A DNA stretch of 44,206 bases. Source: an uncultured Fidelibacterota bacterium. Lineage in GTDB: Bacteria > Fidelibacterota > Marinisomatia > Marinisomatales > Marinisomataceae. The DNA is taken from positions 1 through 44,206 of the forward strand of contig CACKGC010000008.1 of NCBI GenBank assembly GCA_902599655.1, given 5' to 3'. This document shows positions 1 through 44,206 of the stretch, one piece after another (position 1 is the stretch's first letter; the number at the start of each line of letters is the position of its first letter). Both the position numbers and the translations under genes were made by a program. The notes beneath the pieces were generated by a model, which searched no databases, was not told the origin of the DNA, and worked only from the letters and a program-made list of their open reading frames with translations.

Positions 1-1
1 T

Positions 2-391
2 GAATCAATTAAGAAAGATCATCCTGAATTAATGTTAGCTTATAATTGTTCTCCATCATTTAACTGGAAAAAGAATCTTGATGATGCTACAATAGCTAAG
101 TTCCAAAGAGAGCTTGGTGCAATGGGTTATAAATTCCAATTTATAACTCTTGCCGGAATTCACTCAATGTGGCATGGTATGTTTGATTTGACAAAAAATT
201 ATGTCAAATCTGGCATGACTGCTTATGTAGAATTGCAAGAGAAAGAATTTGCAGATCATGATAAGGGATATACTTTTTCTGCACATCAGCAAGAGGTTGG
301 TACAGGCTACTTTGATGCAGTGAATAATTGTATTGTTGGAGACGCTTCAACGAGTGCCATGGATGGCTCAACAGAAGAAGAACAGTTTTAA
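2..391 (+). CDS. aceA: Isocitrate lyase, C-terminal part (5' end outside window)
   Basis: Isocitrate lyase cleaves isocitrate to glyoxylate and succinate in the glyoxylate shunt. The reading frame is open from base 2, so about 129 C-terminal residues are present. They include the family's NCSPSFNW segment, which helps bind substrate, the [11 protein letters not shown] stretch, [13 protein letters not shown], and a C-terminal end STEEEQF typical of bacterial AceA. The catalytic KKCGH loop would lie upstream of the window. No malate synthase gene is seen here. The gene is followed by 53 bases of AT-rich spacer with a T run but no convincing hairpin. The family assignment is secure; the gene is incomplete only because of the window edge. 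Confidence 0.96.
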
Positions 392-444
392 TTTTTTTTG
401 AAATAAAGTACTGAAAAAGTCACAATTTTTTATAAATTATCCTC

Positions 445-837
445 GTGAATAAAGTTTCAGAATTTTCAGAATTAGTTCAACCTACTCATATCAATACTGC
501 AGGTACGCTTTTCGGTGGATATATGCTTTCATGGCTTGACTTAGCTGCTGCAAAAGCAGCATCTGAATTTCTAGAAGAAACCGACGCTTGGGGATCTGTG
601 ACTAGGGCTTTGGACAAAGTAGAATTTAAAGAACCAGTATATCTTGGTGATTGGGTAAAATGTAAATCAACAATTATCGATGCTGGAAATACATCAGTCA
701 AAGTTCAAGTTAAAGCATTCGCAGAAAGTAAAGATCACGGAAAAAGACTAGCATGTACAGCTGATATAACATTTGTTGCAGTAATTAAAGATAAGAATGG
801 TAAGCTAGTAAGTTTTAAACATAATCTAAGTTTGTAA
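445..837 (+). CDS. Acyl-CoA thioesterase, hotdog fold (YciA-like)
   Basis: A 130-residue single-domain hotdog protein. The N-terminal signature HINTAGTLFGGYMLSWLD (residues 15-32) matches the N-x-x-G-x-[IL]-F-G-G-x(4)-x-[IL]-D pattern of YciA and acyl-CoA hydrolase family enzymes, which hydrolyse acyl-CoA to free acid and CoA. A second strand block, KVEFKEPVYLGDWV (58-71), is also typical. The start is a GTG with no in-frame ATG nearby and no clear Shine-Dalgarno, chosen because it gives exactly the conserved family N-terminus. It lies 9 bases upstream of the aminopeptidase gene and is probably cotranscribed with it. The chain-length preference cannot be read from sequence. Confidence 0.88.
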   Translation: MNKVSEFSELVQPTHINTAGTLFGGYMLSWLDLAAAKAASEFLEETDAWGSVTRALDKVEFKEPVYLGDWVKCKSTIIDAGNTSVKVQVKAFAESKDHGKRLACTADITFVAVIKDKNGKLVSFKHNLSL

Positions 838-846
838 GGAAAAAAA

Positions 847-2286
847 ATGGCACATATAAAAAAATTAAACTTTTTAAAAAATCATAAAGATTTAGTAGAT
901 GAAAATTATGGCATGGTGGCGGTACCAACATTTTCAGATAAAATGGACAAAGATTTAGCAGAATTGTTTAAATCTCAAAATAAAACTGGAAAAGTTGGAG
1001 ATCTTGTTTTTGAAATCGACAATAATTCAAGAATAGTTTATTATGGTCTTGGTGATTCATCCGATAAAACAGCAGAAAATTTTAGAAGAGCAGCTGGGGA
1101 AGTTGTGGGTTATGCTTTACAGCACAAATACAGCGATATTGCAGTGGAGTGCCCTGTAACAGATGAAGGTGAATATTTTTGTCAGGCATTTGCAGAAGGT
1201 TTAATCCTTTCAAGTTATAGATTTTTAGATTATTTCACTGATGAAAGAGGAGAGTATCATTTGAAGAGCATTACCATGGTTGATGCTTGTAATCAAGATG
1301 CAGCAAAAAAAGGTGCAATTATTGCAAGTGCTGTTTGTGATTCAAGAGATCTTGGCAATCATCCTGGAAATGTGACTACTCCAACAAGGTTAGCAAATTT
1401 TGCAAAAGAAGTTGGTAAAAAAGGTAATATGAAAGTTACTGTTTTTGATAGAGAAGAATTTACAAAGATGGGTATGGGATCATTTGCCGGAGTAGCTCAA
1501 GGCACAAATGAACCTCCAAAGTTTATCATTATGGAATATTTTGGAGGAAAGAAAAGTGAAAAGCCAGTATTGCTTGTAGGAAAAGGTTTAACTTTTGATA
1601 CAGGAGGAGTTTCACTTAAGCCTGGTTTAAATATGGACCAAATGAAATTTGATATGTGCGGTTCAGCGGTTGTATTTGGTGTGATGAATGCCATAGCTGA
1701 ATTGCAACCTAAGATGAACGTTGTAGCTATTGTTCCTTCAACGCATAATATGTTAGGTGGCTCAGCTTATAAACCTGGAGATATTCTAACTGCATACAAT
1801 GGAAAAACTATTGAAGTTTTGAATACTGATGCAGAAGGTAGACTAATTCTTGCTGATGCTTTGGCATATGCAAGTAAGCATTACGACCCAGAGTATATGC
1901 TAGATTTTGCAACATTGACGGGCGCTGTGGTTATTACCCTTGGTCATATAGCCACAGGAATAATGAGTAATAATGAAACACTAGTAGAAAACATTAAAGT
2001 TTCTTCTGATAATACTGGAGAACATGTATGGCAACTACCATTATGGGATGAATATTGTGATCAAGTCAAATCCGAGGTTGCCGATGTAAAGAACTTAGGA
2101 TCACCAGGTCAAGCAGGAACTATTGCTGGAGGAGCATTCCTTAAAGCATTCGTTGGTAAAGATATTCCATGGGCTCATTTCGACGTTGCAGGAACTTCAT
2201 ATCATGTAGAAAACAGAAGCTATATTCAAAAAAATAGTGCTTCTGGACAAGTGATTAGATTAGTGCTTGATATGCTCGGTGCTTAA
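847..2286 (+). CDS. pepA: Leucyl aminopeptidase (peptidase family M17)
   Basis: A cytosolic zinc/manganese aminopeptidase that releases N-terminal residues from peptides. It has 479 residues, normal for PepA. The C-terminal catalytic domain carries the metal-binding motif VGKGLTFDTGGVSLKPG, in which the Lys and Asp are ligand and catalytic residues, and the M17 signature NTDAEGRLILADAL. The N-terminal 150 or so residues form the more variable macro-like domain. The ATG is preceded by AAGGA at good spacing. Its stop overlaps the start of the next small membrane protein gene by one base (TAATG), which suggests translational coupling. It likely takes part in peptide recycling along with the Pip and DPP-IV enzymes elsewhere in the window. 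Confidence 0.96.
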   Translation: MAHIKKLNFLKNHKDLVDENYGMVAVPTFSDKMDKDLAELFKSQNKTGKVGDLVFEIDNNSRIVYYGLGDSSDKTAENFRRAAGEVVGYALQHKYSDIAVECPVTDEGEYFCQAFAEGLILSSYRFLDYFTDERGEYHLKSITMVDACNQDAAKKGAIIASAVCDSRDLGNHPGNVTTPTRLANFAKEVGKKGNMKVTVFDREEFTKMGMGSFAGVAQGTNEPPKFIIMEYFGGKKSEKPVLLVGKGLTFDTGGVSLKPGLNMDQMKFDMCGSAVVFGVMNAIAELQPKMNVVAIVPSTHNMLGGSAYKPGDILTAYNGKTIEVLNTDAEGRLILADALAYASKHYDPEYMLDFATLTGAVVITLGHIATGIMSNNETLVENIKVSSDNTGEHVWQLPLWDEYCDQVKSEVADVKNLGSPGQAGTIAGGAFLKAFVGKDIPWAHFDVAGTSYHVENRSYIQKNSASGQVIRLVLDMLGA

Positions 2287-2510
2287 TGAATAAACTGAAA
2301 GCGATTAATTCAGTTCAGTTTTCAATACAATTGATAACTGCATTACTACTTTTATACTTTACATTAAAATCTGATACTCCTGATCGAGCTATAATTCCAA
2401 TTTTATTGCTTCTAGGGTGGTCGCTTGGTTTTTATCAAAGAAGAGTTACTAGAAGAAGAGTTAATAAGCTCCGAGGTTCTAAAAATAAAGATGTTTTACA
2501 TGAAGGTTAA
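2286..2510 (+). CDS. Small membrane protein of unknown function (74 aa)
   Basis: I do not recognise a family. The protein has two hydrophobic segments (about residues 10-27 and 35-50) and then a strongly basic tail, QRRVTRRRVNKLRGSKNK, so a two-helix membrane hairpin with the tail in the cytoplasm is likely by the positive-inside rule. The ATG overlaps the pepA stop as TAATG, and the next gene starts 2 bases after its stop, so it sits within a tight operon. Coding status rests on this arrangement and on a plausible membrane protein composition rather than on homology. Confidence 0.65.
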   Translation: MNKLKAINSVQFSIQLITALLLLYFTLKSDTPDRAIIPILLLLGWSLGFYQRRVTRRRVNKLRGSKNKDVLHEG

Positions 2511-2512
2511 GA

Positions 2513-3229
2513 ATGAATGAATTATTCAAAAACGATATTACTTTAGATCAAGAAAATCATAAATATATTCTTAATAGTAGTCCTGAATTTAAATTTTCAA
2601 GCGTTACAGAGTTCATCCATTTCTTTTTTGAAAAGTTTGATCAAGAAAAAGTAGCTACCAAGTTGATAAATACTAACCCAAAGTATAGCGGCAAAACATT
2701 AAATGAAGTACTTAAAGAGTGGGGTAAAGGCGCAGAAAGAGGTACAATAGTTCATAATGAATTAGAGATGTATGTAAAAGAAAATATTGATCCAAAACAT
2801 CAAATGTCAATTACAGGTGTAAGATGGTTAAAAGAGAAACAAAAGAATGAGCACAACTCATTTTTTTCAGAAGTTATAGTCTATTCAAAAGAATTAGGAA
2901 TAGCAGGAACAATTGACTTACTTGTCTACAATAGTGAACAGAATATGTATCATCTAGTTGATTGGAAAACTAATAAAAGAATTGATAAAAATTCATTTAG
3001 GAACAAGAAAGGAATACTTTCATCATCAAAACATTTAGACGATTGTAATTTTATGCATTATTCTTTACAACTATCATTTTATAGATATATTCTTGAACGT
3101 TATTATGGTTTAGAGGTGGGTAGCCAAACTTTATTTCATTTAAAAGAAAATGATTCCTATGAAATCTTTAATGTAGAGTACAAAAGCGAAGACCTGATAA
3201 ATATGCTTCGCGAGAAAGAATTAATCTAA
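2513..3229 (+). CDS. PD-(D/E)xK superfamily nuclease (RecB/Cas4-like fold)
   Basis: A 238-residue protein with a complete-looking PD-(D/E)xK active site. It has an RGTIVHNELE motif (residues 76-85, His81), Glu120 in a FSEVIVYS strand, GTID (132-135, Asp135), VDWKTNK (149-155, Asp150 and Lys152) and a QLSFYRYILE helix (186-195) matching the Q-x3-Y motif of RecB-, AddB- and Cas4-type nucleases and of several phage exonucleases. It is probably a DNA exo- or endonuclease, but its substrate is unknown. No cas gene or helicase is adjacent. It starts 2 bases after the small membrane protein gene, and its last 9 bases overlap the convergent methyltransferase gene. A phage-type Gp157 gene lies about 0.6 kb away, which hints at a phage origin. 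Confidence 0.8.
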   Translation: MNELFKNDITLDQENHKYILNSSPEFKFSSVTEFIHFFFEKFDQEKVATKLINTNPKYSGKTLNEVLKEWGKGAERGTIVHNELEMYVKENIDPKHQMSITGVRWLKEKQKNEHNSFFSEVIVYSKELGIAGTIDLLVYNSEQNMYHLVDWKTNKRIDKNSFRNKKGILSSSKHLDDCNFMHYSLQLSFYRYILERYYGLEVGSQTLFHLKENDSYEIFNVEYKSEDLINMLREKELI

Positions 3230-3811
3230 AATAAAATATATTATATCAATAAGAGTATATAGAAATAAATATCCAATTACTTCAATAAGTACACCATTTA
3301 TTCTGCTAATTTTTACTAATACTTTTTCTCCAACTTCTGGTTTTTTGTATTTAAAGATATTTGGAATCAATCTTGGAGTAGACTTCATATAATTTTCAAA
3401 TTTTTTTCCATGATTATTCTTAAGCTTCCTTTCTTCATTAGCGATTGTTGGTACATGAAATAAAATAAATATTAAAAGTAAAGCTAACGGAAGATAAATA
3501 GCTTTTAATGCTAAACTAAAACCTAATAACATTATTAAACTAAAAAAGTATAATGGATTTCGTACCATTGAAAAAGGCCCTGCAGTAATAAGATTTTTTG
3601 TTTTATTGCCCTCAATATAAAGTGAAGCCCAGATTCTACCAAATGAGCCAAAGACAACCAGTATAAAGCCCAGAATACTCATTTGTAATGATTCGATAGT
3701 AGTTATGTCAAGAGTGTAGGCTCTAAAATCATTATTTGTAACTGACAAAACTATAAGAAGTAAAATTGAGCCCCTTAAAAAATACATTCTATGTTTTGCT
3801 AAAAATTCCAT
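3221..3811 (-). CDS. Isoprenylcysteine carboxyl methyltransferase / phospholipid methyltransferase family membrane protein
   Basis: A 196-residue integral membrane protein with about five hydrophobic segments. The core GPFSMVRNPLYFF (residues 78-90) and the following NEERKLKNNHG...F..Y...TPRLIP block (125-150) are hallmarks of the ICMT/PEMT family. The RNP motif and the Glu pair belong to the S-adenosylmethionine site. Bacterial members methylate lipids or small carboxylates and the substrate here cannot be predicted. The gene follows Gp157 on the same strand after 6 bases, so it may be transcribed with it. Its 3' end overlaps the convergent nuclease gene by 9 bases. Confidence 0.85.
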   Translation of the reverse strand: MEFLAKHRMYFLRGSILLLIVLSVTNNDFRAYTLDITTIESLQMSILGFILVVFGSFGRIWASLYIEGNKTKNLITAGPFSMVRNPLYFFSLIMLLGFSLALKAIYLPLALLLIFILFHVPTIANEERKLKNNHGKKFENYMKSTPRLIPNIFKYKKPEVGEKVLVKISRINGVLIEVIGYLFLYTLIDIIYFILD

Positions 3812-3817
3812 AATAAT

Positions 3818-4309
3818 TTATTTAATGCTAATTCTCTTTTCTTGAATTAGCTCGCATCCTGGGATATCCTCACCATTCTTTAATGATTCTTTTATTTTAT
3901 CTTTATTTAATAGTTTAGTTTCTTTCACTTGAAAAAATTCTTCAGGTATTTTTTCTTCGTCAATAATATGTACTTTTACAGGATTTTTATACATAGCAAT
4001 AACTATATCATCGCTTTCAATCTTTTCAGTATTAGTTTTTTCAAAATTAATTCGAAGATAATCTTTTAATCTTGCAATTTTCTTTTCCAAAGAGTTTCTA
4101 CGATGTTTTTGATTGCTCTCTATCTCTTTAATACCTAAAGCCAAATGTTCAAGATTTCGGATATATTTTGCTACGTTAGCTGATTTTGATTTGAATTCAC
4201 CCTCAATTGATTCTATTTCATTTATTAAATCTGAATCATCATGATCTAATAAGTTGTCTAAAGATTTTTCAAATTCATTTGCGATATCATAGAGAGTTGA
4301 TTTTGACAT
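3818..4309 (-). CDS. Siphovirus Gp157-family protein
   Basis: A 163-residue protein matching the layout of the phage Gp157 family (Pfam Sipho_Gp157). It opens with TLYDIANEFEKSLDNLLD (residues 5-22), has an IEGEFKSKSANVAKYIRNLE segment (35-54), a long charged coiled-coil helix (55-95), then a beta-rich C-terminus with YKNPVKVHIIDEEKIPEEF (107-125) and the lysine-rich KDKIKESLKNGEDIPG segment (136-151). In phages this gene often lies in the replication and recombination module near exonucleases and single-strand annealing proteins. Its biochemical role is not established. Here it sits 31 bases downstream of pntB on the same strand, without other phage genes apart from the nearby PD-(D/E)xK nuclease. 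Base composition looks like that of its neighbours. Confidence 0.88.
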   Translation of the reverse strand: MSKSTLYDIANEFEKSLDNLLDHDDSDLINEIESIEGEFKSKSANVAKYIRNLEHLALGIKEIESNQKHRRNSLEKKIARLKDYLRINFEKTNTEKIESDDIVIAMYKNPVKVHIIDEEKIPEEFFQVKETKLLNKDKIKESLKNGEDIPGCELIQEKRISIK

Positions 4310-4321
4310 GATTTAATATAG

Positions 4322-4353
4322 AAAAAAAAATAAAAGAAGTTTATAATTCTTTT
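4322..4353 (-). terminator. Terminator-like hairpin at the end of pntB
   Basis: Read on the minus strand, AAAAGAA (4353-4347) and TTCTTTT (4338-4332) form a 7-bp perfect inverted repeat around an 8-base loop that contains the pntB stop codon. A T-rich tract follows (4330-4322). The stem is AT-rich and weak, so termination may be partial, letting some transcription continue into Gp157. Confidence 0.45.
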
Positions 4354-5729
4354 ACTTCTTTAAGTAAATCATTCAGCATGTCTTTTGCATCACCAAAAAC
4401 CATAATAGAATTGTCATATCCAAATAATTCATTTTGCACTCCAGCAAAACCTGGATTCATACTTCTTTTATTAATAATTACTGTTCTTGATTTGTCTACA
4501 TTTAAAATAGGCATACCATAAATAGGACTAGATTGATCGTGTCTAGCTGCAGGGTTTACTACATCATTTGCACCAAGAATAAGTGCAACATCACAATCCT
4601 CAAATTCTGGATTAATTTCATCTAAATCTTTTAAAACGTCATAAGAGACATTTGCCTCAGCTAGCAAAACATTCATGTGTCCAGGCATTCTTCCAGCTAC
4701 TGGGTGAATTGCATATAATACTGTTTTACCCATAGCTTCAAGAGATTCGGCTACTTCTCTGGCAACGTGTTGTGCTTGAGCAACTGCAAGTCCATATCCT
4801 GGAACAATAATAATTTTTTCTGCAGCATCTAAAATCATAGCTGCTTCAGTTGTTGAATAGCTCTTAATATTCATTTCTTTTCCATCTGAGCTTCCGCCTT
4901 CCGACTCAGCTCCAACTGCACCAAATATTACGTTTGCAAGAGAACGATTCATTCCTTTACACATAATGTTTGTTAAAATCAGTCCTGAAGCTCCAACAAG
5001 AGATCCACTGATAATAAGTGCATTATTACTAATTAAAAATCCTGTAGCTGCCGCAGCAATTCCAGAATATGAGTTCAGAAGCGATATCACAACTGGCATA
5101 TCAGCACCACCAATTGGTATTGTAAGACCAACACCAAGAATTAATGCAAGAACAATGATAACAAAGAATGCATTTAAATAACCACTGTACATTGATGAAT
5201 CAAAAAATAAACCAGGTGCAAGTATTAAGGAAACTGAAAGCAGGGCAATCACAGCATTGATAGCTTGTTGACCTTTAAATGTAACAGCTCTTCCTGATAT
5301 AAATCCTTGAAGTTTTCCGAATGCAACAAAACTACCAGTAAAAGTCAATGATCCAATAAAAACACTTAAACATACAATGATAAATGGACTATTTGGTGAT
5401 GATAAAAATTCTGAAGAGGCAACAAAAGCAGATGCTGCTCCACCAAGACCATTGAAAATAGCAACCATCTGAGGCATTTCAGTCATTTGAACTCTTGTAG
5501 CAAAGATTGCTCCAATAACTGCTCCAATTCCTACTCCAGCAAGTATCAAGGTAAAGTCAAATTCTTTTCCTGGATATGTTAAGGTTGCTATAATAGCAAT
5601 TAACATTCCTAATGAAGATAATAAGTTTCCACTTCTAGCAGTTTTCGGATGCGATAATCTTTTAATACCTAAAATAAAGGCTACTGCTGATATTAAATAA
5701 AGTATGTTTGTTATTTGAATAGCTTCCAT
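4341..5729 (-). CDS. pntB: NAD(P) transhydrogenase, beta subunit
   Basis: PntB carries part of the proton channel and the NADP(H)-binding domain III of the transhydrogenase that couples hydride transfer between NADH and NADP+ to proton flow across the inner membrane. The 462 residues begin with about nine transmembrane helices and end in the soluble NADP domain, where IVPGYGLAVAQAQ gives the G-x-G-x-x-V/A loop and CDVALILGANDVVNPAA is the conserved nucleotide-binding strand. Length is normal for the family. It follows the small alpha-2 gene after 4 bases and forms an operon with both alpha genes. Confidence 0.97.
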   Translation of the reverse strand: MEAIQITNILYLISAVAFILGIKRLSHPKTARSGNLLSSLGMLIAIIATLTYPGKEFDFTLILAGVGIGAVIGAIFATRVQMTEMPQMVAIFNGLGGAASAFVASSEFLSSPNSPFIIVCLSVFIGSLTFTGSFVAFGKLQGFISGRAVTFKGQQAINAVIALLSVSLILAPGLFFDSSMYSGYLNAFFVIIVLALILGVGLTIPIGGADMPVVISLLNSYSGIAAAATGFLISNNALIISGSLVGASGLILTNIMCKGMNRSLANVIFGAVGAESEGGSSDGKEMNIKSYSTTEAAMILDAAEKIIIVPGYGLAVAQAQHVAREVAESLEAMGKTVLYAIHPVAGRMPGHMNVLLAEANVSYDVLKDLDEINPEFEDCDVALILGANDVVNPAARHDQSSPIYGMPILNVDKSRTVIINKRSMNPGFAGVQNELFGYDNSIMVFGDAKDMLNDLLKEVKEL

Positions 5730-5733
5730 TTTT

Positions 5734-6015
5734 TTACTTCTTTTTAAACATTTTTAACATTCTATCTGTCACAAGAAAGCCGCCAACAACATTAATAGTT
5801 GCACAAATCAAAGCAGCTAAACCGATATATTTACTTGCTTCACCTGCATCTACTAATATTGCTAGAATTGCACCAACAATAGCAATTCCTGAAATAGCAT
5901 TTGAACCAGACATTAAAGGTGTGTGTAATGTTGGTGGAACTTTGTTTATAATTTCATTCCCAACAAATACTGCAAGAATAAAAATAGTAATCAAGCTAAC
6001 AATATCAATTTGCAT
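5734..6015 (-). CDS. NAD(P) transhydrogenase, small membrane alpha-2 subunit (PntAB)
   Basis: A 93-residue protein of three transmembrane segments corresponding to the membrane C-terminal part of E. coli PntA, which here is a separate gene as in Rhodospirillum-type three-subunit transhydrogenases. The conserved core VGNEIINKVPPTLHTPLMSGSNAISG is visible (split here: VGNEIINKVPPTLHTP, then LMSGSNAISG). The start codon overlaps the stop of the NAD-binding alpha-1 gene by one base (TAATG), suggesting coupled translation for stoichiometry. Confidence 0.95.
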   Translation of the reverse strand: MQIDIVSLITIFILAVFVGNEIINKVPPTLHTPLMSGSNAISGIAIVGAILAILVDAGEASKYIGLAALICATINVVGGFLVTDRMLKMFKKK

Positions 6016-7136
6016 TACATTGACTCCTTCGTTGGTTGATGTCGGACTTCACCATTTTCAATAAATAGCATTCCATCAATTATCTCGTCTTCTTTATCAA
6101 GTTTAAATCCTTCTTCTGAATGGCAGTGATCAATGATAGCCTCAATATTTTTTGAGAAAAGTTGACTAGAGTGATATGCCATTGTGCTTGGTAGGTTTGA
6201 ATTACCATCTATAAGTACGCCATTGTGATTAACTATTTCATTTTCTTGAGTTAATTCACAGTTTCCACCATTCTCAGAAGCTAAATCCATAATAACTGAG
6301 CCAGGCGCCATAGTTTCAACCATGCTTTTAGGTATTAACATTGGCGCAGGTCTATTTGGAATCAATGCAGTTGTAATAACTATATCTGACTTACCAACTC
6401 TTTCTTTCATTAATTCTTGCTGTTTAGCTTTGTATTCATCGCTGGTTTCTGATGCATAACCGCCAGATCCAACACCATCATCTGAATCACTTTCAACTTC
6501 GATGAATTTTGCACCTAAACTTTCAACTTGTTCTTTTACTTCAGGTCTTACATCAAATGCTTCTACTTGAGATCCCAATCTTTTAGCAGTTGCAATCGCT
6601 TGTAATCCAGCAACTCCAGCACCAATGACTAAAGTTCTTGCAGGAGAAATTGTACCAGCAGCAGTCATTAAAAGTGGCATATATTTTCCAATATGATTTG
6701 AACCAATTAAAACTGCTTTATAACCTGCGATGTTAGCTTGTGAGCTAAGTACATCCATTTTTTGTGCCAAAGTAGTTCTTGGAAGCAGGTTTAATGAAAA
6801 TGCAGACACTTTTTTATCTGCTAATTTTTTCACACAATCAATTTCTTTAATTGTCTGTAATAAAGAGATAAAGAGTGTTCCTGATTTTAGAAGCGACACT
6901 TCCTCATCTGATGGAGCATTTACTTTACAAACAATGTCACAATCAAAAACTTCGTTTTGATTGACAATTTTAGCTCCAGCTTCTTTATAATCATTATCCG
7001 AATAGTTCGACAATAATCCTGAATCGGATACCATAAAAAATTCATATCCTTTTTTAGATAATGCAGAAACAGTAGATGGCACGATGGCTACTCTTTTTTC
7101 TCCAGATTTGTTTTCTTTTAAAATTCCAATTTTCAT
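6015..7136 (-). CDS. pntA: NAD(P) transhydrogenase, NAD-binding alpha-1 subunit (PntAA)
   Basis: The soluble NAD(H)-binding domain I subunit of the transhydrogenase. The 373 residues have the AlaDH/PNT fold. The N-terminal KIGILKENKSGEKRVAIVPS is typical of the family. The Rossmann dinucleotide loop is LVIGAGVAGLQAIATAKRLG, and the mobile loop region includes SGGYASE. It is the first gene of the minus-strand pnt operon and starts about 90 bases from the divergent proline iminopeptidase gene, so its promoter must lie in that interval. Absence of a membrane tail is expected because alpha-2 is encoded separately. Confidence 0.96.
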   Translation of the reverse strand: MKIGILKENKSGEKRVAIVPSTVSALSKKGYEFFMVSDSGLLSNYSDNDYKEAGAKIVNQNEVFDCDIVCKVNAPSDEEVSLLKSGTLFISLLQTIKEIDCVKKLADKKVSAFSLNLLPRTTLAQKMDVLSSQANIAGYKAVLIGSNHIGKYMPLLMTAAGTISPARTLVIGAGVAGLQAIATAKRLGSQVEAFDVRPEVKEQVESLGAKFIEVESDSDDGVGSGGYASETSDEYKAKQQELMKERVGKSDIVITTALIPNRPAPMLIPKSMVETMAPGSVIMDLASENGGNCELTQENEIVNHNGVLIDGNSNLPSTMAYHSSQLFSKNIEAIIDHCHSEEGFKLDKEDEIIDGMLFIENGEVRHQPTKESM

Positions 7137-7225
7137 AGCAGTAAAATCGACGTAAAATTACGCATTTTAGAACATTCATCAAGAACTTTATTCATATTAA
7201 AAAAAATTTTTTATTAAATTAGAAA
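7137..7225. promoter_or_regulatory. Divergent intergenic region between pntA and pip
   Basis: This 89-base spacer must hold the promoters of both genes. It contains TAAAAT (7153-7158) and its mirror ATTTTA (7164-7169) separated by TACGC, so either strand reads a -10-like TAAAAT. GTAAAAT is also directly repeated at 7141 and 7152. I could not pair these with a good -35 at 17 bases, so assignment is tentative. Confidence 0.35.
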
Positions 7226-8170
7226 ATGCAATTATTTCCTAAAGCAAAAGTCTTCAATTCTTTCAATCTAAAAGTATCTGAATTACATACAATTTTTGTT
7301 GAAGAGTCAGGTAATAAAAATGGAAAACCGGTAATTTTTCTACATGGAGGACCAGGAGGTGGAATTAGTTCTACATATAGACAATATTTTAATCCTGATG
7401 AGTGGAGAATAATTATGTTTGACCAAAGAGGTTGCGGTAAAAGCACGCCTTTTGCAGAACTTGAAGAGAATACTACATGGGATTTGGTAGCAGACATAGA
7501 AAAGATAAGAGACCATCTTCAAATTGATCAATGGGTAGTCTTTGGGGGAAGTTGGGGAAGCACTTTGTCTTTGGCATACAGTCAAAAACATCCAAATGCG
7601 TGCAAAGGTCTAATTTTAAGAGGTATTTTTTTAGTTCGTAAGAAAGAAATTGACTGGTTTTATCAATATGGGGCAAGCAACATCTATCCAGATAAATGGG
7701 AATCTTATTTAGCACCAATTCCTGAACATAAAAGAGATAATTTATTAAGTGCATATTATGAAATTTTAACTGGCGATGATCATAAAAAGAAAATTGAAGC
7801 AGCAAAAGCCTGGAGTACATGGGAGGGAAGTTCTGTTAGGCTCATCTTAGATGATGATTTTATATCTGATTTTGGTGATGCAAAATTTGCTGAAGCGTTT
7901 GCTAGAATTGAATGCCATTATTTTATGAACAATTGTTGGCTTCCAACTGAAAATTATTTAATCGAGAATGTTGATAAAATAAGACATATTCCAGCAGTAA
8001 TAGTTCATGGAAGATATGATATAATTTGTCCTGTTGTTCAAGCTTGGGATTTACATAAAGCATGGCCGGAAGCAGATTTACATATTATTCCTGATGCAGG
8101 ACACTCAATTTATGAAGAAGGTATTAAAAATAAACTACTTGAATACACTGACAAATTTCTTAAGCTTTAG
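7226..8170 (+). CDS. pip: Proline iminopeptidase (peptidase family S33)
   Basis: An alpha/beta-hydrolase that removes N-terminal proline from peptides. The 314 residues show the oxyanion HGGPGGG motif near residue 40, MFDQRGCGKSTP, and the nucleophile elbow GGSWGS with Ser109. The late acid and base are likely in GRYDIICPV and DAGHSIYEEG. The length and the motif order fit prolyl aminopeptidases. No signal peptide is present, so it is cytosolic. It is a single-gene unit, divergent from pnt and convergent with an exported protein gene whose stop lies only one base from its own. Confidence 0.93.
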   Translation: MQLFPKAKVFNSFNLKVSELHTIFVEESGNKNGKPVIFLHGGPGGGISSTYRQYFNPDEWRIIMFDQRGCGKSTPFAELEENTTWDLVADIEKIRDHLQIDQWVVFGGSWGSTLSLAYSQKHPNACKGLILRGIFLVRKKEIDWFYQYGASNIYPDKWESYLAPIPEHKRDNLLSAYYEILTGDDHKKKIEAAKAWSTWEGSSVRLILDDDFISDFGDAKFAEAFARIECHYFMNNCWLPTENYLIENVDKIRHIPAVIVHGRYDIICPVVQAWDLHKAWPEADLHIIPDAGHSIYEEGIKNKLLEYTDKFLKL

Positions 8171-8183
8171 TTTATAAGAAATT
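8154..8183. terminator. Hairpin spanning both stop codons of a convergent gene pair
   Basis: AATTTCTTA (8154-8162) and TAAGAAATT (8175-8183) are perfect inverted repeats of 9 bp. The 12-base loop contains the TAG stop of pip and the TAA stop of the opposite gene. No long T tract follows on either strand, so it is a probable bidirectional transcript end rather than a textbook terminator. Confidence 0.5.
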
Positions 8184-8774
8184 CGCAATTATTGCTATTA
8201 ATGCTCCGGCTGAAAAAGATGTTGAGTTTGTAATATCTATAGCAGAAACAATTAAGCCAGCAATAACTATCAATTTATTATTTGCATTTCTTGGTTGCTC
8301 TTTTTCATAGATAATATCTTTTTCTTTTGGAGTTTTTTCTTCTGTTTGAACAATATCAATTTCGTCTTCCACAGAAATACTATTTTTGGCAACTAATTGA
8401 CTGTTTCTCAGGAAAAATTGCAAAGTTTTTCTGTTCGGAGTATTTATTTCAAAAGATTCAATCTCTGAAAATAATTGAACAGCAATTTGAGTAGATTCAT
8501 CGCTATTTGAAACTTCAATATTTTTTAAAGAATCATTTTTGTAATTAGCTAAAGATAAGCTATCTGCATTAGCATCATATATCGTCATGTAGAACCATTC
8601 TGAAGAATACCAAGCAGTAACATTTTCAAGATTTACTTTCTTGTTTGAATCAAGCTGGATAACTGTACCGTTATTTTTTGATTCAATTTGCAAATTTTTA
8701 ATTCTTAAATCTTGAGATAGAATAATAGAACTGGAAGCTAAAAATAAAATAGTTACTAATAGATTATTTCTCAT
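8172..8774 (-). CDS. Exported protein of unknown function
   Basis: I do not recognise a family. The 200 residues begin with a clear signal peptide (MRNNLLVTILFLASSSIILSQ), continue with a beta-rich domain of about 110 residues, a charged Glu/Lys-rich linker (about 135-165), and end in a hydrophobic region (about 168-200) that could be one or two membrane segments. The central part, with phrases such as IAVQLFSEIESFEIN, loosely resembles AMIN-type periplasmic domains, but I would not claim it. It is monocistronic, between convergent pip and divergent alaS. A periplasmic domain tethered by the C-terminus is the most likely topology. Confidence 0.75.
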   Translation of the reverse strand: MRNNLLVTILFLASSSIILSQDLRIKNLQIESKNNGTVIQLDSNKKVNLENVTAWYSSEWFYMTIYDANADSLSLANYKNDSLKNIEVSNSDESTQIAVQLFSEIESFEINTPNRKTLQFFLRNSQLVAKNSISVEDEIDIVQTEEKTPKEKDIIYEKEQPRNANNKLIVIAGLIVSAIDITNSTSFSAGALIAIIANFL

Positions 8775-8821
8775 CCATTGAATATATTATTTGTTTAGAT
8801 TCATATGAAACAATTTTATCG

Positions 8822-11359
8822 ATGAAAAGTTCACAAATTAGAGAATCATTTATCAGCTTTTTTGAAAGCAAAAGTCATGCTCGTGTACCAAGTGCACCGG
8901 TTCTTCCAATTGGAGATAAGTCCTTGCTATTTACAAATGCTGGAATGAATCAGTTCAAAGCAATTTTCTTGAATACAGAAGAACCTAAAGATTTACGAGT
9001 AGCAAATAGTCAAAAATGCATTAGAGTTAGCGGAAAGCACAATGATTTGGAAGAAGTTGGAAGAGACGGATTCCACCATACTTTTTTTGAAATGCTTGGA
9101 AATTGGTCATTCGGTGATTATTACAAAAAAGAAGCAATTGAATGGTCATGGGAATTGTTTACAAAAGTTTGGAAACTAGATAAATCCAGATTATGGGTTA
9201 CTGTTTATGAAGAAGACGACGAAGCTTTCGATTTATGGAAAAATCAAACAGATATAAATCCAAATCGAATAATTCGTTCTGGTGCAAAGGATAATTTTTG
9301 GGAAATGGCTGAAACTGGACCATGTGGTCCATGTTCTGAAATTCATTACTATGTTGGAAATAATCCAGGAGATCAACAAGCTGAACTGGTTAATAATTCT
9401 TCAGAGTATTGGGAATTATGGAATCTTGTATTTATTCAATTTAATCGCCTCAAAGATGGAACTATGGAGGATTTGCCAAAAAAACATGTAGACACTGGTG
9501 CAGGACTTGAAAGAATTTGTTCAGTATTGCAAAACAAAGATTCAAATTATAAAACTGATTTGTTTTCAAAAACGATTGAAGATTTAGAAAATTTTTCTAA
9601 CACAAAATATCAAGATTTTGAGGTTTCATATAATGTTATTTGTGATCATATAAGAATGCTGTCATTTGCAATTGCTGATGGAGTTGTTCCATCAAATGAT
9701 GGTAGAGGTTATGTTGTCAGAAGAGTTCTGAGAAGAGGTTCAAAATTTGCTATGAATTTGGAAATTAAAGAACCGATTCTATACAAATTGGTTGATTCAG
9801 TGGTTTCGACTATGTCTTCACATTATCCAGAGCTAAAAGAAAAACAAAAATATATTGAGCAAACTATTCTTTCAGAAGAACAGTCATTCTTGCGAACACT
9901 TGAAAATGGAGTTATTCAATTTGAAAAAATTGTAAGCAGTACATCTGGATCAGAAATACATGGGAAAGATGCATTTAAGCTGTATGATACTTATGGATTT
10001 CCACTTGATTTAACTCAGCTTATGGCTGAAGAAAGAAAGATGACTGTTGATATAGATGGTTTTGATGTTGAAATGAGAAATCAAAAAGAGTTAGCTAAAT
10101 CTGGTCAAAAATTTGAAATGGATAATCTTGATTTAAAATGGAACTTAGAAACTAAAAGCAGCCATTCGATTTTTGTTGGTTATGAAAATGAAAGTATTTC
10201 TTCGAAAATTATAAATCACGCTGAAAGCGTAGACGACATAATAATCATTCTAGAAAATACCCCTTTTTATTCCGAGTCTGGAGGTCAAATTGGCGATACA
10301 GGTATAATAAGGAATGATGACTTTTCAGCTAGAGTCAATGATACCCAAAAAAATGGAGATTATGTTTTACATATATGCACACTAACAAATGGCAATATTG
10401 GTGACAATCTTTCTGTAGATTGCATGATAGACGTTGATAGAAGAAATAATATTAAAGTGAATCATACAGCAACCCACTTACTTCATCAATCGTTAAAAGA
10501 TGTTTTAGGTAACCATGTAAATCAGGCAGGATCTTTAGTTCATCCAGAATATTTAAGGTTTGATATTACTCATCCAAATAAAATTTCTTCAAAGGAATTA
10601 GAATCTATTGAGTTAATTGTAAACCAGAAAATAGATGAAGATATCACAGTTGAAACAAGTATTAAAAGTTTGGAAGATGCTAAAAAAGAGGGCGCTACTG
10701 CATTGTTTGGTGAAAAGTATGGAGACCAAGTTAGGGTAGTTACAATGGGCGAGTTTTCTAAAGAATTATGTGGAGGAACCCATGTTTCAAGTACAGGTAA
10801 AATTAATAAATTTAAAATTAAGCATGATAAAGCAATCTCATCTGGAATTCGAAGAATAAACGCTATCACTCATAATCAAGTTGATTTGTATTTAAAGGAA
10901 AAATCAGAAGAACTAGGATTGCAAAAAGAAGCAGAGCAGAAGAAAGCAGAAGAAAAGCAAAGTCAATCCATTTTACTTGATAGTGTAAATGTTGATTTAA
11001 TAGCAAGTAAACCAATAAAGGAAATTAATGGAACTGATTTATTTTTTAGCAAAGTTGAGCTAGGAATTGCATCAGATTTAAAAAGCTTGAATAAAAAAAT
11101 TAAAAATAAGATTGACTCAGGAATAATATTTTTATTTACTGAAATTGAAAATAAAACAACAATATCTGTTGGCGTCTCTGATGACTTAATTGCTAAAAAT
11201 TTAAAAGCTGGAGATTTGGTAAAATCTATTGCATTAGAACTTGAAGGCGGAGGCGGAGGTAGAGAGGATTTTGCTATGGCTGGAATACCTCATACGAACG
11301 CAGATGATTTAAAAGCAGTTGTTGAAAAAATAATTTTAAGTATTTTGGAGGAAATATAA
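8822..11359 (+). CDS. alaS: Alanine--tRNA ligase
   Basis: AlaRS charges tRNA-Ala and edits mischarged Ser and Gly. The 845 residues are close to the usual length. The N-terminal class II core has the motif FHHTFFEMLGNWSFGDYY and GPCGPCSEIHY. The editing domain has the zinc ligands HTATH (His548, His552) and CGGTH (Cys650, His654). A lysine/glutamate-rich coiled coil follows, and the C-terminal DHHA1 domain ends with the glycine run GGGGGREDFAMAG. There is no obvious Shine-Dalgarno before the ATG. It heads a + strand operon and its stop overlaps the next start by one base (TAATG). Confidence 0.98.
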   Translation: MKSSQIRESFISFFESKSHARVPSAPVLPIGDKSLLFTNAGMNQFKAIFLNTEEPKDLRVANSQKCIRVSGKHNDLEEVGRDGFHHTFFEMLGNWSFGDYYKKEAIEWSWELFTKVWKLDKSRLWVTVYEEDDEAFDLWKNQTDINPNRIIRSGAKDNFWEMAETGPCGPCSEIHYYVGNNPGDQQAELVNNSSEYWELWNLVFIQFNRLKDGTMEDLPKKHVDTGAGLERICSVLQNKDSNYKTDLFSKTIEDLENFSNTKYQDFEVSYNVICDHIRMLSFAIADGVVPSNDGRGYVVRRVLRRGSKFAMNLEIKEPILYKLVDSVVSTMSSHYPELKEKQKYIEQTILSEEQSFLRTLENGVIQFEKIVSSTSGSEIHGKDAFKLYDTYGFPLDLTQLMAEERKMTVDIDGFDVEMRNQKELAKSGQKFEMDNLDLKWNLETKSSHSIFVGYENESISSKIINHAESVDDIIIILENTPFYSESGGQIGDTGIIRNDDFSARVNDTQKNGDYVLHICTLTNGNIGDNLSVDCMIDVDRRNNIKVNHTATHLLHQSLKDVLGNHVNQAGSLVHPEYLRFDITHPNKISSKELESIELIVNQKIDEDITVETSIKSLEDAKKEGATALFGEKYGDQVRVVTMGEFSKELCGGTHVSSTGKINKFKIKHDKAISSGIRRINAITHNQVDLYLKEKSEELGLQKEAEQKKAEEKQSQSILLDSVNVDLIASKPIKEINGTDLFFSKVELGIASDLKSLNKKIKNKIDSGIIFLFTEIENKTTISVGVSDDLIAKNLKAGDLVKSIALELEGGGGGREDFAMAGIPHTNADDLKAVVEKIILSILEEI

Positions 11360-11793
11360 TGCAATTTCAAAAATTAAATAATTCATTCATCATTTATGTT
11401 GAGAAAGGTGAAAAAGTTATGGAAACATTAACCAGCTTTTGTATTGAAAATAATATTCATTCAGGACAATTAGCAGGTATTGGAGCAGTCAAAAATATTG
11501 ATATTGGAGCATACGATATTAATACAAAAGATTATATCCATAGAAAATTTGATGAAATATTAGAGTTATTATCATTTCAAGGAAATGTAGCATTGAAAGA
11601 TGGTAAACCATTCTTACATGCTCACATTACCCTAGGAACACATGATATGGAGGTTTTTGGTGGGCACTTATTTGAAATGGAAGTAGCTGCAGTTGGAGAA
11701 TTCATTATTCATGATTTTAGAGATGAAACTCATCGAAAAATGAATGATGAAATTGGACTTGCAACATTAAGTTTATGTAAAATCGAGGAGTAA
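11359..11793 (+). CDS. PPC/DUF296 domain protein (AT-hook-associated type)
   Basis: A 144-residue protein consisting solely of the PPC (plants and prokaryotes conserved, DUF296) domain. It shows the HAHITLG motif (about 89-95) and GGHLFEMEVAAVGEFII (about 101-117), whose histidines bind a metal in known structures. In plants this domain is attached to AT hooks. Stand-alone bacterial members trimerise and may bind DNA, but the function is not settled. A GGAG-type Shine-Dalgarno lies within the end of alaS and the start overlaps the alaS stop. The RidA gene begins 2 bases later. Confidence 0.88.
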   Translation: MQFQKLNNSFIIYVEKGEKVMETLTSFCIENNIHSGQLAGIGAVKNIDIGAYDINTKDYIHRKFDEILELLSFQGNVALKDGKPFLHAHITLGTHDMEVFGGHLFEMEVAAVGEFIIHDFRDETHRKMNDEIGLATLSLCKIEE

Positions 11794-11795
11794 TT

Positions 11796-12158
11796 ATGTC
11801 AAAATTTAAATCACCAAATCCTGTTGGGCCATACTCAATGTTTAGAAAATTATCTTCTGGAGGTTGGATAACTTCAGGACAGATTCCCATTGACCCTGAA
11901 AATGGTACTTTGAACAATGATAGCATCGAAAAGGAGGTTATACAAGTTTTTGATAATCTTGAAGCTGTTTTATCGGACAATGGAAAATCTTTAAATGATG
12001 TTAGAAAATTTTTAGTTTTTTTAACAGATTTGTCAATTACTCCATTGGTTAATGCTGAAATTGAAAAAAGGCTAGATGAACCATTTCCTGCTAGATCAAC
12101 AATTCAAGTTGCAGGTTTACCTATGGGAGCAAACGTTGAAGTAGAATGCTTAGGGTAA
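11796..12158 (+). CDS. RidA family reactive imine/enamine deaminase
   Basis: A 120-residue RidA (YjgF/YER057c/UK114) protein, which hydrolyses reactive 2-aminoacrylate-type imines. Family marks are PVGPYS near residue 9, SGQIPIDPENG (about 28-38) and the active-site arginine in PARSTIQVAGLPMGANVEVE (about 98-117), where Arg and the final Glu are the catalytic pair. GAGGAG precedes the ATG at good spacing. The C-terminus is short by a few residues compared with E. coli RidA, ending right after the VEVE motif, and the last 13 bases overlap the next gene. Confidence 0.92.
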   Translation: MSKFKSPNPVGPYSMFRKLSSGGWITSGQIPIDPENGTLNNDSIEKEVIQVFDNLEAVLSDNGKSLNDVRKFLVFLTDLSITPLVNAEIEKRLDEPFPARSTIQVAGLPMGANVEVECLG

Positions 12159-12583
12159 TAAAAAATATTTTCATAGGGATGATTCTAATTTCCCTATGTT
12201 TTTCTCAGAAGAAGATTGATTTTAGAACTGCAGAAGAACAAGCAAAAGATCCTAATGTAGCATTAAAAAAATCTTTGATTTTTCCCGGTGTAGGGCAGTT
12301 ATACAATGACCAAAAAATCAAAGGATATACTTTAATTGCTGCTGAACTTTTTTCTTTATATAGTTTTAACGAAAATAGAAAAAAATACAAAGACTACAAT
12401 GAGAGTTATGATAAATCTCAAGATTATTATTTAAGAGAGAGAAATCGTTTTGCTTGGATAGCAATTGGATTGTATTTTTATGGAATTCTAGATTCTGTTG
12501 TTGAGGCACATCTAGATGATTTTGATAAAATAGTTAAAGAAAATGATCCACAATCAGAGACAGGAGATATTGATGGAAAATAA
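12146..12583 (+). CDS. DUF5683-type membrane-associated protein
   Basis: A 145-residue protein with an N-terminal hydrophobic signal (MLRVIKNIFIGMILISLCFSQ), then the KSLIFPGVGQLYNDQKIKG block (42-60) that defines the DUF5683 / 'P-G-x-G-Q-x-Y' group common in Bacteroidetes and relatives, followed by two more hydrophobic stretches. The function is unknown. The ATG at 12146 lies inside the ridA 3' end. A later ATG at 12179 would truncate the signal sequence and is less likely. The stop lies 11 bases inside the transporter gene that follows. Confidence 0.78.
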   Translation: MLRVIKNIFIGMILISLCFSQKKIDFRTAEEQAKDPNVALKKSLIFPGVGQLYNDQKIKGYTLIAAELFSLYSFNENRKKYKDYNESYDKSQDYYLRERNRFAWIAIGLYFYGILDSVVEAHLDDFDKIVKENDPQSETGDIDGK

Positions 12584-13970
12584 TAGAGAGCAATGGAGTT
12601 CAAAAGCTAGTTTCATTTTAGCAGCTGCAGGATCAGCTGTTGGTCTTGGAAATATTTGGAAATTTCCATATATAGCTGGAGAAAATGGGGGAGCTGCGTT
12701 CCTATTTATTTATTTAATTTGTATTGTTTTAATTGGTTTACCAATTCTTAACATTGAAATACTGTTAGGTAGAACTACTAAAAAAAATCCTGTAGGAGCA
12801 TTTAAAACGCTTACAAATAATCCTTTTTGGAAATATGTAGGAGCGTTGGGTGTCTTAGCAAGTTTTACCATTTTATCATTTTATAGTGTTGTTGGTGGAT
12901 GGTCTTTGGCTTATACATATGAAGCGTTAGTAGGGACTTTTAATACTCCAGCATTTGCAAATCCTTCAACTGCAGGAGATTTCTTTAATTTAAGAAACAG
13001 TAGTCCTTTATGGGTTTTAGGATACCATACTTTATTTTTATCTATTGTTGTCTTTATTCTTTTATCAGGAGTAAGGGCAGGTCTTGAAAAAGCAAGTAAG
13101 TTTCTTATGCCAATATTGTTATTTATTTTGATGATATTGGTTGTCCAAGGATTGATTCTCCCAGATGCAAATAAAGGTGTATCATTCTTATTTCAGCCAG
13201 ATTGGTCCAAGATTAATGGCCAGACATTCCTTCTAGCTTTAGGACATGCTTTTTTTACTTTGAGTTTAGGTATGGGAGCAATGATGACATACGGAAGTTA
13301 TTTATCTGACAAAGACGATATTGTTAATGCATCGTATTTAGTTGCATTTTTAGATACTGTCATTGCTATTTTTGCAGGTGTAGCAATATTCACTGTAGTA
13401 TTTTCGTCAGGTTATGATCCTACAGCTGGACCAGGTCTAGTGTTTCATGTACTTCCACCATTATTATCAAACTTAGTTGGAGGGTATATATTTGCATTCT
13501 TATTCTTTTTATTGCTCTCTATCGCTGCAGTTACATCTGGAATTTCAATATTAGAGGTAAGCGTTGCTTATTTAGTTGATGAGAAGAAAATGTCTAGAAA
13601 GAAAGCAGTATTAATGATGGCTGGTTTAGTATATCTTGCAGCTATTCCATGTGCATTGTCATTCAATGTTCTTTCTGACTACACTTTTAACTTACAAGAT
13701 AAAGCCTTTACATTTTTTGATATTGCTGATTATTTAGCATCAAATCTCCTATTACCTTTTGGAGGATTTTTCTTAGCAGTTTTTGCTGGATATGTATGGG
13801 GCATTGATGAGGTTATTAGAAATTTATTAATTGGTGAATCAAATTCTATATATTTTGGTAATGGAATTGTGAAATCAAAAGGATTTAAGTCTGCATTTAG
13901 TTTCACTGTAAGATATATTTGTCCAGTACTTATTTTCCTTGTTTTCCTTTACTCAATTGGATGGATATAA
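12573..13970 (+). CDS. Sodium-dependent transporter, neurotransmitter:sodium symporter (NSS/SNF) family
   Basis: A LeuT-type secondary transporter that imports amino acids or related amines with Na+. The diagnostic N-terminal WSSKASFILAAAGSAVGLGN and IWKFPYIAGENGGAAFL segments of TM1 are present, with the unwound glycine-rich region and Na+ site residues. About 11 or 12 helices follow over 465 residues. I chose ATG 12573 rather than 12543 because AGGAG (12562-12566) lies 6 bases upstream and the protein then begins MENNREQWSSK as in homologues. It overlaps the preceding gene by 11 bases. The substrate cannot be fixed from sequence; tyrosine, tryptophan or leucine are family precedents. Confidence 0.94.
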   Translation: MENNREQWSSKASFILAAAGSAVGLGNIWKFPYIAGENGGAAFLFIYLICIVLIGLPILNIEILLGRTTKKNPVGAFKTLTNNPFWKYVGALGVLASFTILSFYSVVGGWSLAYTYEALVGTFNTPAFANPSTAGDFFNLRNSSPLWVLGYHTLFLSIVVFILLSGVRAGLEKASKFLMPILLFILMILVVQGLILPDANKGVSFLFQPDWSKINGQTFLLALGHAFFTLSLGMGAMMTYGSYLSDKDDIVNASYLVAFLDTVIAIFAGVAIFTVVFSSGYDPTAGPGLVFHVLPPLLSNLVGGYIFAFLFFLLLSIAAVTSGISILEVSVAYLVDEKKMSRKKAVLMMAGLVYLAAIPCALSFNVLSDYTFNLQDKAFTFFDIADYLASNLLLPFGGFFLAVFAGYVWGIDEVIRNLLIGESNSIYFGNGIVKSKGFKSAFSFTVRYICPVLIFLVFLYSIGWI

Positions 13971-13975
13971 ATTAA

Positions 13976-14734
13976 ATGATTAGAAGACTTTTTCCAGGAG
14001 ATTCAAATCAGTTTAATTTTCTGCAAAACATTTTTAAATCTTTTGATAAAGAATTTATCGACAGATTAGAAATGTTTTTTCCAATGTGGTGTATGTTTGC
14101 ATATCAGCACTACTTAGTTAAGAGTTTTGATATTGCTATTTTCAAATCAATGGAAATTAATTTGAATACAAATTATGTCTTTTCGATGATTAAAGAAGAC
14201 TGGATTGGTATAGCAAATATCCTTTTTCACACTTTATTATTTCTTTGGCTAATGAAAAGATTTGATACTTTTGGTCCTTTCAGAACAGTAAAGTCTGATT
14301 TTCAAACAAACTTCCTACTTTTTTTAGCTTTATTCTCTTTGATTGATATCATCTTTTTTGGAAAAATGATGATTGCATTTTTTTTGATGAATGTCATTCT
14401 ATATGTTATTTACAGATCAGATAGTTATTTCAGTATATTTTTAGCTCTATCTTTAACGGTTATTGTTTTATTGTTATCAGTAAACTCAAATGAACCTATC
14501 CTCGCTACAAGTTCTGCAGTATTCCTACCTTTTTTAATTTTTTCTTTAGCATTTAAATCAAAAAAATTAATTATTTACGCTCAAAAATATCTTCCTTTGA
14601 TAATGTTTATTTTCATTGCCACTAAGGAATTTTGGTTTGCATTTATTGGACTTTCATACTTCCTCTTTTTTAATATGTATTACTATTTCTCCTCTAAAAG
14701 AAAGTATGATTTTCTAAGGTTTGATCAGGCTTAA
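13976..14734 (+). CDS. Multi-pass membrane protein of unknown function
   Basis: I do not recognise a family. The 252 residues hold roughly six hydrophobic helices after a polar N-terminus (about 1-30) and end with a basic tail (SSKRKYDFLRFDQA). It is rich in Phe and Ile. It starts 5 bases after the NSS transporter stop and ends in a terminator hairpin, so it is the last gene of the alaS operon. A partner role for the transporter is possible only on the basis of position. Confidence 0.7.
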   Translation: MIRRLFPGDSNQFNFLQNIFKSFDKEFIDRLEMFFPMWCMFAYQHYLVKSFDIAIFKSMEINLNTNYVFSMIKEDWIGIANILFHTLLFLWLMKRFDTFGPFRTVKSDFQTNFLLFLALFSLIDIIFFGKMMIAFFLMNVILYVIYRSDSYFSIFLALSLTVIVLLLSVNSNEPILATSSAVFLPFLIFSLAFKSKKLIIYAQKYLPLIMFIFIATKEFWFAFIGLSYFLFFNMYYYFSSKRKYDFLRFDQA

Positions 14735-14753
14735 TAATATCCTGGTTTTTTTT
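14723..14753 (+). terminator. Rho-independent terminator at the end of the alaS operon
   Basis: GATCAGG (14723-14729) pairs with CCTGGTT (14741-14747) with two G-T wobbles around an 11-base loop, followed immediately by an uninterrupted run of eight T ending at 14753. The left arm is made of the last codons of the membrane protein gene and its stop codon sits in the loop. Confidence 0.75.
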
Positions 14754-14778
14754 ATCTTTTTTGTTAAATTGTCCAATG

Positions 14779-14808
14779 TTGACCTTAGTCAAAGCTTTTT
14801 GTTCTAAA
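14779..14808 (+). promoter_or_regulatory. guaB: Candidate guaB promoter with overlapping dyad
   Basis: TTGACC (14779-14784) could be a -35 and TCTAAA (14803-14808) a -10, with 18 bases between. The -35 is inside a perfect dyad, TTGAC-CTTA-GTCAA (14779-14792). The guaB ATG is 46 bases further on and has GGAG (14845-14848) at 6 bases spacing. The -10 is only 4 of 6 to consensus, so this is tentative. Confidence 0.35.
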
Positions 14809-14854
14809 AAGTTGGTTACACAAGCCATTCCACTAATTACGCCCGGAGATATTT

Positions 14855-16318
14855 ATGTCAAATAAAGTTGAAAAGAAATTAACATTTGATGATGTTTTAT
14901 TAGTTCCTAGAAGATCCTCTGTTTTACCGAAAGAAGTGGATTGTGCTACTAATCTTACAAGAAATATTACTTTAAATATTCCTATAATGAGTGCAGCTAT
15001 GGATACAGTCACTGAATCTGATATGGCAATTGCCTTGGCAAGACAAGGAGGTATCGGCGTCATTCACAAAAATTTAAGTATTGAAGATCAAGCTTTAATG
15101 GTAGATAAGGTGAAAAGATATGAAAGTGGTATGATTAGAAATCCTATTACTTTAGATGAAGAAAAGACTGTAAGAGATGCAAAACAACTAATGGAACAAT
15201 ATTCTATTGGAGGTTTACCTGTTTTATCAAATGGTAAATTAGTAGGAATTATTACAAAAAGAGATATTCGTTTTGAATCAGATCTTAATACTCTTGTTAA
15301 AGATAGAATGACTTCAAAAAATTTAATTACAGTTGACTCTGATACAAGCAACGAAGACGCTAAAAAGATTCTTCAAAAACACAGAATTGAAAGATTGTTA
15401 GTTGTTGATAAGCAAAATAATCTTGATGGTTTAATTACTGTTAAAGATTTAACCAAGAAAGAGGAATTTCCTTTTTCTACTAAAGATAAAAATGGAAGAT
15501 TAAGAGTTGCAGCTGCCATAAGTGTCAGAGACGATTGGCAAGAAAGAATTAAAGCACTCATAAAAGTAGGAGTAGATGCAATTGTTGTTGATACAGCACA
15601 TGGTCACTCTGAATTTGTTTTAAAATTAGTTAAAGAAGTAAAAAAAGAATTTCCAAATTTAGATTTAATTGCGGGAAATGTAGCAACCCCTGAAGCAACA
15701 GAAGATTTGATAAAAGCTGGTGCAGATTGTGTAAAAATTGGCATCGGCGCAGGCTCTAGTTGCACTACAAGAATCATTGCTGGAGTTGGGGTACCACAGC
15801 TATCAGCTGTTATGGATTGTGCTCAGGTTGGAATAAAGCACAAAATACCTATTATTGCAGACGGTGGTATTAGGTATAGTGGAGATATTGCAAAATCTTT
15901 GGCTGCTGGTGCAAATGTAGTAATGCTTGGAGGTATGCTTGCTGGCATGGATGAAAGTCCAGGAGAGACTATTGTTTATGAAGGAAGAAGATATAAGTCT
16001 TACAGAGGAATGGGTTCGCTAGCTGCAATGAAAGAAGGGGGCGGTGAAAGATATTTTCAACAAGAAAAAGATGAATTAAAATTGGTTCCAGAAGGAATCG
16101 AGGGAATGGTTCCATTTAGAGGTCCAGTTAATAATACAATCTTCCAATTAATTGGAGGTTTAAAATCTTCAATGGGCTATTGTGGCGCCAAAGATCTAAA
16201 GTCATTATATGAAAATAAAAAATTTATTGAAATTTCATCTGCAGGAGTTAAAGAAAGTCACCCGCACGAAGTAAGTATTATCAAGGAAGCCCCAAACTAT
16301 CAGGGTCACGATAAGTAA
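14855..16318 (+). CDS. guaB: Inosine-5'-monophosphate dehydrogenase
   Basis: IMPDH oxidises IMP to XMP, the committed step of GMP synthesis. The 487 residues contain the N-terminal barrel start ([14 protein letters not shown]), an inserted pair of CBS domains (about 93-205), the IMP-binding loop GAGSSCTTR with catalytic Cys303, the phosphate-binding [13 protein letters not shown] segment, and the flap [10 protein letters not shown]. The loop is GAGSSC where many homologues have GPGSIC; both are compatible with activity. It is transcribed alone, with its own upstream terminator and promoter region, and converges with rpsT. Confidence 0.97.
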
Positions 16319-16337
16319 TTCTTTATTTTAAAGAATT
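16317..16337. terminator. Bidirectional hairpin between guaB and rpsT
   Basis: AATTCTTTA (16317-16325), loop TTT, TAAAGAATT (16329-16337) is a perfect 9-bp stem with a 3-base loop. The left arm takes in most of the guaB TAA and all of the rpsT stop codon. There is no long T tract, but the position between two convergent stops 4 bases apart strongly suggests a shared transcript end. Confidence 0.55.
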
Positions 16338-16577
16338 TAAATGATTAGTAATCTTAGATTTTTGTCTAGCAGCATTATTTTTATGAATAATATTTTTGCT
16401 AGCCATTTTATCAATGAATGAAACTGCACTTGAATAATACTCGTCAGCAGCTTTTTTAGAGTCAGAAGATAATACATTTTTAATAAGTGTACGCATTCTT
16501 GACTTGTTTTGAGAGTTAATAGCTCTTCTCTTTAAGTCTTGTCTGTCTCTTTTAATTTGTTGTTTATGTCTATCCAT
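16323..16577 (-). CDS. rpsT: 30S ribosomal protein S20
   Basis: S20 binds 16S rRNA early in 30S assembly. The protein is small and very basic and shows the family pattern: KQQIKRDRQDLKRRAINSQN, SRMRTLIKNVLSS, and the strongly conserved ASKNIIHKNNAARQKSKI near the C-terminus. I chose the ATG at 16577 (84 residues, MDRHKQQ) over the in-frame TTG five codons upstream because S20 proteins begin shortly before the first basic helix. No Shine-Dalgarno is seen. It is monocistronic, divergent from meaB and convergent with guaB. Confidence 0.93.
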   Translation of the reverse strand: MDRHKQQIKRDRQDLKRRAINSQNKSRMRTLIKNVLSSDSKKAADEYYSSAVSFIDKMASKNIIHKNNAARQKSKITNHLNSLK

Positions 16578-16590
16578 AAAATGTGGTTGC

Positions 16591-16619
16591 AACTTATTCT
16601 ATTCAGAAATAGATGTCAA
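16591..16619 (-). promoter_or_regulatory. rpsT: Candidate rpsT promoter with a dyad in the spacer
   Basis: On the minus strand a perfect -35 TTGACA (16619-16614) is followed after exactly 17 bases by TAAGTT (16596-16591), a weak -10. The 17-base spacer is almost filled by the perfect dyad TCTATT-TCTG-AATAGA (16613-16598). The start codon would be only about 13 bases beyond the -10, giving a very short leader. Confidence 0.45.
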
Positions 16620-16669
16620 TAATTTTCTAATTTGATTATGGTTTTAAGTTTTATCCTTTAAATTACGCT

Positions 16670-17614
16670 ATGTCGTCAAAGAATTTGAAAGAAATAGCAG
16701 ATAAAGCCAGAAAAAATGATTTTATTTCCATTTCTGAGCTAATGACTGGTATTGAGAATAGAGTTTTTTCAAGAAAAGAAGTGTCCCAACTAATCTTCAA
16801 GGAGTCTCATAAATCATTGAAGATTGGAATTACAGGTCCTCCTGGTGCAGGTAAAAGTTCACTAATGAACAAGCTTATTCCTCAAATAAGGAAAGAAAAT
16901 TTATCGGTAGGAGTGATTGCAATCGATCCTTCAAGCCCAATTACTGGCGGTTCTTTTCTGGGAGATAGAGTAAGAATTAATAATGCTTTAAATGACGATA
17001 ATGTTTTTGTAAGAAGTATGGGATCTAGAGCAGAGCTTGGTGGAGTAACTGAGTTAGCAGAAGATTTTAGTGATATTTTGGCATTTAGTGGAAAAGATAT
17101 AATTTTTATAGAAACCGTTGGAGTAGGACAATCTGAATACAGTGTGTCCGAAATTACTGATCTGACTACTTTAGTTTTCGTTCCTGAATCTGGAGATGAA
17201 ATTCAACTTCTAAAAGCTGGGATTTTAGAACTAGCCGATGTATTTGTTGTTAATAAGTCAGATAGAAAAGATTCTAATCTATTAGTAAAATCTATAAATA
17301 ATATTTTATCATCAACAAAAAAAGACTCAAAGAAAATTCCAATTTTCAAAACAAGCTGTAAAACGGATGAAGGTATTGAAGATTTTTCACAAGCTATTAC
17401 TTCATACTTCAAATCCATGAAAGACAATAAAGATATACAAGAGAAGCAAGTTTTGAGATATAATCGAAGGATAAAATCAATAGTTGAAAAAGATATTTTA
17501 AGTCAATTTTGGAATGAGGAAAGAACAGCTCTTTTAGATGGTGTTGATAAAGCCTCAATAAAAACAAAGTCACCATACGAGCTTGTTGATGAAATTAAAG
17601 GAAAAAATGAATAA
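16670..17614 (+). CDS. meaB: Methylmalonyl-CoA mutase-associated GTPase MeaB (ArgK family)
   Basis: A G3E-family GTPase chaperone that loads and protects the B12 cofactor of acyl-CoA mutases. The P-loop GPPGAGKSS is at residues 56-64, followed by VGVIAIDPSSPITGGSFLGDR, the switch region ETVGVGQSE, the VFVPESGDEIQLLKAG stretch and the NKSD guanine-specificity motif. The 314 residues are normal. No mutase gene lies in the window, so the client (methylmalonyl- or isobutyryl-CoA mutase) is presumably elsewhere. Its last 8 bases overlap tatC. Confidence 0.95.
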   Translation: MSSKNLKEIADKARKNDFISISELMTGIENRVFSRKEVSQLIFKESHKSLKIGITGPPGAGKSSLMNKLIPQIRKENLSVGVIAIDPSSPITGGSFLGDRVRINNALNDDNVFVRSMGSRAELGGVTELAEDFSDILAFSGKDIIFIETVGVGQSEYSVSEITDLTTLVFVPESGDEIQLLKAGILELADVFVVNKSDRKDSNLLVKSINNILSSTKKDSKKIPIFKTSCKTDEGIEDFSQAITSYFKSMKDNKDIQEKQVLRYNRRIKSIVEKDILSQFWNEERTALLDGVDKASIKTKSPYELVDEIKGKNE

Positions 17615-18335
17615 TAATGATATGTCAATAGTAGATCATCTTGAAGAATTAAGATGGAGAATTTTAAAGTCACTAGGTTCGATACTTTTAATGTCAGTCT
17701 TAACATTCAATTTTGCAAATTTTCTTGTAGATATGCTTATAAAACCTGCTTCTCAAATTAATTCAGATTTAAACCTTCAGGTTTTAACAATTCAAGGTAT
17801 GTTTCTTTTAAAATGGAATTTGGCTATCATTGGAGGAATTATTTTATCTCTTCCAGTTATAACAGTTCAAGTTTGGAAATTTTTATCTCCAGGCCTTTAT
17901 GATAAAGAAAAGAAGATACTAGTTCCGCTTATCCTTACCGCATTTATTTGTTTTATTTTGGGAGGTGTTTTTGCTTATAAGGTAATCTTACCTTTTTCTT
18001 TAGATTTTTTTGCATCAATGATAACAGCAGATATCCAAAACAATTTCTCAATCAATTATTATTTTAGTTTTGTATTATCTTTAATGATTGGAGCAGGATT
18101 AATTTTCGAACTGCCTGTCGCATCCTTCTTATTTTCTTCAATTGGATTAATTAATCCAGAATTTTTAAAAACATACAGAAGAGAGGCTATTGCTATAACA
18201 GTTGTTCTTTCTGCAATAATTACCCCTCCAGACCCAATTAGTCTGATTATTATGTCTATTCCAATGTTAATCTTGTACGAGATAAGTATAGTCGTCTCCT
18301 GGTTTGCTAATAAACTTTTTAATAATGAGACATGA
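17607..18335 (+). CDS. tatC: Sec-independent protein translocase TatC
   Basis: The core receptor of the twin-arginine export system, which binds RR signal peptides of folded proteins. It has 242 residues and six transmembrane helices. The N-terminal MSIVDHLEELRWRILKSL is the conserved cytoplasmic signature with the Glu residues that contact the signal peptide, and FELP in helix 4 carries the conserved Glu. I chose ATG 17607 because AAAGGA lies just upstream; TTG codons further up or ATG 17622 are alternatives. It overlaps meaB by 8 bases and the next gene as ATGA. tatA/B is not nearby. Confidence 0.95.
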   Translation: MNNNDMSIVDHLEELRWRILKSLGSILLMSVLTFNFANFLVDMLIKPASQINSDLNLQVLTIQGMFLLKWNLAIIGGIILSLPVITVQVWKFLSPGLYDKEKKILVPLILTAFICFILGGVFAYKVILPFSLDFFASMITADIQNNFSINYYFSFVLSLMIGAGLIFELPVASFLFSSIGLINPEFLKTYRREAIAITVVLSAIITPPDPISLIIMSIPMLILYEISIVVSWFANKLFNNET

Positions 18336-19333
18336 AAAAGATTTTAGTCATCAGAATGAGTGCAATCGGTGATATTGTTCTTGCAACATCATTTCTAGAA
18401 TCAGTAAAACAAAAATATCCTGATAGTGAGATACATTTTCTTATCAAGAAGGAATTCTCTGATCTTGTAAAAAAACATCCAATTATTGATAAGCTTATAT
18501 CTTTTGATAAAAAATTAGGATTAAATGAGCTATTTCGATTGGGAAGATTTTTAAGAAGTAATAATTATGACATAATTTTTGATATCCATAGCGTTTTTAG
18601 AACAAGAGTTTTATCACTTTTTTTAAGAAAGAATTTATTTAAGCAGATAAAAAAACCAAGATTAAGAAGATTCCTATTGTTTTACGGTTATAAAAATTAT
18701 TTTGAAGAAAGCTTCAGTCATATAAAAATGTATCATACCTTATTAGGACAAGATAAAACTTTTCCTCAAACAAACTTGTATATTGATCGACTTGAGGAAG
18801 ATAAAACTAAACAGTTTTTAAGAGAGAATAACATTGGAAACAATTATATAGCTATTGTCCCAGGTGCTGCGTGGAGTCAAAAGCAATGGTCGATTGACAA
18901 TTATAATAATTTAATAAAAAAGTTAATTCGTTCGTTTAATTCAACAATTGTTATTCTTGGATCTACAAATGATGTTATTTGTGATAAAATTATTAAACAT
19001 GACAAAATCATAAACTTAAAAGATAAAACATCTTTAAGAATGGCAATGGGTGTAGTTAAATATGCGCAGCATACTTTAGGAAGTGATACTGGTCTTTTAC
19101 ATATTTCTGAAGCAATGGGTACACCAGTAACAATGATTTTAGGTCCTACATCCAAAGAAACAGGTGCCAGAGTTACATTAAGTGAATCAAGAGTCATTGA
19201 AAATAAAGATTTATGGTGCAGACCGTGCTCACAAAATGGTAGTAGACCTTGTTATAGAAAAGAACAGTACTGTATGACTGAAATAGACAGCGAAAAAGTA
19301 TATAGCAATGTAAGTAGGGCTTTAACGTTATGA
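18332..19333 (+). CDS. Glycosyltransferase family 9, ADP-heptose:LPS heptosyltransferase
   Basis: A GT9 enzyme that adds heptose to the lipopolysaccharide inner core. The N-terminal ILVIRMSAIGDIVLATSFLE is the typical GT9 opening with the Gly-Asp that contacts the acceptor. The C-terminal half has LGSDTGLLHISEAMGTPV, the nucleotide-sugar binding segment, then GPTSKETGAR and a cysteine-containing tail (CRPCSQNGSRPCYRKEQYC) seen in many GT9 proteins from this group. The 333 residues are normal. It is directly followed by waaA with an ATGA overlap, forming an LPS core pair. Whether it is a WaaC- or WaaF-type enzyme is not decidable here. Confidence 0.9.
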   Translation: MKKILVIRMSAIGDIVLATSFLESVKQKYPDSEIHFLIKKEFSDLVKKHPIIDKLISFDKKLGLNELFRLGRFLRSNNYDIIFDIHSVFRTRVLSLFLRKNLFKQIKKPRLRRFLLFYGYKNYFEESFSHIKMYHTLLGQDKTFPQTNLYIDRLEEDKTKQFLRENNIGNNYIAIVPGAAWSQKQWSIDNYNNLIKKLIRSFNSTIVILGSTNDVICDKIIKHDKIINLKDKTSLRMAMGVVKYAQHTLGSDTGLLHISEAMGTPVTMILGPTSKETGARVTLSESRVIENKDLWCRPCSQNGSRPCYRKEQYCMTEIDSEKVYSNVSRALTL

Positions 19334-20565
19334 TGGTTCTAATATTTTTATACAACCTTGTAGCTCTTCCAATTATTTTACTTTTATCAATTATTTTTTC
19401 AATTTTTAACACAAAAATAAGAAAAGGATTTATTGGAAGATTTAATTCATTTTCAGCACTCAAATCATTCCCAACGAACAAGTTTTCACAGATCTATTGG
19501 TTTCATTGCGCATCTTTTGGAGAATATCAACAAGTTGAGACATTAATTGAGCAAATAAAAAAAAGAGATCAAGGTATAGGAATTATAACCTCCTTTTTTT
19601 CACCATCAGGATTTGAAAATGTAAATGATAGAAATATTGATTTGAAAATTTATTTACCATTTGATTTTATTTTTTCATCATTTAGAGCTTTAAGGATAGT
19701 AAAACCTAGTAAAATTTTCTTTACTTCAAGTGATTTTTGGCCAAGTTTTTTATTTGCGGCAAATCAGTTAAATATTTCAACAGTTTTAACATCAGCAAGA
19801 TATAGAAAATCATATAACATATTTTTGAAAATGTTTAATAAGATATTTTGTGTTAGTGATGATGATTATCATCAAATAAAAATGAATATTTCAAATGATG
19901 AAATTTATAAAATTGGAAATCCTCGATATGATAGAATATTAAATAATTTAGAAAATGTGGAATACAAACTTGATTCTTCTAGACAGGATGAAGGTAATAT
20001 ATTGATTTTTGCAAGTATGTGGGATGAAGATAATAAAATTATTTTTGAAAAGTTTATTAATTCACCATTAGTGAACCATTTTGAGAAAGTTATAATTGTT
20101 CCGCACGAAGTAACTGATTACCATTTGAATTATTATTTTTCTGCATTGGAGAATAATGATTTATTATTCAAAAAAATAAATCAATATCAAAATTTTAACC
20201 AATTTGAAGAAAAGTATATTATTGTTAATAAAGTAGGTTTTCTTTCAAAATTATATGCTCAAAGTACTATTGCGTATGTTGGAGGAGGTTTTTCTAAATC
20301 GGGAATACATAATATCATTGAGCCCGCAGCTGCTTCAAATCCAGTTATATTTGGTTCAAATTTTCTGAATTCTAATAAATCTGACGCTGAAGGTTTAATA
20401 GATGTTTCAGGTGGTTTTTCCGTCGATTCTTATGAGTTATTTATTGAAAAAGTAAATTGGCTTTTAGATAAAAATAATTACAATAATTCATCAAAAAATT
20501 GTAAATCTTTTGTAACTGAAAATTCTGGCTCCACGGAAAAAATTTTAAAGGAATTATATGAGTAA
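19330..20565 (+). CDS. waaA: 3-deoxy-D-manno-octulosonic acid (Kdo) transferase
   Basis: WaaA transfers Kdo from CMP-Kdo to lipid A at the inner membrane. The N-terminus has a membrane anchor helix (about 5-27), followed by the family's GRFN segment, the YWFHCASFGEYQQVETLIEQ block containing the conserved catalytic Glu, and TSFFSPSGFE. The C-terminal domain has AYVGGGFSKSGIHNIIEPAA, the conserved CMP-Kdo binding region. The 411 residues are normal. It overlaps the heptosyltransferase by 4 bases and the next gene by 8. A second ATG directly after the first is an equally possible start. Confidence 0.93.
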   Translation: MMVLIFLYNLVALPIILLLSIIFSIFNTKIRKGFIGRFNSFSALKSFPTNKFSQIYWFHCASFGEYQQVETLIEQIKKRDQGIGIITSFFSPSGFENVNDRNIDLKIYLPFDFIFSSFRALRIVKPSKIFFTSSDFWPSFLFAANQLNISTVLTSARYRKSYNIFLKMFNKIFCVSDDDYHQIKMNISNDEIYKIGNPRYDRILNNLENVEYKLDSSRQDEGNILIFASMWDEDNKIIFEKFINSPLVNHFEKVIIVPHEVTDYHLNYYFSALENNDLLFKKINQYQNFNQFEEKYIIVNKVGFLSKLYAQSTIAYVGGGFSKSGIHNIIEPAAASNPVIFGSNFLNSNKSDAEGLIDVSGGFSVDSYELFIEKVNWLLDKNNYNNSSKNCKSFVTENSGSTEKILKELYE

Positions 20566-21100
20566 ATTATTCAAAGTTAGCGATATATTTCTTGTCCCTA
20601 ATCTAATTACAATTCTGAGATTTTTTCTTATTGCTCCAATGATTATAACTTACAAGAATGGAATGCAATCATATTTCTTAATAATACTTTTTGTATCATT
20701 ATTATCAGATTTTCTAGATGGAATTGCTGCTAGAATTCTTGACCAGAAATCAGAGCTTGGCAAAACACTTGATCCAATTGCAGATGGAATTACGCTATTT
20801 GCTTTTATAATCCTTTTTAATCAAGAAGGTCTAATCTCAACTAGGTTTATGACCTTTTATTTTTTAAGACAATTAACAATTTTAATATTTTCATTATGGT
20901 ATTTACCAAAATTAAAAACAGTCTATGGCTCCAATATTTTAGGCAAAACAGGAGTATGTTTTTTAGGAGCTGCATTATGTATTTTTGCATTTAAGATTCA
21001 GAGTATATATTACATTACGCCTGTGTTATTAAATATTGCCGCTATTTTACTATTTATTAGTCTTCTTGATTATCTAAGATTTTTCCTTAAAATAAAATAA
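20558..21100 (+). CDS. CDP-alcohol phosphatidyltransferase (PgsA-like)
   Basis: A 180-residue membrane enzyme of phospholipid synthesis. The complete CDP-OH-P-transferase signature D-G-x2-A-R-x8-G-x3-D-x3-D is present as DGIAARILDQKSELGKTLDP followed by IAD. It opens with PNLITILRFFLIAP, typical of phosphatidylglycerophosphate synthases, and has about five transmembrane helices. PGP synthase is the most likely activity, though a cardiolipin synthase of the same family cannot be excluded. It ends the LPS/lipid block and is followed by the only sizeable gap (67 bases) in this long + strand run. Confidence 0.88.
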   Translation: MSKLFKVSDIFLVPNLITILRFFLIAPMIITYKNGMQSYFLIILFVSLLSDFLDGIAARILDQKSELGKTLDPIADGITLFAFIILFNQEGLISTRFMTFYFLRQLTILIFSLWYLPKLKTVYGSNILGKTGVCFLGAALCIFAFKIQSIYYITPVLLNIAAILLFISLLDYLRFFLKIK

Positions 21101-21112
21101 AAATCTACATAA

Positions 21113-21141
21113 TTGTCATACATATTATTTTACTTTATCGT
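21113..21141 (+). promoter_or_regulatory. uvrB: Candidate uvrB promoter
   Basis: TTGTCA (21113-21118) and TATCGT (21136-21141) are spaced by 17 bases, 27 bases before the uvrB ATG. The -10 matches 4 of 6. No LexA-type palindrome was seen. The position in the only notable gap of the meaB-accA run supports an internal promoter, but the sequence match is modest. Confidence 0.35.
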
Positions 21142-21167
21142 TAATAATATTTAAATTATTGGTCATT

Positions 21168-23162
21168 ATGGCAGACTTTAAAGTAGAATCAAAATTTTCT
21201 CCAGCAGGAGACCAGCCAACAGCTATATCTGAACTGTCAGATGGATTGAAGGAAAATGCTTCTCATCAGACATTGCTTGGGGTAACAGGTTCAGGAAAAA
21301 CATATACAATTGCAAAGGTAATTGAGGAAGTTCAAAAGCCGACTTTAGTTATTTCTCATAATAAAACTTTAGCAGCTCAGCTCTACGGAGAATTCAAAAA
21401 CTTATTTCCAAATAATGCTGTTGAATACTTTATTAGCTATTACGATTATTATCAGCCTGAATCATATATGCCAGTAACTGATACATTTATAGAAAAAGAC
21501 TTTTCAATGAATGAAGAAATAGATCGTTTAAGATTAAAAGCAACCAGTTCTTTACTTCAACGAAAAGATGTCATTGTCGTTAGCTCTGTTTCATGTATAT
21601 ATGGTTTAGGTAATCCTAAAGAATGGAAGAAGCAAGTGGTTCATTTAAAGCTTGATGATTCTATTAGCAGGTCTAGCTTAACTGAATACCTTATTGATAT
21701 TTATTATCAAAGAAATGATCAAGTTTTAGAGAGATGTAATTTTAGGATTTTAGGAGATATTTTTGAAATCTTTCCAGCATATGAGGATAAGGCTATCAGA
21801 GTTGATATTTTTGACAATATCATTCAATCAATAGTATCATTTGATCCTCTAACAGGAGAAGAACATTCTGAGCATGATGAATTTTATCTATACCCAGCAA
21901 GACATTTCATTTCTGATAAAGATAAAAATGACTCGGTTATTAAAGAGATAAAAAGAGACTTAATTGAGAGGACTAAGTTCTTTAATGAAAACGAAAAATT
22001 TTTAGAAGAACAAAGAATTAGTCAAAGAACTAATTTTGATATTGAAATGATCCAAGAGATTGGATATTGTTCTGGTATTGAAAATTATTCAAGATATTTT
22101 GATGGAAGGAAAGAAGGCGAAAGACCTTTTACATTGATTGATTTTTTTCCTGAAGATTTTTTAACTGTAATAGATGAGTCTCACGTTACTTTACCTCAAA
22201 TCCAGGCTATGTATGGTGGAGATAGAAAGCGTAAAGATAATTTGATTGATTATGGGTTTAGATTGCCCTCAGCATATGATAATAGACCGTTAAAATCAGA
22301 TGAATTTTCAACACTTCAAAATCAAGTTATTTACGCATCTGCAACTCCATCACATAGAGAGTTAGAACTCTCTCAGGGGACAATTACTGAATTAATTAAT
22401 AGGCCTACTGGATTGGTAGATCCTGAGTTGATGATTAAACCTTCTGCTGGTCAAATTGATGATCTTATTTCAGAGATAAAGATTAGGTCGTCAAAAGATG
22501 AACGATGTTTAGTTACTACATTAACTAAGAAAATGGCTGAAGACCTATCCGAGTATTTAAGTTCTGTCGGTTTAAGAGTTCGATATCTTCATTCAGAAGT
22601 AAAAACTATTGAAAGAGTTAAAATTTTAAGAGATTTAAGATTAGGTGATTTTGATGTTTTAGTTGGAATCAATCTATTAAGAGAAGGATTAGATCTTCCC
22701 GAAGTATCATTGGTCGCAATTTTAGATGCTGATAAGGAGGGATTTCTTAGATCTAAAAGTTCATTGGTTCAAACAGCAGGTAGGGCAGCTCGACATGAGA
22801 AAGGTAAAGTAATTTTATATGCTGATAAAATAACAGATTCGATGAAATATTTGATTGATGAAACTGATCGAAGAAGAAAAATTCAAATGAAATTCAATAA
22901 AGAAAACAACATTACTCCAAAAACTGTTAAAAAATCAGTTGAAGAAATTATGCAATCAACTAGAGTCGCTGAATCTTACAGAGATAGTGAAATTGAAGTT
23001 AAAAGAGATGTTGCGACGGATAAGTTTTTATTGGAGGATAAAAAAATTGTTGTAGAAATGATCAGAGAAGAGATGCTTGAAGCAGCTGAAAATTTAGAAT
23101 TTGAAAAAGCAGCCAAGTTAAGAGATGAAATGAACAAACTAGAAAAAGAAATTAAGTTATAA
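21168..23162 (+). CDS. uvrB: UvrABC excinuclease subunit B
   Basis: The damage-verification helicase of nucleotide excision repair. From the ATG at 21168 it has 664 residues starting MADFKVESKFSPAGDQP, as in homologues; the in-frame TTG three codons upstream is not favoured. Walker A is GVTGSGKT (38-45). The beta-hairpin region YYDYYQPESYMP, the Walker B DESH with VTLPQIQAMYGGDR, DYGFRLPSAYDNRPL, and the helicase motif QTAGRAARH are present. A C-terminal UVR motif (about 625-664), which binds UvrC, is complete. It is 14 bases upstream of the sigma-54 activator gene. Confidence 0.97.
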   Translation: MADFKVESKFSPAGDQPTAISELSDGLKENASHQTLLGVTGSGKTYTIAKVIEEVQKPTLVISHNKTLAAQLYGEFKNLFPNNAVEYFISYYDYYQPESYMPVTDTFIEKDFSMNEEIDRLRLKATSSLLQRKDVIVVSSVSCIYGLGNPKEWKKQVVHLKLDDSISRSSLTEYLIDIYYQRNDQVLERCNFRILGDIFEIFPAYEDKAIRVDIFDNIIQSIVSFDPLTGEEHSEHDEFYLYPARHFISDKDKNDSVIKEIKRDLIERTKFFNENEKFLEEQRISQRTNFDIEMIQEIGYCSGIENYSRYFDGRKEGERPFTLIDFFPEDFLTVIDESHVTLPQIQAMYGGDRKRKDNLIDYGFRLPSAYDNRPLKSDEFSTLQNQVIYASATPSHRELELSQGTITELINRPTGLVDPELMIKPSAGQIDDLISEIKIRSSKDERCLVTTLTKKMAEDLSEYLSSVGLRVRYLHSEVKTIERVKILRDLRLGDFDVLVGINLLREGLDLPEVSLVAILDADKEGFLRSKSSLVQTAGRAARHEKGKVILYADKITDSMKYLIDETDRRRKIQMKFNKENNITPKTVKKSVEEIMQSTRVAESYRDSEIEVKRDVATDKFLLEDKKIVVEMIREEMLEAAENLEFEKAAKLRDEMNKLEKEIKL

Positions 23163-23176
23163 TCAACGGAGATATT

Positions 23177-24379
23177 ATGAATATAGATTTAATTAAACAA
23201 AAAGCAGGTATTATTGGAGAAAGCGATGCTATTAATCAGGTTTTAGAAATGGTTGCCCAAGTAGCAAATGTAGATATTTCAGTTTTAATTAATGGAGAGT
23301 CAGGAACTGGAAAAGAATTAGTAAGCAAAGCATTGCATTTAGGCAGTAAGCGTGCATCAAGTGAGCTTGTTATTGTTAATTGTGGAGCTATTCCAGAAGG
23401 AATCATAGAAAGCGAGCTTTTTGGACATAAAAAAGGGGCTTATACTGATGCTGCAGATTCCAGAAAAGGATACTTTGAAACAGCTAATAAGGGAACAATT
23501 TTTTTAGATGAAATTGGTGATATGCCATTGGAGACTCAGGTTAAAGTTCTTCGAGTCTTAGAATCAGGTGAGTTTATGAGAGTGGGTGATTCTGTAACAA
23601 AGAAAACAGATGTAAGAGTTATTGCTGCAACGAACAAGGACTTGGCAAAGCTAGTCCAAGAAGGGAAGTTTAGACAAGATTTGTATTATAGATTGAAAAC
23701 CGTAACAATCAATATTCCACCATTGAGGAAAAGAGCAAATGATATTAGGCTACTAGTGGATAGGTTTGCATTACAATTTAGCAGAACAAATGATATTAAG
23801 TATAAAGGCTTTACGCCTGAATCAATTAAAGAAATGCAGGATTATCATTGGCCAGGAAATGTAAGAGAATTGAGAAACTTTGTAGAAAGTATTTTAATCT
23901 TGCAGAAAGGTGAAAGAATTACTGCAGATATGGTTGCTAATCAGTTGATTGGAGATAAAATTGAGCCTATGCAAAATAATACCTCTCTACCTGTAGTTGT
24001 AAACAGAGATCCTGATCAAGCAGAAAGAGAACTAATTCTACGTCAACTACTTTTCTTAAGACAGGACATTGAAGATTTAAAATTAATGATGAAAGAATCT
24101 AGTTTTTCTGAATTAAATTCTTCGAGAAGCATTAATCAATCATTTGGTTCAGCAATTCAGGATAATGAAATATTTGATGAGAATGAAAATCTTATTAAAG
24201 GTAAGATGATTGGAGCTTTTAACACTAAAGATCTTGAAAAAGAAATGATTATAAGAACTTTAGAGCATTTTAATAACAATAGAAGAGCCGCAGCTAAATC
24301 ACTTGATATGAGTGAAAGAACTCTTTACAGAAAAATAAATGATTATGGTATTGAAAAGAAAATTAAAAAAGATAGTTAA
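23177..24379 (+). CDS. Sigma-54-type AAA+ transcriptional activator with Fis HTH, no sensor domain
   Basis: A 400-residue bacterial enhancer-binding protein. Walker A is GESGTGKE (40-47), Walker B IFLDEIGD (108-115), the arginine finger region KFRQDLYYRL follows, and WPGNVREL closes the AAA+ domain. The sigma-54 contact loop, normally GAFTGA, reads GAYTDA (87-92). The C-terminus is a Fis-type helix-turn-helix (about 365-390, RRAAAKSLDMSERTLYRKI) after a linker of about 100 residues. There is no receiver, GAF or PAS domain, so activity must be set by other proteins or concentration. GGAG precedes the ATG. It overlaps the LptE-like gene by 41 bases, a linkage also known in Bacteroidetes. Confidence 0.92.
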   Translation: MNIDLIKQKAGIIGESDAINQVLEMVAQVANVDISVLINGESGTGKELVSKALHLGSKRASSELVIVNCGAIPEGIIESELFGHKKGAYTDAADSRKGYFETANKGTIFLDEIGDMPLETQVKVLRVLESGEFMRVGDSVTKKTDVRVIAATNKDLAKLVQEGKFRQDLYYRLKTVTINIPPLRKRANDIRLLVDRFALQFSRTNDIKYKGFTPESIKEMQDYHWPGNVRELRNFVESILILQKGERITADMVANQLIGDKIEPMQNNTSLPVVVNRDPDQAERELILRQLLFLRQDIEDLKLMMKESSFSELNSSRSINQSFGSAIQDNEIFDENENLIKGKMIGAFNTKDLEKEMIIRTLEHFNNNRRAAAKSLDMSERTLYRKINDYGIEKKIKKDS

Positions 24380-24914
24380 TTCTATATCAATTTTCCTTCT
24401 TGTTGGATGTAGTTATTATTCGATGGCAGGATCGATTCCAGCTAATATAAATAACGTTTATATCCCATTAATAGAAAATGATACTGCAGAATTTGAGATT
24501 TCTGAAAATTTAACTTCAAAAATAACGCAAGAAATTGCTATTCAAAATATTTTAAAAATTACAGATAATAGCAATAGTGATAGTACTATTCTGGGAGTGA
24601 TAACCAGTGCTACCGATGGACCTTTTACATTTGATAGCAATGAGCAGGTAGATGAGTATCGATTTTCAATCTCTTTAAAAATTTTATGGGTTGATAATGA
24701 GAATGAAAAAAATTTAATTGAAAAAACTTTTACAGGTTTTGGAAATTATAGTATAAATAATGATCCTTCTTCGGATGGAATAGATAATGATAACGATGGG
24801 ATTCTTGATGAAAATGATGATGATGAATTTGGAGATTCAAGAGAATTGGCAATTAATATTGCCATTAACAAAATTGCATCAGATGTTGTAAATTCAATCC
24901 TTTCTACATGGTAA
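24339..24914 (+). CDS. LptE-like LPS-assembly lipoprotein with Asp-rich insert
   Basis: A lipoprotein of up to 191 residues with a basic N-terminus, a hydrophobic segment and lipobox LLVGC (Cys24). The mature start YYSMAGSIPANINNVYIPLI followed by ENDTAEFEISENLTSKITQE matches the LptE family of Bacteroidetes and relatives, which plugs LptD and helps place LPS in the outer membrane. Between the beta strands and the C-terminal helix is an insert (about residues 143-166) rich in Asp/Asn/Gly, DGIDNDNDGILDENDDDE, like a thrombospondin type 3 or EF-hand-like calcium repeat. The start could be ATG 24339, ATG 24345 or TTG 24351, all inside the upstream gene. Confidence 0.8.
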   Translation: MIMVLKRKLKKIVNSISIFLLVGCSYYSMAGSIPANINNVYIPLIENDTAEFEISENLTSKITQEIAIQNILKITDNSNSDSTILGVITSATDGPFTFDSNEQVDEYRFSISLKILWVDNENEKNLIEKTFTGFGNYSINNDPSSDGIDNDNDGILDENDDDEFGDSRELAINIAINKIASDVVNSILSTW

Positions 24915-26209
24915 AAAAAATGAAAAATATATCAATAAATAAATTAAAAGACTTTATAGGAAAAGAAGTTCAGCTAAATGGATGGATTTATAATCTTAGA
25001 TCTGTTGGTAAAATTTGGTTTGCAATCGTTAGAGATGGTACAGGTTTTGTCCAATGCGTTGTTTCAAGTAATGATGTTTCTTCTGATGTTTTTGAACTTG
25101 AATCCAGTCTAACTCAAGAATCATCTGTAACTGTTAAGGGAATTGTTCAAGAGGATTCTCGTTCTGATTTGGGAGTTGAGATTCTAGTAAAAGATATGGA
25201 AGTAATTCATATTGCTGAAGAATATCCAATTGCTTTGAAAGAGCACGGTGTAAGCTTTTTGATGGACAATAGACACCTTTGGTTACGATCAAAGAAACAG
25301 TACGCTATAATGAAAGTTCGTCAAAATGTAATTAAATCAATTAGAGATTTTTTTGATACCAGAGATTTTGTGTTAATTGACTCACCTATGTTTACTGGAA
25401 ATGCTGTTGAAGGCACTACTACATTATTTGAAACTGAATATTTTAATAGATCAGCTTATTTAACTCAAAGTGGACAGCTATATCAGGAAGCGGGGGCAAT
25501 GGCCTTTGGAAAAACATATTGTTTTGGTCCATGTTTTAGAGCTGAAAAATCAAAAACTAGAAAACATTTAACAGAATTTTGGATGGTAGAACCAGAGATG
25601 GCATTTTATGATTTAAAAGATAATATGGATTTGATTGAGGAATTTATTGTTCATATTGTTTCTCAAAGTATTGAAAATTGTAAAGAAGAGTTAAAAATTT
25701 TGGAAAGAGATATTACATTGCTCGAAAAAGTAAAATCCCCATTTCCTCGAATAACCTATGATGAAGCTGTTAAGCTTTTACATGATAATGGCCAAGAATT
25801 TAAGTACGGTAGTGATTTTGGAGCACCGGATGAAGAATTGATTGCCTCAAAGTTTGATAGCCCTGTGATGATACATAGCTGGCCTCATGAAACTAAAGCT
25901 TTTTATATGAAAAGAGATGATTCTGACAAACTTGCTTTAGGGGTAGATGTTATTGCACCAGAAGGTTACGGTGAAATAGTTGGTGGGGGGCAAAGAGAAG
26001 ATGATCACGACACTTTGGTTAAGAGAATAGAAGATCATGGACTGCCTTTAAGCGCATTTAAGTGGTATTTAGACTTAAGAAAATATGGTTCTGTTACTCA
26101 TTCCGGATTTGGATTGGGGCTTGAAAGAACAGTTTCATGGATATGTGGAATAGATCATGTAAGACAAACCATTCCTTTTCCAAGAACAATGGGAAGATTG
26201 GAGCCATAA
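24908..26209 (+). CDS. asnS: Asparagine--tRNA ligase
   Basis: A class IIb synthetase charging tRNA-Asn. The N-terminal OB-fold (about 15-110) begins with EVQLNGWIYNLRSVGKIWFA. The catalytic core shows DSPMFTGNAVEGTTTLFETE, LTQSGQLYQEAGAMAFGKTY, the motif 2 region FRAEKSKTRKHLTEFWMVEP, and motif 3 GFGLGLERTVSWICG. This form, with GNAVEGTTTLFET, is the AsnRS type common in many bacteria and archaea. The 433 residues are normal. The start may be ATG 24908 or ATG 24920; the former overlaps the lptE-like stop. Its stop overlaps the next start as TAATG. Confidence 0.94.
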   Translation: MVKKMKNISINKLKDFIGKEVQLNGWIYNLRSVGKIWFAIVRDGTGFVQCVVSSNDVSSDVFELESSLTQESSVTVKGIVQEDSRSDLGVEILVKDMEVIHIAEEYPIALKEHGVSFLMDNRHLWLRSKKQYAIMKVRQNVIKSIRDFFDTRDFVLIDSPMFTGNAVEGTTTLFETEYFNRSAYLTQSGQLYQEAGAMAFGKTYCFGPCFRAEKSKTRKHLTEFWMVEPEMAFYDLKDNMDLIEEFIVHIVSQSIENCKEELKILERDITLLEKVKSPFPRITYDEAVKLLHDNGQEFKYGSDFGAPDEELIASKFDSPVMIHSWPHETKAFYMKRDDSDKLALGVDVIAPEGYGEIVGGGQREDDHDTLVKRIEDHGLPLSAFKWYLDLRKYGSVTHSGFGLGLERTVSWICGIDHVRQTIPFPRTMGRLEP

Positions 26210-26667
26210 TGAAATTTGATGGAAGAATTGCTGTTTTTGGAGGAAGGTTTATTACAGAAGAAATTTATAACGATACCGTAGAAATTGGGAAACGAATGGC
26301 CGAAAAAAATTGGTTAGTTTTCTGCGGTGGTGGTGAAGGTGTAATGGAAGCTATTGCTAAAGGCGTATCAATCAATGGTGGAACATGTATTGGAATTTTA
26401 AAAGACAAAGATTTTAAAACTGGAAATGAATATCTTAGTATTCCAATTTCTACTGGATTGGATATTACCAGAAATGCTTTAATTAGCTATAATTGCGATT
26501 TAGGTGTTGCAATTTCTGGAGCCTATGGAACTCTTAGTGAAATAGCCTTCACATTAGCTCAAGAAAAGCAATTAATTGCTTATAATAGTTGGGATATTCC
26601 AAAATCAATTCAAGTTAAAACTATAGATTCTTTAATTGAGGAAGTAGATAAGTGTCTAAAGCATTAA
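26209..26667 (+). CDS. LOG-like / TIGR00725-type Rossmann protein
   Basis: A 152-residue protein of the SLOG superfamily related to lysine-decarboxylase-like (LOG) phosphoribohydrolases. Visible are IAVFGGRF at the N-terminus, the nucleotide-binding VFCGGGEGVMEAIAKGV segment, and SGAYGTLSEIAFTLAQ in place of the PGGxGTxxE motif of true LOG enzymes. The substrate is unknown and the altered motif argues against assuming cytokinin-type activity. I start it at ATG 26209, which overlaps the asnS stop (TAATG) and gives the family N-terminus. Its end overlaps nadE by 16 bases. Confidence 0.85.
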   Translation: MKFDGRIAVFGGRFITEEIYNDTVEIGKRMAEKNWLVFCGGGEGVMEAIAKGVSINGGTCIGILKDKDFKTGNEYLSIPISTGLDITRNALISYNCDLGVAISGAYGTLSEIAFTLAQEKQLIAYNSWDIPKSIQVKTIDSLIEEVDKCLKH

Positions 26668-28235
26668 ATGTTGCAGTTTGTCAAATAAACCCTACATTAG
26701 GAAATTTTCAAAAAAATATTGATATAATTTCTAAAAACTATAAATCCGCAGTAGAAAAAGGTGCAGACTTAGTAGTCTTTCCAGAAATGTCTATAACAGG
26801 ATATCCCCCTCAAGATTTACTCAATAATAAAGAATTTATTAGTCAAAATATTTCCTGTTTGAATGAGCTTGCTAAATCAATAACCATTCCATGTATTTTG
26901 GGTTATGTTGATTTTGAGGATAATAAAAAATTCAATGCAGCTGCTGTGTGCCAAGATGGAGAAATAGTTTATAAATATCACAAAATTCATTTACCAAATT
27001 ATGATGTATTTGATGAAAGAAGATATTTTCACAGCGGTGATTCAGTTGGAATATTTGATTTAAAAGTAAATAATTTTGATTACAAAATTGCATTACAAAT
27101 TTGTGAAGATTTATGGGAAGATGAATATGAAAGAAAAATATCAGGAGAGATTATTGAAAATAGCCCAGATTTGATTATTAATATTTCAGCTTCTCCATTT
27201 GCAAAAGATAGAAAAAATGACAGGATGAAATTAATTCAAACCAAATACAAGGATGCAAATTGTCCATTTATTTATTGCAATCTTGTTGGTGGCCAAGATG
27301 AATTGATTTTTGATGGTTTCTCGATGGTTTTTAACAGTGAATCAGAATTAATTAATATTGCTATTGGTTTTGAAGAACAAATTCTTATAACTGATCTCAA
27401 TACAAGAGAATCAATTGAAAATATATCTCCAAATGAGCAGTTATTTAAGGCATTATCCTTAGGAATAAAGGATTATTTCATTAAAACAGGACATGAAAAA
27501 GCTGTTATTGGACTAAGCGGAGGTATTGATTCAGCGTTGGTAGCTTGTCTTGCTGTAGATGCTCTTGGTTCAGAAAATGTATCTTTGATTTCAATGCCTT
27601 CAAGGTTTTCAAGTGATCATAGTAGAAGTGATGCGAAACAATTAGCTAAAAATCTTGATACAAATTTTAAAACAGTAGACATTGATAGCTTATTTCAAGC
27701 TTATTTAGATGTTATGAATGTACATTTTGATGGGTCAAATCCAAATGTAGCTGAAGAAAATATTCAATCAAGAATAAGGGGAAATATTTTAATGGCATTT
27801 TCAAACAAGTTTGGCTCCTTAGTTTTATCTACAGGAAATAAAACAGAATTGGCGCTTGGATATTGTACTCTATACGGAGATATGAGTGGAGGTTTATCAG
27901 CTATTGGAGATTTAAATAAAACTGAAGTATATGAGCTTTCAAAGTGGATTAATCAATATAATGATACTATTCCTAATAATATTATAAATAAAGAACCATC
28001 AGCAGAGCTTGCTCCCAATCAGGTTGATCCATTTGATTATGATTTAATTAGTCCAATTGTAGATAAAATTGTTTTCGGAGATGGAAATGAGCAAAGTGAA
28101 CAATATTTAAGCCTTAAAAAGAAGATAAATATTAATGAACATAAAAGAAGACAAGCTGCTCCAGTTCTAAGAGTAAGCAAAAAAGCTTTTGGTATTGGAA
28201 GAAGAATTCCAATTGTAAATCATTTTCATGAGTAG
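26652..28235 (+). CDS. nadE: Glutamine-dependent NAD+ synthetase
   Basis: Two-domain enzyme that makes NAD+ from deamido-NAD+ with ammonia derived from glutamine. The N-terminal nitrilase-fold amidotransferase has the Glu-Lys-Cys triad: Glu45 (FPEMSITGYPP), Lys111 (KYHKIHLPNY) and Cys151 (LQICEDLW). The C-terminal synthetase has the ATP pyrophosphatase loop LSGGIDSA (288-295), and STGNKTELALGY is conserved. The 527 residues are typical of the shorter bacterial two-domain form. The start is a GTG inside the previous gene; there is no other in-frame start before the catalytic Glu. It overlaps lepA by 8 bases. Confidence 0.96.
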   Translation: MSKALNVAVCQINPTLGNFQKNIDIISKNYKSAVEKGADLVVFPEMSITGYPPQDLLNNKEFISQNISCLNELAKSITIPCILGYVDFEDNKKFNAAAVCQDGEIVYKYHKIHLPNYDVFDERRYFHSGDSVGIFDLKVNNFDYKIALQICEDLWEDEYERKISGEIIENSPDLIINISASPFAKDRKNDRMKLIQTKYKDANCPFIYCNLVGGQDELIFDGFSMVFNSESELINIAIGFEEQILITDLNTRESIENISPNEQLFKALSLGIKDYFIKTGHEKAVIGLSGGIDSALVACLAVDALGSENVSLISMPSRFSSDHSRSDAKQLAKNLDTNFKTVDIDSLFQAYLDVMNVHFDGSNPNVAEENIQSRIRGNILMAFSNKFGSLVLSTGNKTELALGYCTLYGDMSGGLSAIGDLNKTEVYELSKWINQYNDTIPNNIINKEPSAELAPNQVDPFDYDLISPIVDKIVFGDGNEQSEQYLSLKKKININEHKRRQAAPVLRVSKKAFGIGRRIPIVNHFHE

Positions 28236-30012
28236 TACTACAAAACCTATAAGAAATTTCTGTATTATTGCACATATAGATCACGGTAAGTCCACACTTG
28301 CCGATAGACTTCTTGAGCATACTGGAACCATTTCAAAGAAGAAGATGCAGGATCAAGTTTTAGATAATATGGAACTGGAGAGAGAAAGAGGTATTACCAT
28401 TAAAAGTCATTCGATTCGAATTGATTATAATGGACATATTTTAAATTTAATTGATACTCCAGGTCATGTTGATTTTACTTATGAAGTTTCAAGAACACTA
28501 TCTGCAAGTGAAGGTGCATTGTTAATTGTAGATGCAGCTCAAGGAATAGAAGCTCAAACTGTCACAAATTATTTACTAGCTATTGATAATGATTTAGAAA
28601 TTATACCTGTTATAAATAAAGTTGATTTACCTAATGCCGATATCGAAAATGTTACATCTCAAATTATTGAATTAGTTGGTTGTTCAAAGGATGATATTTT
28701 ACTGGCAAGCGCTAAAACAGGAGAAGGAATTGAAGATATTTTAACTACAATCATTGATAAAATTCCTCCTCCAGATGAACCAAAAAATGAAGAATTTAAA
28801 GGTTTAATTTTTGATTCAATATATGATAGATATAGAGGAGTTGTTGCTTATGTAAGGGTATACGAAGGTTCATTGAAAAAAGGTAGTAGAATAAAGTTTT
28901 TTGCGCATAATACACACTATGATGTAGATGAAGTAGGTCACTTCGTTATTGAAAGAAAAAAAGCAGATTCCATTAAAGCTGGAGAAGTAGGATATATAAT
29001 AGCGAATGTCAGAGATATTGAACATGTTTTAGCAGGAGACACAGTTACAAATTTTAACAAGCCTTGTAAAAACCCTTTACCTGGATTCCAAAAGATAAAA
29101 CCTATGGTTTTTTCAGGTCTTTTTCCATCGGATGCTGGAGATTATGACGATTTACGAACTGCACTTGAAAAACTTAAGCTGAATGATGCTTCGCTATCTT
29201 TTGAACCAGAGGTAAGTGATGCGCTTGGTTTTGGTTATAGATGTGGATTCCTTGGGTTGCTTCATATGGAAATCATTCAGGAGAGATTGGAAAGGGAATT
29301 TGACCTTTCAATTGTTACTACCAGTCCAAATGTAAAATATTTGGCTAATCTAAAAGACGGTTCTCAAGTTGAGGTTCAGCGTCCCGCTTTATTACCTGAG
29401 CCAAAATTCCTTGAAAGTTTAATGGAGCCAATTGTTACAGCAGAAATTCTTACTCCTGTTGATTATATAGGCAATGTAATGAAGATATGTGAAGAGAAAA
29501 GAGGGAAATACAAATCCACTCAATATTTATCTAAATCAAAAGTGCAACTTATATATGAACTACCTTTAGGTGAAATTCTTTTTGATTTCTATGATAAAAT
29601 GAAATCAGGATCAAAAGGTTACGCTTCATTTGACTACACATTTAAAGAATATCAAACTAGCAAGCTCGATAAGCTAGATATTTTAATAAATAAAGAACCC
29701 GTCGATGCATTATCAATGATATGTGCCAAGAAAGACTCTTATCATAGAGGTTTAGCCTTATGCCAGAAATTAAAGGAGTTAATTCCAAGGCATCAAATTC
29801 AGATCCCTATCCAAGCTTCAATTGGATCAAGGGTTATTGCAAGAACTAATATTGCTCCATTTAGAAAAAATGTTACTGAAAAACTCTACGGTGGAGATGT
29901 TACTAGAAAAAATAAATTACTTCAAAAGCAGAAAAAGGGTAAAAAAAGAATGCGAATGATTGGAAGGGTTGAAGTTCCTCAGGAAGCCCTATTGGCAGTT
30001 CTTAAAATATAG
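28228..30012 (+). CDS. lepA: Elongation factor 4 (LepA)
   Basis: A ribosome-dependent translational GTPase that binds stalled or initiating ribosomes. G1 is AHIDHGKST (15-23), the switch region RERGITIKS follows, then DTPGHVDF and NKVD. The C-terminal LepA-specific domain with the conserved basic block GGDVTRKNKLLQKQKKGKK and RMRMIGRVEVPQEALLAVL is complete. The 594 residues are normal. It overlaps nadE by 8 bases, and the CPBP protease gene starts 1 base after its stop. No lepB is found next to it here, although a different membrane protease is. Confidence 0.97.
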   Translation: MSSTTKPIRNFCIIAHIDHGKSTLADRLLEHTGTISKKKMQDQVLDNMELERERGITIKSHSIRIDYNGHILNLIDTPGHVDFTYEVSRTLSASEGALLIVDAAQGIEAQTVTNYLLAIDNDLEIIPVINKVDLPNADIENVTSQIIELVGCSKDDILLASAKTGEGIEDILTTIIDKIPPPDEPKNEEFKGLIFDSIYDRYRGVVAYVRVYEGSLKKGSRIKFFAHNTHYDVDEVGHFVIERKKADSIKAGEVGYIIANVRDIEHVLAGDTVTNFNKPCKNPLPGFQKIKPMVFSGLFPSDAGDYDDLRTALEKLKLNDASLSFEPEVSDALGFGYRCGFLGLLHMEIIQERLEREFDLSIVTTSPNVKYLANLKDGSQVEVQRPALLPEPKFLESLMEPIVTAEILTPVDYIGNVMKICEEKRGKYKSTQYLSKSKVQLIYELPLGEILFDFYDKMKSGSKGYASFDYTFKEYQTSKLDKLDILINKEPVDALSMICAKKDSYHRGLALCQKLKELIPRHQIQIPIQASIGSRVIARTNIAPFRKNVTEKLYGGDVTRKNKLLQKQKKGKKRMRMIGRVEVPQEALLAVLKI

Positions 30013-30013
30013 C

Positions 30014-30709
30014 ATGTTTTCTGAATATTTTTTTAAATCTAAATCTTTATTTTATAGCCTACTTGTCACTTTACCTCTCTTTATAATTTATGAAATAGGA
30101 ATTTTCTTTTTGTTCCAAGCAGATATAGTGTTTTCTAAAAACGGAGCAGATGTTTTAATTGAAGAATTTATAAAAATGCTAGGATTGAACGGATACTATG
30201 CAGCTAGTTCTATTTTTATAATTGTACTTTTTTTTGTTCTTTTCAGTCAAAGAAAAAATTTTAAAACGTTTGATATATCTATTAAATATATTTCAATTAT
30301 GATTATAGAATCCTTGCTTTATGCAGGTGTTTTATTGTTAGTTCTTCAAAATATCTATCTAATTCAGGGATTGACAACTAATGTAATAAATAATATCATT
30401 TTATCTATTGGTGCAGGGTTATATGAAGAGCTTATTTTCCGTTTTTTATTATTATTTATTTTAACAAAATCATTTTCATTCATTTTCAAAACCAATGAAT
30501 CTTCTTCTCTAATTCTATCGATTATTTTTAGTTCAATTCTGTTTTCATCATTTCATTATGTTGGTATAGAGTCATTTACTCCATTATCATTTTCTTTAAG
30601 ATTTATTGCTGGTGTTTATTTATCGTTAATATACATAAATCGCGGTTTCGGTATTGTTGCTTTAACCCATGCATTTTATGATTTATTTGTTATTTTTCAA
30701 TTAACTTAG
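30014..30709 (+). CDS. CPBP family intramembrane metalloprotease (Abi/CAAX-like)
   Basis: A 231-residue membrane protein with about seven helices. It has the CPBP (CAAX protease and bacteriocin-processing) motifs: YEELIFRFLLL with Glu138, Glu139 and Arg143, then FSSFHY with the conserved His, and HAFYDLF with the last metal-ligand region. Family members cleave within or near the membrane; the substrate here is unknown. I start it at ATG 30014 just after the lepA stop, since the longer reading frame would run 18 codons inside lepA. The exported protein gene follows after 3 bases. Confidence 0.85.
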   Translation: MFSEYFFKSKSLFYSLLVTLPLFIIYEIGIFFLFQADIVFSKNGADVLIEEFIKMLGLNGYYAASSIFIIVLFFVLFSQRKNFKTFDISIKYISIMIIESLLYAGVLLLVLQNIYLIQGLTTNVINNIILSIGAGLYEELIFRFLLLFILTKSFSFIFKTNESSSLILSIIFSSILFSSFHYVGIESFTPLSFSLRFIAGVYLSLIYINRGFGIVALTHAFYDLFVIFQLT

Positions 30710-30712
30710 CCT

Positions 30713-31438
30713 ATGAAAAAAATATGTTTTTATTTAATGGTGATAAGCCAAATTTTTGCTCAAACAACTATTGATACGTTATCAGTAACAATTTATCCTG
30801 AATTCTCTTATCCTGGGGTAGCAATAGAATATAAGTTTGATAAATTTGGAAGTAATGAAATAGCATTCCCAGTATCTTCGGATATAGATTCTGTCCTTTA
30901 TACGGTTTCTGGAGATGGATTAGAATTTGAACAAATTTTGAAAATAAATGAAAATTCTTTCCAAGCTATCAATCAGGATGGAAACCACACTATTTATTTA
31001 TTTTTAGATAGATTTATCAAAGATCCTGGTCCAAGAAGATTTTCATATGATTTTGGATCTAGCCAAACAATTAAAACTTTTATTTTGGGAGTTCAAATAC
31101 CTTTCGCTTCAGAAGATTTTAAAGTTAATGCTGAAGGTTTTTCTCTTGAAAGAGTTAGAGATCAAAATGGTCTAACATTTTTACAGGGAATTATAAATGA
31201 TTTTTCAAAATCATCATCATCAAAGATTAATTTAAGTTATTATAATCCACATGGAAATACGTCAATTGAATATGCTGCAAATATAAGCACTCAAGATTCT
31301 GTGGTTCAACCACCACCAACTGCAAGTGATAGATTTGTTAGATATCCTTTCATCACTTGGGAGCCAATGATAGCCTTTTTGCTATTATCGATTATTTTGG
31401 TTGTTATCTATGAGTTTCAAAGGATTAGAGATGAATAG
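30713..31438 (+). CDS. Exported, C-terminally membrane-anchored protein of unknown function
   Basis: I do not recognise a family. The 241 residues start with a signal peptide (MKKICFYLMVISQIFAQ), continue with a beta-rich extracytoplasmic region of about 180 residues including a Pro-rich VVQPPPTASDR linker, and end with one transmembrane helix (about 217-235) and a short charged tail. This topology puts the bulk in the periplasm. It follows the CPBP protease closely and overlaps the DUF4837 lipoprotein gene by 8 bases, so the three may form an envelope unit. Confidence 0.75.
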   Translation: MKKICFYLMVISQIFAQTTIDTLSVTIYPEFSYPGVAIEYKFDKFGSNEIAFPVSSDIDSVLYTVSGDGLEFEQILKINENSFQAINQDGNHTIYLFLDRFIKDPGPRRFSYDFGSSQTIKTFILGVQIPFASEDFKVNAEGFSLERVRDQNGLTFLQGIINDFSKSSSSKINLSYYNPHGNTSIEYAANISTQDSVVQPPPTASDRFVRYPFITWEPMIAFLLLSIILVVIYEFQRIRDE

Positions 31439-32420
31439 AATATTAATTATTTTAATATTTTTATTTACATCACAAGCCTGTGACTATAAACGAGATGCTA
31501 TTGGTGGAAACGATGATATTGTTGTACTAGCTGCAAAGGAAGATAGAGAAAAAATAAGTTCTTTATTGTCCATTGTTTTCAATGATACTCTTTTAACCCC
31601 ATCTCCTGAATTATTCTATAATATTAAATTTGCTGAACCAGAGAGCTTTTCAGCGCTTAAAACTCAGACAAATCTTGTAATTGCATCTATTGGTGATTAT
31701 GAGCTAAATCCTGCAACTAAGCTAACCAAAGATTTATTAGGTGAAAGCGCATTTAAAAAAACACTAAATGATACTCCTTTAATTTTATCAAGAAATCAAT
31801 TCGCTAAAAATCAATTATTTATGATTATAAGTGGTAATGATTATGAGCAAATAAATGATTACCTGCTTCAGAATAGCACTTTTATAAAACAGCAATTCGA
31901 TGAAAATTTTTTCAAAAAACAAGCTCAATATTTTTTAGAAAATGAAAGACAGAAAGAATTAGAGTCAGAAATATATAACACACATGATTGGACAATGAAA
32001 ATTCCATGGGGATGGGAATTGATAAGAAATGATAGCGATAAATCATTTTTTTGGATTGGACAAGAGCTTCCATTTAGATGGATTGCGGTTCACTGGAGAG
32101 ATGGAAATCATTTTAGCAGGGAAGATGCTTTTGAATATCTTTTAGACTTTCCTCAAGAGCATTTTAGTTCTATTAAATATAATCAAGATTATTTGAATAT
32201 TGAATTTGATGATTTCAATGATGAATCAGCTTATAGAATTTTTGGTTTATGGGAATCAATTGATGATGCGAAAGGCGGTCCTTTTCAAGGATATATCTTT
32301 TATGATTATGAAAATGATAGAACCTTTTATATAAGTTATATAGTTTTTAATCCTGGAGGAAAAAAAGCATTTTATATGCGCCAAATGGAAATGATTGCTA
32401 AAACAATAGATATCAATTAG
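31431..32420 (+). CDS. DUF4837 family lipoprotein
   Basis: A 329-residue protein starting MNRILIILIFLFTSQACDYK, with lipobox SQAC, so probably outer-membrane or periplasmic lipoprotein. The body fits DUF4837, a family common in Bacteroidetes: a DDIVVLAAKEDREKISSLLS opening, TPSPELFYNIKFAEPESFSA, a KTQTNLVIASI strand, and a tryptophan-rich second half (MKIPWGWELIRND, FFWIGQELPFRWIAVHWRDG). The function is unknown. I chose ATG 31431 over the upstream 31401 start because it yields a proper lipoprotein signal. The next gene starts at the base after its stop. Confidence 0.83.
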   Translation: MNRILIILIFLFTSQACDYKRDAIGGNDDIVVLAAKEDREKISSLLSIVFNDTLLTPSPELFYNIKFAEPESFSALKTQTNLVIASIGDYELNPATKLTKDLLGESAFKKTLNDTPLILSRNQFAKNQLFMIISGNDYEQINDYLLQNSTFIKQQFDENFFKKQAQYFLENERQKELESEIYNTHDWTMKIPWGWELIRNDSDKSFFWIGQELPFRWIAVHWRDGNHFSREDAFEYLLDFPQEHFSSIKYNQDYLNIEFDDFNDESAYRIFGLWESIDDAKGGPFQGYIFYDYENDRTFYISYIVFNPGGKKAFYMRQMEMIAKTIDIN

Positions 32421-33131
32421 ATGAAAAACTTAGTTATTCTGCCAACGTACAATGAATCAAAAAATATTGTTAAAACTATTGATTTAGTTTTAGCCCAAAG
32501 AGATGATTTAAATATTCTTATTATTGACGATAATTCTCCTGACGGAACTGCAAAAATTGTTAAAGATTTAAATAATGAAAAAATTTTTATAATTGAGCGT
32601 GAATCAAAAAAAGGTTTAGGCTCAGCATATGTTGAAGGCTTTTCATGGTCTTTAAAAAATAACTATCAAAAAATAATTCAAATGGATGCAGATTTATCTC
32701 ACGATCCTAAAGAAATTAATCCTATTTTGAATTTATTGGAAAGTAATGATCTAGTTATTGGTAGTAGGTATGAAGGAGGTTTGAGAGTAATTAATTGGCC
32801 TATCAGAAGGTTGTACATCAGTTATTTTGCTAATATTTATGCAAGAATAATTACTGGTGTTCCTGTTAAAGACTTAACAGCTGGATTCAAGGGTTGGACA
32901 AAAGATACTTTAGATAGAATTAATTTTCAGGAATGTTCTTCACAGGGATATTGTTTTCAAATTGAGACTTCTTTTAGAGCTTTTCAAAAAGGTTGTAAGT
33001 TGATTGAGCATCCTATAGTTTTTACAGACCGAACAGTTGGAGAATCAAAAATGAGTAAGGCTGTAATGATAGAGGCAGTATTTAAGGTTTGGATTTTTGG
33101 TTTATGGAGATTGCTAAGGTTAAAAAGATGA
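32421..33131 (+). CDS. Polyprenol monophosphomannose synthase (GT2, DPM1-like)
   Basis: A 236-residue family 2 glycosyltransferase. LVILPTYNESKNIVKTID, LIIDDNSPDGTAKIV and the metal-binding MDADLSHDP are characteristic of dolichol- or polyprenol-phosphate mannosyltransferases, as are VIGSRYEGG and KDLTAGFKGW, and the RTVGESKMSK tail. It lacks the extra C-terminal membrane domain of some members and is thus a peripheral membrane enzyme that charges polyprenol phosphate with mannose or glucose for periplasmic glycosylation. No acceptor glycosyltransferase is next to it. It overlaps accA as ATGA. Confidence 0.92.
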   Translation: MKNLVILPTYNESKNIVKTIDLVLAQRDDLNILIIDDNSPDGTAKIVKDLNNEKIFIIERESKKGLGSAYVEGFSWSLKNNYQKIIQMDADLSHDPKEINPILNLLESNDLVIGSRYEGGLRVINWPIRRLYISYFANIYARIITGVPVKDLTAGFKGWTKDTLDRINFQECSSQGYCFQIETSFRAFQKGCKLIEHPIVFTDRTVGESKMSKAVMIEAVFKVWIFGLWRLLRLKR

Positions 33132-34072
33132 AAAGACATTATTTACCATTTGAAAAACCTTTAAAAGATTTAGATTTTGAAATTGAAAAATTGACAACAT
33201 CCGAACCTGATTCAAAACAATTAAAAGATTTAATTGTTGAAAGGGAAAATTTGGAAAAAGAAATTTTTGAAGATTTATCTCCTTGGGAGACTGTACAGCT
33301 AGCAAGACATCCAAATAGGCCTTATACCCTTGATTACATCAATGCCTGGTGTGATAATTTCACAGAATTGCATGGAGACAAAGCTTTTTCAGACGACAAC
33401 GCTGTTGTTGCAGGAATTGGAATTATTGATGGAGTAAAGGTTGCTATAATTGGTCAACAAAAAGGAAGAAACACCAAAGATAATATTTTTAGGAATTTTG
33501 GGATGATGAAACCTGAAGGTTATAGAAAGGCATTAAGAGTTATGAAATTAGCTGAGAAATTTAAATTGCCTATCATTACATTGATTGACACTCCTGGTGC
33601 TGACCCTGGAATTGGAGCTGAAGAAAGGGGACAAGGGTATGCTATAGCAAATAATCTTTTTGAAATGGCTTCAATTAAAACTCAAATTTTATCAATTGTG
33701 ATTGGAGAGGGAGCTAGCGGTGGTGCATTAGGCATTGGACTTTGCGATAAGATGATAATGCTTGAGAATACTTGGTTTTCTGTTATAAGTCCGGAAGGTT
33801 GTGCATCTATTTTATGGAAAGATTCCTCAAAAGCACCAGAAGCTGCTAAATCCTTAAAGCTCACCCCTAAAGATTTGATGGAACATAATATTTGTAATAT
33901 GATTGTTTACGAGCCTTCTGGAGGTGCACACAGACATTTTGATGCTACTGCAGACATTCTTAAGGAAACAATTTTAAGTGAAATAAAAGAACTGCAAGAA
34001 AACTTGAGCAATGATTTCTTAGAATCTAGAGTTTCGAGATATGATAAGCTTGGTGTTTTTCGAGAAGATTAA
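33128..34072 (+). CDS. accA: Acetyl-CoA carboxylase carboxyltransferase subunit alpha
   Basis: AccA forms, with AccD, the carboxyltransferase that makes malonyl-CoA for fatty acid synthesis. I start it at ATG 33128, giving 314 residues beginning MKRHYLPFEKPLKDLDFEIE, as in homologues. Conserved segments include TVQLARHPNRPYTLDYI, IGQQKGRNTKDN, TLIDTPGADPGIGAEERGQ and GEGASGGALGIGL, then SVISPEGCASILWKD. accD is not in the window. It is the last gene of the 17-kb + strand run and converges with the ppiD-like gene with a 4-base overlap. Confidence 0.96.
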   Translation: MKRHYLPFEKPLKDLDFEIEKLTTSEPDSKQLKDLIVERENLEKEIFEDLSPWETVQLARHPNRPYTLDYINAWCDNFTELHGDKAFSDDNAVVAGIGIIDGVKVAIIGQQKGRNTKDNIFRNFGMMKPEGYRKALRVMKLAEKFKLPIITLIDTPGADPGIGAEERGQGYAIANNLFEMASIKTQILSIVIGEGASGGALGIGLCDKMIMLENTWFSVISPEGCASILWKDSSKAPEAAKSLKLTPKDLMEHNICNMIVYEPSGGAHRHFDATADILKETILSEIKELQENLSNDFLESRVSRYDKLGVFRED

Positions 34073-34094
34073 TAAAAATCGTATCTGTAATCTT
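34065..34094. terminator. Inverted repeat at the accA / ppiD-like convergent junction
   Basis: AAGATTA (34065-34071) and TAATCTT (34088-34094) form a 7-bp perfect stem, extendable by one G-T pair, with a 16-base loop. Both overlapping stop codons lie at the edge of the left arm. The long loop makes it weaker than the hairpins at the pip and guaB junctions. Confidence 0.35.
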
Positions 34095-35922
34095 TAAGAT
34101 CAGCATTATCTCTTAATGCTTGTAGCCAATTACCCCAAATGGCATTTTGTCTATCAATAAGTAAGCTAAATTTTATAGAATCTTTCTTTTCTTCAAAATC
34201 ACTCATTACAACGTCGCTGATATCAATAACTCTTAAAAATGCTTGACCTCTTATAGTTGGTAGTGGACCAAGTACATCACCTTCTTTAGCCTCAGCTAAA
34301 GCACCAACTATGAAGTTACTTTTACCAATAGATTCAAAGCTACCAATTAATGCTGAATTTGTTTCAGCAACGTATTCTAAATTTTCATTAGCTTGATATA
34401 TTTCTGAAAGATTCATTTCGCCCTGATTATTATCTTTGATAGACTCGGCTAAAGTTTTTATGTAATTTTTTTTGAACTCAGATAAAAATTCGTTCTTTAA
34501 ATCTTCTTTAACATCTTCAAAAGATATAACTGTTTCTTTATCAACTTTATCTAGGAAAAATACTCCATAGAAATTATCATTTTTAATTGCATCAGAAGTT
34601 GAACCTTCAACATTGTTAAATGCAAAATTAACTGCGCTTCTTCCTACACCAAAATTATCAACAAAAATTGACTCTTTTCTTAGACCATTAGAATCTTGAA
34701 TTTCCAATCCTAAGGAATCAGCTAAAGCAAAAAATCCAAATTCAGTTGCTTCAAGCGCAAAAATGCTTGCAGTATCCTTGAGTTCGTTTTCAGTACCTCT
34801 CCCAGGTTGAATGGTTAATAGAATATGAGAGGCATTAACTTGTTCGTTACTTTCAACGGTACGTTTGTCATTTACTTTTATTACGTGATACCCATATTGA
34901 GTTAAAATTGGACCTACAATTGAACCTTTTTTAGCTTCAAAAGATGCTATTTCAAATTCAGGCAGCAACTGACCTTTATTGAACCATCCAAGGTCTCCGC
35001 CTTTTAAGTTTTGAGGGTCAGCACTATTACTAGGATCTTGAGTATATGTATTGGCTAATAAGGCAAAATCTTCACCTTCATTTAATCTAAAAATTAAATC
35101 TTCAGCTTCTAGTTTAACACGTAATGAATCAGTTGCATTAGATATGAGAGGCCATTTAACATATTTTAAATACCTTAATTCAGGTTGATCATATTCTGAA
35201 ATATTTTCATTATAAATATCTCGCAATTCATCATCGGATGGTCTATCAGCCAATAATCCATTATAAAAATCTTGATTGATTGCTTTTTCAGTTACGTGAA
35301 GAACTTCAATTTTATAATCCAGAAATCTTTTTTTGTAATCTTCTAGAACATCACTTGAAGAAATAGCAGCTGAGTTTGTAATATATTGCTGCAATTTGTA
35401 GCTTGGCAAATAAACATTTTGCATAAAATCTTCAATTGGTTTCCAGTCGATTTGTCCAGGATTTAATACTGCATCTAAATATTTTTCTAAATCAAACCTT
35501 CCAAATGATTGAAAAGCATCTGAATTCTGTAAAAATGGGGGAGGGTTGTTTTTCATTTGAAAAAGAACTTCTTCATCGCCAACCACAATTTTGTTCTCTT
35601 CAATTTGTTCTTGAATAATTAAATCAGCAATTAATCTTTCCCAAACTACAGCTCTAATATATTCTCTTTCCTCATCTGAAATTAAACGACCAGACTGCTG
35701 ATCCATTCTATTAATTTCATTAGAAACTAATTGATTAAAATCTTCAAACAATATTGGTTTTCCATTTAATGAGCCAACTTCATTACCTTGACGACCACCA
35801 AAAATGTCAGTGATGCTTGCACCGCCGACTAGACCGCCAATTGCCATGCTCGTAACAAAGAGGACTAAAATAGTCCACATTACTACTTGCATTCTACTTC
35901 TCATATTTGTTATAAGACCCAT
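34069..35922 (-). CDS. PpiD/SurA-type membrane-anchored peptidyl-prolyl isomerase
   Basis: A 617-residue periplasmic folding factor anchored by one N-terminal helix (about 11-34, MQVVMWTILVLFVTSMAIGG). The SurA_N-type region, with NEVGSLNGKPILFEDFNQLV and a long helical chaperone segment, covers about 45-200. A parvulin (PPIC) domain lies at about 247-355 (YDQPELRYLKYVKW, GGDLGWFNKGQLLPEFEIA, YGYHVIKVNDKR), and a second, partial parvulin-like start NASHILLTI (363-371) follows. The C-terminal 200 residues are helical and beta mixed, as in PpiD. It probably helps outer-membrane or secreted proteins fold after Sec export. Confidence 0.92.
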   Translation of the reverse strand: MGLITNMRSRMQVVMWTILVLFVTSMAIGGLVGGASITDIFGGRQGNEVGSLNGKPILFEDFNQLVSNEINRMDQQSGRLISDEEREYIRAVVWERLIADLIIQEQIEENKIVVGDEEVLFQMKNNPPPFLQNSDAFQSFGRFDLEKYLDAVLNPGQIDWKPIEDFMQNVYLPSYKLQQYITNSAAISSSDVLEDYKKRFLDYKIEVLHVTEKAINQDFYNGLLADRPSDDELRDIYNENISEYDQPELRYLKYVKWPLISNATDSLRVKLEAEDLIFRLNEGEDFALLANTYTQDPSNSADPQNLKGGDLGWFNKGQLLPEFEIASFEAKKGSIVGPILTQYGYHVIKVNDKRTVESNEQVNASHILLTIQPGRGTENELKDTASIFALEATEFGFFALADSLGLEIQDSNGLRKESIFVDNFGVGRSAVNFAFNNVEGSTSDAIKNDNFYGVFFLDKVDKETVISFEDVKEDLKNEFLSEFKKNYIKTLAESIKDNNQGEMNLSEIYQANENLEYVAETNSALIGSFESIGKSNFIVGALAEAKEGDVLGPLPTIRGQAFLRVIDISDVVMSDFEEKKDSIKFSLLIDRQNAIWGNWLQALRDNADLKDYRYDFY

Positions 35923-36024
35923 AGCAAGCGAATTTATGACAGCATCAATGTTTATGCAAATCTATTAAAAAATTGATAATAGAATTTTGAAAAATACTTT
36001 AAATTGAAATACTTTCAAAAAAAC

Positions 36025-37752
36025 ATGAGCAAAACAATACAAAAAATTCAATCATTTTTGAGTCTTAGAAAGCCTTCTAATAAAGATGATGAAAAATTTA
36101 TATCAGGCATAGATTCACCATATCAAGCTGCAAAATTAAGAAGCGCGTCGAAAGATAAAACAGTTGATAAATTTCATTCTCCAGTAAGCTTTTCATGGAA
36201 AGCATTTTGGAAATCCTTTATATATGAAAATTTACCTCCTGTCATTTTTTCGCCAATAGCAGCAATATTTTTAGAAGGTTCTTTATCAAGGGCATGGCAC
36301 GTTTCTCAAAATAGACAGTTAATTGCAATATCTACTAAACACCATTCTTTAGCGACAATTCGTAATAATTGGTTGATTATTTATCCTGCATCCTGGTTAA
36401 TGAATATTGGACTATTTTTAGCACTTTTTTCTGAAAAAGAGCTGATTCTCAATATTGATCCATTTCACATGATCTTAGCTTACTTGCTCTTATTTTTTAG
36501 AAGACTAATCATTGCTACTAAGTATGGATATTTTAGACCGGAAGATTTAGAGCGTTTATGCTTACCAGCTCCAGATTGGGATGATAATAAAACTGTAAGA
36601 AGATTAATTGCTCAAGGATGGATGCGTCCATGGGAGTTTCCAGGATTAATTGAAGATGAATTAACTATTGCTATGGATGAAAATGATATTTGTTTACAAG
36701 GAATTCCATTTGAACCATGCAAAGAAACAAGAGATAAACTAATAAATGAGTCAAACAATGAACTATTTCCATCTTCTACAAGCTCAACAAAAGAAAATGA
36801 ACTTCCTTCAGGATTTATTCTTTACAACATAATTAATTCAGTTTATAGATTACCTGCGCTCAAATATATGCAGCAATTGACATATTTATGTATGTTATTA
36901 TTACCTGCAGCAGCATTTTTGTCAAAATATTTTTATGGAATGGACTTGTTTGGAGTTACTCCTCAAGAAAAGATTATTTCAGTAGCAACACTTCTTGGAC
37001 TCTTCAATGGATTTCAACTTATGATGTTTGGAATGGTTTGTGCAGCAGACTATGAGAGAAGATATGCTACATCCAAGAAATTAGGGGAACTTGTATCTTA
37101 CCCTGGTTTAAAACTTTCTTCAATTTTTAAAAGTTTTTATAAAGATAAAAAAGAGGATAGAATTTTTGTCGATTTACAAAAAAGAGTCAATGTGTTTGCT
37201 TGGATGAACATGAGAAATGTTTTACGATCATTTGGTGAAACATACTATCTACGAATTCAAGGTTATACTTCTATTTTAATTTTTTATTCCTTGTTATGTG
37301 TTGGAATATTAAATCTGATAGTATGGACAGGTATGAAGCACCATATTTCCACTGTGTATTTAATTGGAACAGTAATTGTTGCTGTTTCAGTTATTTGCTT
37401 ATTTGCAATTTCAAAAGCCATTCAACTACAATCTCTTAGCGCAAAGCATAGGGATTTTATCAGAAATGAACTTTTTATTATTGAAGAAGAAATTTGGGAG
37501 CTCAAGCTTGCTGGTAAAGGAGAGGAAAGAATTAACGATTTATCGAGCGCAAAAGCCTTATTACAGCAAGTAGATGAGTCTATCAATTATAAAGAGTTGA
37601 TTTATAAGCCAACTACTATTTTTGGTTATGCTGCAAACAATGGTGTTATGGGCTCAGTGTTAGGCTTAGTATTAACTGGAGTTCTTTTTGCTATCCAAGG
37701 ATTCGTCTCGGTTGGAATAGTTTATAATTCTATGGGTTGGTTTATTCCATAA
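36025..37752 (+). CDS. Large multi-pass membrane protein of unknown function
   Basis: I do not recognise a family in these 575 residues. There is a charged N-terminal region of about 55 residues, then three hydrophobic helices (about 60-165), a soluble middle section of about 110 residues containing YGYFRPEDLERLCLPAPDWD and GWMRPWEFPGLIEDELTIAM, and about five more helices (about 275-575) interrupted by a charged amphipathic stretch (about 475-525). The ATG at 36025 is preferred to the TTG seven codons upstream. It is divergent from the ppiD-like gene and 43 bases upstream of DPP-IV. Codon and base use look native. No catalytic motif could be named. Confidence 0.8.
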   Translation: MSKTIQKIQSFLSLRKPSNKDDEKFISGIDSPYQAAKLRSASKDKTVDKFHSPVSFSWKAFWKSFIYENLPPVIFSPIAAIFLEGSLSRAWHVSQNRQLIAISTKHHSLATIRNNWLIIYPASWLMNIGLFLALFSEKELILNIDPFHMILAYLLLFFRRLIIATKYGYFRPEDLERLCLPAPDWDDNKTVRRLIAQGWMRPWEFPGLIEDELTIAMDENDICLQGIPFEPCKETRDKLINESNNELFPSSTSSTKENELPSGFILYNIINSVYRLPALKYMQQLTYLCMLLLPAAAFLSKYFYGMDLFGVTPQEKIISVATLLGLFNGFQLMMFGMVCAADYERRYATSKKLGELVSYPGLKLSSIFKSFYKDKKEDRIFVDLQKRVNVFAWMNMRNVLRSFGETYYLRIQGYTSILIFYSLLCVGILNLIVWTGMKHHISTVYLIGTVIVAVSVICLFAISKAIQLQSLSAKHRDFIRNELFIIEEEIWELKLAGKGEERINDLSSAKALLQQVDESINYKELIYKPTTIFGYAANNGVMGSVLGLVLTGVLFAIQGFVSVGIVYNSMGWFIP

Positions 37753-37795
37753 ACTATTAGATTATTTTCATTAAAAATCTATATATTCACAAAAT

Positions 37796-40033
37796 ATGAG
37801 ATATAAATACTTAAATATTATTTTAATGTTTGGTGCGCTTTTTGCCCAAGATAAAATATCATTAGAGAATGTACTTGATGGCACATTTAGAACTGAATCA
37901 ATTGGAAGATATGATTGGAAGAATAGTTCTGATTCATATTATTTTTCTGAAAGAAGTGATGAAGGGTTAGAGTTTTATGAATATAATCTTGCTTCAAATG
38001 ATACCTTAAAAGCCTTTACAGTTAAAAAAGATATCATTAGCAATTTTTCGTATTCATTTAGTCCAGATCAAACAAAGTTACTTTTGAAAAAGAATTCAGT
38101 AAAGCTATGGAGACATTCGTCTTATGGTTCATATTATGTGTACGATATATTATCAGAATCTTTAACGCCTGTCACTAGTGATCCTGATAGTTTAAGAAAT
38201 GTAAAATTTTCTCCAGATTCCAACAAGCTAGCATTCGTTCGAAATGATAACAATTTATACCTTTTTGATTTAACTAATGAGCTTGAAGAACAGCTTACTT
38301 TTGATGGGAGCGAAGATATTCTTAACGGACATTTTGGATGGGTTTATGAGGAAGAGTTTGGTACTTATGATTCATACAAGTGGAGTCCTAATAGTGAATA
38401 CATTGCGTTTATAAGAGAAGACCAAACATATGTTAAAGAGTATGCTTTGGTTGATTATGAAGCACAATATCCAGTTGTTAAGTACATCAGGTATCCTAAA
38501 ACTGGAGAAGATAATCCTATTGTTTCGATTAGTATATTAGATTTAAAAAATAAAGAATATAGATCAGTCAACTTACCAGATACGGCATATTATATTCCCG
38601 ATATTATTTGGCAAACCAATTCATCTAATCTTTATTTTGCTACTTTAAATAGAAAGCAGAATGATTGGAATTTATATAAATATGATTTCGATACTAATGG
38701 AGCATACCTAATTCTAAATGACTCAAATGATTCATGGATTGATAGAGATCCGTTTATTGTTCCAGGTGAAATTGGCACATGGACTACCAAGAGAGGTTTT
38801 AGTTTTGCGATTATGGATGATGGAGAAATCATCTGGATTTCTGAAAAAGATGGATTTAGTCATATTTATAGAAATAGACCTGATGGTAGACCAATAAACC
38901 AAGTTACAAGGGGAGATTGGGAGGTAAATAACATAAGTGCAATTGATTATAAAAATGAAATGATTTATTTCTCAGCTAAGAAAGAGACTGAAACAGAAAA
39001 TCATCTTTATTCCATTAAATTCAATGGTTCCAGACTTAAAAGACTTACCAAAGAAAAAGGCTCTCATTCATCATCTTTCTCTCCAACATTAAACTATTTC
39101 ATTAATTCATATTCAAGTTTTACAGTTCCTCCTAAAACACTCATAAGAGAAGATAATGGAAAGATTGTTAGAATTCTCAAAGAAACAGATAAGTCTAAAT
39201 TTGATGCATATAATCTAACCTATCCTCAACTAATTAATATTTTTACAGATGATGGTACTAGGCTTAATGCTTTAATTACATATCCTCATAATTTTGATCC
39301 AATGAAACAATATCCTGTTATTCTTTATAATTATGGTGGTCCTGGATCACAATTAGTTATCAACAGGTGGGGCGCAGGAAGTCACACTTTACATCAATAT
39401 TTTGCAAGTAGAGATTTTATCATTTTTTCATTTGATAATAGAGGTACTGGTGGAAGAGGAAAAGCATTCAAAGATTTAGCTTATGGTGATTATGGTAAAT
39501 ATCTTGTTAAGGATCATATTGAAGCAGCAAAATATTTAAAAGGTCTTACTTATGTTGATGGAGATAACATCGGAATATGGGGTTGGAGTGGCGGCGGTTA
39601 TTTGACTAACATGTGTATGACTTTAGCTAGCGATTATTTTAAAGCTGGTATATCTATTGCTCCAAATGTAGAGCCGTTACTATATGATACTATTTGGACA
39701 GAAAGATATATGGGGTTAGTTGAAGAAAATCCAGAAGGATATAAAAATGCCTCAGTACTTACACACGTAGATAAAGCTAAAGGACATCTACTCCAAATAC
39801 ATGGAAATGCAGATGACAACGTTCATCATCAGCATTCAATAAAGCTTGCTAAAGCGTATGCAGAACATGGAAAAGAAATGGAGATGTTCATTTATTCAAA
39901 TGCGAACCATGGAATGTCTAATAATAATTTTTTAAGCGAAGATCATCCAGCTGATGGATGGAAGAATAGATACCATCTTTATAAGAAGATGGCTGATTTC
40001 TTCATGGAGCATTTAGTAACAGATAATTTTTAA
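37796..40033 (+). CDS. Dipeptidyl peptidase IV (peptidase family S9B)
   Basis: A secreted serine peptidase removing X-Pro or X-Ala dipeptides. The 745 residues begin with a signal peptide (MRYKYLNIILMFGALFAQ), followed by the eight-bladed propeller, with the substrate N-terminus binding GHFGWVYEEEFG (about 178-189), and the alpha/beta-hydrolase domain. The nucleophile is Ser598 in GIWGWSGGGY, the acid is in HGNADDNVHHQ (Asp673/674), and His705 is in SNANHGMSN. LYNYGGPGSQ contributes the oxyanion site. The length is normal. It is probably periplasmic and works with Pip and PepA in peptide use. It converges with the IDO-like gene with a 4-base overlap. Confidence 0.96.
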   Translation: MRYKYLNIILMFGALFAQDKISLENVLDGTFRTESIGRYDWKNSSDSYYFSERSDEGLEFYEYNLASNDTLKAFTVKKDIISNFSYSFSPDQTKLLLKKNSVKLWRHSSYGSYYVYDILSESLTPVTSDPDSLRNVKFSPDSNKLAFVRNDNNLYLFDLTNELEEQLTFDGSEDILNGHFGWVYEEEFGTYDSYKWSPNSEYIAFIREDQTYVKEYALVDYEAQYPVVKYIRYPKTGEDNPIVSISILDLKNKEYRSVNLPDTAYYIPDIIWQTNSSNLYFATLNRKQNDWNLYKYDFDTNGAYLILNDSNDSWIDRDPFIVPGEIGTWTTKRGFSFAIMDDGEIIWISEKDGFSHIYRNRPDGRPINQVTRGDWEVNNISAIDYKNEMIYFSAKKETETENHLYSIKFNGSRLKRLTKEKGSHSSSFSPTLNYFINSYSSFTVPPKTLIREDNGKIVRILKETDKSKFDAYNLTYPQLINIFTDDGTRLNALITYPHNFDPMKQYPVILYNYGGPGSQLVINRWGAGSHTLHQYFASRDFIIFSFDNRGTGGRGKAFKDLAYGDYGKYLVKDHIEAAKYLKGLTYVDGDNIGIWGWSGGGYLTNMCMTLASDYFKAGISIAPNVEPLLYDTIWTERYMGLVEENPEGYKNASVLTHVDKAKGHLLQIHGNADDNVHHQHSIKLAKAYAEHGKEMEMFIYSNANHGMSNNNFLSEDHPADGWKNRYHLYKKMADFFMEHLVTDNF

Positions 40034-41622
40034 TTTTCAGATTGCATTGCAATTTTTTGGAATTGTTGCATTGCAGTTTCATGATTTGACGTAATATTAA
40101 TAAGCTTATCTGCCCATGGTAAATTTTCATTTTCTATTAAACTCTGTAATCTATCTATGCTGTGAGTAAACATTTTTGGAAGGAAGGTAGGAGTAGGAGA
40201 CCCTCCAGTACCTTTAGCTTTTGTTTGATGCTGATAAGGATCTGGCGCTCGTAGAATATAGCTAACAACCATTTTATAATGATCTATTCGATGTTGAATA
40301 ATCCATCTTACTGCACTAGCTAAGATTTTTTTATTATCATTACTAGATTCGATCTTTGAAAAATAATTTGAGTTTTGAATAATATTTCTCGTTTTAACAA
40401 TCATGGCATGATGCGCAGGAGGTCTGTATCCAACTCTAAATGATTTTAGTAATTTTGTTAGTGAGTCAACTTCAACATTTTTTGGCAAATCTTCAGAGCT
40501 AACATACCCTTTTTCTAACACTCCTTTAATCATAGATTTGTCAACAATTTTATCTGCGATATATGCGTGAGTATGGTCACCCACGCCTGTAATTTCATCT
40601 GCGATGGGATGATATGAGCTGTTTGCACCAGTTTGACCATGAAGGTTTGATAGATATAATCCTTTTGAATTATTATCTTCATTGAATTCTTCTCCGCAAT
40701 TTTCAAAAAATAAACCTTTGCTTGGGTAAATACTTCCCTGATTTCCAAACAGACCTTGAATAAAAATTCTAACTTCTTTATTGTACAGTAGTGGTTCGCT
40801 TACCTTCCACATTGCATTAAATAATTGATTTGATTGTTTAGTAGCTAATTCAACTTTCTCAAGATTTTCTTTAATATCATTTCCCTTTACTGCTAAAAGA
40901 GCATTTTCAATCATCATATTTGAAGTTCTTTCCATAGCTAGGTGGGTCATTCTAAATCCTTGTTCGTTTCCATCAAAATCATGAAAAGCAACTAAAGGCT
41001 TAATTGATCTTATATAATCTATATTTTTATTCAAATCATCATAATTATCTAATTCTTGATCTGGAAGAATCCCAGATCGTAATACATAATCTGCAGCATA
41101 CTCAAATTCAGGTTGTTGGCCTGTAATTCTTGAAGATAATAAAAGCAGTCCTGATAGTGGCCATGGGATGAATGAACATGCTTTCTTTTTTCCGTTAAAA
41201 ACTGGCTCAATTTTAATTCCATTAGCTAACCATGAAGACCAACATCTTACATTGGCAATTAATTCAGCTGATTCTTTTGTTGGGCTAGCAATATGATTTT
41301 GTACATCTAAAATAAATTTATCCATTAATCCATCATCAATTAACTTTACTTCATTAAATAAGGCATTTTGTCCAATTAAACCCGTTTTTGAATTATTGTG
41401 CACAGTCATTGCAAGTGCAATATCTGATAATATGCTGTAAGGAGCTGGAAGTTTATTAAGGGTCGAGTATGGCAAGGTTGAATTAGGTTGCCAAATTAAT
41501 TCTGATGTTTGTTGAATTAAGTTTGCATCAAACTCTAAACCAAATAAATATTCATTAAATTGAATTCCATTTCCAAGGTATGGAAAATGATCATCTGTGT
41601 TAATTGAAATATTAGATTTCAT
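40030..41622 (-). CDS. Indoleamine 2,3-dioxygenase-like heme protein
   Basis: A 530-residue protein of the IDO/TDO heme-dioxygenase superfamily. The C-terminal part DHYKMVVSYILRAPDPYQHQ and KAKGTGGSPT align with the human IDO1 proximal-heme segment (SYHLQIVTKYI and AKGTGGT), making His448 the likely iron ligand. VRIFIQGLFGNQ aligns with LRIYLSGWKGNP, so Arg285 matches substrate-binding Arg231. GFRMTHLAME aligns with GFFLVSLLVE, placing His227 where IDO1 has Ser167. It could oxidise tryptophan or another indole to a formyl-kynurenine-type product, but no kynurenine genes are adjacent. It is longer than the usual 400 residues. No signal peptide is visible. It starts at ATG 41622, 11 bases inside the TlpA gene. 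Family assignment is by manual alignment. Confidence 0.82.
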   Translation of the reverse strand: MKSNISINTDDHFPYLGNGIQFNEYLFGLEFDANLIQQTSELIWQPNSTLPYSTLNKLPAPYSILSDIALAMTVHNNSKTGLIGQNALFNEVKLIDDGLMDKFILDVQNHIASPTKESAELIANVRCWSSWLANGIKIEPVFNGKKKACSFIPWPLSGLLLLSSRITGQQPEFEYAADYVLRSGILPDQELDNYDDLNKNIDYIRSIKPLVAFHDFDGNEQGFRMTHLAMERTSNMMIENALLAVKGNDIKENLEKVELATKQSNQLFNAMWKVSEPLLYNKEVRIFIQGLFGNQGSIYPSKGLFFENCGEEFNEDNNSKGLYLSNLHGQTGANSSYHPIADEITGVGDHTHAYIADKIVDKSMIKGVLEKGYVSSEDLPKNVEVDSLTKLLKSFRVGYRPPAHHAMIVKTRNIIQNSNYFSKIESSNDNKKILASAVRWIIQHRIDHYKMVVSYILRAPDPYQHQTKAKGTGGSPTPTFLPKMFTHSIDRLQSLIENENLPWADKLINITSNHETAMQQFQKIAMQSEN

Positions 41623-42244
41623 TTTTACCAATTAAGTTATCAATAAATTTGAAAACAGACTCGTCATTCCAAAAAGCACTTCCAAGATCCTTTACAATAA
41701 CTTCTCCATTTGAATTAACAATGAAGGTTGTAGGAATACCTGAAGTTGCAAAGAATTCATCATCTGTGATAATCTTGTATATTGGCAGTTGTTGAAGACT
41801 TTCATCTTTTGGTATATAATTTTTTATTGTATCTAATTTTTCTCTAGATAAGTATAAAAATATTATATCTTCTTCATCTTTGTATTTTTCGTACAGCTCA
41901 GCCATATAAGGCATTTCGGCTAAACAAGGATTACACCAAGTTGCCCAATAGTTTATAAATAGATTTTTTCCTTTAAAATTTTGAATAGTGAAAATATTAT
42001 TCTCAAGATCGGAGAATTGTAGCATATTGCTATCAAAATCTATTGTTGTAACTTTCATATCTTCAGCTGATGGTGCTTCAAGTTTAGGAGCTTCAATCAC
42101 TTCATTTAAATACATGATTGATAAGTCTTTATAGTACTCTTTGTACTTTTTTAATTCTTTATTTGTGTCGTTATATTTGTAAGAAAGAAATGACAAAATA
42201 ATTATTAAAATTATTATTATAGAGTATAGTTTTTTTGAGTCCAT
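41612..42244 (-). CDS. TlpA/ResA-like membrane-anchored thioredoxin
   Basis: A 210-residue thiol-disulfide oxidoreductase. One N-terminal helix (about 7-22) anchors it, followed by a charged helix and a thioredoxin-like domain with active site WATWCNPC (Cys104, Cys107), and the cis-proline loop GIPTTFIV (Pro171). The domain faces the periplasm. Such proteins reduce cytochrome c apoproteins or other envelope dithiols. It is upstream of, and overlaps by 11 bases, the IDO-like gene, so the two are likely translated from one mRNA. Whether there is any functional link is unknown. Confidence 0.92.
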   Translation of the reverse strand: MDSKKLYSIIIILIIILSFLSYKYNDTNKELKKYKEYYKDLSIMYLNEVIEAPKLEAPSAEDMKVTTIDFDSNMLQFSDLENNIFTIQNFKGKNLFINYWATWCNPCLAEMPYMAELYEKYKDEEDIIFLYLSREKLDTIKNYIPKDESLQQLPIYKIITDDEFFATSGIPTTFIVNSNGEVIVKDLGSAFWNDESVFKFIDNLIGKNEI

Positions 42245-42296
42245 TTCAACTGATAATATTATAGTTTTTTTAAATAAACTACTTAAATTGTTTGGT

Positions 42297-42500
42297 ATGG
42301 AAAAATTTGGTTATTTTTTGTTAATTGTCTTTTACGCGCTTGCAATAAACTTCTCTCTTTCTGAAGTAGAGGTTTTTTACCCAGATGGTCTATTAATATT
42401 ACTATTTGCAAGTGGATTATTGATGCTTTTTGTTAAAGTACTAAATGAGCGAATAAACAATAAAGAAGATAATTACTACTCAAAGGAGATTGATAAATAA
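42297..42500 (+). CDS. Small two-helix membrane protein of unknown function
   Basis: A 67-residue protein starting at ATG 42297 (an in-frame TTG three codons upstream is less likely). It has two hydrophobic stretches, FGYFLLIVFYALAINFSL and DGLLILLFASGLLMLFVKVL, and a polar tail. I do not recognise a family. Its stop overlaps the YbjQ-type gene start by one base (TAATG), and it is divergent from the TlpA gene, so the promoter for this small-gene operon should lie in the 52 bases upstream. Confidence 0.6.
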   Translation: MEKFGYFLLIVFYALAINFSLSEVEVFYPDGLLILLFASGLLMLFVKVLNERINNKEDNYYSKEIDK

Positions 42501-42811
42501 TGATAGTAACTACTCAAGACAAAATTGAAAATAAATCTATCTCCCAAGTTCTTGGAGTTGTTAGCGGTCAATCAATTAGAGCTAGGCACTTAGGTAAAGA
42601 TATTCTTGCTAGTTTAAGAAACGTTGTTGGTGGTGAAATTACTGAATATTCAAAATTGATGGCAGAGTCTAGACAGCAAGCAATGGATAGAATGATTTAT
42701 CGAGCTGAAGAATTGAATGCTGATGCAATTGTTGGCGTAAGATTTACAACATCTATGCTACAAGCAGGAGCGTCTGAAATTTTCATTTATGGTACAGCAG
42801 TTAAGCTTTAA
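42500..42811 (+). CDS. YbjQ/UPF0145 (DUF74) family protein
   Basis: A 103-residue protein of the YbjQ family, sometimes called heavy-metal-binding domain proteins although metal binding is not well supported. It has the family's QVLGVVSGQSIRARHLGKDI start, the central LRNVVGGEITEYSKLMAESR and QQAMDRMIYRAEELNADAIV blocks, and the terminal EIFIYGTAVKL. Members form a pentameric ring in known structures, and the function is unknown. The start overlaps the upstream small gene (TAATG) and the next gene is 13 bases away. Confidence 0.93.
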   Translation: MIVTTQDKIENKSISQVLGVVSGQSIRARHLGKDILASLRNVVGGEITEYSKLMAESRQQAMDRMIYRAEELNADAIVGVRFTTSMLQAGASEIFIYGTAVKL

Positions 42812-42824
42812 CTATTAACGATTT

Positions 42825-43154
42825 ATGAAAGATTCACATAAAATCCCTAAAGATGTTAAAGGTTGTTATGCTGTAATATTCTCATATCAACTAAGCAATG
42901 ATTTAGAAGGGTATGCTGATATGGATCAAAAAACCATTGATGCAGTGGTAGATATTCCTGGATATTTAGGCTATGATAAATTTGGTGACGGAAATGAGAA
43001 CACATTCATATCATATTGGAAAGATTTAGAAAGCATAGATATTTGGAGGAAAAATTTTTTACACATTGAAGCAAAGAAACATGGAAAACAGTGGTACAAA
43101 AAAATGAGAGTTCAAACAGTACAAATCCATGATGATATTAATTTTTGGTCATGA
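42825..43154 (+). CDS. Antibiotic biosynthesis monooxygenase (ABM) domain protein
   Basis: A 109-residue ferredoxin-like fold protein of the ABM/YqjZ type. It shows YAVIFSYQLS, a long helix, IPGYLGYDKFGDGNENTFIS, YWKDLESIDIWRKN and HIEAKKHGKQWYKKMRVQTV, the standard order of strands and helices in small ABM-domain proteins. These are dimers, and some are heme or quinone monooxygenases, but most, including this type, have no established substrate. The next gene overlaps its stop as ATGA. Confidence 0.87.
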   Translation: MKDSHKIPKDVKGCYAVIFSYQLSNDLEGYADMDQKTIDAVVDIPGYLGYDKFGDGNENTFISYWKDLESIDIWRKNFLHIEAKKHGKQWYKKMRVQTVQIHDDINFWS

Positions 43155-43645
43155 ATCAAAAAATATTCCAGGTCAATAATCTCCATTTTTATTTTCGAAT
43201 TTTATTTAATGACAATAAGCTTTTTGAATTATCATTTTCAGAGGATAAAAATGATTTAATGGAAAGGCAATTATCTTTAAAAATCAATAAAAATAGTTCT
43301 TCAAAATTTGCTAAAGAGGTCCAAAATCAATTAAATGCTTATTTTGCTAGAAAGCTAAAAAAATTTGATATTCCAGTTCACATTGAAGGTTCAGAGTTTT
43401 CATTAAAAGTTTTTAAGGAAATGTCCAAAATTCCTTACGGAAAAACAAAAAGTTATAAGCAGGTTGCTGAAAAAATTAAAGAACCTAAATCTGCTAGAGC
43501 AGTTGGAAGAGTTAGCGGTTCAAATAAAATTCCAATTATTATACCTTGCCACAGAATAGTTGGAAGTAATGGAGAGCTTGTAGGTTATAGCGGTGGAGGT
43601 GGATTGCTATTTAAATCGTATTTACAATTATTGGAGAAATCATGA
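43151..43645 (+). CDS. ogt: Methylated-DNA--protein-cysteine methyltransferase
   Basis: A suicide enzyme that repairs O6-alkylguanine in DNA by moving the alkyl group to its own cysteine. The 164 residues from ATG 43151 contain the C-terminal DNA-binding domain with IPYGKTKSYKQVAEKI, the ARAVGRVSGSNKIPII helix with the arginine finger region, the active-site motif IPCHRIVG with Cys133, and GYSGGGGLLFKSYL. The N-terminal domain is short and variable, as in Ogt-type proteins. The start overlaps the ABM stop as ATGA, and its own stop overlaps the next gene as ATGA. Confidence 0.94.
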   Translation: MNQKIFQVNNLHFYFRILFNDNKLFELSFSEDKNDLMERQLSLKINKNSSSKFAKEVQNQLNAYFARKLKKFDIPVHIEGSEFSLKVFKEMSKIPYGKTKSYKQVAEKIKEPKSARAVGRVSGSNKIPIIIPCHRIVGSNGELVGYSGGGGLLFKSYLQLLEKS

Positions 43646-44206
43646 AAAAAATATTATTACTATTAATTTGTTCTCAGATTATAGCACAGGAAACGTTAAA
43701 TGAAACTATTGTTTTTGAGAGTAGAAATCCATTTTCTTTTGAAGAGGTAATTACTGATCTTGATAATCAAGAAACACAAACTGTTACTGGAATCTTGGGA
43801 TTTCCAGCAGATTTTGATGCTAAGAAAAAATATCCACTTATTATTGGAATTGCTGGAAGCTTAAACTGGGGCCCACATCATCTAAAATATTTAGAGATGT
43901 ATCGTTCATTGGGGTTTGCTACGTTTCAATTACAAAGTTTTGATAGTAGAGATGTTCAATCTACAGTTGGTAGTCAGGTAGAAGTCACCTCAGCAATGAT
44001 GATACTTGATAGTTATCTTGCGCTTGAAACGTTGTCTGCACATCCAAATATCGATATTAATAAAGCTGGAATAACAGGATGGAGTTTAGGTGGCACTGTG
44101 TCGTTATACTCTGCCTGGATGCCTTTAATTAATGCTATCAACAAAGGAAAATTTAGGTTTACTGCTCATCTACCAATCTATCCAGGATGCTTAGCATATC
44201 CTTATC
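43642..44206 (+). CDS. Exported alpha/beta-hydrolase, 3' end outside window
   Basis: The reading frame is open from ATG 43642 to the window end, giving 188 residues. It begins with a signal peptide (MKKILLLLICSQIIAQ). FPADFDAKKKYPLIIGIAGS is the strand before the oxyanion site, and the nucleophile elbow GWSLGG has Ser148 in the dienelactone-hydrolase-like subset of the fold. The acid and His are beyond the window. It is probably a periplasmic esterase or peptidase-like enzyme, without further precision possible. It overlaps the ogt stop as ATGA. Confidence 0.85.
   Translation, partial: MKKILLLLICSQIIAQETLNETIVFESRNPFSFEEVITDLDNQETQTVTGILGFPADFDAKKKYPLIIGIAGSLNWGPHHLKYLEMYRSLGFATFQLQSFDSRDVQSTVGSQVEVTSAMMILDSYLALETLSAHPNIDINKAGITGWSLGGTVSLYSAWMPLINAINKGKFRFTAHLPIYPGCLAYPY

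Follow-up and report, generated by a model that had tools for sequence, protein, structure and literature searches.

Family Assignment of the Long IDO-Like Protein

A gene with the C-terminal signature of indoleamine 2,3-dioxygenase (IDO) and a histidine at the position of human IDO1 Ser167 raises the question whether it encodes an IDO, a hybrid with tryptophan 2,3-dioxygenase (TDO), or an enzyme with another substrate. The gene lies in the window, i.e., the whole stretch of 44,206 nucleotides analyzed here, and encodes P0001, a predicted protein of 530 amino acids (positions 40030-41622, minus strand; ATG at 41622, stop codon ending at 40030). The genome of the window is small (approximately 0.7 Mb) and 81.5% complete, and the related genomes are titled Marinimicrobia or Neomarinimicrobiota, now Fidelibacterota.

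P0001 scored 43.1 bits with the Pfam IDO family (PF01231), for which the cut-off is 26, and this was the only Pfam family that it matched. The ORF is kept across the genus, with PF01231 matched by all 14 members scanned, and above the cut-off the family was found in P0001 and in 29 genomes of the phylum. When the family profile was searched against the PDB, human IDO1 chains ranked first; the top-scoring chain, 6cxu, is named in the Foldseek table as the human IDO1 S167H mutant with tryptophan and cyanide. Two blocks of P0001 could be aligned to human IDO1, a distal block (F163, residue 167, and R231) and a proximal block (H346 and GTGG). The original prediction of an IDO-like protein with the C-terminal hallmark of the family was thus borne out, as the HMMER alignment placed His448 opposite H346 and the AKGTGG loop opposite the human EAKGTGG. 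It had also suggested a relationship to TDO or PrnB and a profile search to examine it. That search identified IDO only, and membership in either family was rejected, since neither the Pfam TDO model (PF03301) nor the PrnB model matched P0001 even at E-values up to 10. The family match and the alignments support P0001 as a divergent, long heme enzyme of the IDO family.

The structure of P0001 was modeled with AF2 using 21 genus sequences. The model had a mean pLDDT of 59 and poor long-range geometry, and a second prediction of the core (residues 55-495) was no better (pLDDT 57). In a Foldseek search with the first, low-confidence model, human IDO1 structures were on top (best E-value 8 × 10−7), with the S167H mutant second, which lends some support to a predicted IDO fold.

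Active-Site Residues

The residues expected of an IDO active site are encoded on the minus strand at positions 40279-40281 for His448, the predicted proximal heme ligand (paired with H346 in the HMMER alignment with human IDO1), 40942-40944 for His227, the distal-pocket equivalent of Ser167, 40768-40770 for Arg285, the equivalent of the carboxylate-contacting Arg231, 40930-40932 for Glu231, the equivalent of E171, and 40201-40212 for the GTGG motif (residues 471-474), in which T472 corresponds to T379. All of these are invariant in the genus, and F163 has an equivalent in P0001 as well. The match to Arg231 had been pointed out before and holds. In IDO1, R231 and T379/GTGG make contacts to the carboxylate and ammonium of tryptophan, and E171 is fully conserved across the IDO1 family (PMC5700043, from which the roles of the human residues are taken). 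The pocket of P0001 differs from that of human IDO1 in that the alignments place Tyr280 at F226, Tyr179 at C129, Gln330 at G262, and Gly332 at A264. For C129 and the DE loop, the surrounding human letters are what we take to be the IDO1 sequence.

The Distal Histidine Is Common among Microbial IDOs

His227 does occupy the Ser167 position, as the original prediction had it. In the HMMER alignment the residue opposite His227 is Ser in wild-type human IDO1 and His in 6cxu, the S167H mutant, and a profile-profile alignment (E = 3 × 10−14) independently placed FRMTHLAME of P0001 opposite FIAIHVAIE of haloarchaeal IDOs. The conclusion drawn from it, that this histidine points to a cross between IDO and TDO or to a PrnB-like enzyme acting on a different substrate, was not supported by comparison with further sequences. 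Among the prokaryotic IDOs outside the closer Marinimicrobia IDOs, all eight that were aligned have His at this position; they were drawn from plasmid records and other genomes and belong to Sphingobium, three haloarchaea, two Methylocystis, the Marinimicrobia genome G174, and G945, a genome of the phylum to which the Flavobacteriaceae genome G245 belongs. Therefore, the histidine alone marks neither a hybrid nor a new substrate, and the idea that it is an exotic feature was rejected. Thr is found at the same position in four shorter Marinimicrobia IDOs (L028, L029, L031, and L032).

The distal His of TDO forms a bond with N1 of the indole, and in human IDO1 the Ser167His substitution destabilizes the oxy complex (PMC5758539). 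The natural His227 of P0001 corresponds to this engineered residue, and the natural distal-His IDOs can be regarded as natural counterparts of the S167H mutant. The Ser/His contrast, which is often used to tell IDO from TDO, does not delimit the family in microbes.

The IDOs encoded on haloarchaeal plasmids (Haladaptatus L085, Halomicrococcus L084, and Natronosalvus L088) share with P0001 the His at position 167 and a DE loop of the R-G-x-(S/T)-G-A-Q type, and have Tyr or Phe at F226 and, in two of the three (L084 and L085), Tyr at C129. They differ from P0001 in being approximately 386 amino acids long, without the N-terminal extension or large insertions. In addition, kynureninase is encoded adjacent to or near all three of these genes, and an alpha/beta hydrolase near two of them.

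Long Form of the Protein

P0001 was said to be about 130 residues longer than typical IDOs, and the alignments agree, the shorter IDOs being approximately 358-397 amino acids in size. Part of the additional length is an N-terminal extension (residues 1 to approximately 55; 41458-41622, minus strand) that is missing from the shorter IDOs in the alignments. Another part is an insertion after the DE-loop region (residues approximately 347-386; 40465-40584, minus strand) that was seen only in this genus-level family. As judged from the alignments, it is the length, the N-terminal segment, the insertion, and the altered pocket residues that are unusual in P0001, and not the distal His. Our verdict, drawn from sequence comparison, is that P0001 represents a new long-form variant of the known IDO family.

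Distribution and Gene Neighborhood

Of the 23 other genus genomes, 22 carry the long IDO gene, two of them as fragments only. The homologues are collinear with P0001 and 61-96% identical to it. Pairwise dN/dS values of 0.05-0.23 show that the gene is under purifying selection. A record from the same order but another family (JABIHN010000012.1, C76 of genome G059; L070) also bears the IDO locus; since it carries the gene order of the genus, it is probably a mis-binned contig.

The gene directly 5' of the IDO gene (41612-42244, minus strand) encodes a TlpA-like thioredoxin-fold protein with a WCNPC motif and a hydrophobic N-terminus (Pfam Redoxin, 49.8 bits); the last 11 nt of this gene are shared with the beginning of the IDO gene. 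Wherever a genus locus includes upstream sequence, such a TlpA-like gene lies directly 5' of the IDO gene and overlaps or abuts its start. It probably encodes a separate envelope redox protein, with a putative functional tie to the IDO. Downstream and convergent to the IDO gene is a gene for a dipeptidyl-peptidase IV-type peptidase, which was found in nearly all genus loci that reach that far, with an extra ORF in between in two or three of them. In agreement with the original prediction, no kynurenine-pathway gene was recognized among the immediate neighbors.

Probable Transfer to Flavobacteriaceae

Contigs were scanned with genus-specific peptide patterns, which other relatives could escape, and the only full-length relative found outside the genus was L066, a contig titled Flavobacteriaceae bacterium isolate AqS4. 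Its IDO gene (7784-9376; 82% identical) is located, together with two small unrelated ORFs, between sdhA and sdhB and amid flavobacterial genes, and no TlpA-like partner stands beside it. In the trees, the L066 protein is nested inside the genus family. The copy is therefore best read, on the strength of these placements, as a solitary gene transferred from the marine Marinimicrobia genus. A viral or phage origin of the long IDO was rejected, since no relatives were found in viral contigs or phage records and no viral structure matched the model at E ≤ 0.001.

Both kynureninase (TIGR01814, 420 bits) and 3-hydroxyanthranilate dioxygenase (NF009763, 246 bits) are encoded in the recipient Flavobacteriaceae genome. 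In the approximately 1.06 Mb read, about two thirds of its approximately 1.6 Mb, no TDO motif was seen.

Tryptophan, Kynurenine, and Heme Genes of the Donor Genus

Among the 24 genus genomes, none had kynureninase (TIGR01814) above the cut-off, and none had a formamidase of the cyclase/KynB type (PF04199), the class of formamidase covered by this genus-wide search. TDO was not found in the genus. 3-Hydroxyanthranilate dioxygenase was not found either, an absence that weighs little because the control genomes were also silent. The setting of an operon-type kynurenine-pathway IDO, with formamidase and kynureninase nearby or elsewhere in the genome, was thus not seen, and in this the genus differs from both the human and the haloarchaeal systems.

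The biosynthetic genes were searched for by tblastn with E. coli protein queries in the genus member G019 (95% complete, 1.02 Mb). No trpE, trpC, or trpA was detected, and trpB and trpD gave only weak partial matches. Likewise, nadA, hemB, and hemC were not detected, and the nadB match coincided with succinate dehydrogenase. No match to a flavobacterial ferrochelatase was found in G019, and ferrochelatase was identified in four of the 24 genus genomes (G000-G023) and in none of the eight best ones. Heme-copper oxidase and cytochrome-like genes are nevertheless present in G019. Since ferrochelatase is rare and trp genes were not convincingly found, most members of the genus probably obtain the heme of the IDO from external sources, as G019 probably does its tryptophan. 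A conserved heme oxygenase in small-genome marine organisms with no detected genes for making tryptophan, and mostly without ferrochelatase, would point either to a new reaction or to a step in the marine turnover of tryptophan that has gone unrecognized.

Proposed Function

The reading that we favor, with a probability of roughly 0.6, is that P0001 is a cytosolic heme-b oxygenase of the IDO family that converts L-tryptophan to N-formylkynurenine. His448 would bind heme b, and O2 would bind on the distal side of the heme. Arg285 and the GTGG loop (T472/G473) would hold the tryptophan carboxylate, and His227 would contact the indole NH in the manner of the distal His of TDO. O2 would then be added across the C2-C3 bond of the indole, opening its ring to give N-formylkynurenine. 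As the genus has no detected TDO, kynureninase over the cut-off, or KynB-type formamidase, the product may be released or converted by enzymes not recognized in the genus. The likely setting would be the breakdown of peptide-derived tryptophan. We count in favor of this reading the family match, human IDO1 as the top match in the PDB profile search and in the Foldseek search with the low-confidence model, the invariant catalytic positions, the distal-His IDOs near haloarchaeal kynureninase, the L066 recipient with its kynureninase and 3-hydroxyanthranilate dioxygenase, and the purifying selection. Against it we count the missing downstream pathway of the donor genus, tryptophan as a needed import in G019, the pocket differences from human IDO1, and the poor AF2 model.

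Because the genus has no recognizable downstream pathway, a substrate other than tryptophan is possible for P0001. A heme oxygenase of the IDO superfamily could act on another indole (a tryptophan derivative, tryptamine, or indole) or carry out a MarE-like monooxygenation, an outcome that would account for the missing kynurenine pathway and would fit the genus-specific insertions and the altered pocket. MarE and PrnB, which belong to the same wider superfamily of His-ligated heme aromatic oxygenases, make no N-formylkynurenine. However, the R231 and T379 equivalents for the tryptophan carboxylate and ammonium are kept, the gene is present in a recipient with two kynurenine-pathway enzymes, and the kynureninase-adjoining IDOs share the same distal His, so we consider such an outcome less likely, if well worth keeping in mind. 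It is also conceivable that catalysis has been lost and that P0001 binds heme or senses O2 with a redox tie to its TlpA-like neighbor. The conserved gene pair speaks for this, as does the absence of ferrochelatase from most genus genomes, given that heme may then be scarce; a full and invariant catalytic set under purifying selection, and a gene that was transferred without TlpA, make it unlikely.

Least probable of all is a PrnB-like or TDO-like enzyme. TDO resembles P0001 by analogy in its distal His, substrate Arg, and GTGG motif, of which the distal His would be the one specific resemblance, but the two profiles were silent and IDO1 was the top PDB match by sequence as well as in the fold search with the low-confidence model.

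Returning to an oxygenase of the IDO family, we tentatively suggest that the long forms, found in a lineage with no detected tryptophan-making or standard kynurenine-pathway genes, may constitute a genus-restricted branch that operates outside the kynurenine pathway, either in a new indole oxidation or by releasing N-formylkynurenine to seawater as an exchange metabolite.

IDOs of Intermediate Length

The IDOs of G174 and G945 are approximately 470 amino acids in size and share with P0001 the distal His, an RGQTGAQ loop, and, in similar form, the GL(I/L) stretch of the N-terminus and the C-terminal tail. They are, in contrast, only approximately 22-25% identical to P0001, lack its initial N-terminal segment and the insertion at residues 347-386, and have other neighbors. 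Class V aminotransferase-type genes (L034:2904-4112 and L172:827-2140) are located beside or approximately 12 kb from the IDO genes of these two genomes; the one in G945 had its best scores with PvdN and SufS models, far below the cut-off. In G945, a gene for a PqqB-like MBL-fold hydrolase (L153:260-1240) adjoins the IDO gene, and a protein 55% identical to this hydrolase is encoded elsewhere in G019 (C1:712564-713382), possibly just as a common protein.
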